From NCBI GenBank assembly GCA_947466585.1, contig CANIEU010000014.1, forward strand, positions 1-53,394: a DNA stretch of 53,394 nucleotides, in the 5' to 3' direction. Positions within the stretch are counted from its first letter, which is position 1, and each line of letters opens with the position of its first letter. Position numbers and translations under genes: made by a program. This stretch comes from Fibrobacterota bacterium (lineage in GTDB: Bacteria; Fibrobacterota; Fibrobacteria; UBA11236). This document shows, in pieces, positions 1 through 53,394 of this stretch. Below the pieces are notes generated by a model. The model made no database searches. It was not told where the DNA came from and worked only from the letters and a program-made list of their open reading frames with translations.

Positions 1-1
1 G

Positions 2-709
2 GATGTGATCAAATCCAAATTCCCGGTCAGCCTTTTTTTCGGCGTCACCTCGTTCCTGCTCTCCTACCTCGTGTGCATGCCGCTCGGCCTGTATAAGGCG
101 TTGAAGCACAAGTCGACCTTCGACACCGTCTCTTCCGCCGTTCTCTTCGCCGGCTACGTCGTGCCCGGGTTCGCGCTCGGCGTGCTCCTGCTGACCTTCT
201 TCGCCGGCGGCACGTGGTTCGACTGGTTCCCGCTCTCGGGCATCGTCTCCGACGACTGGGAGTCCTTCACCTTCTGGGGCAAGACCACAGACTTCCTCTG
301 GCACATGACGCTGCCCATGATCTGCTACATGGCCGGGGAGTTCGCCTTTCTCACCCTGCTGCTCAAGAACGCCCTGCTCGAGGAAATCTCCAAAGACTAC
401 ATGCGCACCGCCCTGCTGCAGGGCATGACCTTCCGGCAGGCCGTATGGAAACATGCGCTGCGTAACGCGCTCATTCCGCTGGCCACCCGCGCCGGCGAGA
501 TCTTCACCCTCATGTTTGCGGGCGCGCTGCTGATCGAAAAAGTATTCGACATCGACGGCATGGGCCTGCTCGTGTACAAGTCGATCGAAAACCGCGACTA
601 CAACGTGGTGCTCGGCGTCATCATGCTTTCCAGCTTCCTCGCCATGCTCGGCCGTCTCTTTTCCGATGTGCTGTATGTCGTGGTCGATCCGAGAATCAGA
701 TTGAAATGA
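2..709 (+). CDS. yejB: Peptide ABC transporter permease YejB/OppB-type (5' truncated by window edge)
   Basis: Inner-membrane permease subunit of a binding-protein-dependent peptide importer. The reading frame is open to the first base of the window, so the N-terminal third is missing; about 235 residues remain of a protein usually near 350-360. Hydrophobic helices alternate through the fragment. The cytoplasmic EAA loop that docks on the ATPase is visible (YMRTALLQGM followed by ALRNALIPLA). The C-terminus VVVDPRIRLK is typical of OppB/DppB/YejB permeases. It overlaps the next permease gene by an ATGA, which indicates translational coupling. Assignment to the Yej subtype rests mainly on the partner's YejE-like N-terminal insert. 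Confidence 0.85.
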   Translation, partial: DVIKSKFPVSLFFGVTSFLLSYLVCMPLGLYKALKHKSTFDTVSSAVLFAGYVVPGFALGVLLLTFFAGGTWFDWFPLSGIVSDDWESFTFWGKTTDFLWHMTLPMICYMAGEFAFLTLLLKNALLEEISKDYMRTALLQGMTFRQAVWKHALRNALIPLATRAGEIFTLMFAGALLIEKVFDIDGMGLLVYKSIENRDYNVVLGVIMLSSFLAMLGRLFSDVLYVVVDPRIRLK

Positions 710-1740
710 TGTTCTCCGACCTCACCCGCGCCCGGTTCCGCCGCTTCCGTGCCATGCGTCGCGCTTGGTGGTCTCTGATTGTGCTGACGGCGGCGTTCGT
801 GTTGTCGCTCGGCAGCGAATTGATTTCGAATGATCGACCCCTGCTCGTGACCTATCAAGGTTCGGTCCATTTTCCGGTCTTCAAATTCTATCCCGGCACC
901 GCGTTCGGATTGTCTCAGGGCACCCAAACCGATTATCACGCCTTGGCGAAAGATTCCGCATTCCGCGCGCAGGGGGGCAAAATCGTGTTTCCGCTGGTCA
1001 AGTGGGGACCCTACCGCGCCAACCTCGACCTGCCGGGAAACCCGCCGCACAAACCCTCGGCACAACACTGGCTCGGCACCGACAACACCGCGCGCGACGT
1101 CTTCTCCCGCCTACTCTACGGATTCCGCCTGTGCATGGCCTTCGCACTGCTCATCACCGTGCTTTCCGCCGCGCTGGGAATCCTCGTCGGCGGCCTGCAA
1201 GGCTGGCTCGGTGGCAAGACGGATATTCTGGGACAACGCTTCATCGAAATCTGGTCCGCACTCCCCTTTCTTTATGTCGTCATTCTGCTCGGCGCGCTGT
1301 ACGGGCGCGGCTTCCCGCTGCTGGTCGGCGTGGTCGCGCTCTTTTCGTGGATCGGGCTCTCCTATTACATGCGCGGAGAGTTTTACAGCCTGCGCAACCT
1401 CAACTACGTGAAGTCCGCACGCGCACTCGGCATTCCCGCGTGGCGCATCTTTCTGCGACACGTGTTGCCCAACGCCCTCACCCCCGTCGTCACGGTGCTG
1501 CCGTTCCTGCTGGTCTCGGGCATCTCCGCCCTCACCTCGCTCGATTTCCTCGGGTTCGGTCTGCAACCCCCCGCGCCTTCGTGGGGCGAACTGCTGCGTC
1601 AAGGGCTCGACAACCTGCACGCGCCGTGGCTCGCGATCACTTCCACCACCGCATTGTTCATCACCTTGCTGCTGGCGACCTTCGTGGGTGAAGGCTTGCG
1701 CGAAGCGTTCGACCCCAAGGCCGACGCGCGGGTGGAATAG
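706..1740 (+). CDS. yejE: Peptide ABC transporter permease YejE/OppC-type
   Basis: Second permease of the peptide importer, 344 residues. An N-terminal membrane helix (about residues 20-38) is followed by a roughly 90-residue periplasmic segment containing NDRPLLVTY and FPVFKFYPGTAFG. This insert is characteristic of YejE rather than of plain OppC or DppC. The transmembrane core follows, with an EAA loop near YVKSARALGIPAW / HVLPNALTPV and the common ending with FVGEGLREAFDPK. The start ATG overlaps the yejB stop. No ATPase or substrate-binding gene follows, because the next gene is on the other strand, so those subunits must lie upstream of the window or elsewhere. Confidence 0.9.
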   Translation: MMFSDLTRARFRRFRAMRRAWWSLIVLTAAFVLSLGSELISNDRPLLVTYQGSVHFPVFKFYPGTAFGLSQGTQTDYHALAKDSAFRAQGGKIVFPLVKWGPYRANLDLPGNPPHKPSAQHWLGTDNTARDVFSRLLYGFRLCMAFALLITVLSAALGILVGGLQGWLGGKTDILGQRFIEIWSALPFLYVVILLGALYGRGFPLLVGVVALFSWIGLSYYMRGEFYSLRNLNYVKSARALGIPAWRIFLRHVLPNALTPVVTVLPFLLVSGISALTSLDFLGFGLQPPAPSWGELLRQGLDNLHAPWLAITSTTALFITLLLATFVGEGLREAFDPKADARVE

Positions 1741-1753
1741 CCTCGGCAGCCGG

Positions 1754-2413
1754 TTACCAGCCCAATACGGCCGGCAAATCCCGCAAGCCTTTCAACACCA
1801 CCACAGAAGTACGCCCGGCGAAGGCGCCGTCCCCATGATCCACTGCGATGAACGGAATCTCCACCGATTCCGCAGCGTTGATATCCTGCACGGCATCGCC
1901 TACATAGATCGCTTCCTCCGGACGCAAGCCGTGCCGCGTAAGGAGGTCGACCAAATGCTCTGCCTTCATCGGCGGCCACCCGTGGATTTCACGGAACCAC
2001 TCGCGAATGACGAAGTGGTCCACCGTTCCGTCGATCACCTCTTGCGGCGTACCCGTCACCACGGCGAGCGGCATACCCCGCCGCGCGGCTTCCTCTAGAA
2101 ATTCGGTAACGCCCGGCATCAGCTGCATGCGCGGCCGCAGGCGGATATCTTCTTCGGCGAAACGCGCGAGCACGCGCTCCTGCTGCTCCGGCGTGATGTC
2201 TTCCCCACCCGACAGCACCTTGTACATCAACGGGAGTGCGCGCGAGCGCGACAGGCCTGCGTAGAGCAATTGCTGGTCGCGCACCGCTTCGCGTGAAAAG
2301 CCGAACTCCGCAAGCGCGAAACAGTAAGCGTCGAGCTTCAGCGTCATCGAATCCATGATCACGCCGTCAAAGTCGAGAAAAATCCACCGAGGGGACAAAG
2401 GTGCTTTCGACAT
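1754..2413 (-). CDS. HAD-superfamily hydrolase, phosphoglycolate-phosphatase-like
   Basis: Cytoplasmic phosphatase of the haloacid dehalogenase superfamily, 219 residues. Motif I is FLDFDGV (nucleophile Asp14, acid/base Asp16), motif II is VVTGT (Thr120), motif III is Lys150, and motif IV is YVGDAVQD (Asp173, Asp177). The helical insert between motifs I and II is a C1-type cap, as in phosphoglycolate phosphatase and beta-phosphoglucomutase relatives. The substrate cannot be told. Its ATG overlaps the stop of the upstream sigma-like gene (TGATG), so the two are probably co-transcribed, with a GC-rich palindromic repeat spanning the end of the upstream gene. The tail comes within 14 bases of the convergent yejE. 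Confidence 0.85.
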   Translation of the reverse strand: MSKAPLSPRWIFLDFDGVIMDSMTLKLDAYCFALAEFGFSREAVRDQQLLYAGLSRSRALPLMYKVLSGGEDITPEQQERVLARFAEEDIRLRPRMQLMPGVTEFLEEAARRGMPLAVVTGTPQEVIDGTVDHFVIREWFREIHGWPPMKAEHLVDLLTRHGLRPEEAIYVGDAVQDINAAESVEIPFIAVDHGDGAFAGRTSVVVLKGLRDLPAVLGW

Positions 2414-3123
2414 CAGCGAATTTCGCTCCTCCCCTCTCCCTCGGGGAGAGGGGGTCGGGGAGCCTGCCCCCGCGCAGGCGGGGGTGAGGGCTGGGTCAAC
2501 GTCCTAGATCCTTTGCCCAACTCCTGATCCAAAAACTCCAACGTCCGCTCGATGAGTTCCGGCGGAGCAGGATTCTCGTGAAGGAATTGCACGGGATCCG
2601 CGGCCATGCGGTACAGCTGTACGAATTCGTTACAGCCCTTGCAGAACTTGAGGTGCGTGCGGAAACGCAGCGCCGTCACTGCGGGCAATCGATGCTCGAG
2701 ATAGTCGTAGGCGAAGTCGGGAATCTTGTCGCACGGATAGACGAACACGGCGGCGAGGGAATTCATGCGAACACCCCCTTTCCATCGACCGCGCTCGGAT
2801 TCATGCGCGCGCGTACGCTCGGCGATGCGGTCGCAGACCTTGAAATGCGCCAGGCTGTACAACCACGTCGTCAATTTGGACTTCCCCTCAAAACCGTCCA
2901 GCCCCTTATGGGCCGCGAGAAAGGTTTCCTGCACCACTTCCTGGGACTCTTCCAGATCTCCCAGATGGCGGCGCGCATAGGCCAGCAAGCGCCCGTGCGT
3001 CGTGCGCACCAGCAGCGAAAAGGCCAGGCGCGCGCCGGCATCACCCGCCCGCAAGCGGGCGAGAAACACAGCCTCGTTCACTTCCTCGAAAGAAGGAACG
3101 ACAACCGTAGTAGCGGCCGCCAC
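2413..3123 (-). CDS. Sigma-70 region 2 (ECF-type) fused in frame to an anti-sigma-type zinc finger; region 4 absent
   Basis: 236 residues. Residues about 17-105 match ECF sigma region 2: a helical segment GRLLAYARRHLGD, then VVQETFLAAHKGL, then LTTWLYSLAHFKVCDRIAER, the -10-recognition end. The expected region 4 (-35 recognition) is missing. After a 15-residue linker comes MNSLAAVF... and a zf-HC2/anti-sigma-like zinc motif, His157-x3-Cys161-x2-Cys164. A near-consensus Shine-Dalgarno lies just before the internal ATG at 2766, so the zinc-finger half could also be made alone. The GTG start at 3123 has GGAG nine bases upstream. The last 25 or so residues (PSPPPARG, PLPEGEG) are encoded by a REP-like repeat. 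It could be a genuine fusion regulator or a decayed sigma/anti-sigma pair. Confidence 0.7.
   Translation of the reverse strand: MAAATTVVVPSFEEVNEAVFLARLRAGDAGARLAFSLLVRTTHGRLLAYARRHLGDLEESQEVVQETFLAAHKGLDGFEGKSKLTTWLYSLAHFKVCDRIAERTRAHESERGRWKGGVRMNSLAAVFVYPCDKIPDFAYDYLEHRLPAVTALRFRTHLKFCKGCNEFVQLYRMAADPVQFLHENPAPPELIERTLEFLDQELGKGSRTLTQPSPPPARGQAPRPPLPEGEGRSEIR
2431..2490. repeat. REP-like GC-rich palindromes at the 3' end of the sigma-like gene
   Basis: Two adjacent hairpins. The first has arms CCCCTCTCCC (2431-2440) and GGGGAGAGGGG (2443-2453). The second has CCCCCGC (2467-2473) and GCGGGGG (2478-2484) and is followed by TGAGGG. The second resembles the palindrome plus TGAGGG at 3774-3798. 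The element lies inside the coding end of the sigma-like gene and gives it a proline-rich tail, which suggests it was inserted there. Confidence 0.55.
2772..2781 (-). promoter_or_regulatory. Internal Shine-Dalgarno before an in-frame ATG inside the sigma/zinc-finger fusion
   Basis: On the minus strand AAAGGGGGTG sits five bases before the ATG at 2766-2764. This differs at one position from the perfect complement of the 16S rRNA tail. It falls exactly at the junction between the sigma-region-2 part and the zinc-finger part, where a separate anti-sigma gene would be expected to start. This is a reading of the sequence; internal initiation has not been shown. Confidence 0.5.
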
Positions 3124-3194
3124 TAAATGAGTCTCCGGAACTGGCGCATTGTTACAGCAATTTAAATCCTGACGTCTCCACTCTCCCGACCCAA

Positions 3195-3232
3195 CAAAAA
3201 ACCCCCTCCACCCATAAAGGCGCGGAGGGGGT
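3195..3232 (-). terminator. Rho-independent terminator of the Cys-rich repeat protein gene
   Basis: Read on the minus strand, ACCCCCTCC (3232-3224) pairs with GGAGGGGGT (3209-3201) around a 14-base loop and is followed by six T residues (3200-3195). It lies about 85 bases after the stop of the gene ending at 3317 and before the sigma-like gene, so it separates the two transcription units. Confidence 0.75.
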
Positions 3233-3316
3233 CATTGTGTTTTCGTTCATTGGAATATCGCAACGCCGGAGTGCGAGGCTCGCAGCCCGGCGACCCGCTC
3301 GTCCCACAAGCCTTAC

Positions 3317-3754
3317 TTAGCCTTTGCAGCCGCCCAAACCCTTGCAATCATTCTTGCCCTTGCAGCTGTGAGCCTTGCCGGCTTTGTCTGCGGGCATGCC
3401 CATCTTCTTCGCAGCGGCCTTCAGATCCTTCTCCGTCATCGAGCAACCACCCTGTCCCTTGCAGGAGTTCTGGCCTTTGCACGAAGAGGCGGCTTTCACA
3501 GAGGTGTCGACCGCGACCTTTTTGCCGAGGCTGGTGGAGTCATGGCCCTTGCAGGAGGTGTGCCCCTTGCACGAGCTATCGCTCTTCACCTTGCCCATGC
3601 CCTTGCAGCCGCTCTTGCCTTTGCAGCCTGACTTTTCGGTTTTGGAGGAGTCGGATTTGTCTCCGTGATGGGAGGCGTGCACCGGAGCGACGGCGACGAG
3701 GCCCGCAGCGATACCGGCAATGGCGAGCTGGGTGAGGATGGAGTTCTTTTTCAT
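3317..3754 (-). CDS. Secreted Cys-Lys-Gly repeat protein, possible metal-binding (bufferin-like) peptide precursor
   Basis: 145 residues with a Sec signal peptide (MKKNSILTQLAIAGIAAGL, cleavage probably after VHA). The mature part is low-complexity and carries four CKGxxxCKG units: GCKGKSGCKG, SCKGHTSCKG, SCKGQNSCKGQGGC and SCKGKNDCKGLGGC, with ten cysteines in all. A segment MTEKDLKAAAKKMG lies before the last unit. Cys-rich exported precursors with such repeats occur among periplasmic bufferin-type metallophores, but the modification partners expected for those (DUF692 and DUF2063 proteins) are not beside it. The ATG is preceded by AAAGGATC. It is flanked by a terminator downstream and a GC palindrome upstream, so it is a single-gene unit. 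Export looks clear; metal binding or modification is inference. Confidence 0.7.
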   Translation of the reverse strand: MKKNSILTQLAIAGIAAGLVAVAPVHASHHGDKSDSSKTEKSGCKGKSGCKGMGKVKSDSSCKGHTSCKGHDSTSLGKKVAVDTSVKAASSCKGQNSCKGQGGCSMTEKDLKAAAKKMGMPADKAGKAHSCKGKNDCKGLGGCKG

Positions 3755-3773
3755 GGGAGGATCCTTTCAAGTT

Positions 3774-3798
3774 CCCCCCGGCTGGGGGGTGAGGGGGG
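3774..3798. repeat. REP-like palindrome upstream of the Cys-rich protein gene
   Basis: CCCCCC (3774-3779), a four-base loop GGCT, GGGGGG (3784-3789), then TGAGGGGGG. It has the same plan as the copy at 2467-2490: a C-run palindrome followed by TGAGGG. It falls in the 5' leader of the gene starting at 3754, about 20 bases before the ATG, where a stable hairpin could affect translation. Confidence 0.5.
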
Positions 3799-3956
3799 TG
3801 AAGCTACAAAGTGTCGCGCCCGGTTCCCCACGGTGCATCACCTTGTTCTCGAACTTTAAGTCCCCGGTATGTACGGAATGTTATGGATACCGGTTTGGTT
3901 TCCTAAAAAATCCGCAGAAGGTCGAAATTGAGGTTGAATCCTCGATTTCCGGGTTA

Positions 3957-6900
3957 TTACGGGGTATATCCCAGGTTCGGGGACAACCATTTCTCGGCCA
4001 GTTCCAGCGTCCAGCCCTTGCGGCGGGCGTAGTCCTCGACCTGATCCTTGCCGATCTTGCCCACACCGAAGTAGCGGGAATGCGGGTGGGCGTAGTACCA
4101 ACCGCTGACGGCGGAAGCCGGCCACATCGCATAACTATCCGTAAGGCGGAGCACGGTTTTCTCTTCGACTCCCAGGAGTTTAAAGAGCAGGCCCTTCTCG
4201 GTGTGATCGGGGCAGGCCGGGTAACCGGGCGCGGGACGGATGCCCCGATATTTCTCTTTCGAAAGCTCTTCAGTCGGCATGGTCTCATCGGCGGCATAGC
4301 CCCAGAACTCCTTGCGCACGCGTTGGTGCAGGCGCTCGGCGAAGGCTTCCGCGAGACGGTCGGCCAAGGCCTTCGCCATGATCGAGCCGTAATCGTCATT
4401 CGCCTTTTCCCACTCGGCCACGAGAACATCCAGACCTGCGCCCGAAGTCACGGCGAAGCCGCCGATATAGTCGGCCACACCACTTTCCTTCGACGCTACA
4501 TAGTCGGAGAGGCACAGATATTCGCCGGGAGCCGAACCTTCCTTCACGACCTGCTGACGTAAGCCGTAATTCACGCCGAGGATCTCTTTGCGACTTTCGT
4601 CGGCATAGATCTCCACGTCGTCGCCGATATTGTTGGCCGGCCAAAGACCGTACACACCCTGGGCGGTGAGTCTCTTGTCGGCGATCATGTCCTTGAGCTG
4701 TTTCTGCGCGTCGGCAAAGAGCTTATGCGCCTCTTCGCCCTTCTTCGGATCGTCGAAGATGCGCGGGTATTGGCCGCTCAGTTCCCACGTGTGGAAGAAC
4801 GGCGTCCAGTCGATGTACTCCGCAAGTTCCGAAAGCGGGTAGTCGGAGAACGCGTATACGCCCGGCTTGAGGGGCTTGAACACGCGACCTTCGGCCCGCT
4901 CGGCCTTCCAGTCGGGCTTGAACCCCTTCGCGCGCGCTTCCGAGATCGGCAACAGCGCGCGATCTTTGTTGGAACCCGCGTAGTCGGCGCGCACCTTGTC
5001 GTAGCGCGCGGTGATCTCCGTCATGAATGCTTTGCGCTGGTGCGCGGTGAGCAGGCTGCCGGCGGTGGGCACGCTACGCGAGGCGTCCAGCACGTGCACG
5101 ACGGGCTGGCTGTAGACGGGCGCGATCTTCACGGCCGTGTGGGCCACCGAAGTCGTCGCACCGCCGATGAGCAGCGGGATCTTGAATCCACCGCGCTCCA
5201 GTTCCTTCGCCACATGCACCATCTCGTCGAGTGAGGGCGTGATCAGACCCGAGAGGCCGATGAGATCGACATCGTGTTCGCGCGCTTTCTCGATGATGAC
5301 GTTGGCGGGCACCATCACGCCGAGGTCGATGATCTTGTAGTTGTTGCAGGCCAGCACCACGCCTACGATGTTTTTGCCGATATCATGCACGTCGCCCTTG
5401 ACCGTGGCCATGAGCACCTTGCCCGCCTCGCGCGAGGAAGGGTTCTTCGCCTTTTCGGCTTCGATGTACGGCATGAGCACCGCCACGGCTTTCTTCATCA
5501 CGCGGGCACTCTTCACCACCTGCGGCAAGAACATTTGACCGGAGCCAAAAAGATCGCCCACCACGTTCATGCCATCCATCAACGGACCTTCGATCACTTC
5601 GATGGGCTGCGCGTATTTGAGGCGGGCCTCCTCCACGTCGGTGTCGATGAAATCCATGATGCCCTTGACCAGCGCATGGCTGAGGCGTTCCTCGACCGGC
5701 AGGGACCGCCAGGCTTGGTCCTCGACCACTCTCGCCTTGCCGTCTCCCTTGAAGGCATCGGCAAGGTTCACCAAGCGCTCGGTTGCGTCGGCGCGGCGAT
5801 TGAGCAGCAAGTCCTCTACGGCTTCCTTCAGCTCGGGCGGAATCTCTTCGTACACCTGCAGCATGCCCGCGTTGACGATGCCCATGTCGAGCCCGGCCCG
5901 GATGGCGTGATAGAGAAACGCGGAATGCATCGCCTCGCGCACCGGGTTGTTACCGCGGAACGAGAACGAGATGTTGCTGATGCCGCCGCTCACGCGCGCG
6001 CTGGGCAGGTTTTCCTTGATCCAACGCGTGGCCTCGATGAAATCCACCGCGTAGTTGTTGTGTTCTTCGAGACCCGTAGCTACCGTGAGCACGTTCGGGT
6101 CGAAGATGATGTCTTCAGGCGGGAAGCCCACTTCGTTTACGAGAATGTCGTAGCTGCGCTTGCAGATCTCGATGCGGCGCTGATAGCTGTCGGCCTGTCC
6201 CGCTTCGTCGAACGCCATCACCACCACGGCGGCGCCGTAGCGGCGCACTTCGGCGGCGCGCTTGCGGAACTGCTCCTCGCCTTCCTTGAGGCTGATAGAG
6301 TTCACGATGCCCTTGCCCTGCATGGCCTGCAGGCCCTTTTTAAGCACGCTCCACTTGGAAGAGTCCACCATGATGGGCGACTTGGCGATGTCGGGCTCCA
6401 CGGCGACCAGGTTCAGGAACTTGGTCATGGCCGCTTCGGAGTCGAGCATGCCTTCATCCATGTTCACGTCGAATACGGAGGCGCCGTTCTCCACCTGCTG
6501 GCGCGCCACCGAGAGGGCCGCATCGAAATCGCCGCCGAGAATCAGCTTCGAGAATTTGGGGCTGCCGGTGATGTTGGTGCGCTCGCCGATGTTCAGGAAG
6601 GTCATCTCTTTGCGGAACGTGAACGGATCGATGCCTGAGAGGCGCAGCGTTTTTTCGGGAGACGGAATCGCACGCGGTGCCACATCCTGCACCGCCTCGG
6701 CGATGGCCTTGATGTGCGCGGGCGTGGTGCCGCAGCAGCCGCCGACAATGTTCAAAAATCCGGCTTCACCGAATTCGTGCAACAGCCCGGCCATGTAGTC
6801 GGCGGACTGGTCGTAGCCGCCGAAAGCATTGGGCAGACCCGCATTCGGGTGGCAGGAGATATGCACGGGCGCCTGCTTCGAAAGTTCTTCGACGTAGGGG

Positions 6901-7658
6901 CGCATCAGTTCCGCACCCAGCGCGCAGTTCACCCCCACCGAAAGCAGGTCGGCGTGCGACACGGAGTACCAGAACGCTTCGGTGCTTTGGCCCGAAAGAT
7001 TGCGACCCGCGCGGTCGATGATGGTCACAGAAACCATGATGGGCAGGCGCTTGCCCACCTTCTGGTATACTTCTTCGATGGCGTACAGGGCGGCCTTGCA
7101 GTTCAGCGTGTCGAAAACCGTCTCGACGAGGAGGATGTCCACGCCGCCCTCGATGAGGGCTTCGACCTGTTCCATGTACGACTCGACCAGCTGATCCCAG
7201 GTGATCGCGCGGAAACCCGGATCGTTCACGTCGGGCGACATGCCGAGCGAACGGTTGGTGGGACCGATCGAGCCGGCCACAAAGCGCGGTTTGTCGGGGT
7301 TCTTCGCGGTGAATTCTTCGGCGATGCTCTTCGCCAGGCGGGCGCCTTCCACGTTCAGGTCGCGCACGATGCCCTGCAGGTCGTAATCGGCCATCGAAAT
7401 CGAATTGCTGCTGAAGGTGTTGGTCTCCACGATGTCGGCGCCGGCCTCGAAGTACTGGCGATGGATCGTGCCGATCACGTCGGGGCGCGTCAGGTGCAGC
7501 AGATCATTGTTGCCCTTGAGATCCTTGTGCCAATCCTTGAACCGTTCGCCGCGGAAATCCTTTTCCTCAAGCTTATAGGGCTGGATCATCGTGCCCATGG
7601 CACCGTCGAGGATGAGGATACGCTTTTTGAGCAGATCGTGGATGGGGTGTTTTGACAT
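3957..7658 (-). CDS. metH: Cobalamin-dependent methionine synthase
   Basis: Transfers a methyl group from 5-methyltetrahydrofolate to homocysteine through cobalamin, in the cytoplasm. At 1233 residues it is full length for MetH. Order: homocysteine/zinc domain ([10 protein letters not shown]; zinc ligands Cys245 in VNCALG and Cys308/Cys309 in GGCCGTTP); pterin-binding domain ([15 protein letters not shown]); cobalamin cap and binding domain with the DVHDIGKN histidine loop, [10 protein letters not shown] and GGATTS; and the AdoMet reactivation domain ending [15 protein letters not shown]. The ATG at 7658 has GGAG six bases upstream; an in-frame start 15 bases earlier lacks support. It is the second gene after the ArsR-methyltransferase regulator, separated by 125 bases holding a long inverted repeat. 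No cobalamin riboswitch was recognised upstream. Confidence 0.97.
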
Positions 7659-7693
7659 AATTTCTCCGTACACTCTTCAATGTTTCAACACAA

Positions 7694-7773
7694 CATCACA
7701 GCAACACAACAATAAAGGAGCGAAAATAACGCGCTTTTCTATGCGGTTGTTCTATTGCTGTGTTGCTGTGATG
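7694..7773 (-). repeat. 20-bp inverted repeat between the regulator gene and metH
   Basis: The arms are 7694-7713 and 7754-7773, and 19 of 20 positions match with a 40-base spacer. In the minus-strand transcript the single mismatch becomes a G-U pair, so the mRNA of this operon can form an uninterrupted 20-bp stem. In the opposite transcript it would be an A-C mismatch. No T-run follows, so it is not a plain terminator. It lies 36 bases before the metH ATG. Confidence 0.7.
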
Positions 7774-7783
7774 CTGTTTTGCC

Positions 7784-8755
7784 CTAAGATTTCTCTCCCA
7801 CCAACAACACGCCCTCGAGGTCCGGATATTCCGGAGAGGGCGGAGTGATTTCAAAACGCGCGATGTGTAGGCCGGCCGTGCGCACCCAATCCTTGAGGTC
7901 GCCTTCGGCGAAGCCAAGCCAAAAATCTCCGAACTTGCTGCGCAACCAGTCTTCTTCGTGGGCCAGCAGATCGAGAATGAGCAGAGTGCCGCCCGGCACC
8001 AGCAGACGCTGCGCCTCGCGGATCACCGCGGCGGGATGCGCGGCATGATGCAGCGATTGCGACAGCAGCACCACGTCGAAAGACGCGTCGGGTAAACCCG
8101 TTTCATCCATCGACGCGATGCGGAAAACGGGATTTTCGGGATGATCCGTATCGACGGATGCATCGTCGCTGCGCGCCTCCGTGTTCTCGCGGGCCAGACG
8201 GATCTGCTCTTCGCTGATGTCCACTCCGGTGACGCGATTGCCCGATTGGGCGAAACGACGCGCGAGGCGGCCGCTCCCGCAACCTAGGTCGAGGAGGCGT
8301 TTGCCGGTGACGAGGGCGATGAGGCCGTTCGCCAAGGCCTGACCGGTCTGCCCCGGAGAAGGCATATTCTGGACCGCCTGGCGATTGAAGAATTCGCGCG
8401 AGGTTTCGGCGCGTTCACGCAGCGTCTTCTCGAGATGCCGACGATCGCGCGCGTGCCATTTGGCGTGCACGGTGGTGGCCAGCGCCTCGCGCAACAGGCC
8501 GAGCTTGCGCGACGACGGATCGAGAGGAATGCGATAAAACACCTTCTGCCCCTCTTTGCGCCCGGCGACCAGATCTTGTTCTTTGAGCAGGGCCAGCTGC
8601 GACGACAGGGTACTCTGACCGATGCCGAGGACCTTCTGGATCTCTCCGACCGCGAGTTCGGCGTCCTGCAACAGCGCGAGCACGCGCAACCGCGTTTCGT
8701 CGCCAAGCAACTTATAGACGGCGGTCAGTTCGCCGATGCCGATTCCGGGATCCAT
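7784..8755 (-). CDS. ArsR-family regulator fused to a SAM-dependent methyltransferase domain
   Basis: 323 residues. The N-terminal winged helix (about 10-95: LGDETRLRVLALLQ, then the recognition region GIGQSTLSSQLALLKEQDLV) is ArsR-like. It lacks the CVC arsenic site. The C-terminal class I methyltransferase domain starts near residue 150 with motif I LLDLGCGSGRLARR (Gly-rich loop about 155-162), VTGVDISEEQI and a VVLLSQSLHH motif. This fusion is widespread next to methionine-cycle genes. It is probably a regulator that senses S-adenosylmethionine or S-adenosylhomocysteine, here in an operon with metH. A perfect 12-bp palindrome lies just before the start and may be its autoregulatory operator. 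Enzyme activity and ligand are not shown by the sequence. Confidence 0.85.
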   Translation of the reverse strand: MDPGIGIGELTAVYKLLGDETRLRVLALLQDAELAVGEIQKVLGIGQSTLSSQLALLKEQDLVAGRKEGQKVFYRIPLDPSSRKLGLLREALATTVHAKWHARDRRHLEKTLRERAETSREFFNRQAVQNMPSPGQTGQALANGLIALVTGKRLLDLGCGSGRLARRFAQSGNRVTGVDISEEQIRLARENTEARSDDASVDTDHPENPVFRIASMDETGLPDASFDVVLLSQSLHHAAHPAAVIREAQRLLVPGGTLLILDLLAHEEDWLRSKFGDFWLGFAEGDLKDWVRTAGLHIARFEITPPSPEYPDLEGVLLVGEKS

Positions 8756-8772
8756 AGGCGCAATATATCAAA

Positions 8773-8784
8773 ATATCGCGATAT
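8773..8784. promoter_or_regulatory. Candidate ArsR-type operator
   Basis: A perfect palindrome ATATCGCGATAT lies 18-29 bases before the ATG of the ArsR-methyltransferase gene, inside an AT-rich stretch in an otherwise GC-rich region. Its size and position fit an autoregulatory operator overlapping the promoter. Binding by the adjacent gene product is inference. Confidence 0.45.
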
Positions 8785-9153
8785 ACAGATGGATAGGATT
8801 GAAGCCCCTCGAAAGCAGGGTTTCGGCTCGGAGGCGGAGTGAAAGCTTGGCGTTGGCGGGACCCTCCGGGGTAAATGTAGTCCGGAAAGCCGGTCTCCGT
8901 GCGGCGCCATGAGAACACGGTAAGGACCCGGTAAGGACACAGCAAAGGCCGGGTATGTTTCGAAATCGAACGCCCACCCTGGGAAGGTAACCCCGGTCAC
9001 CGTCCCGACCCCGTAGTGTCTTCTATATCTCGATCAAATTGCCCTTTTTATAGTTTTTAAGGCAATTCACTCTATTTACTTGTTGCAACGGATATCTGGC
9101 GCGCCCTTCGCTTTTACCTTGTACATCACGTAACCGATTCAACAGAGGCGACT
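8785..9153. other. Divergent intergenic region without a gene
   Basis: About 370 bases between the ArsR-methyltransferase and pirin genes. No reading frame here is convincing. It holds a short direct repeat (GGTAAGGAC twice near 8918-8940) and an inverted repeat AATTGCC (9037-9043) / GGCAATT (9061-9067) in an AT-rich stretch. A weak -24/-12-like site TGGCGCG-N4-TCGC (9097-9111) lies about 45 bases before the pirin start. No riboswitch could be identified. Confidence 0.4.
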
Positions 9154-10041
9154 ATGGACACGACAACGAACACCGCCACCAAAAAGGTCTCCGGTATTCT
9201 CCGCAACAACCGCATGCACTGGGTGGGCGACGGTTTCCCCGTGCGCACGCTGTTCGCCTACAACGCACAAGGCAACGACATCAGCCCGTTCCTCATGCTC
9301 GACTACGGCAAGGGCGAATTTCCGCCCACCGAAGAACGTCGCGGCGTGGGCGAACATCCGCACCGCGGTTTTGAAACCGTGACGATCGTGTACGAAGGTT
9401 CGGTGGAACACCGCGACTCCGGCGGCGGCGGCGGCGCGATCACGCGCGGCGACGTGCAGTGGATGACGGCGGCCTCGGGCGTGGTACACGAGGAATTTCA
9501 CGGGCGCGAATTTGCGAAGAGCGGCGGTGCATTTGAGATGGCGCAGCTCTGGGTGAACCTTCCCGCGAAGGACAAGATGACCACGCCGCGTTATCAGGAA
9601 GTTCTGGACAAAGAGATTCCCAAGGTGGCGCTGCCGGACGATGCGGGCACGGTTCGCGTGATCGCGGGTTCTTACGCAGGAAATCAGGGTCCGGCGAAAA
9701 CCTATTCGCGCTTGAACGTGTGGGATGTGCGTCTGCAACCTGGGCGCGCGGCGGAGTTCGCCGTGAACGAGGGCGACACGGTGATCCTGCCGATCTTCGG
9801 CGGCACGGTGCGCGTGAACGGAACCGAGACGGTGGAAGCCGCCGAGGCAGCGTTGTTCGAGCAGTCGGGCACATCCTTCCGCGTGGAGAACACCGGCACC
9901 GACGAGGTGAAGGTGCTCTTCCTTTCGGGCGAGCCGCTGAACGAACCCATCGCGGGGTACGGTCCGTTCGTGATGAACACGCAGGACGAGATCTACCAGG
10001 CGATGAAGGATTACCAGAGCGGCAAGATGGGGCATCTATAA
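9154..10041 (+). CDS. Pirin family protein
   Basis: 295-residue bicupin protein. The N-terminal cupin has the metal-site pattern EHPHRGFETVTIVYEG ... DVQWMTAASGVVHEEF, giving His68, His70, His112 and Glu114, which match the iron ligands of characterised pirins. The C-terminal cupin is present (PGRAAEFAVNEGDTVILPIFGG ... VLFLSGEPLNEPIAGYGPFVMN). Known pirins act as redox-sensing iron proteins or quercetin dioxygenases; which applies here cannot be told. The ATG at 9154 has AGAGG eight bases upstream. It is a single gene in its direction, followed by a heptanucleotide repeat. Confidence 0.93.
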   Translation: MDTTTNTATKKVSGILRNNRMHWVGDGFPVRTLFAYNAQGNDISPFLMLDYGKGEFPPTEERRGVGEHPHRGFETVTIVYEGSVEHRDSGGGGGAITRGDVQWMTAASGVVHEEFHGREFAKSGGAFEMAQLWVNLPAKDKMTTPRYQEVLDKEIPKVALPDDAGTVRVIAGSYAGNQGPAKTYSRLNVWDVRLQPGRAAEFAVNEGDTVILPIFGGTVRVNGTETVEAAEAALFEQSGTSFRVENTGTDEVKVLFLSGEPLNEPIAGYGPFVMNTQDEIYQAMKDYQSGKMGHL

Positions 10042-10058
10042 CCTGCTTGGCTCTCGTG

Positions 10059-10079
10059 GAAATGAGAAATGAGAAATGA
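10059..10079 (+). repeat. Three tandem GAAATGA heptanucleotides
   Basis: Three perfect 7-base units just downstream of the pirin stop. They belong to the same AAATNNG pattern found at 28360-28387, 32609-32629 and 32684-32711 in this window. Confidence 0.75.
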
Positions 10080-10241
10080 GCAATAAGGAACGGAGCACAA
10101 CGACGATTGGGTGAGGATGGGGGCGGTATGCGATGCGGGCCGCCCTTTCCTTTGAGACGCGGTGAAGGCCACCAATTGAAGGGGTGGAAATTATCTTCCC
10201 GGTTATACAGAGAAACCGTTCCCGTGCTTCGCGAGGTCCCC

Positions 10242-10517
10242 ATGTGCCGCAACATCAAAACCTTGTTCAACTTTGCGCCGCCCGCCACCGATGCCGAAAT
10301 CCGCGACGCGTCACTTCAGTTCGTACGCAAGCTGAGCGGGTTCACGGCGCCATCGAAGACCAATGAAGCCGCATTTGCGCGCACAGTGGAAGAGATCACT
10401 GCGGTGACGCATGCCCTTTTGAATTCCCTGCTGACCCACACGGAACCGCGCGACCGTGAAGTCGAAGCCGCACGCGCGAAGGCGCGCAACGCAATCCGAT
10501 TCGGAACGAATCCTTAA
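10242..10517 (+). CDS. DUF2277 family protein
   Basis: 91 residues beginning MCRNIKTLFNFAPPATDAEI, the diagnostic N-terminus of the DUF2277 family: small cytoplasmic proteins of unknown function with an invariant Cys-Arg-Asn-Ile-Lys start. The reading frame is open further upstream, but the family start fixes the ATG at 10242. Later conserved features are the FVRKLSGF and TRTVEEITAVTHALL-like helices (here FARTVEEITAVTHALL). It stands alone between pirin and an unrelated hypothetical gene. Confidence 0.9.
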   Translation: MCRNIKTLFNFAPPATDAEIRDASLQFVRKLSGFTAPSKTNEAAFARTVEEITAVTHALLNSLLTHTEPRDREVEAARAKARNAIRFGTNP

Positions 10518-10655
10518 TGCGCGGGACGAATTCCTGAAAGGCGAATGAGGAACGCGCGATAAACGGTGAGGCTTTCAGTGCAACGCGCTCTCACGTTCTG
10601 ATATTTTTCGCGCACGGGACCTCCGGATTTTCACGCGCTTTCCAGATTCAAAGAT

Positions 10656-10671
10656 TGGCAAGAGAATTGCA
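10656..10671 (+). promoter_or_regulatory. Candidate sigma-54 (-24/-12) promoter
   Basis: TGGCAAG-AGAA-TTGCA has the invariant GG and GC dinucleotides 12 bases apart and one mismatch to the TGGCACG-N4-TTGC consensus. Predicted transcription would start near 10682, just before the ATG at 10685, leaving almost no leader, so it either drives a near-leaderless gene or is a chance match. No enhancer site was identified upstream. Confidence 0.35.
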
Positions 10672-10684
10672 ATGGGATCTCCGC

Positions 10685-11152
10685 ATGCCTCCCGCCCTCA
10701 CCCCGCCCTGCGACCCGGACGATAACCCCGACGATCAAATCGAGCGTATCCTGAACGACGCGAAACGCAAGGAACTGGAAGCGCGTTTCGGCGCACAATT
10801 CGTGCGCGTCGGCAAGGGGAGGCTTCCCCCCGAAATCGAAGGAGAGTTTCTCGACTACATCGCCGAGTTCCACCATCAGTTGCAAAACGCCGAAGAAGTC
10901 CCTGTGCGGCAGTTCATCGGCTTCCCGGAAGTGCGGGCCGTGGCGGATCTCCCGGAATCGGAGGTCGAGTCCGAAATCGAAAGGCTTCTGGACCATTTGA
11001 ACCGGAATGAAATCTTTGTGGATTTCCCCGACCACGTGGAAGCCCCCGAAGCCTATCGATTCCTGGTCGAAGAACTTCTCGACGCGAAAATAACCGACAT
11101 TCGCATACCTGGGATGCGGTTTCATTTCCTCTACGACGAATTTGAACGGTGA
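10685..11152 (+). CDS. Hypothetical protein
   Basis: 155 acidic residues with no signal peptide and no membrane segment. I do not recognise the family. Seen: a proline-rich start (MPPALTPPCDPDD), helical charged segments (QIERILNDAKRKELEARFG; EIEGEFLDYIAEFHHQLQNAE), and a C-terminal half with FIGFPEV, LPESEVESEIERLLDHLN and a terminal IRIPGMRFHFLYDEFER. A TTG ten codons upstream is in frame, but it would overlap the candidate -24/-12 element and lacks a Shine-Dalgarno, so the ATG at 10685 is preferred with moderate confidence. Codon use is like the neighbours, so it looks like a real gene. Confidence 0.7.
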   Translation: MPPALTPPCDPDDNPDDQIERILNDAKRKELEARFGAQFVRVGKGRLPPEIEGEFLDYIAEFHHQLQNAEEVPVRQFIGFPEVRAVADLPESEVESEIERLLDHLNRNEIFVDFPDHVEAPEAYRFLVEELLDAKITDIRIPGMRFHFLYDEFER

Positions 11153-11284
11153 TCTGCGGCGCGCAGGTGAGTACGCAGAACACCCCATTCCGGGGGTATG
11201 GCTGTCCATATATCGTTGTGCCGCGGCCATAAACCGCCGACTAGTGAAGCATTTCCGCATCACCGGGACGAACAAAGGACCTCC

Positions 11285-11434
11285 ATGCTGTATACCATCG
11301 CGCTCATCCTCATCGTACTCTGGTTGCTGGGATTGGTTTCCGCATACACCTTGGGCGGCTTTATCCATGTTCTGCTCGTCATCGCCATCATCGTCATCTT
11401 GGTGCGCCTCATCAGCGGCCGTAAGGTTCTGTGA
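11285..11434 (+). CDS. lmo0937-family small membrane protein
   Basis: 49-residue protein MLYTIALILIVLWLLGLVSA... with two hydrophobic helices (about 4-22 and 27-43) and the short basic end ISGRKVL. The sequence is close to the lmo0937 family of tiny membrane proteins found in many bacteria. Their function is unknown; stress association is often proposed. The ATG follows GGAC. Its stop lies inside an 11-bp perfect inverted repeat that leads directly into the DUF3185 gene, so the two are probably one unit. Confidence 0.88.
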   Translation: MLYTIALILIVLWLLGLVSAYTLGGFIHVLLVIAIIVILVRLISGRKVL

Positions 11435-11450
11435 GCCTCGGCTCACAGAA
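11427..11450 (+). repeat. Perfect 11-bp inverted repeat between two small membrane-protein genes
   Basis: TTCTGTGAGCC (11427-11437) and GGCTCACAGAA (11440-11450) are exact reverse complements separated by two bases. It spans the stop codon of the lmo0937-type gene and ends directly before the ATG of the DUF3185 gene. There is no T-run, so a translational or processing role, or a protein site, is likelier than termination. Confidence 0.7.
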
Positions 11451-11657
11451 ATGAGCATGAACAAAGGCATCTCCATCGCACTGGTCGCTGGCGGAGTCGC
11501 GCTACTCGTGTACGGTTTGAAGGCTTCACGAGCCATCGAATCCGATTTCTCGCGATTCTTCACCGGCGCCCCCACCGACAAAGCGGTGTGGATGTTGATC
11601 GGCGGAGCCGTCGCCACCTTGGTCGGCCTCTCCGGTCTTCTCCGCCGCGGGAACTGA
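11451..11657 (+). CDS. DUF3185 family membrane protein
   Basis: 68 residues. Pattern: helix 1 ISIALVAGGVALLVYGL, then a loop FSRFFTGAPTDKAVWML that is the family hallmark, then helix 2 GGAVATLVGLSGLL. DUF3185 proteins are small inner-membrane proteins of unknown function. ATG at 11451 or 11457 (MNKG...) is possible; the family usually starts MNK, so the second may be the true start. It follows the lmo0937-type gene by 16 bases through the inverted repeat. Confidence 0.88.
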   Translation: MSMNKGISIALVAGGVALLVYGLKASRAIESDFSRFFTGAPTDKAVWMLIGGAVATLVGLSGLLRRGN

Positions 11658-11842
11658 CGCGGGAGCCGAAACCAAGGCTGTAGCGAAGGGTAAATTTGGG
11701 CGTCGCCCGGTGATGACCTTGGTTGTCATTGGGCGAGGCACTAGGTCGAATGAAAACGCCGACCCGTATTTGTTCGGGACGCTGCGAAAACCCGATTTGA
11801 TTTTCCGGACTCTTCTTCGGAGAAACCCTGACCGACACCGAT

Positions 11843-12541
11843 TTGCCCCGCCTCGTCTTCCTCCCCGGCCTGATTAACGATGCCCGTCTGTGGCAAAACC
11901 AGATCGACGGCCTGAACGGCGTGGCCGATTGTTCGGTCGACGACCTCACCGGCCACGACTCCATCGCCGCGCTTGCGGCCTCCGTATTGGAACAGGCGCC
12001 GTCCACGCACTTCGCTCTCGCAGGCCTTTCCATGGGCGGCTACGTCGCACTCGAGGTGATGCGCCAAGCTCCCGAACGGGTAACCGCACTCGCGCTGCTC
12101 GATACCTCCGCCCGGCCCGACACGCCGCAGGCCACCGAGGGCCGTCGCGCGGCGATAGCGCTTTCCGAAACCGATTACCCCGCTTTCATCGCCGCGCTCT
12201 ACTCGCGCCTGGTCAACGCACGACACGGGCACGATCCGGAGCTTTCGGCTTTATTCGCCGCCATGGCGCATAGCGTGGGTCAGCCTGCTTTCACGCGCCA
12301 GCAAACCGCGATTCTCGGCCGCATCGACAATCGCCCGCTTCTCGGTGCGATCAACTGCCCCACCTTGGTGCTCTGGGGCGCAGAAGATGCCGTCACGCCC
12401 CTGGAAGTGCACGCGGAAATGGCCGCAGCGATTCCGGAAGCGACGCTGAGCATTCTGCCCGACTGCGGACATCTTTCCGCCCTCGAACAACCCGCCTCGG
12501 TGACGGCGGCATTACACGCATGGTTGAAAAAACTCCCTTAG
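11843..12541 (+). CDS. Alpha/beta-fold hydrolase
   Basis: 232 residues. It opens RLVFLPGLINDARLWQNQ with the oxyanion region. The nucleophile elbow is GLSMGG, the acid is in LVLWGAEDAVTP, and the catalytic histidine is in PDCGHLSALEQP, so a full Ser-Asp-His triad is visible. It resembles esterase, MenH-like and 3-oxoadipate-lactonase-like hydrolases; the substrate is unknown. The start is uncertain: TTG at 11843 is the nearest to the first strand, while an in-frame CTG at 11828 has GGAGA upstream. It is a single gene, not linked to either neighbour. Confidence 0.85.
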   Translation: MPRLVFLPGLINDARLWQNQIDGLNGVADCSVDDLTGHDSIAALAASVLEQAPSTHFALAGLSMGGYVALEVMRQAPERVTALALLDTSARPDTPQATEGRRAAIALSETDYPAFIAALYSRLVNARHGHDPELSALFAAMAHSVGQPAFTRQQTAILGRIDNRPLLGAINCPTLVLWGAEDAVTPLEVHAEMAAAIPEATLSILPDCGHLSALEQPASVTAALHAWLKKLP

Positions 12542-12699
12542 CCCTTTTTTAAAACCTCCGCCCGCGAATGACTGCGATGCAGTCGCAGTCTGGTTCTCAA
12601 GCGCAATCGCATCCAAATAATCGTGAAGGACTTTGCTATTCTAATCGCATACGCCGGTCAGATGGCCGGACAAAACCGTTTTCAGCCAAGGCAAAACTC

Positions 12700-13200
12700 A
12701 TGATTAAAACTTTCTTCCGCAACCATTGGAAAAAGCTTCTCCTCGCGGTCATCGTATTGCTAGCGGCCGTACAATTCGTCCCCGTCGACCGTTCCGCGCC
12801 GCAGAACGAAACCGAAGTGCCCGCCAATCCCGAAGTGCGCGCCGTCCTCAAGCGCGCTTGCTACGACTGCCATTCGAACGAAACCAAATGGCCTTGGTAC
12901 AGCCGCATAGCGCCCGTCTCCTGGCTGGTCGCAAGCGATGTGCACGAAGGCCGCGAAGAAATGAACTACTCGGCCTGGAACCGGTTGTCGCCCAAGAAAC
13001 AGGCCAAGCGTTTCCGTCAAAGCTGGGAAGAGGTAAAAGAAGGCGAAATGCCTTTGTGGTTCTACATCCCCATGCACCCGGAAGCGAAACTGACGGATGC
13101 GGAAAAAGCGCTGATCAAGGAATGGGCACTCAGGATGGCGGGACCCGCCACAGACTCGCAGGGTAGAGCGAATACGCCCCCCAAGGAAGACGACGACTGA
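12700..13200 (+). CDS. Haem-binding domain (PF14376-type) membrane-anchored protein
   Basis: 166 residues. A membrane anchor at about residues 12-28 (KLLLAVIVLLAAVQF) is followed by a periplasmic domain with a single c-type haem motif, Cys54-x2-Cys57-His58 in RACYDCHSNETKWPWY. Downstream LSPKKQAKRFRQSWEEVKEGEMPLWFYIPMHPEAKL fits the haem-binding-domain family, including the distal Met of the MPLWFY/MHPEA region. Electron transfer or haem sensing is likely, but no redox partner is nearby. The open frame extends upstream, but the ATG at 12700 just before the membrane helix is the sensible start. The C-terminus is acidic (KEDDD). Confidence 0.85.
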   Translation: MIKTFFRNHWKKLLLAVIVLLAAVQFVPVDRSAPQNETEVPANPEVRAVLKRACYDCHSNETKWPWYSRIAPVSWLVASDVHEGREEMNYSAWNRLSPKKQAKRFRQSWEEVKEGEMPLWFYIPMHPEAKLTDAEKALIKEWALRMAGPATDSQGRANTPPKEDDD

Positions 13201-13203
13201 CCT

Positions 13204-13809
13204 TCAGAACTTGACGAGATCGAGCCCCGGCAGCGCGCCGCCGGGGAATTGCATCAACGCCGCGCCGCGCGCCAGCGTTCCCAGATCGATCACGGCAAAG
13301 CCCGCCTGATCCAACAAACCGGCAATGGTTTTCCGCGCTTCTTTATCGTCTCCACAAAGAAAGAACGCACGACGGCCTCCGTGTACGGCGGGTTCAAGCG
13401 CCAGCGTGGCGGCGGCGAAGGTATTTCCCGCCTTCACCAGACGCGCACCGGGAACAAGGTCCGCCACGACTTCGCTCGAAAAGCGTTTGCCGAGATCGAC
13501 GATCTGAAACCCGGGGTTGATGATGGCATTGGTGGCATCGATGACGATGCGGCCGTCCCAGGCGGGCAGCCCGGAAAGCACGCATTCCAGATGTTGCCAC
13601 AGTACCGAGATCACCACGATGTCTGCGGACGCAGCTTCGGCTGCCGTGCCCGCACGCACCCCGCGCGCCGCACCGCCCAGATCGGCGACCGCATCCGCCA
13701 GGGTTTCGGGTCCGCGGCTGTTGCTGAGAATCGCACCGCACCCTGCATTCACGAAATGCCGAGCCATAGCGCGACCGATCGCGCCGGCGCCTAAGATCCC
13801 GACGATCAC
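13204..13809 (-). CDS. NAD(P)-binding protein of the F420-dependent NADP reductase-like family
   Basis: 201 residues from a GTG at 13809. Rossmann motif GILGAGAIGRAMARHFVNAG, then SNSRGPETL at the position that binds the NADP phosphate, DIVVISVLWQHLECVLSGLP, and IDATNAIINPG. This is the signature of the small NADP-oxidoreductase/F420-binding family, found in many bacteria without F420. Later segments carry KAGNTFAAATLA and FFLCGDDKEARKTIAGLLDQAGF. The GTG overlaps the dihydroorotase stop (GTGA), so it is translationally coupled to pyrC. The open frame extends 14 codons upstream inside pyrC, which is less likely. The reaction is unknown. Confidence 0.8.
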   Translation of the reverse strand: MIVGILGAGAIGRAMARHFVNAGCGAILSNSRGPETLADAVADLGGAARGVRAGTAAEAASADIVVISVLWQHLECVLSGLPAWDGRIVIDATNAIINPGFQIVDLGKRFSSEVVADLVPGARLVKAGNTFAAATLALEPAVHGGRRAFFLCGDDKEARKTIAGLLDQAGFAVIDLGTLARGAALMQFPGGALPGLDLVKF

Positions 13810-15143
13810 GCGCGTTCCCAGGCCGGATCGAACTTCAGGGGAAGCCCCCAACCGCGACCCTCTGCGACCACGACACCGTTTTCATAAACCACCTTGCCGC
13901 GCACAATGGTTTTCTTCACTTCGCCCTTGAGCGTGCAACCATCGTACGGGCTCCAGTTCACGCGCGTCTGCAAATGACCGTTGCGGATGGTGCGCTCTGC
14001 CTGCAGATCGACCAGCGTGAAGTCGGCATCGTAACCCGGTTTGACCGCACCCTTGCCAACCATACCATAGAGGCGCGCAGGCGCTTCGCACATCCAACGC
14101 GCCAGATCCGGAAGCGTGCAATAGCCGTTCAGCGCGCGATCGAGCATGAGCGGAAACAGCGTCTCCACGCCAGGCATGCCGGCGGGCGCGAGAGGATAAC
14201 CTTTGTCCTTTTCCTCGCGTGTATGGGGCGCGTGGTCGGTGGCCGTGCAATCGATCACGCCATCCACAAGCGCCTTCCACAACGCCTTTCCGTGACGCGC
14301 CTCGCGCAACGGCGGATTCATCTGGGCATAGGTGCCCAATTTGTCGTAGATCTCCGGAGCGATCAGGAGAAAGTGTTGGGGGCACACTTCGGCGGAGATG
14401 AGTCCTTCGATCTTTTCGCGCCGGAGAAAATCCGCTTCCTCTTCCGTCGTGCAATGCAGAATATGCAGGCGGCGGTTGTACTTCTTCGAGAGCTCCACGG
14501 CGAGCGTGGTGGCCTTGAGAGCCGCTTCGGGCGAACGGATGTACGGGTGATCCTGCAGCGTGGCCGTATCGCCGAGGCGATCCTTATTGGCCTTGATCAT
14601 CGCATCGTCTTCGGCGTGCACGGCGATGAGTTTGCGGCCGTTGCCGAAGATGCGTTCCAGGTCGGGTCTTTCGCTGACGAGCAATGTTCCGGTGGAAGAA
14701 CCCATGAACACCTTGATGCCGCAGGCCTCGGGGCAGGAGTTCAGCTCTTCGAGGTTGTCTGGCGTGGCACCGATGAAGAAACCGAAATCCACATGGCATT
14801 TCGTCGAGGCCAACGCGTATTTGGCCCGGATCATCTCGGCCGTCGTTCCCGGCGGGTTGGTGTTGGGCATTTCGAGAAACGATGTTACGCCGCCGGATGC
14901 CGCCGCACGTGAACCCGACTCAAGATCCTCTTTGTGCGTATTGCCCGGTTCGCGGAAATGCACCTGCGGATCGATGACTCCCGGGAAGAGATGCAGTCCG
15001 GTGGCTTCCAGAATTTCTTCGCCCGGCTCGGGCACAAGGCCGGCGGCGACGGTGACGATGGTTCCGTTTTCAACCCGCACGTCGGCGCGGGAAATCCCTG
15101 TGGGCGACACGACCTGTGCGCCTCGAATCAGCAAGTTGTTCAT
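13806..15143 (-). CDS. pyrC: Dihydroorotase, multifunctional complex type
   Basis: Closes carbamoyl-aspartate to dihydroorotate in pyrimidine synthesis; cytoplasmic zinc enzyme. 445 residues from MNNLLIRG. Metal-site motifs: FPGVIDPQVHFREPG (Asp58, His62), GIKVFMGS (candidate carboxylated Lys), VHAEDD, HILHCTTEEE and CTATDHAPHTREEK (catalytic Asp). Substrate-binding MNPPLR is also present. This matches the longer type I (PyrC/AllB-like) class, and allantoinase is the main alternative; the EXXNTNPP-like region (LEMPNTNPP) favours dihydroorotase. The ATG at 15143 is chosen over an upstream frame extension because the beta-strand starts there. The 3' end is fused by GTGA overlap to a small oxidoreductase gene. 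Confidence 0.93.
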   Translation of the reverse strand: MNNLLIRGAQVVSPTGISRADVRVENGTIVTVAAGLVPEPGEEILEATGLHLFPGVIDPQVHFREPGNTHKEDLESGSRAAASGGVTSFLEMPNTNPPGTTAEMIRAKYALASTKCHVDFGFFIGATPDNLEELNSCPEACGIKVFMGSSTGTLLVSERPDLERIFGNGRKLIAVHAEDDAMIKANKDRLGDTATLQDHPYIRSPEAALKATTLAVELSKKYNRRLHILHCTTEEEADFLRREKIEGLISAEVCPQHFLLIAPEIYDKLGTYAQMNPPLREARHGKALWKALVDGVIDCTATDHAPHTREEKDKGYPLAPAGMPGVETLFPLMLDRALNGYCTLPDLARWMCEAPARLYGMVGKGAVKPGYDADFTLVDLQAERTIRNGHLQTRVNWSPYDGCTLKGEVKKTIVRGKVVYENGVVVAEGRGWGLPLKFDPAWERA

Positions 15144-15265
15144 GGGCCAAAACCTACTTGCCGCAGATAGGCCCCTCAAGTGGAAAATGAGACCGAAAAA
15201 TCAAACAGAAAAGCCGTCCCTTGCGGAATGGCTCTCCCCTCTCTCCCTCCGCTCGCGCGAACGGA

Positions 15266-15679
15266 TTACTTCTTGACTGCAGCGGGCGCCGAGGCGGCCT
15301 TCGCCGGCATCACCTTCACGGCCGAAGCCGTCATCACACCGCTATCCTTCATGTACGTCACCGAAACCTTGTCGCCGGCCAGGATGTCGCCGAGTTTGAT
15401 TTCGGTCTTGCCCTTCTTGATTTTCGCGGTCGCCGCCACGGTGAAGGTTTCGTCCGCCTTCTTTCCTTTGACGGTCAGCGTATTCGCCACGGCATCCACC
15501 GAGACGACTTCACCGCGGGCATGCATCGCAGCGGGTTTTTCGGCTTTCACCTTAGCGGTGGGAGCGGCGGCGGCGGGCTTCGCGGTCGTCGCTGCGGCAC
15601 TGGTGGTTGCGGCCGGAGCGGCCAGCAGCGAACCGGAGAGAACGAGCAATGCGCAGAGCGCGCGGGACTTGGTATTCAT
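15266..15679 (-). CDS. Secreted protein with Ala/Lys-rich linker and DUF5666-like fold
   Basis: 137 residues. Signal peptide MNTKSRALCALLVLSGSLLA with cleavage near APA, then an Ala/Thr/Lys-rich linker to about residue 52, then a compact beta domain (RGEVVSVDAVANTLTVKGKK ... KGKTEIKLGDILAGDKVSVTYMKD). This resembles the DUF5666/OB-like repeats of periplasmic proteins. The function is unknown. A strong AAGGAG precedes the ATG. A -24/-12 promoter with a leader of about 40 bases lies upstream, and the NtrC-type activator gene follows on the same strand upstream of that, so this gene is the likely target of the adjacent two-component system. Confidence 0.8.
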   Translation of the reverse strand: MNTKSRALCALLVLSGSLLAAPAATTSAAATTAKPAAAAPTAKVKAEKPAAMHARGEVVSVDAVANTLTVKGKKADETFTVAATAKIKKGKTEIKLGDILAGDKVSVTYMKDSGVMTASAVKVMPAKAASAPAAVKK

Positions 15680-15729
15680 CAGAGGACTCCTTGGTTGCTC
15701 CCGACACGGGAGGAATACTTCAGAGCAAC

Positions 15730-15744
15730 GCAAGGCCCGTGCCT
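15730..15744 (-). promoter_or_regulatory. Sigma-54 (-24/-12) promoter of the secreted-protein gene
   Basis: On the minus strand, reading 15743 to 15730: GGCACG-GGCC-TTGC. Both invariant dinucleotides are present (GG at 15743-15742, GC at 15731-15730) with the exact 12-base spacing; only the T before GG is replaced by A. The predicted transcript starts near 15718 and the ATG is at 15679. The adjacent regulator has a sigma-54 activation domain, which raises confidence. Confidence 0.75.
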
Positions 15745-15807
15745 GACCGAAACTACCCGGAATTTGATAGAAAGGGGCATTTTATTCCGCGCATGATCAG
15801 GCTTCAC

Positions 15808-15838
15808 CCCATATGGGTCATGGGTAAACCCAATTGGG
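15808..15838 (-). promoter_or_regulatory. Candidate enhancer sites for the NtrC-type activator
   Basis: Two perfect 10-bp palindromes of related sequence, CCCATATGGG (15808-15817) and CCCAATTGGG (15829-15838). Their centres are 21 bases apart, which is two helical turns. They lie about 90-120 bases upstream of the predicted sigma-54 transcript start, the usual place for activator dimers. Binding by the adjacent response regulator is inference. Confidence 0.55.
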
Positions 15839-15890
15839 GTATTCGAATCGGGATGGTGTGCAAGGGGCCCGTGAAGGAAACCCGAAGGCT

Positions 15891-17270
15891 TCAGGATTCC
15901 GCCAGAAGTCCGAACTTCGTGGCGCGGTACTGGAAGGTGCGGTAACTCATGCCGAGTAATTTCGCCGCATCGGCCATGACACCCTGGGAGCGCTCCAAAG
16001 CCTGCTGTATCAGATAGCGTTCGAAGCCTTCGAAGACGAGACCGTCTTCGGGAATCTCGAACATCGGGCCTCCCGGGACGAAAGGTATCGCGGGTGTCGT
16101 TGGTACCCTCGCCACTCCGGACGTACGCAATTCCGCCGGAAGATCTCCGAGACCGATCGTGTCGCCGGAGGCGAGAATGCACACCCGTTCAAGCAAGGCC
16201 TCCAACTCGCGCACGTTGCCCGGCCACGGATAACGGCACAGGGCCTCCAGTGCCTCAGGGGCAATCGATTTGCGGCGAGACGGTTTCTCCAGAAAGTGGC
16301 GCACCAAGGGCGGAATGTCTTCGCGACGTTCGCGGAGCGGTGGAATCACCACGGGAATCACATTGAGGCGGTAGTACAGGTCTTCGCGAAACGCGCCGCG
16401 GGCGATCGCCTCGGGGAGATTGCGGTGCGTGGCCGCCACGATGCGGACATCCACGGGTATGGAGACGAGTCCACCGACCCGACGGATCTCCTTCTCCTGC
16501 ACCGCCCGCAGCATTTTGGCCTGCAGCCCCGGCGGCATGTCGCCGATTTCGTCGAGGAACAACGTGCTGCCCTCCACGACCTCGAACAATCCGGGTTTGC
16601 GGGAGGCCGCGCCCGTAAACGCCCCTTTCTCGTGTCCGAACAGTTCGGATTCCAAAAGGTTTTCGGGAAACGCGGCACAATTAACGCTCAGCATCGGCTT
16701 GGAGCCGCGTTTGCTGTGCGCGTGGATTAACTTGGCGATGCGCTCCTTGCCGGTTCCGGTCTCGCCCTGGATCAGCACGGTGGCATCGCTCTGGGAAATG
16801 CGATCCAGGGTTTCGAGGATCCCGCGCAAGGCCGGTGATTCCGCGATCAAACCGCCATCGCCCGACTCCTGCGCCTGCCGCCAGCGGTTCGAATCTCCGC
16901 GCAGACGGAATTTCTCCGCGGCGCGCTGCACCACCAGGATCAGCTCGTCCTTGTCAAGCGGCTTGGTGAGATAGTCGTACGCCCCCCGGCGCATCGCTTC
17001 CACCGCCGTATCCACGCTCCCGAAGGCGGTGATCACCACCACCTCGGGCGCCGGCATCAAACGCACGGCTTCCTGCAGCAACCGCAAGCCGCCCGGGCCC
17101 GGCATGCGCAGGTCGGTGAGCACGACTTCGACGGAAACCTGCTGCAGCTTCTCCAACGCCGCCGGCACCGATTCGGCCTCGTGGGTTTCATGCCCTTCGG
17201 TGGAGAGAATGCTGGCGACGATGCGGCGCTGTGCCGCGTCGTCATCCACAATCAAAACCTTGGTCCGCAT
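15891..17270 (-). CDS. Sigma-54-dependent response regulator, NtrC family
   Basis: 459 residues. Receiver domain (MRTKVLIVDDD, phosphoacceptor Asp53 in LTDLRMPG, Thr in VVITAFG, Lys in YLTKPLDK); AAA+ activator domain with Walker A GETGTGKE (169-176), the sigma-54-contacting GAFTGA loop (216-221), Walker B FLDEIGD and the arginine finger region REDLYYRLNV; and a C-terminal Fis-type helix-turn-helix (MADAAKLLGMSYRTFQYR). ATG at 17270 has GAGGGA at good spacing; an ATG at 17285 overlaps the kinase stop (ATGA) and is the alternative. It is co-transcribed with the sensor kinase. The nearby -24/-12 promoter and palindromes suggest its target. Confidence 0.93.
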   Translation of the reverse strand: MRTKVLIVDDDAAQRRIVASILSTEGHETHEAESVPAALEKLQQVSVEVVLTDLRMPGPGGLRLLQEAVRLMPAPEVVVITAFGSVDTAVEAMRRGAYDYLTKPLDKDELILVVQRAAEKFRLRGDSNRWRQAQESGDGGLIAESPALRGILETLDRISQSDATVLIQGETGTGKERIAKLIHAHSKRGSKPMLSVNCAAFPENLLESELFGHEKGAFTGAASRKPGLFEVVEGSTLFLDEIGDMPPGLQAKMLRAVQEKEIRRVGGLVSIPVDVRIVAATHRNLPEAIARGAFREDLYYRLNVIPVVIPPLRERREDIPPLVRHFLEKPSRRKSIAPEALEALCRYPWPGNVRELEALLERVCILASGDTIGLGDLPAELRTSGVARVPTTPAIPFVPGGPMFEIPEDGLVFEGFERYLIQQALERSQGVMADAAKLLGMSYRTFQYRATKFGLLAES

Positions 17271-17281
17271 GCCGGGTTCCC

Positions 17282-18715
17282 TCATCCTTCCTTGTCGGGA
17301 ATCCGCACTTCGAAGAGCGCTCCGCCCTCCGTGCCGTTGCCGGCGCGCACCGTTCCCTGATGTTCTTCGCTGATGCGCCGCACCAAGGCCAGACCCAAAC
17401 CGATTCCGGTGGCCTTGCCGGTTTGATACGGTTGAAAAATCCTTTCCCGGTCGGCTTCGGCGATACCGCCGCCCTCATCCCCCACCCGGATCACCATCCA
17501 TGCGCCCTCACGGAAGGCCGACGCGGTGATGGTGCCGCGCATCGGAGATGCTTCCGCCGCATTGAGGAACAGGTTCAGCAACAGCAGCCGCAACTGTCCC
17601 TTGTCGGCGCGCATAGTAAGCATAGGGTCCGCCTGCACCTGCACTTCGGCTTGCTTAGTTACCAGATGTTGCCGGATCAGCAGCTTGGTTTCTTCCATCA
17701 ACGCCCCGATCCGGAACCGCTCGGGATTCAGGCGGCCCGGTTGGCCCATGGCCAAAAAACGGTGCGCCACTTCGTTCAGATGCTGCACTTCGGCGCGCAG
17801 CGATCGCATGATTTCGCCGTACTCGGTGCGGCGCGCCGGATCCGCCGGCATGTAGGCATCGTCGAGATGCCCGGCCGTCAGGTTGATCAGATTCAACGGA
17901 TTGCGGATCTCGTGCGCGAGGCTGGCCGACATCTCGTTCACCATGGCCTGACGGTCCAGATCGCGCAACTTATCTTCGAGTTCCCTGCGTTCGGTCAGCT
18001 TCTCGGTCATTGCGTTGAAGGCGATGTTGAGTCGCGAGACTTCGTTGCCGGAGCCTTTCGAAACCGGAAGCCGCGTCGACAAATCTCCTGCGGCCACTTT
18101 CTCGGCCGCCGTAGTCAAGGTTCGCAACGGTTTGCTGAGTAGGTGCAGAAAATAGGACGAAGCGAAAAACGCCAGTAAGAGAGCCGCCAGCGACACGGCC
18201 AGATTGCGGATCAAGGTCGCACGCACCAGCGCACGGAAATCGCGCAACAGCACGGAGGTCTGCACCATGCCGATCACCTTTCCGTCCCGCAGAATGGGAA
18301 CGCGCACCTGATACCGCAGCCGGCCCGCGGAGGAATCCGTGGAGGAATCACGCGACCCGAGTTCTTCGCGCACAACGATTTCCTTGCCGGTCACATTCAT
18401 GTGACGACCGATTTGATCGGGATCGCTGCTGGCGACGATTTTTCGGTTACTTCCCACGACATGGACTTCGCGCACGTACTTCTGCGCGGCGGCTTCGCGT
18501 ACGAATTCTTCGAGGGCCTTGCGATCCGCCCCCTTGTCCGAATCCAACGTGCGCGAAGAGAGCCGGACGGCCGTACCGATGGATTGCAAATCTTCCCCGA
18601 TGGCACCCATCAGGTAATGACTGCTCCGCACATGGAAGTAGGCCAAAAAACCCGCGGCCAAAACGATCAACAGGGTAAAGGCCGCGAGGAGGCGTATCTG
18701 GAGGCTCACCCACAC
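17282..18715 (-). CDS. Membrane sensor histidine kinase (NtrB/ZraS-like)
   Basis: 477 residues. Membrane helix 1 at about 8-28, a periplasmic sensor of about 135 residues (a dCache/PAS-like segment with VREVHVVGSNRKIVASSDP), helix 2 at about 169-190, and a HAMP linker (SKPLRTLTTAAEKVAAGDLSTRL). Then the dimerisation helix with the phosphorylated His268 in SLAHEIRNPLN, N-box LFLNAAEA, G1 DEGGGI and G2 TGIGLGLALV. The signal is unknown. It overlaps the response regulator gene by ATGA. The sensor is polar and carries no obvious metal motif. Confidence 0.93.
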   Translation of the reverse strand: MWVSLQIRLLAAFTLLIVLAAGFLAYFHVRSSHYLMGAIGEDLQSIGTAVRLSSRTLDSDKGADRKALEEFVREAAAQKYVREVHVVGSNRKIVASSDPDQIGRHMNVTGKEIVVREELGSRDSSTDSSAGRLRYQVRVPILRDGKVIGMVQTSVLLRDFRALVRATLIRNLAVSLAALLLAFFASSYFLHLLSKPLRTLTTAAEKVAAGDLSTRLPVSKGSGNEVSRLNIAFNAMTEKLTERRELEDKLRDLDRQAMVNEMSASLAHEIRNPLNLINLTAGHLDDAYMPADPARRTEYGEIMRSLRAEVQHLNEVAHRFLAMGQPGRLNPERFRIGALMEETKLLIRQHLVTKQAEVQVQADPMLTMRADKGQLRLLLLNLFLNAAEASPMRGTITASAFREGAWMVIRVGDEGGGIAEADRERIFQPYQTGKATGIGLGLALVRRISEEHQGTVRAGNGTEGGALFEVRIPDKEG

Positions 18716-18761
18716 AGAATAGGAAGCCCGCTGTCAAAAATCCAAGAAAACCGGAAATACC

Positions 18762-19085
18762 CTATTTCAGCAGTTGCTTGAGGGCGATCTGTAACTTTCC
18801 GAGCTCCTGACGCAACGTCTTGACGGTTGTGAGGGCGGTCTTGATGCGTCGAGCCTTGCGGCCGTCAAGTCCGGCGCGCACCGAAGCGACTACCTTGCCG
18901 CGCGGCGCCCCGCCCGGACCGAGGGTGATCCAGCGGCGCAAGGCGATATACGAGACACCGAATTCGCGCGTCGCCGCAGAGATGCCCCCGCGCCCGCGTT
19001 TCGCCACGAAATTCAGAATCTTCTTCCGTTGCGCTTCGGTGTAGCGTTTGCCGGTGTCCCCTTTTTTTCGGGAAGCCTTGTTCAT
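18762..19085 (-). CDS. Small helix-turn-helix protein (transposase orfA-like DNA-binding domain)
   Basis: 107 very basic residues. The homeodomain-like helix-turn-helix is RYTEAQRKKILNFV ... GGISAATREFGVSYIALRRWI, as in IS3-type OrfA proteins and MerR-like small regulators. The C-terminal half is a basic coiled helix (ARRIKTALTTVKTLRQELGKLQIALKQLL). There is no orfB, terminal repeats or other transposon sign nearby, so it looks like a domesticated regulator. ATG at 19085 has AAGGAG seven bases upstream. An AT-rich stretch with three AACTAG-like motifs lies upstream. It sits upstream of the sensor kinase on the same strand, 46 bases away, and might be co-transcribed with it. Confidence 0.75.
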   Translation of the reverse strand: MNKASRKKGDTGKRYTEAQRKKILNFVAKRGRGGISAATREFGVSYIALRRWITLGPGGAPRGKVVASVRAGLDGRKARRIKTALTTVKTLRQELGKLQIALKQLLK

Positions 19086-19128
19086 AATGGACTCCTTTTC
19101 GGATAGAACGATCTCGCGCGGCGAATTC

Positions 19129-19158
19129 AACTAGTGAATTAGTTATTTATAAAACTAG
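19129..19158. promoter_or_regulatory. AT-rich cluster of AACTAG-like motifs upstream of the HTH gene
   Basis: AACTAG (19129-19134), its inverse TTAGTT (19139-19144) and AACTAG (19153-19158) lie in 30 bases that are much richer in A+T than the flanks. They are 44-73 bases before the HTH gene ATG. It could be a promoter with operator sites; which protein binds is unknown. Confidence 0.35.
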
Positions 19159-19284
19159 CGAAGCGAAATCTCCTTCTCGTTCATTGAATGACAAGCGTTT
19201 CAACACGTAACTGTTGGCAGCCCTTTGTTCTTGGATTTATCCGAATTTAGACGAAACCTTTTTTTCTGTACGGAATCCCCAACC

Positions 19285-19773
19285 ATGCCGCTTTGGAATC
19301 GCGAAAACCCACCTCACCTCGATCGCTCGGGACGTACAAACACGCTGAAAAAGGGGGAAATACTTTCGACGAATATTTCACAAGATGACGCCAAACAAGC
19401 CGTTGCAAAGGGTATTCTGCTACTGTGGAATGATTATTGGGAAGAGGCGCACGAGATCGCGCAATCCGACGAAGGCGAACGGGATCATGATTTTTTGCAC
19501 GTCATCGTGCATCGTCGCGAACCCGATTTGAATAATTCCGCCTACTGGATCCGCATTACGGGCAAACATCCATCCTTCGGATTCATCGCGGAGCGGATGG
19601 AACCGCTGCTTGCAGGAAACTCACTGCGCGAAAAAATGTTGGCGAACGGTGTTTGGAATCCGCTCGCGTTCAACAACGCGATCAAACGAGCGAGGAAAGA
19701 CGCAGACATCGCCGTGCTGCGCGCGTTGCAGGCCGAGGAAATGATCGCCTTTCACGACTGGTTGACGCGATGA
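19285..19773 (+). CDS. Conserved hypothetical protein
   Basis: 162 residues with no signal or membrane segment. Seen: GILLLWNDYWEEAHEIAQSDEGERDHDFLHVIVHRREPDLNNSAYWIRITGKHP, a pattern I have seen as a conserved family without an assigned function. The conserved His/Asp/Glu residues (EEAHEIAQ, DFLHVIVHRREPD) could form a metal or catalytic site, but that is speculation. ATG at 19285 is preceded by GGAA; an in-frame start 60 bases earlier is less likely. The stop overlaps the next gene's ATG (ATGA), so it is translationally coupled to an exported nuclease-fold protein. Confidence 0.75.
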   Translation: MPLWNRENPPHLDRSGRTNTLKKGEILSTNISQDDAKQAVAKGILLLWNDYWEEAHEIAQSDEGERDHDFLHVIVHRREPDLNNSAYWIRITGKHPSFGFIAERMEPLLAGNSLREKMLANGVWNPLAFNNAIKRARKDADIAVLRALQAEEMIAFHDWLTR

Positions 19774-20795
19774 ATCGCACAGCCCCGCGCCTTGCGGCCA
19801 CGACGCTCGCAATCCTTCTCCTGTGCGGCTCGGGTTTCGCCCGTGACGCCGCGTCTGCGCCCCTGCGTATCGCCACCTTCAATACCGAATGGCTCACCGC
19901 CTCGGCGCACGAGACGCGCATGGCTCCGTGGAAAACCGAGGAAGAACTCGCCAACCATCGTCGCCGCATCGCTGCGATCCTGGCCGAAGTCCACCCGGAC
20001 ATCGTGGCCTTGGAGGAGGTCACTTCTCGCGCCGCGCTGGAGAAGCTTGCCGCGGAGCCTCCCCTCCGCAAGCTTGGTTATCGGGCTCTACACGTTGAAT
20101 CCGAAGATCATGGCACTGGGCAGGACGTGGCTTTTCTCGTCGGACCACGCATCCAGCTCGATATGATCCAGGGCGCGGTCATTCGTCGTTTCGCCGACAC
20201 GCTCGCAGGGCGACCCGCGCGCTTCTCGAAAAAGGGGAAGAAATCAAAGAAGGGTTCGCTCGATCAACGCTTGACCAAGCACGCCCTCGTCTGCTTCTCG
20301 AAGCCCGAAAAAATCTGCCTGCTCGGCCTCCATCTGCTGGCGCATCCCGATGATCGCGGGCGCACGGCCAAACGGGAAACCCAGGCGCGCATCGCCGCGA
20401 ACATTGTGCGCTCCGAAATCATCACGCGTGGTTATGGTACAGTCGTGTTGGGCGATTTCAACGACTTCGATCCGACGGTGTCAGGAACGGAACAGTACGG
20501 GGAAGGCAATCGAAAGGTTTTGTCGATTCTCAAGGATGTCGATCCCTCCCGTTTGGGACCGGAACTGGTCAACGCGGCGGCACGCGTCGAGCCCTTTTCA
20601 GCGCGCTATTCGGCGTGGTGGGACAAAAACGAAAATGGGATGCGCGACTCGACCGACCCCTTGTCGCTCATCGATCATATCCTAGTGGACCAAACGCTCG
20701 CGAAGAGAATCGTGAAAGTGGAGATCCGACACGATTTGCATGATGGAACGGTGTCGGATCACTGGCCGGTGAGTATGGAAATCCGGATGAAATAA
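19770..20795 (+). CDS. Exported endonuclease/exonuclease/phosphatase family protein
   Basis: 341 residues with a signal peptide (LAATTLAILLLCGSGFA). DNase-I-fold motifs: IATFNTEW (Asn38), PDIVALEEVTS (metal-binding Glu82), a VVLGDFNDFDP motif, LIDHILVDQ and the terminal VSDHWPVSMEI, where the catalytic His lies. All expected active-site residues are present, so it should be an active phosphodiesterase or phosphatase outside the cytoplasm; nuclease, sphingomyelinase or inositol-phosphatase activity cannot be separated. A basic insertion (KKGKKSKKGSLDQRL) interrupts the middle. It is coupled to the preceding hypothetical gene by ATGA. Confidence 0.88.
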   Translation: MNRTAPRLAATTLAILLLCGSGFARDAASAPLRIATFNTEWLTASAHETRMAPWKTEEELANHRRRIAAILAEVHPDIVALEEVTSRAALEKLAAEPPLRKLGYRALHVESEDHGTGQDVAFLVGPRIQLDMIQGAVIRRFADTLAGRPARFSKKGKKSKKGSLDQRLTKHALVCFSKPEKICLLGLHLLAHPDDRGRTAKRETQARIAANIVRSEIITRGYGTVVLGDFNDFDPTVSGTEQYGEGNRKVLSILKDVDPSRLGPELVNAAARVEPFSARYSAWWDKNENGMRDSTDPLSLIDHILVDQTLAKRIVKVEIRHDLHDGTVSDHWPVSMEIRMK

Positions 20796-20823
20796 AGAGG
20801 ATACGCTGGTTATTCCCGACTCC

Positions 20824-23800
20824 TCATTTCCTCCGCTTTTCCTCTTCCATCATCTTCACCAGCCACTCACCCGTGTGCGAGCCCTTCGTCGCGGCGACCT
20901 CGTCGACCTTGCCCTTGGCGATCACGCGACCGCCGCCCTCGCCGCCCTCTGGCCCCATGTCGAGCACGAAGTCGGCGTTGCGGACGATATCGAGATTGTG
21001 TTCGATCACCAGCACGGTATTCCCCTGCGCCACCAGCGAATGCAATACCACCAGCAGCTTGTGCACGTCTTCGAAATGCAGGCCGGTCGAGGGCTCGTCG
21101 AGGATGTAGAACGAGCGTCCCGTCGCCCGGCGTGAAAGTTCCGACGCCAGCTTCATGCGCTGCGCCTCGCCTCCCGAGAGCGTGGTCGCCGACTGACCCA
21201 GCTTGATGTAGCCCAGGCCCACGTCGAGCAAGGTGCGCAGCTTGGAGGCGATGGGCGGAATGCTTCCGAAGAAGGTGTGCCCTTCCTCCACCGTCATATC
21301 GAGCACATCGGAGATGGTCTTTCCCTTGTACAACACCTGCAGCGTGTCGCGGTTGTAGCGGTTGCCCTTACACACTTCGCAGGGTACGTAAACGTCTGGA
21401 AGAAACTGCATCTCGATCTTGATGAGCCCGTCGCCTTCACAGTTCTCGCAGCGGCCGCCCTTCACGTTGAAGCTGAAGCGTCCGGGCTTGTAGCCGCGAA
21501 TCTTCGACTCGGGCGTGAGGGAAAAGATGTTCCGGATTTCGGTGAATAGTCCCGTATAAGTGGCCGGGTTCGAACGCGGCGTCCGACCGATCGGGCTTTG
21601 GTCGATCACGATGGCCTTGTCGAGATGCTCGAGGCCGGTAATCGTCTTGTACTGACCGGGTTTCTCGCGCGAGCCGTGCAGCTTCTGCGCCAACACCTTG
21701 GCCAGCACATCGTTGATGAGCGACGATTTGCCGCTACCCGACACGCCCGTAACGGCGATGAATTTGCCGAGCGGAAAAGCCGCCTCCACACCCTTGAGGT
21801 TGTTCTGGGTCACGCCGGTGATTTTCAAAAACTTGCCGGTGTGGTCAGGCACCTTGGAGGCGTCGCGGCGGATCATATCCTTCGCACCTTCGGCGATGCT
21901 GGCACGGTCGATACGCTTACGCCCGCTGAGGTAGTCGCCCGTATCGGTGTGGGCCGAGGAAATGAGTTTTTGGGCCGTGCCCGAAAACACGATGCGCCCG
22001 CCGTGCTCGCCCGCACCGGGGCCGATGTCGATCACCCAATCGGCCATGCGGATGGTGTCGGCATCGTGCTCCACCACCAGAACGGTATTGCCGAGGTCGC
22101 GCAGGTGCCGCAGCGTCTGCAACAGCCGGTCGTTGTCGCGCTGGTGCAAACCGATGGAAGGTTCGTCGAGCACGTACAACACGCCTGTGAGGCCGGTGCC
22201 GATCTGCGACGCCAATCGGATGCGCTGCGCCTCGCCGCCTGATAGCGTGCGGGCGGTACGCCCGAGGTTCAGGTAGTTGAGGCCCACGCTCACGAGGAAG
22301 TTCAGGCGACCGAGGATCTCCTTGAACACCTGCTTGGCGATGGCGCGCTCCTGCTCGGAGAGATCGTCGTCCGCAGCCTTGATCTTGGGGAACTTGTAAA
22401 ACAGATAAAGGCACGACTCCACCGAATCGTCCCAGACCTTGTCCTCTTGCAGTGCGCGCATCCATGCGTGCGCCTTGCCGATGGACAGATTGCAGACGTC
22501 GATGATGTTGACGCCGCGGATCGTGACCGCCATCGCCTCGGGTTTGAGGCGCAGGCCCTTGCATGTTGCGCAGGGCTTGTCGTCCATGTAGGTCTCGAGA
22601 TCGCGCCGCACATGGTCGCTCTCGGTTTGCTCGTAGCGGCGCTTGATCGAGTTGATCACGCCATCGTAACGCGCTTGCCACGTGTTGGTGTGGCCCGATG
22701 ACGCGCCCCACTTGACCTTGTAGCGCTCCTCGCCCGCACCGTTCAGCACGAGGTCGAGGTGTTTTTTCGCCAGCGACTTGATCGGTACCGTGAGGGAGAA
22801 ACCTTCCTTCTTGGCGATCTGCTGCAACAGTTGCGTGTTCCATCCGTCGGCGTTGTCGGCCGTGCCCGCCCAGGGCAAAATGCCGCCGTCGGCGATGGAA
22901 AGCTCCGTGTCGAGCAGGGCGCGCACGTCCACTTCCTTGATGAAGCCGAGGCCGTTGCACACCGGGCAGGCGCCGTGCGGCGAGTTGAACGAAAACGTAT
23001 GCGGCTCGATCTCGGGGAACGACTGGCCGGTGGCGGGATCGACGAGTTTTTCGGAGAAGTAAACATCCTCGCCTTTTTTCCCGTCGGGATCCACGAGGTA
23101 AACAAGGAGCTCGCCCTCGCCGTGCTTGAGGGCGAGCTCTACGGAATCGGTCAGGCGCTTCTTGAATGCTTCGTCTTCGTTGGCACCCGCCTTAATGCCG
23201 AGACGATCCACAACGAGTTCGATATTGTGTTTTACGTAACGGTCGAGCTTTATTTTCTCTTCGAGCTGGTACACCTGACCATCCACGCGGGCGCGCACGA
23301 ACCCTTGCTGCAAATAACGGCCGAACAGCTCCTCGTAGGTGCCCTTACGGTCCTTCACCAGCGGCGCGAGCAACAAGATCTTGATTTCACCCGTGACTTT
23401 CTTCGTCACGGGAAGCGATGCCACGGCATCCACGATTTCCTGCACGGTCTGGCTCTTGAGGCGCTTGCCCGTCACCGGGCTCCGCGCGTGGCCCACGCGG
23501 GCGTAGAGTAAGCGCAGGTAGTCGTAGATCTCCGTGATCGTTCCCACCGTCGAGCGGGGATTGTGACCTGCGCTTTTCTGGTCGATCGAAATGGCCGGCG
23601 ACAGACCCTCGATCAAATCCACGTCGGGCTTTTCCATCATGCCCAAAAACTGCCGCGCATACGACGACAGCGACTCCACGTAGCGGCGCTGCCCCTCGGC
23701 GTAAATCGTATCGAACGCCAGCGACGACTTGCCCGAGCCCGACAACCCCGTGATCACCACAAGCTTGTCCTTGGGAATATCGACGTCCACGTTCTTGAGG

Positions 23801-23913
23801 TTGTGCGCTTTCGCGCCGCGCACGCGAATCACATGATCGCCGGGCGATTCGATGATCGGGCCGCCCGGGGATTTGGATGCGGGCTGGGTTTTCTCTGCGG
23901 ACTTCTTGCTCAT
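20824..23913 (-). CDS. uvrA: Excinuclease ABC subunit A
   Basis: DNA-damage recognition ATPase of nucleotide excision repair; 1029 residues, slightly longer than usual because of a Lys/Ser/Pro-rich N-terminal extension of about 25 residues. The first ATPase has Walker A GLSGSGKS (about 56-63), zinc module CPVCNGLGF ... [25 protein letters not shown] and [14 protein letters not shown]. The second has [11 protein letters not shown], zinc module CENCEGDG ... [20 protein letters not shown] and [17 protein letters not shown] at 23913 is chosen because the translated leader before it has no family similarity. No LexA-like box was recognised in the divergent region. uvrC lies 14 kb away in the same window. 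Confidence 0.97.
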
Positions 23914-24185
23914 GCTGGGTACCCGATGACGGAATTTTTGAATGCGCGAATGTTGTGCGAATCGCAGGATTGGACCGCAGCGAAAACGAGCGCATTTTAC
24001 TGCATTTTTGTGCAGTAAATATAGGAAAAAACGGGTTATGGGGGCGAGTATGATCCGGTTTTTCCTCCCTTCGGGCCGGATTGGGGGCGCGGAATCGGGA
24101 CAGGCTGTCCCCATCGGTTTTTTGCACTTTTACCCCTTCCAAAACCCCCGGGTTTACCCCTTACAGCTTCTCCAGGATCGCGAAA

Positions 24186-25877
24186 ATGGCCGAAAAATTC
24201 ATCTATTACATGCACCGCCTGTCGAAGACCTATCCCCCGGCGAAAAAAGTCCTGGATAACGTCTCGCTCTCGTTCTACTACGGCGCCAAAATCGGCATCA
24301 TCGGATACAACGGCGCCGGTAAATCGACCCTGATGAAAATCATGGCCGGCATCGACACCAACTTCGACGGCGAGGCCTGGATCGAATCCGGTCGCACCAC
24401 GGGCTACCTCTCCCAGGAGCCTCAGCTCGACCCGAACCTGACCGTGAAGGAAAACGTAGAGCTCGCCGTGGCCTCCACCAAAAAGTTGCTCAAGGACTTC
24501 GAGGATATCTCCCTCAAATTCGGCGAGGAGATGACCGACGCCGAAATGGACAAGCTCCTCGACAAGCAATCGAAGCTGCAAGATCAGATCGACGCCACCG
24601 ATGCGTGGGAAATCGACCGCCACATCGAAATCGCGATGGATGCCCTCCGGTTGCCGCCCGGCGACTCGGCGGTCACCAATCTTTCCGGTGGCGAAAAGCG
24701 CCGCGTGGCCCTGTGCCGCCTGCTGCTCGAAAAGCCCGACTTGCTGCTGCTCGATGAACCCACCAACCATCTTGATGCCGAGTCCGTCGCGTGGTTGCAA
24801 ACACACCTCGCGGCCTACAAGGGCTCCGTCATTCTCGTCACACACGATCGTTACTTCCTCGACACCGTGGTGGGTTGGATTCTCGAACTCGATCGTGGAC
24901 GCGGTTACCCCTACGAGGGCAACTACAGCGCCTGGCTCGAGCAAAAGGCCGAGCGCCTGAAGCAGGAAGAAAAGGAAGAGAGCAACCGGCAGCGTGTGCT
25001 CAAGGCCGAATTGGACTGGGTGCGTATGTCGCCCAAGGCGCGTCAATCCAAGGGTAAGGCGCGATTGGCCTCGTACGAGGACTTGCTTGCGAAGGCCACG
25101 CCCGAAAAGCTCAGGGGCGCGCAGATCTCGATTCCGCCCGGCCCGCGCCTGGGCGAACTGGTGATCGAGGCGAAGGGCATCCGCAAGGCCTTCGGCGACA
25201 AACTGCTGTTCGACAATCTCGAATTCAATCTGCCGAAGGCGGGCATCGTGGGCGTCATCGGACCGAACGGTGCAGGTAAGACCACGCTGTTCAAGCTCAT
25301 CACCGGCCAAGAGAAACCCGATTCGGGCACCATGCGTCTGGGCGAGAGTGTGGTGCTCAGCTATGTGGATCAAAGCCGCGATACATTGAACGGCGAGAAC
25401 AGTGTGTTTGAGGAAATCGCCGGCGGCGATGTCGATCTGATCAAGCTCGGTGGCCCCAACGGGGTGGAAGTTGCCGCGCGCGCCTATGTGGCGAAGTTCA
25501 ACTTCGGCGGCAGCGATCAGCAGAAGAAGGTCAAAGACCTCTCCGGCGGTGAACGCAACCGCGTGCATCTCGCAAAGCTGTTGCAGACCGGCGGCAACGT
25601 GCTGCTGCTCGACGAACCCACCAACGATCTCGACGTGGAAACCTTGCAGGGTCTCGAAAACGCCATCTCCGAGTTCTCGGGCTGCGCCGTGATCATCTCT
25701 CACGATCGCTGGTTCCTGGATCGCTTGGCCACGCACATTCTCGCCTTCGAAGGCGATTCGCAGGTGGTGTACTTCGAGGGCAACTATGCGGCCTACGAAG
25801 AGAGCCGCCACAAGCGCCTCGGCACCAACGCCGATACGCCGCACCGCATCCACTACAAGCCGCTGACGCGAAGCTGA
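24186..25877 (+). CDS. ettA: ABC-F translation factor, energy-dependent translational throttle protein EttA
   Basis: 563 residues, close to the usual 555. It begins MAEKFIYYMHRLSKTYPP. There are two ATPase cassettes: Walker A GYNGAGKST, signature NLSGGEKRR, Walker B LLLLDEPTNHLD; then GPNGAGKTT, LSGGERNR, LLLDEPTNDLD. Between them lie the arm and P-site tRNA-interaction motif linker (KAELDWVRMSPKARQSKGKARLASYE). Soluble; binds the ribosomal E site and gates the first elongation step according to ADP/ATP in characterised EttA. It is divergent from uvrA across about 270 bases and is followed 14 bases later by a dehydrogenase gene. Confidence 0.96.
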   Translation: MAEKFIYYMHRLSKTYPPAKKVLDNVSLSFYYGAKIGIIGYNGAGKSTLMKIMAGIDTNFDGEAWIESGRTTGYLSQEPQLDPNLTVKENVELAVASTKKLLKDFEDISLKFGEEMTDAEMDKLLDKQSKLQDQIDATDAWEIDRHIEIAMDALRLPPGDSAVTNLSGGEKRRVALCRLLLEKPDLLLLDEPTNHLDAESVAWLQTHLAAYKGSVILVTHDRYFLDTVVGWILELDRGRGYPYEGNYSAWLEQKAERLKQEEKEESNRQRVLKAELDWVRMSPKARQSKGKARLASYEDLLAKATPEKLRGAQISIPPGPRLGELVIEAKGIRKAFGDKLLFDNLEFNLPKAGIVGVIGPNGAGKTTLFKLITGQEKPDSGTMRLGESVVLSYVDQSRDTLNGENSVFEEIAGGDVDLIKLGGPNGVEVAARAYVAKFNFGGSDQQKKVKDLSGGERNRVHLAKLLQTGGNVLLLDEPTNDLDVETLQGLENAISEFSGCAVIISHDRWFLDRLATHILAFEGDSQVVYFEGNYAAYEESRHKRLGTNADTPHRIHYKPLTRS

Positions 25878-25891
25878 GCGCGGAGCCGACC

Positions 25892-26734
25892 ATGATTACA
25901 CAGAACCCTTCCGTCGCCGTCCTCGGACTCGGCATCATCGGCACCGAATGGGCCCGCAATCTGCACAAGGACGGAGTCCCGCTTACGGTGTGGAACCGCA
26001 GTGCGAAAGCTGACTCCGGACTTCCTGCTGCGTCCGCAACTCCGGCGGATGCCATCCGCGATGCGGAACTCATCATCCTCGTCGTGTCCGATCCGGCCGC
26101 GGTGAGCGGAGTGCTCGACCAGATCGAACCAGCGCTCGGCCCGGGCAAGCTTCTGTGTCAGGCCAGCACGGTTTCTGCCGCCTGGAACCTCAAGTTCGCC
26201 TCGCGCGTCGAGAAGACCGGCGCACGTTTTCTCGAAACGCCCTTCACCGGCAGCAAGCCCGCCGCGCAGGATCGCAAAACGGTGTTCTACATCGGCGGCG
26301 ACGCAGATCTGCTTGCCCGCGCCGAACCTGTGCTCGCACGCCTCTCGCAGACGCGCCTGCACATCGGCCCTCTCGGCAGCGCCGCTTCCCTGAAGCTGGC
26401 CATGAACATGAACATCGCCATGGTCTCCGAAGCCCTCGCCGAAAGCTTGCGCTTCGCACGCGCCGCGGGAATCCCGGACAGTGTTTACTTCGAAGCGCTC
26501 AAGGTCAACGCAGCGCGAGCCCCGCTGTCCGATCTCAAGGAGCCCAAGCTGATCGCCGGCGACTACTCTCCGCAATTCTCGCTCAAGCATATGCACAAGG
26601 ATCTTGGTCTTGCCTTTGAAAGTATGGAGGGCCTCGATCTGCCGCAGATCCGGGCGCTCAAAGTCCAATACGATGCAGGCATGGCGCAAGGTCTGGGAGA
26701 CCAGGACTTTTCGGTGTTGATGAAGCTTCTTTAA
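25892..26734 (+). CDS. NAD(P)-dependent oxidoreductase, beta-hydroxyacid dehydrogenase family
   Basis: 280 residues. Rossmann motif VAVLGLGIIGTEWARNLHKDG, then WNRSAKAD. The substrate-binding signature region is FLETPFTGSKPAAQD (usually DAPVSGG in 3-hydroxyisobutyrate dehydrogenase) and the catalytic lysine region is GSAASLKLAMNMNIA. The C-terminal helical domain carries FSLKHMHKDLGLA. It belongs to the glyoxylate/succinic semialdehyde reductase and 3-hydroxyisobutyrate dehydrogenase group; the substrate is not evident. The start is 14 bases after ettA and the two probably share a transcript ending at the terminator at 26755. Confidence 0.88.
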   Translation: MITQNPSVAVLGLGIIGTEWARNLHKDGVPLTVWNRSAKADSGLPAASATPADAIRDAELIILVVSDPAAVSGVLDQIEPALGPGKLLCQASTVSAAWNLKFASRVEKTGARFLETPFTGSKPAAQDRKTVFYIGGDADLLARAEPVLARLSQTRLHIGPLGSAASLKLAMNMNIAMVSEALAESLRFARAAGIPDSVYFEALKVNAARAPLSDLKEPKLIAGDYSPQFSLKHMHKDLGLAFESMEGLDLPQIRALKVQYDAGMAQGLGDQDFSVLMKLL

Positions 26735-26754
26735 AAACGACGCCGAAAAAATCC

Positions 26755-26793
26755 AACAAAAAACCCCGGCTCGAAGAGTCGGGGTTTTTTGTT
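26755..26793. terminator. Bidirectional Rho-independent terminator
   Basis: An A/T-flanked hairpin with arms AACAAAAAACCCCGGCTC and GAGTCGGGGTTTTTTGTT and a three-base loop. It ends the ettA-dehydrogenase transcript on the plus strand and, with its A-run read as T-run, rpmB on the minus strand. Confidence 0.9.
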
Positions 26794-26833
26794 GTCGCCT
26801 CAGAAAGAAGCAACCGGAATATTTCGCCTGAAA

Positions 26834-27070
26834 TTAAGCGGCGAGGTTGAGCGTCTTAGCGTGCTTGAGCGCCGCTTCGATGCCGTTCTTCGCGATGTAG
26901 CGAATGCCGGCGCCGGTCACGCGCAGGGTCACCCAGCGCTTCTCGGAAGGCACCCAAAAGCGCTTCTTCTGAATGTTGACTTCGAACCACTTGCGGGAGT
27001 GGTTCATGGCGTGGGACACCTGCATGCCCGACTGGCGCTTCTTACCGGTGATTTCACATGTACGGCTCAT
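26834..27070 (-). CDS. rpmB: Ribosomal protein bL28
   Basis: 78 residues starting MSRTCEITGKKRQSGMQVSHAMNHSRKWFEVN, the characteristic L28 opening. The single cysteine in RTCEITG and the absence of a CxxC pair indicate the zinc-free form. It ends ALKHAKTLNLAA. The frame is open far upstream, but the family start fixes the ATG at 27070. It stands apart from the main ribosomal cluster and is not paired with rpmG. The 212-base upstream region carries two GC hairpins. Confidence 0.96.
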   Translation of the reverse strand: MSRTCEITGKKRQSGMQVSHAMNHSRKWFEVNIQKKRFWVPSEKRWVTLRVTGAGIRYIAKNGIEAALKHAKTLNLAA

Positions 27071-27219
27071 GATTGCCTCGAACGGATTAAAAACAGAAAC
27101 TTGGGGCAGCAAAACTAGCAAAGACCCCTTCAAAATCAAAGACTTAGGGAATGAAGAGACAATGAAGAGGCATTGAAGTGGCGGTAAAGAGGAGGGTCGA
27201 GCCCCCTTCAGAGTACCAC

Positions 27220-27272
27220 CAGGGGTTCGGTACCCCCTGAAATCGATCAAATTCGGGGTTCTGGCGAACCCC
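27220..27272 (-). other. Two GC-rich hairpins between ispH and rpmB
   Basis: In transcript order: GGGGTTC/GAACCCC with loop GCCA (27272-27255), then CAGGGG/CCCCTG around an 8-base loop (27239-27220). Neither is followed by a good T-run. They may end ispH weakly, or form an rpmB leader structure. Both share the GGGGTTCG core. Confidence 0.4.
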
Positions 27273-27282
27273 CTCCCCGCCA

Positions 27283-28221
27283 TTAGACTCTAGCGAGTAC
27301 CTCAGGCAAAGAGAATCGGACGTTCTCCTCCAGGATCACGTAGTCCTCAGCCTCGGTGCCGGGGAATTCAGCCTGAATCCAGCGCACCACGTCCTGCACC
27401 AAATCTTCGGGGGCCGAAGCACCCGAGGAGATGCCCACGTTGGAGACGCCCTCGAACCACTCCCGCTTCAAGTCCTGGGGACCGTCGATCAGGTAGGAGG
27501 TTTTTCCGAGCTGCTCGCCGAGTTCGCGCAGGCGATTGCTGTTCGAGCTGTTTTTTGAGCCGATCACCAGCAGCACGTCCACGAGCTTGGCCATCTGTTC
27601 CACCGCACTCTGGCGGTTGGTGGTCGCATAGCACAGGTCGCCCTTCTCGGGGCCTTTGATGTGCGGAAAGCGTTTCTTGAGCGCGTCGATGATTCCGCGG
27701 GTTTCGCCGATCGACAACGTGGTTTGCGTGGTGTAAGCGAGTTCGTCCGCATCGATGTCGGGCAGCGCGGCGGCCTCTTCGGGCGTTTCCACCAAAATGA
27801 TTTCGCCGGGGTCGAGTTGGCCCATGGTGCCGATCACTTCCGGGTGTCCCTTGTGACCGATCAGGAGGATGCGGCGCTTGCTCTTATGATGACGCTGCAC
27901 CGAGGAGTGCACCTTTTTCACCAGCGGACAGGTCGCGTCCACCGTCATCAGATGGCGCTGTTCGGCATCGTTGTGAACGGCGACGGGCACGCCGTGCGCA
28001 CTGAAAATCGCCACGGCACCCGAGGGCACCTCGTCGAGTTCCTTCACGAAAACCGCGCCTTTGTCGCGCAGACGCTCCACCACGAACTTGTTGTGCACGA
28101 TCTCGTGACGCACGTAGACGGGCGACCCGAATTTCTCGATGGCCTTTTCAACGATGCTGATGGCGCGCTGTACTCCGGCACAGAACCCGCGCGGAGAGGC
28201 GAGATAGAGTTTCATGGACAT
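27283..28221 (-). CDS. ispH: 4-hydroxy-3-methylbut-2-enyl diphosphate reductase
   Basis: Last step of the non-mevalonate isoprenoid pathway; cytoplasmic iron-sulfur enzyme, 312 residues. The three cluster cysteines are visible: Cys14 in PRGFCAGVQ, Cys98 in DATCPLVKK and Cys197 in DLCYATTNRQ. Substrate residues are also present: SAHGVPV, the GHKGHPEV histidines, TNRQ and SSNSNRL. An in-frame ATG two codons later is the only start alternative. It stands alone, followed by rpmB after 212 bases. Repeats of the AAATNNG type lie upstream. Confidence 0.97.
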   Translation of the reverse strand: MSMKLYLASPRGFCAGVQRAISIVEKAIEKFGSPVYVRHEIVHNKFVVERLRDKGAVFVKELDEVPSGAVAIFSAHGVPVAVHNDAEQRHLMTVDATCPLVKKVHSSVQRHHKSKRRILLIGHKGHPEVIGTMGQLDPGEIILVETPEEAAALPDIDADELAYTTQTTLSIGETRGIIDALKKRFPHIKGPEKGDLCYATTNRQSAVEQMAKLVDVLLVIGSKNSSNSNRLRELGEQLGKTSYLIDGPQDLKREWFEGVSNVGISSGASAPEDLVQDVVRWIQAEFPGTEAEDYVILEENVRFSLPEVLARV

Positions 28222-28359
28222 AAGGTACCAACAGGGAAATGCGGGAAATATGAAATATGTGGCTTCGATGAGGTCGCTGAAAGCGAACGAATCAATATGA
28301 AATCAGAAAGGTGCGAATATCCATTACGATGGGCCGTCACCGGGCACCGGGTTTTATTT

Positions 28360-28387
28360 CTGATTTCCGATTTCATATTTCTGATTT
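28360..28387. repeat. Four AAATNNG heptanucleotides (minus-strand sense)
   Basis: On the plus strand the units are CTGATTT, CCGATTT, CATATTT and CTGATTT in unbroken 7-base register, between ispH and the helicase/WYL-like gene. Imperfect related units (GAAATCA, GAAATAT) occur nearby at 28250-28300. Confidence 0.7.
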
Positions 28388-28391
28388 GGCT

Positions 28392-30290
28392 TTAGGCCAT
28401 CTCTCCCGCCCGGAGGGCCTGCATCTGGTCGAGCGCGTATTCGTTGCGGTGGCCCGAAGCGAGATCGACGCCGATGAGCTTCATCGGATCGCGGTTGCGC
28501 AGCACGTGCAGCGGCTGCACTTTCACGCGCGCCGTGCCGTTCCCATAGGTGAACTCGACGCTACGCTGGGCGGCGATGGCATTCTCCAAGGCGCGCAACC
28601 GGAGCGCGGGCGTTTCTTCGCGGCTGCGACCGGCGCGCTCGCGCTCCGCCGGGTGTTCGCGGCGAACGGGTGCGACATGGCGATAGGCCGCCTCGCCGTG
28701 CGTAAACACAGGCAGCGACCAAGCGATGTCAGTCCCCTCGCCGATCACGGGACGACGACCCGCACTTCCCGGAAACACACCCTCCCCTTCGTCACCCGGC
28801 TGCAGGTCAAACACCCGCAGCAAATCCCGGGCGCGCTCGCGTGCGGCGCGAGGAATCACGAATCCGTAAGCGGGAATCACCTCGGTAACCAGTTCCATGA
28901 ACTGCGGGAACGACTCCAGATCGGCGAAGCGCGTCACGTCGCGCACCCTGAGCACGTGAAGGTCGCGGAACACGGCCGAGGCATAGGTCGCCGCCCACTC
29001 ACCGAGTACGCGGCGCGCGGGCACTTCGAAGCCCAGCCATGCGGCGACTTCTTCGAGCAGCTCGGTGCCGAGCCCCGAACGCAACCCGGCGAGAACGGAA
29101 TCCTTGGTGAAACGGTAGCGGGTCACGCGCTCGTCGTTTTCACGCACGGCCAGCAGCTCGATCTGGAACAGACGGCCGAGAGGAATGCCTCCGGGCACCA
29201 AGGCTTCGAAATTCGGCAACCCGCGCGGCGTTTCAGGCGCGGGTGCGGCGCGCTCGGCACGTTCGGCCGACGACAGCACGCGCACCCAACGGATGCGGCC
29301 GCGGCTCATGGCGAATTCGGCACCGCCGAGCAGCCACAGTTCGCGCAGCAGACGCGGCATGTTTTCCCAAGTGGTCAGTTCGGAGGGCGTCTTGCCGCGC
29401 ACCTTGTCCCAGCCCTCGTAAACCGAGAACAGGGGGCCGAGGCCCGCCACACCGCGCACGGGAGACGCCGAGCCGGCGCCTGCCGCGGGCGCGGTCGGGA
29501 CCGACAGGGATTCCAATAGGCGGGTGATGCCGCGTGCGCGCTTGCGCATCCACCATTCGCGCAAACGATGGGCGAGTTCCTCGCCCCCGTTCTCGAGCCA
29601 TTCCGGTGCCGAGGGAGACAGGCGCAGAACGCCCTCGTCATCCACCAACAGATCAGAATCGACGGCGAAGCGGAACAGGAATACGGCCTCTTCCTGGCCG
29701 ACGCTCTCCGAAAGCATGTCGCCCGCGCCGAATCCTTTGGCCAGATCGGTCAGACTTTTGCGATGCAGTTCGCCGGTTTGAGTCAGGCGCAGATCGCCCC
29801 GCGCGGCGCGGGCGAGAAAGTGACAGAAGTGGGAGGCGGCGTGCGCGCTGTTCGCGATCCAAGCGGTTTGCGTCGGCGCTTCGGCCGCAGGAGCGAATTC
29901 GGCAATCAGGCGGGGCAACAGCAGCGAGGCCAGTTCGCGGAAGCCGTGATAACTCCGGTGTTCCCCTTCGCGCCGCAACGCGAGCAACTCATACTCCAGA
30001 ACGCCGAGCCAATAACCCGCCACCGTCGCGCCGCCTTCGCAACCGCGCACCAGTTCCGACTCCAACATGCCGCGTTCCTCGGAAGCGTACACCGCCAGCA
30101 ACAGGCGGCGTCCCTCGGGTTCGAGGCCGTCGAGCACGGCTTCGAGCCTTTCCGGGTCTAGGGCGCGGGAAAGCACGGCGCTCGAAACCTTGGTGCCCGA
30201 GACCAACCCGGCGTCCGGATTGTCGCGGCGGTACAGTTTCGCCAAATGCGTTTTGGGGGCGGAGGCGAGAAAGTCGGAAAGAGTCTGCAA
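28392..30290 (-). CDS. Helicase-associated (XPB/Ssl2 N-terminal-like) domain protein with WYL-like C-terminus
   Basis: About 632 residues. The middle (VRVLSSA ... LPNFEALVPGGIPLGRLFQIELLAVRENDERVTRYRFTKDSVLAGL) matches the helicase-conserved domain fused to XPB-like helicases or standing alone. The C-terminus LRALENAIAAQRSVEFTYGNGTARVKVQPLHVLRNRDPMKLIGVDL resembles a WYL sensor domain. No helicase motor domain is present in it or beside it. N-terminal motifs (LSDFLASAPKTHLAKLYRRD) fit the same family. The preferred start is TTG at 30290 with GGAG six bases upstream. An ATG at 30335 lies inside a terminator hairpin and is unlikely. It is probably a DNA-repair or transcription-associated regulator; the exact role is unknown. 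Confidence 0.7.
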   Translation of the reverse strand: MQTLSDFLASAPKTHLAKLYRRDNPDAGLVSGTKVSSAVLSRALDPERLEAVLDGLEPEGRRLLLAVYASEERGMLESELVRGCEGGATVAGYWLGVLEYELLALRREGEHRSYHGFRELASLLLPRLIAEFAPAAEAPTQTAWIANSAHAASHFCHFLARAARGDLRLTQTGELHRKSLTDLAKGFGAGDMLSESVGQEEAVFLFRFAVDSDLLVDDEGVLRLSPSAPEWLENGGEELAHRLREWWMRKRARGITRLLESLSVPTAPAAGAGSASPVRGVAGLGPLFSVYEGWDKVRGKTPSELTTWENMPRLLRELWLLGGAEFAMSRGRIRWVRVLSSAERAERAAPAPETPRGLPNFEALVPGGIPLGRLFQIELLAVRENDERVTRYRFTKDSVLAGLRSGLGTELLEEVAAWLGFEVPARRVLGEWAATYASAVFRDLHVLRVRDVTRFADLESFPQFMELVTEVIPAYGFVIPRAARERARDLLRVFDLQPGDEGEGVFPGSAGRRPVIGEGTDIAWSLPVFTHGEAAYRHVAPVRREHPAERERAGRSREETPALRLRALENAIAAQRSVEFTYGNGTARVKVQPLHVLRNRDPMKLIGVDLASGHRNEYALDQMQALRAGEMA

Positions 30291-30302
30291 GAAGTGCTCC
30301 AG

Positions 30303-30338
30303 AAAAAAACCTGAATGCTTCCCGGAAGGAAGCATTCA
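30303..30338 (-). terminator. Intrinsic terminator/attenuator directly before the helicase-associated gene
   Basis: On the minus strand TGAATGCTTCC (30338-30328) pairs perfectly with GGAAGCATTCA (30322-30312) around a five-base loop, followed by GG and seven T residues (30309-30303). It lies just before the Shine-Dalgarno and TTG start at 30290, with no minus-strand gene between it and eboF. It either ends a leader transcript (attenuation) or stops transcription coming from eboF. Confidence 0.8.
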
Positions 30339-30891
30339 AAGGGAACGGGTAAATTTAACTCCGCACAGCCATGGTCGGGGCCGTTCAATCAGCCATTAAA
30401 AACGGGCTTTTAAAGCGAATTCGCCGCATGATTTCAAAAGCAGGGACGGGCGCCTGCCACCGCGTAGGCGGGTGGGCGGGGCGCGCTTCGCTTCACAACA
30501 GGCGCCACCGAACCCGGACGGAGATTCGATTTCGGTAGCGGTCGATCTGAAATTTACGGCATCACGCTCGAAGAGAACCGGCTCTAAATTTTTTGATGTG
30601 ATTATCGTGACTTGTAATATATTGATGTTTTCTACGCTCCGATTTCATCCGAAACGCACCACACCCCGCCGCGCGCAATAGTCAAAAATTTGACGGAACT
30701 CAAATCGTTTCACAGTTTATCACCTCGTGAGGCCGTGACATCGCCGCGCATCCGGTTCCCGAAAGGGAAAGTCGAGCGAAGCGAATAACGGTTGAGCATG
30801 TGAATATCGAGCGATCGACATTCGCAACAAGGCCAGTCTCCGGTGGTCTGCGGTACCGGAATAACTTCATCCATCCAGTCAGGAGTTCATA
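30339..30891. other. Intergenic region of about 550 bases without a recognised gene
   Basis: No convincing reading frame. It contains an AT-rich island (about 30590-30640), GTCAAA/TTTGAC arms two bases apart (30681-30694) that could be an operator, and GC-rich short repeats near 30450-30480. It probably holds the promoter of the histone-like gene on the plus strand and a leader for the minus-strand gene. No tRNA or known RNA family was recognised. Confidence 0.4.
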
Positions 30892-31035
30892 ATGGCTAAG
30901 AAAGCAGCAAAAAAAGCAGTGAAGAAGACCGTCAAGAAGGCCGCCAAGAAGGCCGTCAAGAAGGTCGCCAAGAAGGTCGCCAAGAAGGCCGCCCCCAAGA
31001 AGGCCGCCAAGAAGTCCGCTAAGAAGGCCAAGTAA
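30892..31035 (+). CDS. Histone H1-like lysine/alanine-rich small protein
   Basis: 47 residues, almost only Lys, Ala and Val, in repeats of the type KKAVKK, KKVAKK and KKAAKK. This composition matches bacterial Hc1/HctB-like and AlgP-like DNA-binding tails, which condense DNA or bind RNA non-specifically. AGGAG precedes the ATG by seven bases and a strong terminator follows the stop, so it is an independent, probably well-expressed gene. Tandem codon repeats (AAG GCC/GTC) make it prone to length changes. The DNA-binding function is inferred from composition only. Confidence 0.8.
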   Translation: MAKKAAKKAVKKTVKKAAKKAVKKVAKKVAKKAAPKKAAKKSAKKAK

Positions 31036-31046
31036 ATTGAGCCTCG

Positions 31047-31082
31047 ACGGGCGCGGACTTCGGTTCGCGCCCGTTTTTTTTT
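31047..31082 (+). terminator. Rho-independent terminator of the histone-like gene
   Basis: ACGGGCGCG (31047-31055) pairs with CGCGCCCGT (31066-31074) around a ten-base loop, followed by a run of nine T residues (31074-31082). Confidence 0.92.
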
Positions 31083-31196
31083 GCCCATTTTTCTGGGTTC
31101 ATCGCGCGCTACTCCCTAAAATACGGGGTCACGCGTCGCAACGCCTCCAAGGATGCGGTGGAGCGGTGGCTTAAGTCGGCGCTTAAGTCCTAAGCC

Positions 31197-32597
31197 TTAA
31201 CCCTCGACCGCTTTCAGAATCACATCGCGTACCGCACCCATCGGCAAAGAGGGCGCCGTGCCGACCACCTCCACATTCCCGATCAACAGCGGCGCCTCTT
31301 CCGGATGATCCGCAGGCGTTCCGTGCGACCCCTTCACCAGGGACGCGTCCAGCGGAATCACGTCCATGTAATAGCGAAACCCCAACTTCTTTTTGAGCAA
31401 CGATGCGATGATGGTGGCCTTGGCCAGCGGCTTGGCCGGGTCGAGGAACAGTTCGCACGGGTCATAGCCCGGTTTCCGGTGAATATCGACGCAGCGGGCG
31501 AAGTCCGGGGCCTTGGCATCGTCTTCCCAGTAGTAATACGTGTACCAGTTGTCGGGCTCGGCCATCAGGATCACGTCCCCGGCGCGGTCGTGGTCGAGGC
31601 CGAAACGTTTGCGGTCTTCGCCGTGGATCACGCGCCGCGTGCCCGGATCGTTCTCGAACAGGGCGACGACCTCGGCGAGTTTCGATCTATCATTCACGTA
31701 AATGTGACAGATCTGGTGGTCGGAGACCGCGAAGGCTTTGCTGGCGCCTTCGTCGAGGATCTCCCAGGTCAGGCTGGAGCGCACTTCCAGCAAACCGGCA
31801 CGGCGCAAAATGCGGTTGGGGTGCGTGTGGCGCGTCACCTTGGAAATGCCGTATTCCGAGAGGACCAGCACGCGCACGCCCTGTTTTTCGAAGTATTCGA
31901 TCAGGTCGCCGGCGACGGCATCGATCTTCTCCAACTCGGGCGCGATCTCGCGGGCGCCGGGCCCAAATTTCTGCAGGCAATAATCGAGATGGGGCAGGTA
32001 CACGAGATTGAGCGTAGGCCGCTTGAACTCCTGGATCCACTTCGCGCTGGCGGCGATCCACTCCGATGATTTGATGCCGGCCGCGGGGCCCCAGAATGCG
32101 GGAAAAGGAAACTCGCCCAAGGCGTTCACGAGCGCGTCGCGCAGTTCCATGGGCCCGGTGTAGATGTCGAAAACCTTGCGGCCGTCGGCGGGATAATGTG
32201 GCCTGGGCGTGGCCGACCAATCGACCTTCGAGTACATGTTGTACCACCAGAACATCTTGGCGCAGGTGAACTCCGGGTGACGGGCCTTGAGGGTCTCGTA
32301 CACCTTCTCACCCTGGATCAAGCCGTCGTTCTGCTTCCAAAACCCGTGCTCGGCGAGGTCCTTGAAATACCACCCGTTGCCCACGATGCCGTGTTCGGTG
32401 GGCTGCAGTCCCGTGAGCATTTGCGCCTGGCTGGTGCAAGTGACAGCGGGGAACGGTTCGTGCAGGCGCACCTGCGCATTGTCCGTCCGGTCGCGGAAGG
32501 CCTTGAGGCGGGGCATGTGCTTGCCGATCAGCGAAGGCGTCAGGCCGACGATGTTCAGCACGGCGGTGGGACGGAGGGAGGGGTTCTGTGGGGTCAT
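31197..32597 (-). CDS. Alkaline-phosphatase-superfamily protein, EboF-like (nucleotide pyrophosphatase/phosphodiesterase fold)
   Basis: 466 residues. The N-terminus (VLNIVGLTPSLIGKHMPRL ... FPAVTCTSQAQMLTGLQPTEHGIVGNGWYF) has the nucleotide pyrophosphatase pattern with a Thr/Ser nucleophile region. The later metal motifs are unusual: LPHLDYCLQKFGP instead of the usual Asp-x-x-Gly-His, and LSEYGISKVTRHTHPNRIL instead of Ser-Asp-His-Gly. This variant form fits the Ebo-cluster member. Ebo clusters are implicated in moving precursors to the periplasm in cyanobacterial scytonemin synthesis; the role elsewhere is unknown. It lies downstream of eboE in the same direction, 78 bases away, across a heptad repeat. 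Naming as EboF is from context plus fold. Confidence 0.75.
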   Translation of the reverse strand: MTPQNPSLRPTAVLNIVGLTPSLIGKHMPRLKAFRDRTDNAQVRLHEPFPAVTCTSQAQMLTGLQPTEHGIVGNGWYFKDLAEHGFWKQNDGLIQGEKVYETLKARHPEFTCAKMFWWYNMYSKVDWSATPRPHYPADGRKVFDIYTGPMELRDALVNALGEFPFPAFWGPAAGIKSSEWIAASAKWIQEFKRPTLNLVYLPHLDYCLQKFGPGAREIAPELEKIDAVAGDLIEYFEKQGVRVLVLSEYGISKVTRHTHPNRILRRAGLLEVRSSLTWEILDEGASKAFAVSDHQICHIYVNDRSKLAEVVALFENDPGTRRVIHGEDRKRFGLDHDRAGDVILMAEPDNWYTYYYWEDDAKAPDFARCVDIHRKPGYDPCELFLDPAKPLAKATIIASLLKKKLGFRYYMDVIPLDASLVKGSHGTPADHPEEAPLLIGNVEVVGTAPSLPMGAVRDVILKAVEG

Positions 32598-32608
32598 TTT
32601 GGAACTCC

Positions 32609-32629
32609 AAATATGAAATCAGAAATATG
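32609..32629. repeat. Three AAATNNG heptanucleotides between eboE and eboF
   Basis: Plus strand: AAATATG, AAATCAG and AAATATG in 7-base register, just before the eboF start on the minus strand. It is arranged in the opposite orientation to the array at 32684-32711, so the two could pair in the transcript. Confidence 0.7.
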
Positions 32630-32675
32630 AAAGTGGATGACGAGTTCTTCCGGAATGGAGGAAACGTCCGTTTCT

Positions 32676-33899
32676 TTAACTTTCTGATTTCTGATTTCTG
32701 ATTTCTGATTTCTCTTCGAACGCCCCCGGTACCGCATTCCGCACGAACGCAAGCTCCTTCGAGATGGCTTCCGCCAATCCTTCGTCATCGACCGGCCGGT
32801 GCGCTTCGGGCAATACGCCCCAGGTGTAGGTTTCCACCTCGAAGTGGCTGCACAGGTGATGTGTCAGGGCGTACCGCAGCGCTCGCAGCATCTCGCCGCG
32901 CGTGGTTCGGATGCTACCGTCCAAAAGCGCGTCGGCATGCACGGGCACGTGGTAGTGCACCCGCCATGGATGGACGAAAAGCCCCGGCCCGGCATTCAAC
33001 GCCTGCGGCAAATCATCGATGTCCCACACCCCGTCCGCCGTCTGCACGCGCGTCTGGTGGAGGAATTTCGGTTCCACGAACTGTTCGCGCAGCGCGCGGG
33101 TCGCACACGCCGGGTCGGCGGGAAACTCGAGCGCGCTCGACAGCTGCATCTTGTGGATACGGATCTCCGCGTGACGCAGGGCATACAACGATTCTTCCGC
33201 ATCCTCGAACTGCACCGCCTGATGACAGGTATCGTAGCACAGGCCGATATGTTCTTCCACCGCAAGCATGGCGTCGCACGATGCCACGGGGCGCAACACT
33301 TCGTTCCAGAAGGCGATCACCTGTGGCGTGCGCTCCAGCACACAGCCGGGCTCGGGTTCGATCGCGAGGGCGATATGTTTGCCGGTACGCTCCTTCAGGT
33401 CGGCGAGATACAACGCGAGGGCACACAGCGCTTCGGCGGCCTTCTCCGAATGTTCGGGCGTCCAGTCGACGCGCCAGCCGAGCGGGAGCGTGGAGATCGA
33501 GCCGAAGGATTCTTCGTCGGGCAGCAGTACCGCCAGGAGCGAGGCGCAACGCTTCGTATAGTCGAGGCGCGCGGGGTCGGTCCAGTCGGGCAGATACACC
33601 GCGCGCTTGACGACCGGCTGATGAAAGTCGCCGAAGGGAAAAGCGTTGAAGGTGAAGGTCGATGCGCCCCATGCTGCGAGTTCACCGCGCAGCGTCTCGG
33701 ACCGCGATTCGACCGCGGAGAGAACGCCCTCATGAAACCATAATCCCATCGGAAAAGGCTTGTTTCCCGTGATTTCGCCCAATTTCGCGGCAAAAAACCC
33801 GATTTTTGTGCGCCAGACATCCTCGGTCTGCAACGGATGCACGTTGGTACAATAAGTGAGGCGGGGCCTCGTGGAATGGCTAAGAATGTGTTTTTTCAA
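32676..33899 (-). CDS. eboE: Metabolite traffic protein EboE
   Basis: 407 residues, xylose-isomerase-like TIM barrel. It opens RPRLTYCTNVHPLQTEDVW, typical of EboE. Later motifs include VYLPDWTDPARLDYT, LPLGWR, LAIEPEPGC, HIGLCYDTCHQAVQFED and IHKMQLSSALEF. The acidic/histidine residues in EPEPG and CYDTCH occupy metal-site positions of this fold. Ebo proteins are needed for scytonemin monomer export in Nostoc; the substrate elsewhere is unknown. The start codon appears to be TTG at 33899 without a good Shine-Dalgarno, so the N-terminus is uncertain. The last ten or so residues come from a heptanucleotide repeat and are probably not conserved. Divergent from the EboD-like gene. Confidence 0.88.
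   Translation of the reverse strand: MKKHILSHSTRPRLTYCTNVHPLQTEDVWRTKIGFFAAKLGEITGNKPFPMGLWFHEGVLSAVESRSETLRGELAAWGASTFTFNAFPFGDFHQPVVKRAVYLPDWTDPARLDYTKRCASLLAVLLPDEESFGSISTLPLGWRVDWTPEHSEKAAEALCALALYLADLKERTGKHIALAIEPEPGCVLERTPQVIAFWNEVLRPVASCDAMLAVEEHIGLCYDTCHQAVQFEDAEESLYALRHAEIRIHKMQLSSALEFPADPACATRALREQFVEPKFLHQTRVQTADGVWDIDDLPQALNAGPGLFVHPWRVHYHVPVHADALLDGSIRTTRGEMLRALRYALTHHLCSHFEVETYTWGVLPEAHRPVDDEGLAEAISKELAFVRNAVPGAFEEKSEIRNQKSES
32684..32711. repeat. Four perfect CTGATTT heptanucleotides inside the 3' end of eboE
   Basis: Four identical 7-base units (AAATCAG on the minus strand). They are translated as the last residues of eboE (SEIRNQK...), which indicates array growth into the gene end. 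With the inverse-oriented array at 32609 they could form an imperfect stem in the eboE-eboF transcript. Confidence 0.75.
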
Positions 33900-33908
33900 G
33901 GGTTAAGC

Positions 33909-33974
33909 CCGGTTTGACGGATATTTCACGCACGAAAATCCGGTTTCAAGCGTATTTTAATCTACAAACCGGAT
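33909..33974. promoter_or_regulatory. Operator-like repeats in the divergent ebo promoter region
   Basis: ATCCGGTTT (33938-33946) and its exact reverse complement AAACCGGAT (33966-33974) are separated by a 19-base AT-rich spacer. A third CCGGTTT lies at 33909-33915. They fill the 140-base gap between the divergent eboE and eboD-like genes and could coordinate both directions. Confidence 0.5.
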
Positions 33975-34039
33975 CGGACACCTTCCGACCCCGTCTTTGT
34001 TTTGGTGATCGCCCCGTACCCGAGCCGCGGAATTCTCGC

Positions 34040-35227
34040 ATGGTCTATCAAAAAACCACCCTTCCGGACGCGTCTTCGACCACGTCCGCTCCGGCGGCGC
34101 TGCCTCTGGAGAACTGGTCCTCGCCCCTGAACGGCGGCATGCCGATTCATTTCGGCGACGGCGCGGCGGAGGAGTTGGTTGGTATTCTGCGCGGTCTCGC
34201 GCCTGATCGGGTATTCGTCGTGTCGGACCCTCACGTGTTCGACCTCTACGGTGCTTTCCTGGTGCAATTGCTCGGCCCTTCCTTCGCGCCGGAAGTGGTG
34301 CTCATACCCGAAGGCGAGAACGAGAAAAAATTGGCGAACCTCGAAGCCCTCTGCACCGAGCTCTTCGACCGCGGGGCGACGCGCTCCTCGGTAGTGGTGA
34401 ACTTCGGCGGCGGCGTGGTGCTGAACCTCGGCGGACTCGCCGCCGGCCTCGTCTATCGCGGCATCCGCTTCGTGCATGTGCCGACGACCTTGATGGCGCA
34501 GAGCGACGTGATCGTGTCGAACAAGCAGGGCATCAACTTCGGCGGCGGCAAAAACCGCCTCGGCCTCTTCGCTACGCCGGTTGCTGCGCTGTGCGACCCG
34601 CGCTTTTACGCCAGCGAGTCGAAGCGCCAACTGCGCGCCGCACTGGTGGAGTATGCGAAGAACGCCATCCTGCTTGGCGGCGCGCATTACGACAACGCCT
34701 TCGCGGCCTTTCGAACGCCCGACATTCTCGGGGCCGAAAGCCTCCGCAAAATCCTCCGTTACAGCCTCGAGCAAAAATTCGAGATCGCCAAGCTCGACCC
34801 CACCGAACGCGGCTACGGCCTCGTGCTGGAATACGGCCACACGGTGGGTCATGCGGCTGAATATCTCTCGCAGGGCCGCCTGCTGCACGGCGAGGCCGTC
34901 TACCACGGCATGATGGTCGCCGGACGCATCGCCAACATGATGGGTATTTTGCCCGATGCCGAGTATGCGAAGCAGCGCGCGCTGCTGGCTTTGATCGAGC
35001 ACATTCCCGCGATTCCCGCCGACATCTCGGTGGGACAGATTTTGCAAAGCGCCCAGCGCGACAACAAGAAGCGCGACAAGAACCTGTCCTTCATCCTGAT
35101 GGATGCGGTGGGCAAGCCCCATCAAGTACAGGGCCCGCGCGGGAGTGCGGCCACCAGCGTGCTGACGCCCGTGCCCGAGGAGGCGCTGCGTGCGGCGCTG
35201 ACGGAGTATCGGGATGCTCTGCTATAG
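34040..35227 (+). CDS. Sugar-phosphate cyclase, 3-dehydroquinate-synthase-like (EboD-like)
   Basis: 395 residues. NAD-binding FGGGVVLNLGGLAAGLVYRGIRFVHVPTTLMAQSD, then GKNRLGLF with Lys171. Metal ligands Glu204 (LVEYAKNAI), His267 (EYGHTVGHAAE) and His283 (LLHGEAVYHG) are all present, so the zinc site is intact. The family includes dehydroquinate synthase, 2-deoxy-scyllo-inosose synthase and 2-epi-5-epi-valiolone synthase. Pairing with EboE and EboF suggests the EboD subgroup, whose product is unsettled. ATG at 34040 is chosen because the upstream open frame runs through the operator-like repeats. It overlaps the next gene by 14 bases. Confidence 0.85.
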   Translation: MVYQKTTLPDASSTTSAPAALPLENWSSPLNGGMPIHFGDGAAEELVGILRGLAPDRVFVVSDPHVFDLYGAFLVQLLGPSFAPEVVLIPEGENEKKLANLEALCTELFDRGATRSSVVVNFGGGVVLNLGGLAAGLVYRGIRFVHVPTTLMAQSDVIVSNKQGINFGGGKNRLGLFATPVAALCDPRFYASESKRQLRAALVEYAKNAILLGGAHYDNAFAAFRTPDILGAESLRKILRYSLEQKFEIAKLDPTERGYGLVLEYGHTVGHAAEYLSQGRLLHGEAVYHGMMVAGRIANMMGILPDAEYAKQRALLALIEHIPAIPADISVGQILQSAQRDNKKRDKNLSFILMDAVGKPHQVQGPRGSAATSVLTPVPEEALRAALTEYRDALL

Positions 35228-36053
35228 CACGGCTTCGCTGCCGGATCATTTCACCGCCCGCCACATCGCCGAAGCCCTCCTCCCCACTCCTTTCCGGGGC
35301 GTGGAGTACGTGGTCAAGCCGCACGATCTCGCCCGCGCGCAAGACGCCTCCTGGTGGAACGGCTTTCGCCTCGAGCTCGAAACCCGCGGCCTGCACGTGC
35401 GCAACGTGCAGCTCGGCCATCCCTTTCTGCTCGGCCCCGTGGCGCATGAGCCCGGTCTCTCCTCGCTGATTCCCTACGGGCCAAACGGCCGCATGCGGCG
35501 CGTCGAAGCCGCGCTGGCGGCCATGCGCATTGCAACGCACCTCGGTTGCTCCATCGTCACCGTCACCACGGGGCTGCCCACGAGCGCTCCGGGCGGCGCG
35601 GGCGACTTCAAGGCCCAGGAACAGGCCTTCTTCGACATGCTCTCACACTTGGTCGTGGCGCGCCCCAAGGGCATGCGTATCGCGATCGAGCAGGAGCCGG
35701 AGCATGTGATCCACCGCGCCGGTCAGCTGCTGGCCCTGTGCCGGGCGTTCGAGGGCGTGGTGTTCGCGAATTACGACGTGGGTCACGGCGCAGTGGCGGG
35801 CGAGGATCCCGCCGCCGCGGTGCGTTTACTCGGGAAGTACGTGTCGAACCTGCACCTCGAAGACATCAAGGGAACGACGCACAAGCATTTGATGTTCGGG
35901 GAAGGCGACATCGATTTTCGCTCTTTGTTCGAGACCCTACGCGGGCTCGGCTACGCAGGGGACATCACGATGGATCTGTATCCGTTCAAGGATGATTGGG
36001 CCTGGGCGCTCAGAAAGAGTGCGGAGTTTTTGGCGGGCATGGGGACTCGTTAA
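35214..36053 (+). CDS. Xylose-isomerase-like TIM-barrel sugar isomerase/epimerase
   Basis: 279 residues. Barrel motifs with metal-site residues: IAIEQEPEHV, FANYDVGHGAVAGED, SNLHLEDIKGTTHKHLMFGEGDIDF and ITMDLYPF. The Glu, Asp-His, His and Glu ligands of the AP-endonuclease-2/IolE fold are in place, so an active isomerase or epimerase on a sugar or cyclitol phosphate is likely. The start lies inside the cyclase gene in another frame (14-base overlap), indicating translational coupling, so it may act on the cyclase product. It is distinct from EboE, a larger protein of the same fold on the other strand. Confidence 0.83.
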   Translation: MLCYSTASLPDHFTARHIAEALLPTPFRGVEYVVKPHDLARAQDASWWNGFRLELETRGLHVRNVQLGHPFLLGPVAHEPGLSSLIPYGPNGRMRRVEAALAAMRIATHLGCSIVTVTTGLPTSAPGGAGDFKAQEQAFFDMLSHLVVARPKGMRIAIEQEPEHVIHRAGQLLALCRAFEGVVFANYDVGHGAVAGEDPAAAVRLLGKYVSNLHLEDIKGTTHKHLMFGEGDIDFRSLFETLRGLGYAGDITMDLYPFKDDWAWALRKSAEFLAGMGTR

Positions 36054-36086
36054 ATACTGCTCTTTTCCATTCCTACCTTCCCGCTC

Positions 36087-36533
36087 ATGATCACTCCCAA
36101 CCCCGCCCCCGCCGCCAGCATGATTCCCTACGGCGCACCGATCGACCTCGATACTGCCAAGCGCGTGGCCGCGGCCGCAGGGAAGGAAGCCGACGCCAAC
36201 GGCTGGCCCGTGGTGATTGCCATCGTGGACAGCGGCGATAATCTGGTGCTGCTGCACCGCCACGACCTCGCGCAGCTCGGCAGCATCGCCATCGCGAAGG
36301 CCAAGGCCTCCACCGCCGTTAAAATGAAGCGCGCCACCAAGCTTCTCGACGAAGGCGTCAGCAAGGGCGGCGCGGGTCTGCGCGTGCTCGCCCTCGACGG
36401 CGTCGTGCCCATGGAAGGCGGATTGCCGTTGATGCAAGGCGGACGGATCATCGGTGCCATCGGCGTCTCGGGCGTGACCTCGCCGCAAGACGGCGAAACC
36501 GCCGCGGCGGGTGCCGCCGCGCTCAATTCGTAA
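36087..36533 (+). CDS. GlcG/HbpS family haem-binding-like protein
   Basis: 148 residues, no signal peptide. Family pattern: DLDTAKRVAAAAGKEADANGWPVVIAIVDSGDNLVLLHRHD ... SIAIAKAKASTAV ... GGLPLMQGGRIIGAIGVSGVTSPQDGETAAAGAAAL. GlcG/HbpS proteins are small, often found with glycolate or aldehyde metabolism, and some bind haem. No such pathway gene is adjacent; the neighbours are the TIM-barrel gene (33 bases upstream, same strand) and a lipoprotein, so it may be the last gene of the ebo-like plus-strand unit. Confidence 0.85.
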   Translation: MITPNPAPAASMIPYGAPIDLDTAKRVAAAAGKEADANGWPVVIAIVDSGDNLVLLHRHDLAQLGSIAIAKAKASTAVKMKRATKLLDEGVSKGGAGLRVLALDGVVPMEGGLPLMQGGRIIGAIGVSGVTSPQDGETAAAGAAALNS

Positions 36534-36564
36534 TTTTGCCCGCGTACCCCGCAAGGGATCTCCT

Positions 36565-37188
36565 ATGACTTTTCGCAAAATGGCCACTGTCGCCACCGTA
36601 TCCGCGCTCGTCGGGGCAACGCTCTTGCTCCACGGCTGCGCCTTCTTCTCGCTCGCCTCGCAAAAGCTCAAACCGCCCACCGTTGCCTACGACCATACCG
36701 AGGTCGTAGCAGTCGCGCCGCGCGCGGCGAACGTGAATTTTCATGTCAAGGTGGGGAATCCCAACGCCGTGGGCCTGCAGAACGTGCGGATCAGCTATCA
36801 GCTTTTCCACGATGATGGCCGAAGGCATGAGGCTGGGGACCAGCCGAATCACCCGTTTCTGAAGGGCAACGACCTCCTCATCGACCTCGCTCCGCGCAAA
36901 GATTCGCCCCTGGGCGTACCCGCGGAGATCGTTTATGCCGACGTATTCGCCACTTCGGTGAAGGTCGTGGAAAAAGTCTTGGCCGGTGCGAAGACCGTCC
37001 CGGTGCGCATCGACCTGGTGATCTCCGGCAATCCGACGCTGTACGACAGCACGCGCGCAGGATCACTCTTTCCGTTCACCGTGCACCTCAGCCGCACCGA
37101 GGATGTACCGGTGCCGCAGGAACAGATCGACTTACTCAAAAAGAAAGCCGCCGACGGCGCTCTGAACCAACTGCGTAAAAGATTCTGA
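36565..37188 (+). CDS. LEA/WHy-domain-like lipoprotein
   Basis: 207 residues. Lipoprotein signal with lipobox LLHGC and acylated Cys25. The mature part carries VNFHVKVGNPNAVGLQNVRISYQLFHDD, typical of the late-embryogenesis-abundant type 2/WHy fold, followed by LLIDLAPRKDSPLGVPAEIVYADVF and SGNPTLYDSTRAG. It is probably anchored to the inner leaflet of the outer membrane; the function is unknown (desiccation or stress roles are only an analogy). ATG at 36565 has AAGGGA six bases upstream. It starts 31 bases after the GlcG-like gene. Confidence 0.82.
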   Translation: MTFRKMATVATVSALVGATLLLHGCAFFSLASQKLKPPTVAYDHTEVVAVAPRAANVNFHVKVGNPNAVGLQNVRISYQLFHDDGRRHEAGDQPNHPFLKGNDLLIDLAPRKDSPLGVPAEIVYADVFATSVKVVEKVLAGAKTVPVRIDLVISGNPTLYDSTRAGSLFPFTVHLSRTEDVPVPQEQIDLLKKKAADGALNQLRKRF

Positions 37189-37225
37189 TCGGAACCGGAA
37201 CGGTTTCTGTTCGGGTCGCGAGAAT

Positions 37226-37879
37226 TTACGCCGGGTTCTTCTTCGCGATCTGCATAACGCGGCTGAAGAAGAATTCCTTCTCCATCACCTGCGACGACAC
37301 CATCATAAACCCGCGCGCCGTCAGCATGGCCGCGTACTCCGCCTCATCGAACTGATGCGGATGCAGAATGTCGCCGGGGATGAGCCGGAACAAACGCTTG
37401 AAGAACCCGTGGTTGTGCGCATCGATCGTCACCACCAAGGTACCCCCGGGCTTCACCGCCGCCGCCAACGTATCGTAAGACGCCGCGAGATCGTCGACGT
37501 GATTGATGGCGTTCATGCAGAACACCGTTTCGTACGGCTGCTCGGGCTTGAAGCCCTCGAGCGGCGCATTCAAAAACCGCACGTTCGGATACGAAGTCTT
37601 TTTAAAATGCGGCAAGGCTTCGTACGCGTCGATCAACGGATCCAAAGCATCGGGCCGGAAGGAATCGAGCACCACGAAGATTCCCGCGGGACCGCAGCCC
37701 GCATCGAGAATCCGATCCCCCTCCTTCAACGTCACCGCCGCGCCCATCTTGGCCAGATAATCCTTCCAATACGCGCGCTTCCACACGGCGTACTCGGCGG
37801 GATCCTTTTTTTTCAGGTACCCCTTCCACCAGCGGATCTCGAATCCCTGCGCGATTTTCCAGCGAAGCCCGTTGGCCAT
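37226..37879 (-). CDS. Class I SAM-dependent methyltransferase
   Basis: 217 residues, cytoplasmic. Motif I ILDAGCGPAGIFVVLD, motif II region ALDPLIDAYEAL, post-motif region YETVFCMNAINHVDDLAASYDTLAAAVKPGGTLVVTIDAHNH. This is a Methyltransf_11/UbiE-like fold. The substrate is unknown; the long basic N-terminal segment (IRWWKGYLKKKDPAEYAVWKRAYW) and the C-terminal His-rich loop are shared with small-molecule methyltransferases. The gene lies 30 bases after a terminator that ends uvrC, so it probably has its own promoter. Confidence 0.85.
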   Translation of the reverse strand: MANGLRWKIAQGFEIRWWKGYLKKKDPAEYAVWKRAYWKDYLAKMGAAVTLKEGDRILDAGCGPAGIFVVLDSFRPDALDPLIDAYEALPHFKKTSYPNVRFLNAPLEGFKPEQPYETVFCMNAINHVDDLAASYDTLAAAVKPGGTLVVTIDAHNHGFFKRLFRLIPGDILHPHQFDEAEYAAMLTARGFMMVSSQVMEKEFFFSRVMQIAKKNPA

Positions 37880-37908
37880 GTGCGATTCCGTTCGTAGATA
37901 CCGTTCGT

Positions 37909-37936
37909 AAAAAGGGCCCGGCTCAAAGGCCGGACC
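37909..37936 (-). terminator. Terminator downstream of uvrC
   Basis: On the minus strand GGTCCGGC pairs with GCCGGGCC (one G-U pair) around a six-base loop and is followed by C and five T residues. It separates uvrC from the downstream methyltransferase gene. Confidence 0.7.
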
Positions 37937-37981
37937 GGGGTCGGGGCATGATAGCGATTTCAGGGGTCGAGCACAAGGCGG

Positions 37982-39919
37982 TCAGCCCGCCTCAATAGTC
38001 AGCCCTGCCGCGCTCTCCGTTTGATTTTCTGACGGTGCCACCCCATCCTTCCCGGACTTCCCCTCCGTCTCCAGCCATGCGAGGATCCGCTTCGCCGCGG
38101 CCTTGCCGGCCACCGCCGCCAGTTCCTTACCGGTAGCTTCCTTAATCTTCAGGGGCGATTTAAAGTCCCGGATCAGCTTCATCTTGGTCTTCTCTCCAAC
38201 CCCGGGAATTTCGTCGAGCCACGACCCCACCAGGCGCACTTTTCGTTTGCTCCGTTGGAAGGTAATGGCGAAACGATGGGCCTCGTCGCGTACATGCTGT
38301 AACAGTTGCAGTGCGGCCGAGGTTTTCGGCAGCAGGATGGGGTCGCTTTGGTTCGGGAGGAAGATCTCCTCAATGCGCTTGGCCAATCCGAGTATGGGAA
38401 TATCTTCGAAACCGAACTCCTTTTGCGCCTGCACGGCCATGTGCAGCTGCCCCTTCCCACCGTCGATCAGAATCAGATTGGGACGCGCCTTGCCCTCGGC
38501 CACCTCCTCCCGCATTCTGCGGAACCGACGGCCGAGCACCTCCCGCATGGAGGCGAAGTCGTCGATGCCTTCCACCGTTTTCACATTGTAATGGCGGTAA
38601 TCCTTTTTACTCGGGCGTCCGTCCACGAAGACCACATTCGAGGCGACCGTATCGGTACCCGATAAATGCGAGTTGTCGAAGCCCTCGATCCGGATCGGCG
38701 GCGAGACGAGTCCCAAATCCTCCTGAAGGGCCGTAACGCGGTGGTTCTGGCGTTCCTTCTTCTCCCGGCGTGCGAGGTACTCCGTAAGCTGCATGGCGGC
38801 GTTGGCCAGCGCCAATTCCATCTGCCTGCGTTTCTCGCCGCGCTGCGGCACTTCCACCGTGACAGCCGCACCGCGCAGTTCCCGCAGCAGCGGTTCCATG
38901 TTGTCTTCTCCCGGCAACGGGTGCGACAGCAGGATCTCGCGCGGAATCTCTCCACGGCTGCGATCGAGGTAATACGTGGTCAAGAACTCGGTCAATACCG
39001 CGCCTTCATCCTGCTCAAGCGGAATGCGCACCTCGAACTGTTTGCGGTCGGAGAGAAAGCCCTCGCGTGCTTCCATCACTGTGACGCTGCCGATCTTTCC
39101 GGAGCGGCTGACGGCGATGAAATCCTTCGGCTCGTGATCGGAACCGAGATCGACCCGTTGGCGGGCCTGCACGGTTTCGAGATCGCGGATCTGGTCGCGC
39201 AGTTTGCCTGCGGACTCATAACGCTGCGCTGCGGCCTCGGCGCGCATCGACTCTTCGAGCCGAGTGCGCAGTTCACGGCCCTTACCGCGCAGTAGCAGCA
39301 CCGCTTCATCCACGAGCTTGCGGTAGTCCTCGGACCCGATATGGTGCGCGCAGGGCGCGTCGCAGCGTCCGATGTGATAGCTCAGGCACGGGCGCACGGG
39401 CACCTCCACAGGCAGCTTCAAATCGCAATCGCGGATGCGAAACACCCGGTTCAGGTACTGCACCGTGTTGCGCATGGCTCGCGCATTGGTGTACGGGCCG
39501 AAGTACAGGTCTTTCGAGCCCTTACCGTTCTTCTCGGCTTGACGGGTCACCAGCAGCCTTGGAAAGGCCTCGGAAAGCGTGACGCGGATGTACGGGTAGT
39601 GTTTGTCGTCCTTCAGATCGACGTTGTAGCGCGGCGTGTGCCGCCGAATGAGGTTGGCCTCCAAGATCAACGCTTCCACCTCGGTGCGCGTTACGATCCA
39701 TTCCATATCGTGGGCAGCGTCGCGCAAAACGCGCGAGGCCAGATGCGTGTCCGCCCCCGGCCCAGTGAAATAGCTGCGCACGCGATTGCGGAGGTTGATC
39801 GCCTTGCCGATATAGATGATCTCCCCGCGGCCGTCCTTCATCAGGTACACGCCAGGATCCGTCGGCAAGAGCGGGAGCTTGTCCGAGACGGACGGGGCTA
39901 AACGGGATTCCGGAGGCAT
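37982..39919 (-). CDS. uvrC: Excinuclease ABC subunit C
   Basis: Makes both incisions in nucleotide excision repair. 645 residues: GIY-YIG domain (GVYLMKDGRGEIIYIGKAINLRNRVRSYF), four-Cys cluster (CDLKLPVEVPVRPCLSYHIGRCDAPC), UVR motif (YESAGKLRDQIRDLE), RNase-H-like nuclease domain (IEGFDNSHLSG ... LIDGGKGQL) and a tandem helix-hairpin-helix (DEIPGVGEKTKMKLIRDFKS). The C-terminal 30 residues are Ser/Glu-rich and non-conserved. ATG at 39919 is preferred over a TTG nine bases earlier. A strong terminator lies upstream of the gene, so it has its own promoter. Confidence 0.96.
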   Translation of the reverse strand: MPPESRLAPSVSDKLPLLPTDPGVYLMKDGRGEIIYIGKAINLRNRVRSYFTGPGADTHLASRVLRDAAHDMEWIVTRTEVEALILEANLIRRHTPRYNVDLKDDKHYPYIRVTLSEAFPRLLVTRQAEKNGKGSKDLYFGPYTNARAMRNTVQYLNRVFRIRDCDLKLPVEVPVRPCLSYHIGRCDAPCAHHIGSEDYRKLVDEAVLLLRGKGRELRTRLEESMRAEAAAQRYESAGKLRDQIRDLETVQARQRVDLGSDHEPKDFIAVSRSGKIGSVTVMEAREGFLSDRKQFEVRIPLEQDEGAVLTEFLTTYYLDRSRGEIPREILLSHPLPGEDNMEPLLRELRGAAVTVEVPQRGEKRRQMELALANAAMQLTEYLARREKKERQNHRVTALQEDLGLVSPPIRIEGFDNSHLSGTDTVASNVVFVDGRPSKKDYRHYNVKTVEGIDDFASMREVLGRRFRRMREEVAEGKARPNLILIDGGKGQLHMAVQAQKEFGFEDIPILGLAKRIEEIFLPNQSDPILLPKTSAALQLLQHVRDEAHRFAITFQRSKRKVRLVGSWLDEIPGVGEKTKMKLIRDFKSPLKIKEATGKELAAVAGKAAAKRILAWLETEGKSGKDGVAPSENQTESAAGLTIEAG

Positions 39920-39987
39920 GGGGGTCAAATTAGGTGTGCGGATTGGTCTAGGCTAGTTGCACAAACCCAGCGAGAAATTACCACAAA

Positions 39988-40018
39988 CAAAAAGGCCCGG
40001 CAGAACCGGGCCTTTTTG
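39988..40018. terminator. Strong bidirectional terminator after rplQ
   Basis: CAAAAAGGCCCGG (39988-40000) and CCGGGCCTTTTTG (40006-40018) form a perfect 13-bp stem with a five-base loop and flanking A and T runs. It ends the whole ribosomal-protein operon on the minus strand. Confidence 0.93.
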
Positions 40019-40037
40019 AAGAATTCGGGAATGAACC

Positions 40038-40550
40038 CTACTCGGCGGCTTCGGGAGCGTCGACCTTGGCCTCCGCCTTCGTGATGTCCACCTTCTTCTT
40101 GGAAGCGGGCTTCTTCGCGGTCGCCGCAGCGGCCTTGGGCTTGCGGGCGGCGCGACGAGGAGTGATCTCGTCTTCCACCAAGGTGATCAAAGCCATTTCG
40201 GAGTTATCACCCTTGCGGTTTTCACCGACCTTGAGAACACGGGTGTAACCACCGGCGCGCTTGGCGTAGCGGGGGCCAAGATCCGAGAACAGGCCTTGCA
40301 GCACTTCGGAATCGTGGATGAACTTGGCGGCCTGACGACGCGCGGTGAGGTCACCCTGCTTCGCGTACGTGATCAGACGATCGACCAAACCGCGCACGGT
40401 CTTGGCCTTCGGCACCGTTGTGATGACCTTGCGCTCCATCTGCTCGGCATTCAAGCCCTGACGCAGAATCGAAGTGGCCAGGTTGTTGAGCGTGGAGCGG
40501 CGGTGTTCCGCGCGCATTCCCAGCTTTTTGGTTTTGACTCCGTGTCTCAT
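40038..40550 (-). CDS. rplQ: Ribosomal protein bL17 with C-terminal extension
   Basis: 170 residues against the usual 115-130. The core (MRHGVKTKKLGMRAEHRRSTLNNL ... RAGGYTRVLKVGENRKGDNSEMALITLVE) ends near residue 128. The remainder is an Ala/Lys/Glu-rich tail (ARKPKAAAATAKKPASKKK...) of low complexity, likely flexible on the ribosome surface. Last gene of the operon, 71 bases after rpoA, followed by the terminator. Confidence 0.97.
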   Translation of the reverse strand: MRHGVKTKKLGMRAEHRRSTLNNLATSILRQGLNAEQMERKVITTVPKAKTVRGLVDRLITYAKQGDLTARRQAAKFIHDSEVLQGLFSDLGPRYAKRAGGYTRVLKVGENRKGDNSEMALITLVEDEITPRRAARKPKAAAATAKKPASKKKVDITKAEAKVDAPEAAE

Positions 40551-40621
40551 AATCTCTCTTCCTTAAGATTCGTTGGCGACCGAGCGCCCCGCCTTGAACC
40601 GGCAGGGCGCGGGTTTCGCTC

Positions 40622-41596
40622 TTACTGGTCGTCGCCGAGGTAGAAGTCCACGTCCATGCCGAAGCGGAGGCCCATGTTGGTGAGCACTTCGTTCAACTCG
40701 ACGAGGGACTTGCGCCCGAAATTCTTGTACTTGAGCATCTCGGCTTCCTGATTGCGAACCAGGTCGGCGAGGGTGTGGATGTTGGCGCAGCGCAGGCAGT
40801 TGCTGGAGCGCACGGAGAGCTCGAGCTCGTCGACGCGCATCTTAAGCAGTTGCTTCACGCGATCACGCTCTTCGTCCTTGACGGTTTCGTCAGCGGTCTC
40901 AAGATCGCCTTCGAAGTTGATCAGCATCTCGACGTGATCGACGAGGAGCTTGGAAGCGTAGGCGAGCGCGTCTTCGGGCTCGATGCTGCCATCGGTCCAG
41001 ATTTCGATCTCGAGACGGTTGAAGTCGGTACGCTGACCCACGCGCGTGTCGGACACCTCGTAGGCGACCTTGGACACCGGGCTGAAGTCGGCGTCGATCG
41101 GAATCACACCGATCGGGTCGTCTTCGCGCTTCAGTTCTTCGGCGGACACGTAACCGCGGCCGTCGGAGACGCGCATCTCGATTGAAAGGCTTCCACCCTT
41201 CGCGAGCGTCGCGATGTGCATTTCGGGGTTGAGCACCTTGACCAAGGGGTTGCCCTCGATGTGCTCGGCGCGGATTTCGCCTTCACCGGTGATATCGATG
41301 CGCAGCGTCGCGTCCTCGTCGGACAACAACTTGACGCGCAGCTTCTTCAGGTTCAGAATGATTTCGGCAACGTCTTCCTTCACGCCTTCCAGCGCGGAGA
41401 ACTCGTGGCTCGCACCCTCGAAGCGGGCAGAAACCACGGCGGCACCCTGCAAGCTGGAGAGCAGCACGCGGCGCAGGGCGTTGCCAAGGGTGACGCCCCA
41501 GCCCCGCTCCAGCGGTTCCACGACGAACTTCCCGTACTTGGCCTCACCCTTTTCCTTGACGATGCCCTTAGGCATGTGCAGCGCTTTCCACTTCAT
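40622..41596 (-). CDS. rpoA: RNA polymerase alpha subunit
   Basis: 324 residues. The N-terminal dimerisation domain (VVEPLERGWGVTLGNALRRVLLSSLQGAAV) and the C-terminal DNA- and activator-binding domain (RSSNCLRCANIHTLADLVRNQEAEMLKYKNFGRKSLVELNEVL) are both complete, including the Arg/Asn region that contacts UP-elements. The N-terminus MKWKALHMPKGIVKE is lineage-informative. AGGGA precedes the ATG. It follows rpsK directly; rpsD is not between them. Confidence 0.98.
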   Translation of the reverse strand: MKWKALHMPKGIVKEKGEAKYGKFVVEPLERGWGVTLGNALRRVLLSSLQGAAVVSARFEGASHEFSALEGVKEDVAEIILNLKKLRVKLLSDEDATLRIDITGEGEIRAEHIEGNPLVKVLNPEMHIATLAKGGSLSIEMRVSDGRGYVSAEELKREDDPIGVIPIDADFSPVSKVAYEVSDTRVGQRTDFNRLEIEIWTDGSIEPEDALAYASKLLVDHVEMLINFEGDLETADETVKDEERDRVKQLLKMRVDELELSVRSSNCLRCANIHTLADLVRNQEAEMLKYKNFGRKSLVELNEVLTNMGLRFGMDVDFYLGDDQ

Positions 41597-41623
41597 CGGA
41601 TATTCCCTCTCTCGTAAATTCTG

Positions 41624-42097
41624 TTAGACGCGGCGACGCTTCTTGGGGCGGCAACCATTGTGCGGCACACCCGTGACGTCTTTGATGGACAGGATGTCCA
41701 TGCCTGCGGCCTTCAGCGCGCGCACTGCGGATTCGCGGCCGGCTCCGGCGCCCTTGACGCGGACTTCCAGCTTGCGCATTCCCATTTCATAAGCGACCTG
41801 TGCCGCGGCTTCCGCTGCAACCTGGGCGGCGAAGGGCGTGCTCTTGCGAGAGCCCTTGAAGCCGGCCTTGCCCGGAGAACCCCAAGCGACCACATTGCCA
41901 CGCGCGTCGCTGATGGACACGATGGTGTTGTTGAAGGTCGCGCGAACCGTGCACAATCCCTGAAGATCGGCACGACGCTTGCCCTTCTTGGCCTTAGCAG
42001 CCTTCGCGTCGCCTTCCTTGGCGGAAGACTCTGCGGTCTCGGCGCTGGCAGCTGCCGGCTTGGCCTTCTCGGCCTTCTCTGTAGTCTCTTCGGACAT
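41624..42097 (-). CDS. rpsK: Ribosomal protein uS11 with N-terminal extension
   Basis: 157 residues, about 25 longer than usual. The extension ([18 protein letters not shown]...) is Glu/Lys/Ala-rich. The core starts near [17 protein letters not shown] and ends [15 protein letters not shown], with the conserved HNGCRP motif. The extension resembles in composition the L17 tail in the same operon. Start ATG 42097, 15 bases after rpsM. Confidence 0.97.
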
Positions 42098-42112
42098 TCC
42101 GTATTCCCCTGA

Positions 42113-42481
42113 CTATTTCTTCTTGTTTGCGATGGTCTTGCGCGGACCCTTGCGGGTGCGGGCGTTGGTCTTGGTGCGCTGACCGCGCACGGGCAGGCCC
42201 TTGCGATGACGCAGACCGCGGTAGCAACCGATGTCGACGAGACGCTTGATGTTGATCGAGGTCTGCGCACGCAGATCGCCTTCGACCTGGTAGCCGGACT
42301 CGATCACGCGACGCAGCTTACCGATTTCTTCGTCGGACAGATCGCCGGCCTTCTTGGCAGGGTCGATCGCGGCCTTTTTAAGAATAGCGGTGGCGCTCAC
42401 GCGACCAATGCCATAGATGTACGTCAGAGCGATTTCGCTCCGCTTGTTGTTCGGAATGTCTACGCCGGAAATGCGTGCCAT
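42113..42481 (-). CDS. rpsM: Ribosomal protein uS13
   Basis: 122 residues. [26 protein letters not shown] and the basic tail [34 protein letters not shown] are the family hallmarks. Normal length. It lies 9 bases after rpmJ. Confidence 0.98.
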
Positions 42482-42490
42482 GCTCTACTC

Positions 42491-42607
42491 CTAACCCTGC
42501 CGCTGCTTGTGGCGGGGGTTCTTTTTGCAAATGATTCGCACCACGCCTTTGCGGCGCACGACCTTGCAGCTTTCGCAGCGCGGTTTAACGGATGCTCGGA
42601 CTTTCAT
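42491..42607 (-). CDS. rpmJ: Ribosomal protein bL36
   Basis: 38 residues: [20 protein letters not shown] and a C-terminal half [16 protein letters not shown]. The zinc ligands Cys11, Cys14, Cys27 and His33 are all present, so this is the zinc-binding (C+) form. It sits between infA and rpsM as in most bacteria. Confidence 0.97.
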
Positions 42608-42624
42608 AACTCCCTAACCCCTTG

Positions 42625-42843
42625 TCATTTATGACGATAGGTGATACGACCCCGGGTCAGATCATAGGGGGACAATTCTAGCAAAACACGATCGTTTGGT
42701 AAAATGCGAATGTAGTTTTTCCGCATTTTTCCGCTGATGTGCGCCAGAATGACATGGCCATTGTCGAGCTCTACCTTGAACATTGCGTTCGGAAGCGCTT
42801 CGACGACCCGCCCTTCAACCTGAATCCCGTCCTGTTTGGACAC
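42625..42843 (-). CDS. infA: Translation initiation factor IF-1
   Basis: 72-residue S1-fold protein that occupies the ribosomal A site during initiation: [63 protein letters not shown]. The start is GTG at 42843, immediately after the secY stop (TGAGTG), so its translation is coupled to secY. adk and map, often found between secY and infA, are absent. Confidence 0.97.
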
Positions 42844-44172
42844 TCAGAACCCTTTTCTTCCGCGAATTTTGCCGCGGCGCAGGAAACCATCGTAATGCTG
42901 GTTTTGCAGATGGGTCTGGAGCTGGCGCAAAGTGTCCAGCGCTACGCCCACTGCAATCAGCACCGAGGTGCCTCCGATATAAAACGTCATGTTCAGCGCA
43001 TTTTTGAGGTGCAGAGGCACCACGCTGATAAGAGCCAGGAAGATCGCGCCGGGGAGAACCACACGGGTCAGGATCTGGTCGATGAACTCGGCGGTCTTGC
43101 GACCCGGGCGCACGCCCGGAATGAATCCGCCGGACTTCTTCAAGTTTTCGGCGATCTCTTTTGGATTGTAGATGATCGCCGTATAGAAGTAGGCGAAGAA
43201 CACAATCATCACGGAGAAGGTCAGCGAGTACACCCAATGACCGGGAAGGAAGGCTGCACCAAAGGTTTGGGCGGCGGTCCAGTTAGGCATCCAGGTGGCG
43301 ATCTGCATCGGCACGAAGAGGATGGCTGAGGCAAAAATCACAGGCATCACGCCGGCGGTGTTGACCTTGAAGGGCAGGAAGCTGTTGGCGCCCCCCATAA
43401 CTTTACGGCCGACCACACGCTTCGGGCTTTGCAGCGGAATGCGACGCGTACCTTGGTCGACGAAGACGATGAACATGATCACGGCGACCACGAGCACCAG
43501 AATGGCGGCCAGCATCGGAATGCTGCGTTCACCCGAGAAAACCAATTCGGCTTCGCTGAAGACGGCACGGGGCATTTGCGCCATGATGCCGATGAAGATG
43601 ATCAACGAGATGCCGTTGCCGATACCGCGAGCGGTGATCTGCTCACCAAGCCACACGATGAACATCGAGCCGGCGGTCAGGGTGAGGGCTGTCAGCATAA
43701 CGAAACCGGTGCGACTGACGCCGGAGATCACAAGGCTTTGACCGGTTGATGTCGCCTGGCTGAACAGCCAGTTGCCAATGCCGATGCCCTGGAAGAAGCT
43801 GAGAACGATGGTGAGGTAACGCGTCCACTGGCCGAGCTTGTTGCGGCCTTCCTGGCCTTCCTTCTGCATGGCCTGGATGCTGGGAATCACTGCGCCCATG
43901 ATCTGGATGATGATGGAGGCGGAGATGTAGGGCATGATGCCCAGGGAGAAGATAGAGGCGCGTTGGAGCGCGCCACCCACAAACGTGTTGTAAAGACCGA
44001 AGAGGTTATTGCTGGTTCCACTGAAAAACGCCGCGATGGCGGAGCTGTCGATACCGGGGAGCGGCACAAATCCGCCCACACGGTATACTGCAAGCATGCC
44101 AAGCGTGAACAGGATCTTGTCCCGAAGGTCCTTGATCCGGAAGATATTGAGGAAACCCTGCAATGCCTGCAC
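42844..44172 (-). CDS. secY: Protein translocase subunit SecY
   Basis: 443 residues, ten membrane helices, the channel of the Sec translocon. Seen: KDLRDKILFTLGMLAVYRVGGFVPLPGID, the plug and helix 2 region (ASIIIQIMGAVIPS), the cytoplasmic loop DQGTRRIPLQSPKRVVGRKV and the C-terminal GFIPGVRPGRKTAEFIDQILTRVVLPGAIFLA. GTG at 44172, one base after the rplO stop, is the likely start; the frame is open upstream inside rplO. The C-terminus is basic (RRGKIRGRKGF). Confidence 0.97.
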   Translation of the reverse strand: MQALQGFLNIFRIKDLRDKILFTLGMLAVYRVGGFVPLPGIDSSAIAAFFSGTSNNLFGLYNTFVGGALQRASIFSLGIMPYISASIIIQIMGAVIPSIQAMQKEGQEGRNKLGQWTRYLTIVLSFFQGIGIGNWLFSQATSTGQSLVISGVSRTGFVMLTALTLTAGSMFIVWLGEQITARGIGNGISLIIFIGIMAQMPRAVFSEAELVFSGERSIPMLAAILVLVVAVIMFIVFVDQGTRRIPLQSPKRVVGRKVMGGANSFLPFKVNTAGVMPVIFASAILFVPMQIATWMPNWTAAQTFGAAFLPGHWVYSLTFSVMIVFFAYFYTAIIYNPKEIAENLKKSGGFIPGVRPGRKTAEFIDQILTRVVLPGAIFLALISVVPLHLKNALNMTFYIGGTSVLIAVGVALDTLRQLQTHLQNQHYDGFLRRGKIRGRKGF

Positions 44173-44173
44173 T

Positions 44174-44608
44174 TTAGACGACCTCTGCCTTGCCCCCGGC
44201 GGCCTCGATGGCAGCCTTGGCGCTGGCGCTGAAACGTTGGGCCTGAACATGCAAGACCTTGGTGATCTTGCCGGTGCCCAGAACCTTGACTTCAAGGCCC
44301 TTATTGCTGATCAAGCCGGCCTTCTCCATGTCGGCAACGGTGACGGTGCCGGTGAAGCGCTTGTCGAGTGCACCGATATTGACGATTTCGACTTCGGCGA
44401 AGTGCGAGTTGAAACCACGCTTCGGGACGCGACGCTGCAAGGGAGTCTGACCACCCTCGAAGTTCGCAGGAATGCCGCCGCTCTTACGCGCTGTCTGACC
44501 CTTGCCGCCACGGCCGGCGGTTTTGCCAAGGCCGGAGCCTTCGCCACGGCCTTTTTTAAAGCGCTTCTTCATCGAGCCCTTTGCGGGGCGCAGCTCGTTG
44601 AGTTTCAT
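44174..44608 (-). CDS. rplO: Ribosomal protein uL15
   Basis: 144 residues: MKLNELRPAKGSMKKRFKKGRGEGSGLGKTAGRGGKGQTARKSG opening, GFEGGQTPL-type core (here NFEGGQTPLQRRVPKRGF), GTGKITKVLHVQAQRFSASAKAAIEAAGG ending. The ATG overlaps the rpmD stop (TAATG). Confidence 0.97.
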   Translation of the reverse strand: MKLNELRPAKGSMKKRFKKGRGEGSGLGKTAGRGGKGQTARKSGGIPANFEGGQTPLQRRVPKRGFNSHFAEVEIVNIGALDKRFTGTVTVADMEKAGLISNKGLEVKVLGTGKITKVLHVQAQRFSASAKAAIEAAGGKAEVV

Positions 44609-44790
44609 TATTTCGCCTCCTCCACCTTTACCAGGTGGGCCACCACGCGGATCATTCCATCCAACGCGGGAGATTTCTTTTGCACAACGCTCTTGCGGAT
44701 GCCACGCAGGCCCAAGGCGCGCAAGGTGCGAACCTGTGCTTGGATGCAGCGCGCAGAGCTACGGATTTGCGTGATTTTCAGGCTGTCCAT
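44608..44790 (-). CDS. rpmD: Ribosomal protein uL30
   Basis: 60 residues, the short bacterial form: LKITQIRSSARCIQAQVRTLRALGLRGIRKSVVQKKSPALDGMIRVVAHLVKVEE. The overlap with rplO is one base in TAATG. It lies 30 bases after rpsE. Confidence 0.96.
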   Translation of the reverse strand: MDSLKITQIRSSARCIQAQVRTLRALGLRGIRKSVVQKKSPALDGMIRVVAHLVKVEEAK

Positions 44791-44820
44791 GGAATCTTTC
44801 CCTTGCTATGTCGACCGGAG

Positions 44821-45339
44821 TTACCGGGACGTTCCCTGCGCCTGGCGCAGAGCCGTGAATTCCTTGCGCGAGCGCTGTTCCGTCAAACCGGCCAAGGTGG
44901 CTTTCACCACGTTGTGCGGATTGGTCGAACCGATGCTCTTCGTGAGAACGTCATGCACGCCGGCGAGTTCGAGAACGGCGCGCGAAGCACCGCCCGCGAT
45001 CACACCGGTACCCGGCGATGCGGGACGCAGATAAACCTTGGCCGCACCAAAGGTGGCGTACACCTCGTGGGGGATGGTTTTGTTGCGGAGGATGACGTCC
45101 ACCATGTTTTTGTGGGCGTTTTCGGTCGCCTTACGGATCGCTTCCGCAACCTCGTTGGCCTTACCCGAACCAATACCGACGCGGCCGTTACCGTTGCCGA
45201 CGACCACGATGGAGTTGAAGCTGAAGCGGCGTCCGCCCTTCACCACCTTGGCGCAGCGATTGATCGCCACAACCTTTTCTTGGAACTCCGGTTTGACATC
45301 CGAGTCCGAAACCGGACCTCTGCTGGAACTAAAATTCAA
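44821..45339 (-). CDS. rpsE: Ribosomal protein uS5
   Basis: 172 residues. [50 protein letters not shown] is the conserved S5 core and [43 protein letters not shown] the C-terminal domain. It overlaps the rplR end by 11 bases. Confidence 0.97.
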
Positions 45340-45703
45340 GGCCGGCCTCCCGAGCTGCTTCGGCCACGGCTTTCACCCGGCCATGATAGAGATATCCGCC
45401 GCGATCGAACACGACTTTCTTGATGCCCAGCACGAGCGCGCGTTCCGCGACAAGCTTTCCCACCGCGGTGGAAAGTTCCGTCTTCGCATTTTCGTCCGCA
45501 AGCTTGCGGATTTCGGGAGCGAGGGTGGAAACCTGCAGAAGCGAACGTCCCGTCTGATCGTCTATGATCTGGGCGTACATGTGATTCAGGCTGCGGCGCA
45601 CGCAAAGACGCGGACGCTCGGCGGTACCGGTCGTGCGCTTGCGGATCCGCTCGTGGCGGGCATTGCGCGTTTCGCGGCGTGTTTTTGATTTGTCGGCAAA
45701 CAT
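45329..45703 (-). CDS. rplR: Ribosomal protein uL18
   Basis: 124 residues: [41 protein letters not shown] and [28 protein letters not shown], the 5S-rRNA-binding protein. It overlaps rpsE. A 59-base gap with a GC hairpin separates it from rplF. Confidence 0.97.
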
Positions 45704-45762
45704 GTTCTGTTCCTTGTCGTTCGTTCACAAGAGCAGGGCAACCCGGCGGGTCACCCCCACCC

Positions 45763-46296
45763 TTACGTCTTCTTGACTTCCTTCTGGATGACGACCTCGT
45801 TGAGGTAGCGCACACCCTTGCCCTTGTAGGGTTCGGGCGGACGGAAACCACGAATCGTTGCGGCAACTTGGCCGACCAGCTGACGATCCACACCTTCGAC
45901 AACGATCTTCACGTTGCCGTCCATCTTCAGGCTGATGCCTTCGGGCGGATTAAACACCACCGGGTGGGAGAAACCGAGCACGAGATTCAGGCTCTTGCCT
46001 TTTTGCTCGCCTCTGTAACCCACGCCGCGAATTTCAAGCTCCTTCACCCAGCCCTTGCTCACGCCATGAATGACGTTGAACACCATGGCGCGCGAGGTGC
46101 CGTGAAGCGCCTTGTCCTGTTTGGACTCGGAGCCGCGGGAAAGAGTGATCACATCACCCTCCTTGGCAACCGAGACGCGCTCGTGGAGAGTGAAAGAAAG
46201 TTTTCCCTTCGGTCCCTCGGCTTGGACTGTACGTCCAACGATGGAAACCTTGACCCCCGCGGGGACCTGGATGGGCGATTTGCCTACTCTGGACAT
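45763..46296 (-). CDS. rplF: Ribosomal protein uL6
   Basis: 177 residues from MSRVGKSPIQVPAGVKV; the open frame upstream is inside rpsH and not part of the protein. Two similar domains are visible, with GTSRAMVFNVIHGVSKGWVKELEIRGVGYRG and the C-terminal IRGFRPPEPYKGKGVRYLNEVV signature. Confidence 0.97.
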   Translation of the reverse strand: MSRVGKSPIQVPAGVKVSIVGRTVQAEGPKGKLSFTLHERVSVAKEGDVITLSRGSESKQDKALHGTSRAMVFNVIHGVSKGWVKELEIRGVGYRGEQKGKSLNLVLGFSHPVVFNPPEGISLKMDGNVKIVVEGVDRQLVGQVAATIRGFRPPEPYKGKGVRYLNEVVIQKEVKKT

Positions 46297-46309
46297 CTGA
46301 TACCCCTGC

Positions 46310-46708
46310 TTACCAAACTTTGCACAAAACTTCGCCGCCCACACGCTGGGCACGGCACTCAAAATCCGTCATGACCCCTTTGGAGGTCGATACGATTGCG
46401 ATTCCCAGGCCGTTCTTGACCTTGGGCAATCCTTCCGAACCCGCATAGGTACGGCGACCCGGCGAGCTGACACGCACAAGGCCCTGGATGGCCGGCACGC
46501 CGTCGGTGTAACGCAGCAGGATCTTCATCAATCCCTGCTTGTCGTCGGCGACGACGATGAACTTTTCGACAAAGTTCTGGCGTACCAGAATCTTGGCGAT
46601 CTCGCGACGCAGTTTGGACGCGGGCATTTCCACCACGCGCTTCCCCGCCATTGCGGCATTGCGGATGCGGGTGAGCATGTCGCTAATCGGATCGTTAATA
46701 GAGCTCAT
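46310..46708 (-). CDS. rpsH: Ribosomal protein uS8
   Basis: 132 residues: INDPISDMLTRIRNAAMAGKRVVEMPASKLRREIAKIL and the C-terminal STSKGVMTDFECRAQRVGGEVLCKVW. In E. coli S8 represses this operon by binding at L5; no such structure was checked here. Confidence 0.97.
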   Translation of the reverse strand: MSSINDPISDMLTRIRNAAMAGKRVVEMPASKLRREIAKILVRQNFVEKFIVVADDKQGLMKILLRYTDGVPAIQGLVRVSSPGRRTYAGSEGLPKVKNGLGIAIVSTSKGVMTDFECRAQRVGGEVLCKVW

Positions 46709-46742
46709 TTTCAGATTTTCCTTTGTTCTTCGATTCCGGGGA

Positions 46743-46928
46743 TTACCAAGATGCCTTGGTCACGCCAGGAATGTCGCCCTGAAGCGCCAGCTCACGGAAG
46801 CAAATACGGCACATGCCGAACTTGCCCATGTAGGCGCGGGGACGGCCGCAACGGCGGCAACGGTTATAGCCGCGAACCTTGAACTTGGGGGTCCGCTTCT
46901 GCTTTTCGATCATCGAACGCTTGGCCAT
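46743..46928 (-). CDS. rpsN: Ribosomal protein uS14, zinc-binding type Z
   Basis: 61 residues: [30 protein letters not shown] ... [24 protein letters not shown]. Two CxxC pairs form the zinc ribbon. This short form is typical outside Proteobacteria. The longer open frame upstream lies within rplE and is not used. Confidence 0.97.
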
Positions 46929-46944
46929 CGTATTCTCCTGAGGC

Positions 46945-47484
46945 TTACTTGCGGAACGGCATGCCGAGGGCTTGCAGCAACGCGCGGCCGCCCTCATCGT
47001 CACGGGCGCTCGTCACGAATGTGACATCCATTCCCAAGACCTGGGTAACTTTTTCGAAGTTGACTTCAAGGAAAATGATCTGTTCCTTGACCCCGAACGT
47101 GTAATTGCCACGACCATCGAAACCACGGCGCGGGATGCCGCGGAAATCGCGGACGCGCGGGAGTGCGATCGAGATCAGGCGCTCGAGGAATTCCCACATG
47201 CGATCACCGTGCAAGGTGACCTTCACGCCGATGGGCATTTTTTCCTTGAGCTTGAAGTTCGAGATGGCCTGCTTGGAGCGGGTCACAACAGCCTTCTGAC
47301 CGGTGATGGCTGCCAGGTTTCCGGCGGCTTCTTCGATCAGACGCTGGTTGCCAGAAGCGGCTCCCACGCCCATGTTCAGGACGATTTTCTCGAGACGCGG
47401 GACCTGCATGGGGTTCTTGAAACCCAGTTCCTGGACCAAGCCGGGAACCACTTCCTTGCGATATTTTTCCTTGAGCTTCAGCAT
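46945..47484 (-). CDS. rplE: Ribosomal protein uL5
   Basis: 179 residues: [83 protein letters not shown] and [21 protein letters not shown]. 5S-rRNA-binding; normal length. Confidence 0.98.
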
Positions 47485-47514
47485 GATGCTTTCCGTGAAT
47501 GCGCCTCGTGGGCG

Positions 47515-47829
47515 TTATTCGACGGCCTTCCCGGTTTTTTTCTCAACGCGAACCCGCTTGCCATCCACCGCACGGCGTACGACCTTGACGGGTTCATTGG
47601 ATTTTGCGCTCACCAGCATGAGATTGGACACATGGATGGGAGCTTCCCGGTCCACAATGCCGCCCTTTTGATCCTGCTGGGTGGGCTTCTGGTGCTTCTT
47701 GACAAGGTTGACGCCTTCAACGAGGACGCGGTTTTTGTCCGCATACACGAGGAGAATCTTGCCCGTTTTACCGCGGGCCTTGCCGGAAATCACCTTGACG
47801 GTGTCGTTTTTCTTCAGATTCAGAGCCAC
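47515..47829 (-). CDS. rplX: Ribosomal protein uL24
   Basis: 104 residues from GTG at 47829: VALNLKKNDTVKVISGKARGKTGKILLVYADKNRVLVEGVNLVKKHQKPTQQDQKGGIVDREAPIHVSNL, the KOW-domain pattern. The GTG lies one base after the rplN stop; a TTG three codons earlier overlaps rplN and is less likely. Confidence 0.96.
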   Translation of the reverse strand: MALNLKKNDTVKVISGKARGKTGKILLVYADKNRVLVEGVNLVKKHQKPTQQDQKGGIVDREAPIHVSNLMLVSAKSNEPVKVVRRAVDGKRVRVEKKTGKAVE

Positions 47830-47830
47830 G

Positions 47831-48199
47831 TTACACAACCTCCGGCGCGAGGGAGACGATCTTCATGAACTGACGATCGCGAAGTTCGCGGGCGACAGGT
47901 CCGAAGATGCGGGATCCCTTGGGCTCCTTGGCATCGTTGATAATGACGACGGCATTTTCCCCGAAGCGAATCGAGGATCCGTCTTTACGCTTGATCTCAC
48001 GGATCGTGCGAACCACGACCGCCTTCTGCACGCTGCCGCTTTTGACGGCACCAGCGGGGGCGGCATCTTTGATAGCGACGACGATGATGTCACCGATGGA
48101 GGCGTAACGACGACGCGTGCCGCCGAGCACCTTGATGCACATCGCCTTTTTGGCGCCGGAATTGTCGGCCACGTTGAGCCGGGTCTGTTGCTGAATCAT
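47831..48199 (-). CDS. rplN: Ribosomal protein uL14
   Basis: 122 residues, near-universal sequence: [46 protein letters not shown] and [40 protein letters not shown]. Confidence 0.98.
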
Positions 48200-48206
48200 T
48201 TTTCGC

Positions 48207-48482
48207 CTACTTCTTCTTCTCGACGACGCGGATCAGGCGCCAGCGCTTGTCCTTGCTCAGACGGCGGGTTTCCGCGATTTCCACGGTATCGCCCTCATGC
48301 GCCTCGTTGTTTTCGTCGTGCGCCTTGAATTTCACGGTCGTGTGCACGGTTTTACCGTACAGGGGATGCGACTTGCGATTGACGGTCGCGACGGTGATGG
48401 TCTTATCCATCTTGTCGCTGACCACAATGCCGGTGCGTACCTTGCGGCCGTTTTCCCGCTGAATGTCTGATTGCAGTTCCAT
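48207..48482 (-). CDS. rpsQ: Ribosomal protein uS17
   Basis: 91 residues: [80 protein letters not shown]. Normal length. Confidence 0.97.
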
Positions 48483-48504
48483 AGTCTTCTTTCAGGCACG
48501 AGCC

Positions 48505-48714
48505 TTAGTTTGCCTTGTTTGCCTTCTCAGTGAGAACCGTACGGGCGCGGGCGATATCCTTCCGGAGAGTCCGGAGGATGGACGTGTTTTCCAACTTCCC
48601 CATTCCAGCTTGGAGCCGGCTGTTGAAGAGCTGGGCTTCCAGATCCTTCACCTTGGTCACGAGGGCCTCGGCACTCAGTTCCCGGTATTCACGGGCTTTG
48701 ACGATGTTAGCCAT
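48505..48714 (-). CDS. rpmC: Ribosomal protein uL29
   Basis: 69 residues, two helices: [59 protein letters not shown]. The start overlaps the rplP end by eight bases. Confidence 0.97.
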
Positions 48715-49123
48715 TCGCTGCCACCTCCACGATCTTGCACTTCAACGGCAGCTTCTGAGCCGCAACCGCCAAGGCTTCCATTGCGAGTGCACGGTCAACG
48801 CCGCCCATCTCGAAAAGGATTCTGCCGGCGAGGGCTACTGCCACCCAACCTTCCACGCTGCCCTTACCGGAACCCATGCGGGTTTCCGCAGGCTTCTTGG
48901 TGTAGGGCTTATCCGGAAACACCCGGATCCAAACCTGACCGCCGCGCTTGATTTTGCGCGTCATGGCGATACGAGCCGCCTCGATCTGGCGGTTGGTCAC
49001 CCAAGACGACTCAAGCGCCTGGATTCCGTACTCACCGAAGGCCAAGGTGGTGCCGCGCGGGGCGACACCCTTCATCTTGCCTTTTTGAACTTTGCGCCAC
49101 TTGACCTTCTTCGGGCTCAGCAT
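48707..49123 (-). CDS. rplP: Ribosomal protein uL16
   Basis: 138 residues: [88 protein letters not shown]. The core is complete, with the conserved Arg/Met of RMGSGKG. The ATG abuts the rpsC stop (TAATG). Confidence 0.98.
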
Positions 49124-49794
49124 TAGGACCGCGTCCTTTCTTCTTCATGCTGGGTATTCATGGCATCCTTTTTAAGGATTTCGCCCTTGAAAATCCAGAC
49201 CTTGATTCCGATCGTTCCGTACGTCGTCTCGGCGCGCGAAGTCGCGTAGTCGATGTCGGCGCGCAGCGTCTGCAAGGGAATACGTCCATCGCGGGTTTTT
49301 TCGACGCGGGCGATTTCTGCACCACCAAGACGACCACTGCACGTGATCTTGATACCCTGGGCGCCCAGACGCATGGCCGAGGCCACCGCCTTCTTCATCG
49401 CGCGGCGGAACGCCACGCGCTTCTCGAGCTGGCGGGCGATGTTCTCGCCGACGAGCTGGGCGTCGACTTCGGGACGCTTGATTTCGCGGATGTTGATGTA
49501 GATCTGCTTGCCGGTGAGATGCTGCATCTCTCCGCGCAAACGTTCTACTTCCTCACCCTTCTTGCCGATCACCACACCCGGACGGGCGGTGAACAGGTTT
49601 ATGGTCACTTCGCGCACGGTGCGCTCGATACCCACGTTGGAAAGGCTGGCGTGAGCCAAACGCTTGCGCAGGTAGCGACGGATCATCATATCCTCATAAA
49701 GGAGATCCGCAAAGTTCTTTTCGGCGTACCAACGCGAGTTCCATTGCTTGACGACGCCAAGCCGGAATCCAATCGGATGTGTTTTCTGTCCCAC
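49123..49794 (-). CDS. rpsC: Ribosomal protein uS3
   Basis: 223 residues. [24 protein letters not shown] opening, KH domain with [13 protein letters not shown], and C-terminal [58 protein letters not shown]. Normal length. Confidence 0.98.
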
Positions 49795-49806
49795 TCTCTA
49801 CCCCCC

Positions 49807-50148
49807 TTAGTCCGACACCACGACGGTGAGATGACTAAGCTTTTTTTCGATTCGGAACGCACGCCCCTGCGCACGCGGACGAATGCGCTTGACCAGCGGA
49901 CCCGCGTCGACCGTAACCGACTTGATGGTCAGGGTCTTTCCACGCACACCGCCCTCTTGCTTGACCTGCCAATTAGACACGGCCGACTTGAGAACTTTTT
50001 CCACCATGCGGGCCGATTTCTTGCGGGGCCCAAGGCCAAACAAGATTGCCGACGCCGCTTCCACGGACTTACCGCGGATAAGATCTGCCACGAGACGCAT
50101 GCGGTTGGTCGAGGACCGCAGGTATTTGGCTTTTGCCGTTGCTTCCAT
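49807..50148 (-). CDS. rplV: Ribosomal protein uL22
   Basis: 113 residues: AKAKYLRSSTNRMRLVADLIRGKSVEAASAILFGLGPRKKSARMVEKVLKSAVSNW and the tunnel hairpin VDAGPLVKRIRPRAQGRAFRIEKKLSHLTVVV. Confidence 0.97.
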   Translation of the reverse strand: MEATAKAKYLRSSTNRMRLVADLIRGKSVEAASAILFGLGPRKKSARMVEKVLKSAVSNWQVKQEGGVRGKTLTIKSVTVDAGPLVKRIRPRAQGRAFRIEKKLSHLTVVVSD

Positions 50149-50160
50149 GCGAATAATCCC

Positions 50161-50433
50161 CTATTTCGCCTTCTCGGACTTCACGTGACCGCGATAAGTG
50201 CGGGTCATCGAGAATTCGCCGAGTTTGTGGCCGACCATGTTCTCCGAGACGAACACGGGCACGAAGATCTTACCGTTGTAAACGGCGATCGTCTGACCCA
50301 CGAAGTCCGGCGTGATCGTGGAGCGACGGCTCCAAGTTTTAATGGCGGTTTTTTTTCCGCCAGTGCCCGCGCCCTGCACCTTCGTGAGAAGGTGCGTGTC
50401 GACAAAGGCGCCTTTTTTAAGTGAACGAGCCAT
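50161..50433 (-). CDS. rpsS: Ribosomal protein uS19
   Basis: 90 residues: [18 protein letters not shown] ... [52 protein letters not shown]. Complete. Confidence 0.98.
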
Positions 50434-50444
50434 GATGTTCCCTT

Positions 50445-51275
50445 TTACACGTTCTTCGGACGACGGCGGACGATGAACCGATCGGTCCGCTTGTTGTTAC
50501 GGGTCTTCTTGCCCTTGGACTTCTTGCCCCACGGCGAAACCGGGTGGCTACCACCGGAGGTTCTGCCTTCACCGCCACCCATCGGGTGATCGACCGGGTT
50601 CATGGCTACGCCGCGAACCTTGGGACGCTTGCCGAGCCAGCGTGAACGACCGGCCGAACCGCTGACGATCTTGCTGTGGTCCGGATTGCCGACGCGACCG
50701 ATAGTCGCCTGGCAGTCCGCAAGCACCAACCGGATTTCACCGGACGGCAACTTGAGGTGGACATAGTTGCCTTCGCGCGCCACAACTTCGCACTGCGTGC
50801 CGGCGGAGCGGGCCATTTGGGCGCCTTTTCCGGGCTTGAGTTCGACGTTATGAACAAAGGTGTTCATCGGCAGTTTGCCGAGAGGAAGCACGTTGCCCGG
50901 CTCGAGCGCCGCGTTCTCCGAAGAGACCAGCGAGGCGCCGACCTGAAGGCCGTCGGCCGCGATGATGTAACGGCGTTGGCCGTCGGCATAGCGGATAAGG
51001 GCGATACGGGCACTGCGGTTCGGATCGTATTCGATCGTCTCCACGATGGCCGGAATGCCGGTACGCTCGCGACGGAAGTCGACGATACGATAGAGGCGCT
51101 TATGGCCACCGCCGCGACGGCGCATGGTGATCTTGCCGTGATTGTTACGTCCGGCCTTTTTGGAAATGCCTTCGGTAAGCGGCTTGTACGGCTCGGAAGC
51201 CGTGACTTCCTCGAAGCCCGACGTCTGCTTGTAGCGCAGAGTCTTGGTAAGCGGTCTGTAGGTTTTGAGTGCCAT
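50445..51275 (-). CDS. rplB: Ribosomal protein uL2
   Basis: 276 residues from [17 protein letters not shown]; the frame upstream of it lies within rplW and is not used. Conserved [21 protein letters not shown], the peptidyl-transferase-near [30 protein letters not shown] and the C-terminal [10 protein letters not shown]. Confidence 0.98.
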
Positions 51276-51282
51276 GTGGATC

Positions 51283-51567
51283 CTACTCGAGTTCCTTGAT
51301 GATTTCACCCTGCTTGAGGCGAATCACGGCCTTTTTCCATGCCGCGCGGCGGCCGGGAATTCCGCGAACCTGCTTGATCTTGCCCTGCATGTTCTGCGTA
51401 TTGACCGACTCAACCTTTACTTCAAACCGCTGCTCGATCGCCTTCTTGATCTCCGACTTGTTCGTGGAGGGAGAAACGCGGAACACGTACTGGTTCGCAC
51501 CGGCGCGCTGGCCGAGCGACTTTTCCGAAAGCAGCGGGGTTCCAATGATGTCTTTCAAAGGCTTCAT
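51283..51567 (-). CDS. rplW: Ribosomal protein uL23
   Basis: 94 residues: [84 protein letters not shown]. Exit-tunnel protein, dock for SRP and trigger factor. Confidence 0.97.
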
Positions 51568-51570
51568 GGC

Positions 51571-52197
51571 TTATCCCCTCGTCTCCACCAGGGCCTTCAA
51601 GGCCGAGGTGGTAAAAATCACGCTGTCGGCATTCATTAGGCCGTAAGCGTGAATGTCCTGAACGCGTTCCACGCGGGTATCGCGCAGATTGCGCGCGGCG
51701 AGAAGCAGCGCGGCATCGGCCTGATCGACCACAAAGAGATTCTTCGCACCAACAAGCTCGGCCTTTTGGAGGATGCCGGCGAGCTGGCTCGTCTTGGGAG
51801 CCGTCACACCGAGGGCCTCAAACACGTGCACCTGGCTGGCGCTGGCCTTGAGAGACAGAGCCGAGACGAAAGCCTTCTGCTTCATCTTCTGGGTGATGGA
51901 CTTGGTGTACTTGTGCGGGATCGGGCCATGGGCCTTGCCGCCGCGGGCGTACTGAGGCGCGGTGTTGGACCCTTGACGGGCGCCACCGGTTCCCTTTTGC
52001 TTGTGCGGCTTTCTGCCGCCGCCCGAAACTTCGGAGCGGTTCTTGGTCTTATGCGTGCCCTGGCGCTGATTGCCGAGGTACACATAGGTCGCCTGGAACA
52101 ACGCCGGCTCGCTCACTTCCTGATCGAAGTGGGAGGCGGGGAGCTCGAGGTCCTGCTTGTACGCGCCGTCGGGCCCGTGCAGTTTAGCCTTAGCCAT
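51571..52197 (-). CDS. rplD: Ribosomal protein uL4
   Basis: 208 residues. GTHKTKNRSEVSGGGRKPHKQKGTGGARQGSNTAPQYARGGKAHGPIP is the conserved tunnel loop; the remainder is the globular domain. The start overlaps the rplC end by eight bases. Confidence 0.97.
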   Translation of the reverse strand: MAKAKLHGPDGAYKQDLELPASHFDQEVSEPALFQATYVYLGNQRQGTHKTKNRSEVSGGGRKPHKQKGTGGARQGSNTAPQYARGGKAHGPIPHKYTKSITQKMKQKAFVSALSLKASASQVHVFEALGVTAPKTSQLAGILQKAELVGAKNLFVVDQADAALLLAARNLRDTRVERVQDIHAYGLMNADSVIFTTSALKALVETRG

Positions 52198-52813
52198 TTT
52201 GCTTCCTCACAATCACCTTGCCGTTGGTCGCGCCCGGAACCGCGCCCTTGATGAAAATCAAGCCGCTCTCGACATCCACGCGGATGATTTCGAGGTTCTT
52301 GACAGTTTTTTGGTCAACGCCGTGGTGTCCGGGCAGTTTTTTACCGGGGAACACGCGGGCGGGATAAGAGTGGGCGCCGAGTGAACCGGGCGCACGCACG
52401 TTTCTGGAACCGTGAGCGGAGGGACCGCGATGGAACTTGTGGCGCTTGATGGTACCCGCGAAGCCGCGGCCCTTGCTGACGCCGATGACGGTGACTTTTT
52501 TCTCATCAGAGAAAATGCCCACGTCATACTGCTTGCCGATTTCCCAATCGGACAGATCGTCCAAACGGAACTCCATGACCTGACGAGAAGGGGCGATGCC
52601 CGACTTCTTGAACTGGCCCACATCGGCGCGGGTGAGGTGCTTTTCTTTCGCCGGAGCTTGGGCGATCTTGATCGCCGTATATCCGTCGCGCTCCTGGGTC
52701 TTGAGATCCATGACGGTCGCGGGCGAAGCCTCGACGACGGTCACTGCGATCGGCTGACCTTCAGCGTTGAAGATCTGGGTCATGCCCAGTTTTTTTCCGA
52801 TAATGCCCAACAT
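52190..52813 (-). CDS. rplC: Ribosomal protein uL3
   Basis: 207 residues from [15 protein letters not shown]. Conserved [55 protein letters not shown] extends toward the peptidyl-transferase centre. It starts one base after the rpsJ stop. Confidence 0.98.
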
Positions 52814-52814
52814 G

Positions 52815-53123
52815 CTACACCTTAATTTCCACTTCGACACCTGCCGGCAGATCCAGCTTCATCAGGGAGTCGATGGTTTGGGGCGTCGACTCGAGGATGT
52901 CGATGAGACGCTTGTGCGTGCGAATTTCGAACTGTTCGCGGGAAGTCTTGTCGACGTGCGGGGAGCGCAAAACGGTGTAGATCCGTTTCTTAGTCGGCAA
53001 AGGAATGGGCCCAACGATGTTCGCGCCCGTATTACGGGCGGTGCGTACGATATCGGCTGCCGAACGGTCGATCATGCGATGATCGAACGACTTCAACCGA
53101 ATTCTGATTCTCTCTCCTGCCAC
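52815..53123 (-). CDS. rpsJ: Ribosomal protein uS10
   Basis: 102 residues: [72 protein letters not shown]. The apparent start is GTG at 53123, with an AGGTTTACGC leader and no strong Shine-Dalgarno. First gene of the S10 group, after tuf. Confidence 0.97.
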
Positions 53124-53220
53124 GGCGTAAACCTCTTTGCTCGTTAGCTGGTTAATCCCTGCCGACTTTCACAGAACAGACCGGACGCGAGGCCCGGCCT
53201 ATCAACGATCTATGTCGAAC

Positions 53221-53394
53221 CTATGCCAAAATCTCAGTCACAACACCCGCGCCCACGGTCTTGCCACCTTCGCGAATTGCGAAGCGGAGATCCTTGGCCA
53301 TGGCGATGGTTGCGATCAACTCGACGGTGCAGGAGATGTTGTCTCCCGGCATCACCATTTCCACGCCTTCGGGAAGGGTCATCGAACCCGTCAC
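53221..53394 (-). CDS. tuf: Elongation factor Tu, C-terminal part (truncated by window edge)
   Basis: 57 residues of domain 3 running off the right edge: [54 protein letters not shown]. The PGDN and [10 protein letters not shown] motifs are diagnostic. It is transcribed into rpsJ across a 97-base gap, the str-S10 junction seen in many bacteria. Confidence 0.97.

Follow-up and report, generated by a model that had tools for sequence, protein, structure and literature searches.

Within the window analysed here, a 53,394-nt stretch of DNA from a Fibrobacterota bacterium, positions 2413 to 3123 are occupied by an open reading frame (ORF) of 236 codons that combines sigma region 2, a ZAS domain and a C-terminal tail encoded by a repeat. 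The ORF, already noted in a preliminary description that gave no strand, lies on the minus strand, with a GTG start at 3123 and a TGA stop at 2415-2413; the plus-strand reading of the same interval is ruled out by a stop inside it. Scanning against Pfam placed a Sigma70_r2 domain at residues 38-105 (2809 to 3012, minus strand; E 3.2e-14, 52.9 bits for a cut-off of 24) and returned no region 4 match anywhere in the ORF. Of the two regions expected in an ECF (group IV) sigma factor, only region 2 is therefore present. With NCBIfam models, many partial sigma matches stop near residue 108, and the C-terminal half yields weak anti-sigma matches.

The C-terminal half carries a His-x3-Cys-x2-Cys motif together with an upstream Cys, the ligand set of a ZAS domain, spaced as in MseR. 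In the complete fusion, the zf-HC2 model aligns with residues 139-164 at 22.1 bits, marginally below its cut-off of 22.2. When the 117-aa product starting at ATG 2766 (2416 to 2766, minus strand, tail included) is scanned alone, the same model scores 24.5 bits, above the cut-off, at residues 20-45 counted from this ATG (2632 to 2709, minus strand). The zinc ligands are C12, H38, C42 and C45 in this numbering. The RsrA equivalog model reaches 22.6 bits with the ZAS part (cut-off 62.5). Exactly at the junction of the two halves, the Shine-Dalgarno-like site AAAGGGGGTG (2781-2772, minus strand) stands five bases 5' of the in-frame ATG at 2766-2764. In all these respects (region 2 in the N-terminal half without a region 4, a zinc finger in the C-terminal half, a ribosome site at the junction), the preliminary description was accurate. 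Region 2 and the ZAS part are 61% and 56% identical, respectively, to proteins of a congener, so the ORF is not a chance reading frame. An AlphaFold model of the fusion, made from the single sequence with no alignment, has a mean pLDDT of 41.5 and is too poor to interpret.

A dispersed repeat at 2410 to 2500 on the minus strand, matched at 11 genomic places, encodes the last 30 residues or so of the ORF (2413 to about 2500). The tail is thus not part of the anti-sigma domain, whose own C-terminal end and original stop region have been lost to the repeat. The repeat is short and GC-rich, and the stop codon of the ORF overlaps the start of a downstream HAD-like gene (TGATG). On the other side, just upstream of the sigma gene, the gene at 3317-3754 (minus strand) encodes a Cys-rich protein with SCKG repeats that matches Cu_RiPP_BufA2, the model for a bufferin-type copper metallophore; the score of 43.5 bits falls short of the curated cut-off (60). 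A DUF692-like partner for this gene was not evident among the neighbouring ORFs listed. Preceding it, the element TTTGTAGCTT (3801-3810, minus strand) is also found before the msrAB genes of two congeners. It possibly represents a shared promoter or leader element; it shows no excess within the window.

The origin of the fusion was examined by comparing the source genome (G000; 2.24 Mb in 28 contigs, 98% complete, 0% contaminated, and the sole genome of its species in the comparison) with nine other genomes of the family, three from congeners and six from a second genus. In all nine, the matches to region 2 and to the zinc domain fall in separate open frames, roughly 300 nt apart. The first encodes a full sigma factor of about 214-234 aa containing both region 2 and region 4, and the second is a short, separate anti-sigma gene. 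A congener sigma, for example, scores 38.9 bits with Sigma70_r2 and 52.0 bits with Sigma70_r4_2, and its adjoining gene matches zf-HC2. Without exception, G006 of the second genus included, the TGA stop of the sigma gene overlaps the ATG of the anti-sigma gene by 4 nt (ATGA). This uniform arrangement is the outcome that the preliminary description had named as speaking against a special architecture, and it strongly supports the other possibility raised there, namely that deletion of region 4 and of the stop codon fused a sigma gene to its anti-sigma gene. The anti-sigma was found in 10 of 150 genomes of the phylum, all within this family, to which it appears to be confined within the phylum.

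The distance between the codon for E108 and the anti-sigma ATG is 33 nt in the source genome (2767 to 2799, minus strand) versus 320-374 nt in the relatives, where this interval holds the linker, the whole of region 4 and the C-terminus of the sigma factor. The net loss amounts to 287-341 nt relative to all relatives and to 299-302 nt relative to the three congeners and is always 2 modulo 3, so that the frame of region 2 was shifted into that of the anti-sigma and the sigma stop was bypassed. A relic of the ancestral overlap persists: ATGA is still present at 2763 to 2766 (minus strand), with the old TGA at 2765-2763. When the junction is read in the former sigma frame, it gives PSAVDGKGVFA followed by a stop, plausibly the old C-terminus of the sigma factor. 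Comparison thus shows that an operon of two genes, for an ECF sigma and a soluble ZAS (RsrA/MseR-like) anti-sigma, underwent one lineage-specific deletion of about 300 nt. The deletion removed the linker between regions 2 and 4 along with region 4 itself, while leaving the anti-sigma start and its Shine-Dalgarno site at the junction. The internal ribosome site of the preliminary description is, given the ATGA relic, the ancestral anti-sigma start; the idea of a dual product by design, a fusion plus a free zinc-finger protein, finds no support. Translation from ATG 2766 plausibly continues.

Since region 4 is present in every relative, and the species is represented by one genome, the true genome might carry an intact gene pair from which about 300 bp were dropped in assembly or binning. 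We consider such an artefact very unlikely. Inspection of the junction revealed no repeat that could explain a collapse, the contig of 53 kb belongs to the 28-contig genome described above, and the missing stretch is found on no other contig.

A region 4 relocated elsewhere in the genome was not found: the full congener sigma matches only the region 2 of the fused ORF genome-wide, with no second match even at an E value of 10. The best match to a region 4_2 model in the genome is one other ECF-type sigma factor, itself complete (C4:125342); the other matches inspected are to an RpoD-like sigma, response regulators and unrelated helix-turn-helix proteins. The remaining sigma factors of the genome are three of the RpoD/RpoS kind, and a scan of the fused protein against the contigs gave one unrelated region 2 match. 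A split sigma of the SigO-RsoA type was rejected, there being no region-4-only partner among the region 4_2 matches inspected.

These searches also bear on the proposal that both the fusion and a free anti-sigma, initiated at ATG 2766, are expressed, and that the latter now restrains another sigma factor. The Shine-Dalgarno-like site and the ATG have been inherited intact, and the ECF-type sigma encoded at C4:125342 would be available as a target. However, the lack of a second match at E 10 indicates that the latter is not close kin of the lost partner, and most anti-sigma factors are partner-specific (PMC7406223), making this proposal highly improbable.

An ECF-type promoter, TGTAACAATGCGCCAGTTCCGGAGACTCA, lies immediately upstream of the fused ORF (3128 to 3156, minus strand). 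The underlying motif, G[T/A]AAC-N17-GAC[T/A]NA, is found at a nearly constant 31-35 nt from the start of the sigma gene in all family genomes but one (9 of 10); the shuffled expectation is 0.004 genomes. A looser form is found before msrAB at 7 of the 8 family loci examined, where shuffled upstream sequence would yield a mean of 0.018. Both shuffle figures flatter the motif, which was partly derived from the sites under test. In congeners G001 and G002, msrAB is the divergent neighbour of the sigma gene and has the same element in front of it. A genus-wide scan with the stricter pattern TGWAAC-N17-GACTNA identified only two exact sites in the source genome, one before the fused ORF and the other, on another contig, some 20 nt 5' of the msrAB start (G000:C2:57145-57173, minus strand). 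The reversed pattern, used as a control, occurs 0-4 times per genome and once in the source genome; hence it is the placement of the sites, not their number, that is striking. G003 is the exception, with the motif absent before both its sigma gene and its msrAB. Separately, two msrAB genes in tandem were observed in a genome of the second genus (G006:C112:110877-113220).

The promoter sites and the zinc ligands, both evident in the sequence, suggest how the parent system operated. By analogy with MseR of Neisseria and RsrA of Streptomyces, a redox-labile ZAS protein most likely held the sigma factor and released it upon oxidation. Once free, the sigma would have used G[T/A]AAC-N17-GAC promoters to transcribe its own operon as well as msrAB, the gene for a periplasmic methionine sulfoxide reductase. 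Such an arrangement is most likely a known kind of switch for the repair of oxidised proteins. In the source genome, a promoter shared by the sigma operon and msrAB is in place, as expected of an msrAB-controlling ECF circuit, but with region 4 deleted there is no intact sigma to read it. The predicted target promoters thus persist although the sigma factor has lost its reader of the -35 element.

We propose that a single deletion of about 300 nt made the fusion and that, for want of region 4, the switch is most likely inactive or in the course of being lost; we assign this reading a probability of about 0.72. What remains of the protein would not be able to read the -35 element. Some features have the look of a very recent loss or else of a product that still works. 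The frame is open through all 236 codons, and both predicted promoters match the motif exactly. Of 37 positions in the region 2 part at which all nine relatives agree, 32 are retained, and the replacements are mostly mild (F-Y, S-D, Y-F, V-A, I-V). The ZAS part conforms to the relatives at 25 of 28 such positions, and all four zinc ligands remain.

Substitution distances were compared between pairs of genomes. By control genes, G000 and G003 are sisters (0.30 substitutions per site in uvrC and 0.38 in msrAB). Their distance in region 2 plus ZAS is 1.25, 4.2 times the uvrC value, versus 0.37 against a uvrC value of 0.23 for the G001-G002 pair (ratio 1.6). The higher ratio in the first pair argues for a weaker constraint on region 2 and ZAS. 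Speed alone is no proof of decay, however, since G003, whose sigma is intact, evolves equally fast and has no motif. The lack of the motif at both G003 genes suggests that the whole branch is leaving the ancestral regulation. We also noticed that region 4 of G003 is changed, reading VRVLLHRTRKQ versus VRVQLHRARRQ; this could reflect an altered -35 specificity. The simplest reading is that of a recent deletion in a system that was already under weaker selection.

The same observations leave some room for a regulator that works as one chain. Here the ZAS domain would fold onto region 2 in cis and mask its RNA polymerase surface; oxidation or loss of zinc would then free region 2 to bind the core enzyme, either using the -10 element alone to open the msrAB promoter or serving as a decoy. 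In known pairs, helix 4 of the anti-sigma binds region 2 whereas helix 1 binds region 4 (PMC7406223), so that a joint fold of region 2 and ZAS within a single polypeptide is still conceivable. The sigma2 and sigma4 domains have been called partly redundant in promoter binding (PMC8103513), and a working chain would agree with the intact region 2 and zinc ligands, the open frame and the exact match of both target promoters. Set against this, ECF promoters normally require contact at -35, and the fusion is found in one genome alone and is without precedent in the literature searched. Moreover, most of the conserved residues of helix 1 that would face region 4 have been kept, a sign of recent loss and not of an adapted fusion. 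On balance we regard a working single-chain regulator as unlikely, and its specific form, a self-inhibited, redox-gated protein that fires the msrAB promoter by the -10 element alone, as more doubtful still.

The locus offers a clean snapshot of a sigma/anti-sigma operon turning into a fused gene by a single deletion that shifts the frame where two genes overlap by 4 nt. The case is that of a single genome and is most likely a by-product of the deletion. It provides a natural experiment on whether an ECF sigma reduced to region 2 can still serve a preserved promoter. Were the single-chain regulator to prove real, an ECF sigma could lose region 4 and yet keep its regulon; if the gene is simply dead, its main lesson is one of caution, in that a domain fusion that looks striking in a single genome finds a ready explanation in the relatives.

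Fusions of ECF sigma and anti-sigma factors and split sigma factors have both been described (PMC8999054, PMC8103513). A region-2-only sigma fused to a ZAS domain was not found in the literature searched, a body of work that is incomplete in that most subscription journals fall outside it. ECF48, ECF52, ECF53 and ECF243 (IutY) carry C-terminal anti-sigma extensions with transmembrane segments and are released by proteolysis; a ZAS-type zinc finger is likely in the first three (PMC8999054). The ORF described here resembles these groups in having sigma and anti-sigma in one polypeptide but differs in that its sigma part is incomplete, with no region 4 by Pfam, and in that no membrane domain turned up in the domain scans. 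In the split sigma SigO-RsoA of Bacillus subtilis, RsoA works with the region-4 protein SigO (PMC8103513). Like RsoA, our chain has region 2 alone; unlike RsoA, it has no region-4-only counterpart among the matches inspected in its genome.

The closest parallels concern the ancestral operon, which points to a circuit of the Neisseria type, with an ECF/ZAS pair controlling msrAB, in this bacterial family. In the N. meningitidis circuit, sigmaE (RpoE), MseR (NMB2145) and msrA/msrB are linked, and the MseR ligands are C4, H30, C34 and C37 (PMC2893595). There, as in the family studied here, the sigma gene is directly followed by one for a soluble ZAS anti-sigma. The spacing of the ligands is identical (C, +26 H, +4 C, +3 C), and an autoregulation site and msrAB as a target are shared features, in our case as predicted from the sequence. 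Even the DoxX-like gene of the neisserial operon has a counterpart in G003, in which a DoxX/HvfX-type gene lies downstream of the anti-sigma. The source genome departs from the neisserial scheme in its loss of region 4 and in the joining of the two proteins into one chain. The RpoE2-HrsE-MsrAB system of Haemophilus influenzae (PMC7907618) is similar in its short cytoplasmic anti-sigma, its periplasmic MsrAB target and its operon with a DoxX-like gene; unlike in the fusion, RpoE2 and HrsE are separate and intact.

Follow-up and report, generated by a model that had tools for sequence, protein, structure and literature searches.

The Fibrobacterota genome analysed here appears to encode a complete but dispersed ebo system in which canonical EboD has been replaced, and in which the cyclitol head would be made from glucose-6-phosphate and adjusted by a further enzyme, TIM2 (we put the probability of this reading at about 0.58). 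The window, which is the whole stretch of DNA analysed (53,394 nucleotides), contains four of the genes, with the following features:

31197-32597, minus strand: EboF, a phosphodiesterase/phosphatase of the alkaline phosphatase superfamily and second gene of the EboE-EboF unit (PF01663, 196 bits).
32676-33899, minus strand: EboE, a xylose-isomerase-like TIM barrel and hallmark ebo protein (NCBIfam NF035939, 384 bits; cut-off 250 bits).
33900-34039, no strand: putative intergenic region separating the divergent eboE and cyclase genes, deduced from the sequence and conditional on a cyclase start at ATG 34040.
33914-35227, plus strand: sugar phosphate cyclase in the EboD slot, 2-deoxy-scyllo-inosose-synthase-like (open frame from TTG 33914).
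35214-35227, plus strand: 14-nt overlap of the cyclase stop (TAG) and the TIM2 start (ATG), GGGATGCTnTGnTATAG.
35214-36053, plus strand: TIM2, a xylose-isomerase-like TIM barrel encoded by a separate gene of 279 aa (PF01261, 91 bits).

The four genes, their coordinates and the divergence of eboE-eboF (minus strand) from cyclase-TIM2 (plus strand) had been given in a preliminary description of this DNA and are confirmed by PF01663, NF035939, the cyclase matches and PF01261. EboF shares a profile family with the EboF proteins of about 40 ebo loci and is 67-79% identical to the copies in relatives of the same family. Translation of the cyclase probably begins at ATG 34040 and not at TTG 33914, in which case the divergent intergenic region would probably be 140 bp instead of 14 bp. 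The overlap between the cyclase and TIM2 genes, which may reflect translational coupling, is identical to the nucleotide in 8 of 8 genomes and the full arrangement is kept across the family; because of this conservation, the arrangement is not due to chance. The genes co-occur in nine further family genomes, with no TIM2 found in one (it is found in 9 of the 10 family genomes). The contig of the family genome without a detected TIM2 stops within the cyclase gene.

The other ebo genes are located elsewhere in the same genome. EboA, EboB and EboC had been described as absent, which is correct for the window and incorrect for the genome. A genome search places eboA on contig C22 (C22:4634-5050; NF035938, 150 bits, cut-off 50), and eboB, which encodes a TatD-like hydrolase (PF01026, 54 bits), lies immediately downstream and overlaps it. 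EboB shares a profile family with the EboB of other clusters, and eboAB are present in 10 of 10 family genomes. The UbiA protein on contig C3 scores 132 bits with NF035940, below the cut-off of 250, and 200 bits against a sister-genus UbiA gene that adjoins eboF, versus at most 43 bits for other UbiA proteins; this marks it as the probable orthologue of the sister-genus eboC. The ebo genes of the source genome are spread over three contigs and, since eboAB lie on C22 and the probable eboC orthologue on C3, the set is dispersed and apparently complete, not minimal. A minimal system without eboA, eboB and eboC, as previously suggested, would fit the location of all three outside the window, but their presence on C22 and C3, with conservation in relatives, makes it extremely improbable, and the term minimal is wrong at the genome level. 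The listed contamination of the assembly is 0% and the same genes occur in relatives, so C22 and C3 are unlikely to be contaminants.

Judged from its sequence, the cyclase is neither an EboD nor a dehydroquinate synthase (DHQS), and is placed beside 2-deoxy-scyllo-inosose synthase (DOIS), a class of glucose-6-phosphate cyclases. It scores 140 bits with NF004852, versus a cut-off of 333 and about 480-585 bits for canonical EboD proteins. The best PDB match is BtrC (2d2x, 170 bits, versus 138 for DHQS and 90 for ValA), the best annotated plasmid relatives are labelled DOIS, and identity to annotated DOIS is about 33-38%. In the tree, the cyclase groups with DOIS and apart from EboD, EEVS and DHQS (support 100/99), as a sister to the DOIS clade and not nested within it; AU tests reject a grouping with EboD (p=0.0004) and with DHQS (p=0.0019). 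The cyclase also carries the DOIS-type active-site motifs GGGxxxN, KQxxN, ExxKN, EYGHT and DNK, and at these five motifs DHQS, sedoheptulose-7-phosphate (S7P) cyclases and EboD carry other residues. The top Foldseek match of the AF2 model is 2gru, a ranking that lends weak support as the pLDDT is only 71.5 (moderate). The tree, AU tests and motifs rule out the cyclase as an EboD, and the earlier label of EboD-like does not hold in the clade sense. It is also scarcely credible that this is a normal shikimate-pathway 3-dehydroquinate synthase: the best NCBIfam match is indeed TIGR01357 (aroB, 228 bits), but this score is below the 305-bit cut-off, the DHQS clade is rejected, the five motifs lack DHQS residues, and the genome already has an AroK-AroB fusion (contig C5), a dedicated protein that presumably covers the shikimate role. 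No INO1 was found in the source genome. A long branch, of about 1.9 changes per site, leads to the Fibrobacterota enzyme, which may for this reason act on a substrate other than that of DOIS.

The distribution of EboD is consistent with a replacement. Canonical EboD is present in each of the 10 other ebo genomes tested (one belongs to the same order) and in 0 of 16 from the family and the Actinobacteria. None of the 10 family genomes has it, and no protein elsewhere in the source genome scores above the NF004852 cut-off of 333. The actinobacterial ebo clusters, likewise without EboD, contain a myo-inositol-1-phosphate-synthase-like gene in the EboD slot, whose products (PF07994/PF01658) are closest to the Archaeoglobus myo-inositol-1-phosphate synthase (229 bits). 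Canonical EboD and TIM2 are mutually exclusive in each genome tested. In the EboE tree, Fibrobacterota EboE is sister to actinobacterial EboE (SH-aLRT 85), the two being the lineages with TIM2; as these are two phyla, independent TIM2 events are few.

A fusion of an isomerase domain to EboA (XI-EboA) in Actinobacteria has been mentioned as 'data not shown' (PMC5133447). Profile comparison shows TIM2 to be the stand-alone counterpart of this domain. The two align with an hhalign probability of 99.4% (E 2.6e-21), at an identity of only 21-28%, and the match is reciprocally specific in six genomes. Among 48-68 candidate frames per genome in six actinobacterial genomes, the TIM2 profile recovers XI-EboA fusions and nothing else at 66 bits or more, and a random PF01261 neighbour is therefore rejected. 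The same profile gives nothing above 44 bits in other genomes of the phylum and a maximum of 56 bits in canonical-EboD genomes, where the matches seen lie outside ebo loci. The AF2 model of TIM2 (pLDDT 94.7) is closest to the folds of UlaE and ketose 3-epimerases, and also of IolI and AsbF, and TIM2 is predicted to be a metal-dependent epimerase/isomerase; putative metal ligands differ from the actinobacterial domain (D254 versus E; H214 versus Q).

The cyclase and TIM2 could in principle form a separate small pathway that lies beside eboE-eboF by chance, EboD having simply been lost. The pair is divergent from eboE-eboF, and eboAB, as well as eboC in the source genus, are elsewhere; but the pair adjoins eboE in every family genome with sufficient contig, outside the phylum, homologues of TIM2 form one polypeptide with EboA, and canonical EboD is missing exactly where the pair occurs, so we regard this as unlikely. 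A somewhat stronger contender, though still a doubtful one, is that the cyclase, though DOIS-like, has become adapted to making the EboD product from sedoheptulose-7-phosphate, with TIM2 only correcting the stereochemistry. The otherwise standard set of EboA, B, C, E and F suggests a single product and the cyclase branch is long, but DOIS-type residues are kept at the five motifs, and the Actinobacteria use an INO1-type cyclase in the slot. INO1-type cyclases are not known to use heptulose phosphates.

In the preferred reading of a replaced EboD, the distribution and phylogeny are observed, and from there we infer the substrate and chemistry. The cyclase would convert glucose-6-phosphate to a keto-carbocycle of six carbons, either 2-deoxy-scyllo-inosose or a related compound, and TIM2 may epimerise or isomerise this inosose or a later intermediate to fit the common ebo enzymes. 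EboC would prenylate the cyclitol in the membrane, and trimming or hydrolysis may be carried out by EboE, EboB and EboF. This would yield a prenylated cyclitol as the final product, which might be the lipid carrier that has been put forward for metabolite export. The earlier proposal of a variant ebo pathway, in which a different isomerase is coupled to the cyclase and a cyclitol-like compound is made, is supported by the swapped cyclase and the conserved TIM2. The outcome named beforehand as refuting it, a cyclase among plain DHQS with no co-occurrence of the genes in other genomes, was not observed: a DHQS grouping is rejected, and the genes co-occur in nine further family genomes.

More generally, it is an evenly balanced possibility that head-group supply is modular, with EboD (heptulose phosphate) and DOIS-like or INO1-like cyclases (glucose-6-phosphate) feeding one EboA/B/C/E/F core, and TIM2 acting as a seventh enzyme in the glucose-6-phosphate branches only. 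The three cyclase types are unrelated or distantly related. If supply is modular, the ebo product of the glucose-6-phosphate lineages would be a prenylated cyclitol of the inositol type, in deoxy or oxidised form. To our knowledge, the ebo product has not been described in any organism. The sole proposed substrate of an ebo cyclase, sedoheptulose-7-phosphate, was inferred from EboD phylogeny (PMC5133447). An EboD slot filled by relatives of two glucose-6-phosphate cyclisers offers an independent handle on ebo chemistry: a lineage with this swap predicts a substrate, names a seventh enzyme and opens the chemistry to known assays.

Several known systems resemble parts of this locus. BtrC (PDB 2d2x/2gru) belongs to the sister clade and shares the substitutions relative to DHQS, including EYGHT (BtrC Glu243) and KQ (BtrC Lys141), whereas the Fibrobacterota cyclase sits on its long branch and has no aminoglycoside genes nearby. 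UlaE, D-tagatose 3-epimerase, IolI and AsbF share the predicted fold and putative metal site of TIM2, but at 12-21% identity. Literature searches on SCO3242, on the active site of DOIS and on a connection between INO1 and EboA returned nothing useful. The actinobacterial ebo clusters are alike in their TIM2-type isomerase, lack of EboD, sister EboE and glucose-6-phosphate-using cyclase family, and differ in having an INO1-like cyclase, an isomerase fused to EboA and an EboC of the SCO3242 type; Fibrobacterota TIM2 is instead a separate gene overlapping the cyclase, with eboA on another contig. The canonical ebo operon (eboA-F; PMC5133447, PMC6282210) and the EDB cluster of Pseudomonas fluorescens share EboE, EboF, EboA, EboB and, probably, an EboC-type prenyltransferase with the source genome, in which, by contrast, the EboD-clade cyclase is replaced, TIM2 is extra and the genes lie on three contigs.

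All four genes named in the preliminary description (EboF-like, EboE, cyclase and a second TIM barrel) lie where it placed them in the window, which is contig C14 of a source genome of 2.24 Mb that is 98% complete:

31197-32597, minus strand: EboF-like PF01663 protein (Pfam PF01663)
32676-33899, minus strand: EboE (NF035939, 384 bits; cut-off 250)
33914-35227, plus strand: sugar phosphate cyclase
35214-36053, plus strand: PF01261 TIM barrel (TIM2)

The genes co-occur in other genomes: TIM2 is present in nine of the ten genomes of this Fibrobacterota family, the contig of the tenth stopping inside the cyclase, and the 14-nt overlap between cyclase stop and TIM2 start is identical in 8/8 genomes. 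An HbpS/GlcG-like gene (36087-36533) just after TIM2 overlaps an ORF (36511-37188) without a Pfam match and of lipoprotein-like appearance; the HbpS-like gene is probably not part of the ebo pathway, because it adjoins TIM2 in just one same-genus relative (L033). Downstream of an intact eboF, a further short stretch matching the EboF C terminus (L030:5914-6054, minus strand; 48 residues, 62% identical) is perhaps what remains of a duplicated eboF. Elsewhere in the window, a full-length cobalamin-dependent methionine synthase (3957-7673) adjoins a fusion of an ArsR-type HTH with a SAM-methyltransferase (7784-8755), which may regulate a SAM pathway.

The ebo set of this genome is dispersed and probably complete, since EboA and EboB are encoded on contig C22 and an EboC candidate on C3, with the same genes in relatives. 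The cluster had been described as lacking all three, but a genome-wide search locates EboA at C22:4634-5050 (150 bits; cut-off 50), directly followed by a TatD-like EboB gene overlapping its end, an order conserved in 10/10 family genomes. The EboC candidate is a UbiA protein (C3:63752-64648) that scores 132 bits against the EboC model cut-off of 250, and is the orthologue (200 bits versus at most 43 for other UbiA proteins) of a sister-genus UbiA gene directly 3' of eboF. The sister genus has eboC 3' of eboE-eboF, whereas the genus of the window has it relocated. Scattering of ebo genes is already documented (PMC5133447, section 3.2). Plasmid pG7 of Gayadomonas joobiniege (L053) carries a C-A-B-E-F cluster without a cyclase, canonical EboD being encoded elsewhere in that genome.

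The cyclase itself, first described as EboD-like, is not an EboD. It scores 140 bits with NF004852, versus about 480-585 for canonical EboD proteins, and its solved-structure matches are led by the 2-deoxy-scyllo-inosose synthase (DOIS) BtrC (170 bits), ahead of 3-dehydroquinate synthase (DHQS; 138) and ValA (90); its best annotated plasmid relatives are likewise named 2-deoxy-scyllo-inosose synthase. Foldseek with the predicted structure also ranked 2gru first, although moderate model quality means that this adds little. In a tree of 46 proteins, the sugar-phosphate-cyclase phylogeny proposed earlier as a check, the nine Fibrobacterota cyclases included are monophyletic (100/100) with the DOIS enzymes as their sister group (100/99), and canonical EboD groups with sedoheptulose-7-phosphate cyclases (100/98), in agreement with the published EboD tree. 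Joining the cyclase with EboD is rejected (AU test, p=0.0004), as is joining it with plain DHQS (p=0.0019, with long rows removed and the DOIS grouping still 100/99). Five motifs are in the DOIS rather than the DHQS state: GGGxxxN (versus GGGxxxD), KQ (versus KT), ExxKN, EYGHT (versus N-x-GHT) and DNK (versus DKK). In BtrC, the glutamate of EYGHT corresponds to Glu243 and the lysine of KQ to Lys141, and the printed numbering of the BtrC match agrees. A dedicated AroK-AroB fusion is encoded on contig C5, and therefore the shikimate pathway has no need of the window cyclase. Because the branch to the Fibrobacterota cyclase is long (about 1.9), its substrate may have changed relative to DOIS. An annotated 2-deoxy-scyllo-inosose synthase on Sodalis praecaptivus plasmid pHS1 (L111) shares its cluster with genes for a glycosyltransferase, a PIG-L deacetylase, a radical SAM protein and a transporter, which suggests that this enterobacterium has an aminocyclitol pathway.

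The 72 public EboE loci compared, which span many phyla, have ebo-adjacent relatives of TIM2 in just two groups: this family and Actinobacteria. The actinobacterial counterpart is a xylose-isomerase-like domain at the N terminus of a fusion to EboA (XI-EboA), mentioned earlier as 'data not shown' (PMC5133447). In six actinobacterial genomes (48-68 candidate frames each), all matches of at least 66 bits are XI-EboA fusions within ebo-type clusters. Profile comparison relates TIM2 to this domain with 99.4% probability, and both conserve G-x-x-x-LL-x-P-x-x-H-x-P, E-x-EP, D-x-GH and H-x-H-x-x-x-G-x-G. The gene 5' of EboC in these clusters has a PF07994/PF01658 product, for which the nearest match is the myo-inositol-1-phosphate synthase of Archaeoglobus (INO1; 229 bits). 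In L041, L042, L043, L045, L047 and L106, this INO1-like gene replaces EboD, together with a SCO3242-type EboC and the XI-EboA fusion; our literature search found no report tying an INO1-like gene to ebo or describing such clusters. Further contigs of the same genomes (L143/L152, L144, L151, L154) show that several carry two INO1/EboC/XI-EboA clusters.

Searches of whole genomes, rather than clusters alone, recovered canonical EboD above cut-off in 10/10 other ebo genomes, including those with EboD outside the cluster, and in 0/10 family genomes and 0/6 Actinobacteria. In the rest of the phylum, no TIM2 match exceeded 44 bits in the genomes searched; G154, a 79% complete genome of the same order, has canonical EboD, no TIM2 found, and an EboE that groups with canonical-EboD clusters. 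In the EboE tree the two lineages with TIM2 are each other's sister group (SH-aLRT 85). Across the two phyla on which the association is based, the simplest history has a single ebo lineage in which EboD was lost and TIM2 is carried, with a different cyclase in each of its two branches; two separate cyclase swaps are possible.

Beyond the observed presence, phylogeny and co-occurrence of the ebo, cyclase and TIM2 genes, we infer the following chemistry. Since glucose-6-phosphate is the sugar that characterised enzymes of both the DOIS and the INO1 type cyclise, the cyclase slot of the TIM2 lineage is best explained as supplying a six-carbon ring derived from that sugar. The main rival is a replacement cyclase re-tuned to the same heptulose-derived product as EboD. 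With a glucose-6-phosphate-derived ring, the cyclase would form a six-carbon keto-ring, which TIM2 would most likely epimerise or isomerise, given the ketose 3-epimerase fold of its AF2 model (pLDDT 94.7; best Foldseek matches include UlaE, D-tagatose/psicose 3-epimerases, IolI and AsbF) and four residues that could plausibly bind a metal (E159, D188, H214, D254), of which H214 and D254 differ in Actinobacteria. Prenylation by EboC would follow, and EboE, EboB and EboF would have the same roles as in other ebo systems, in which the scytonemin monomer is proposed to be exported via a prenylated cyclitol carrier (PMC6282210).
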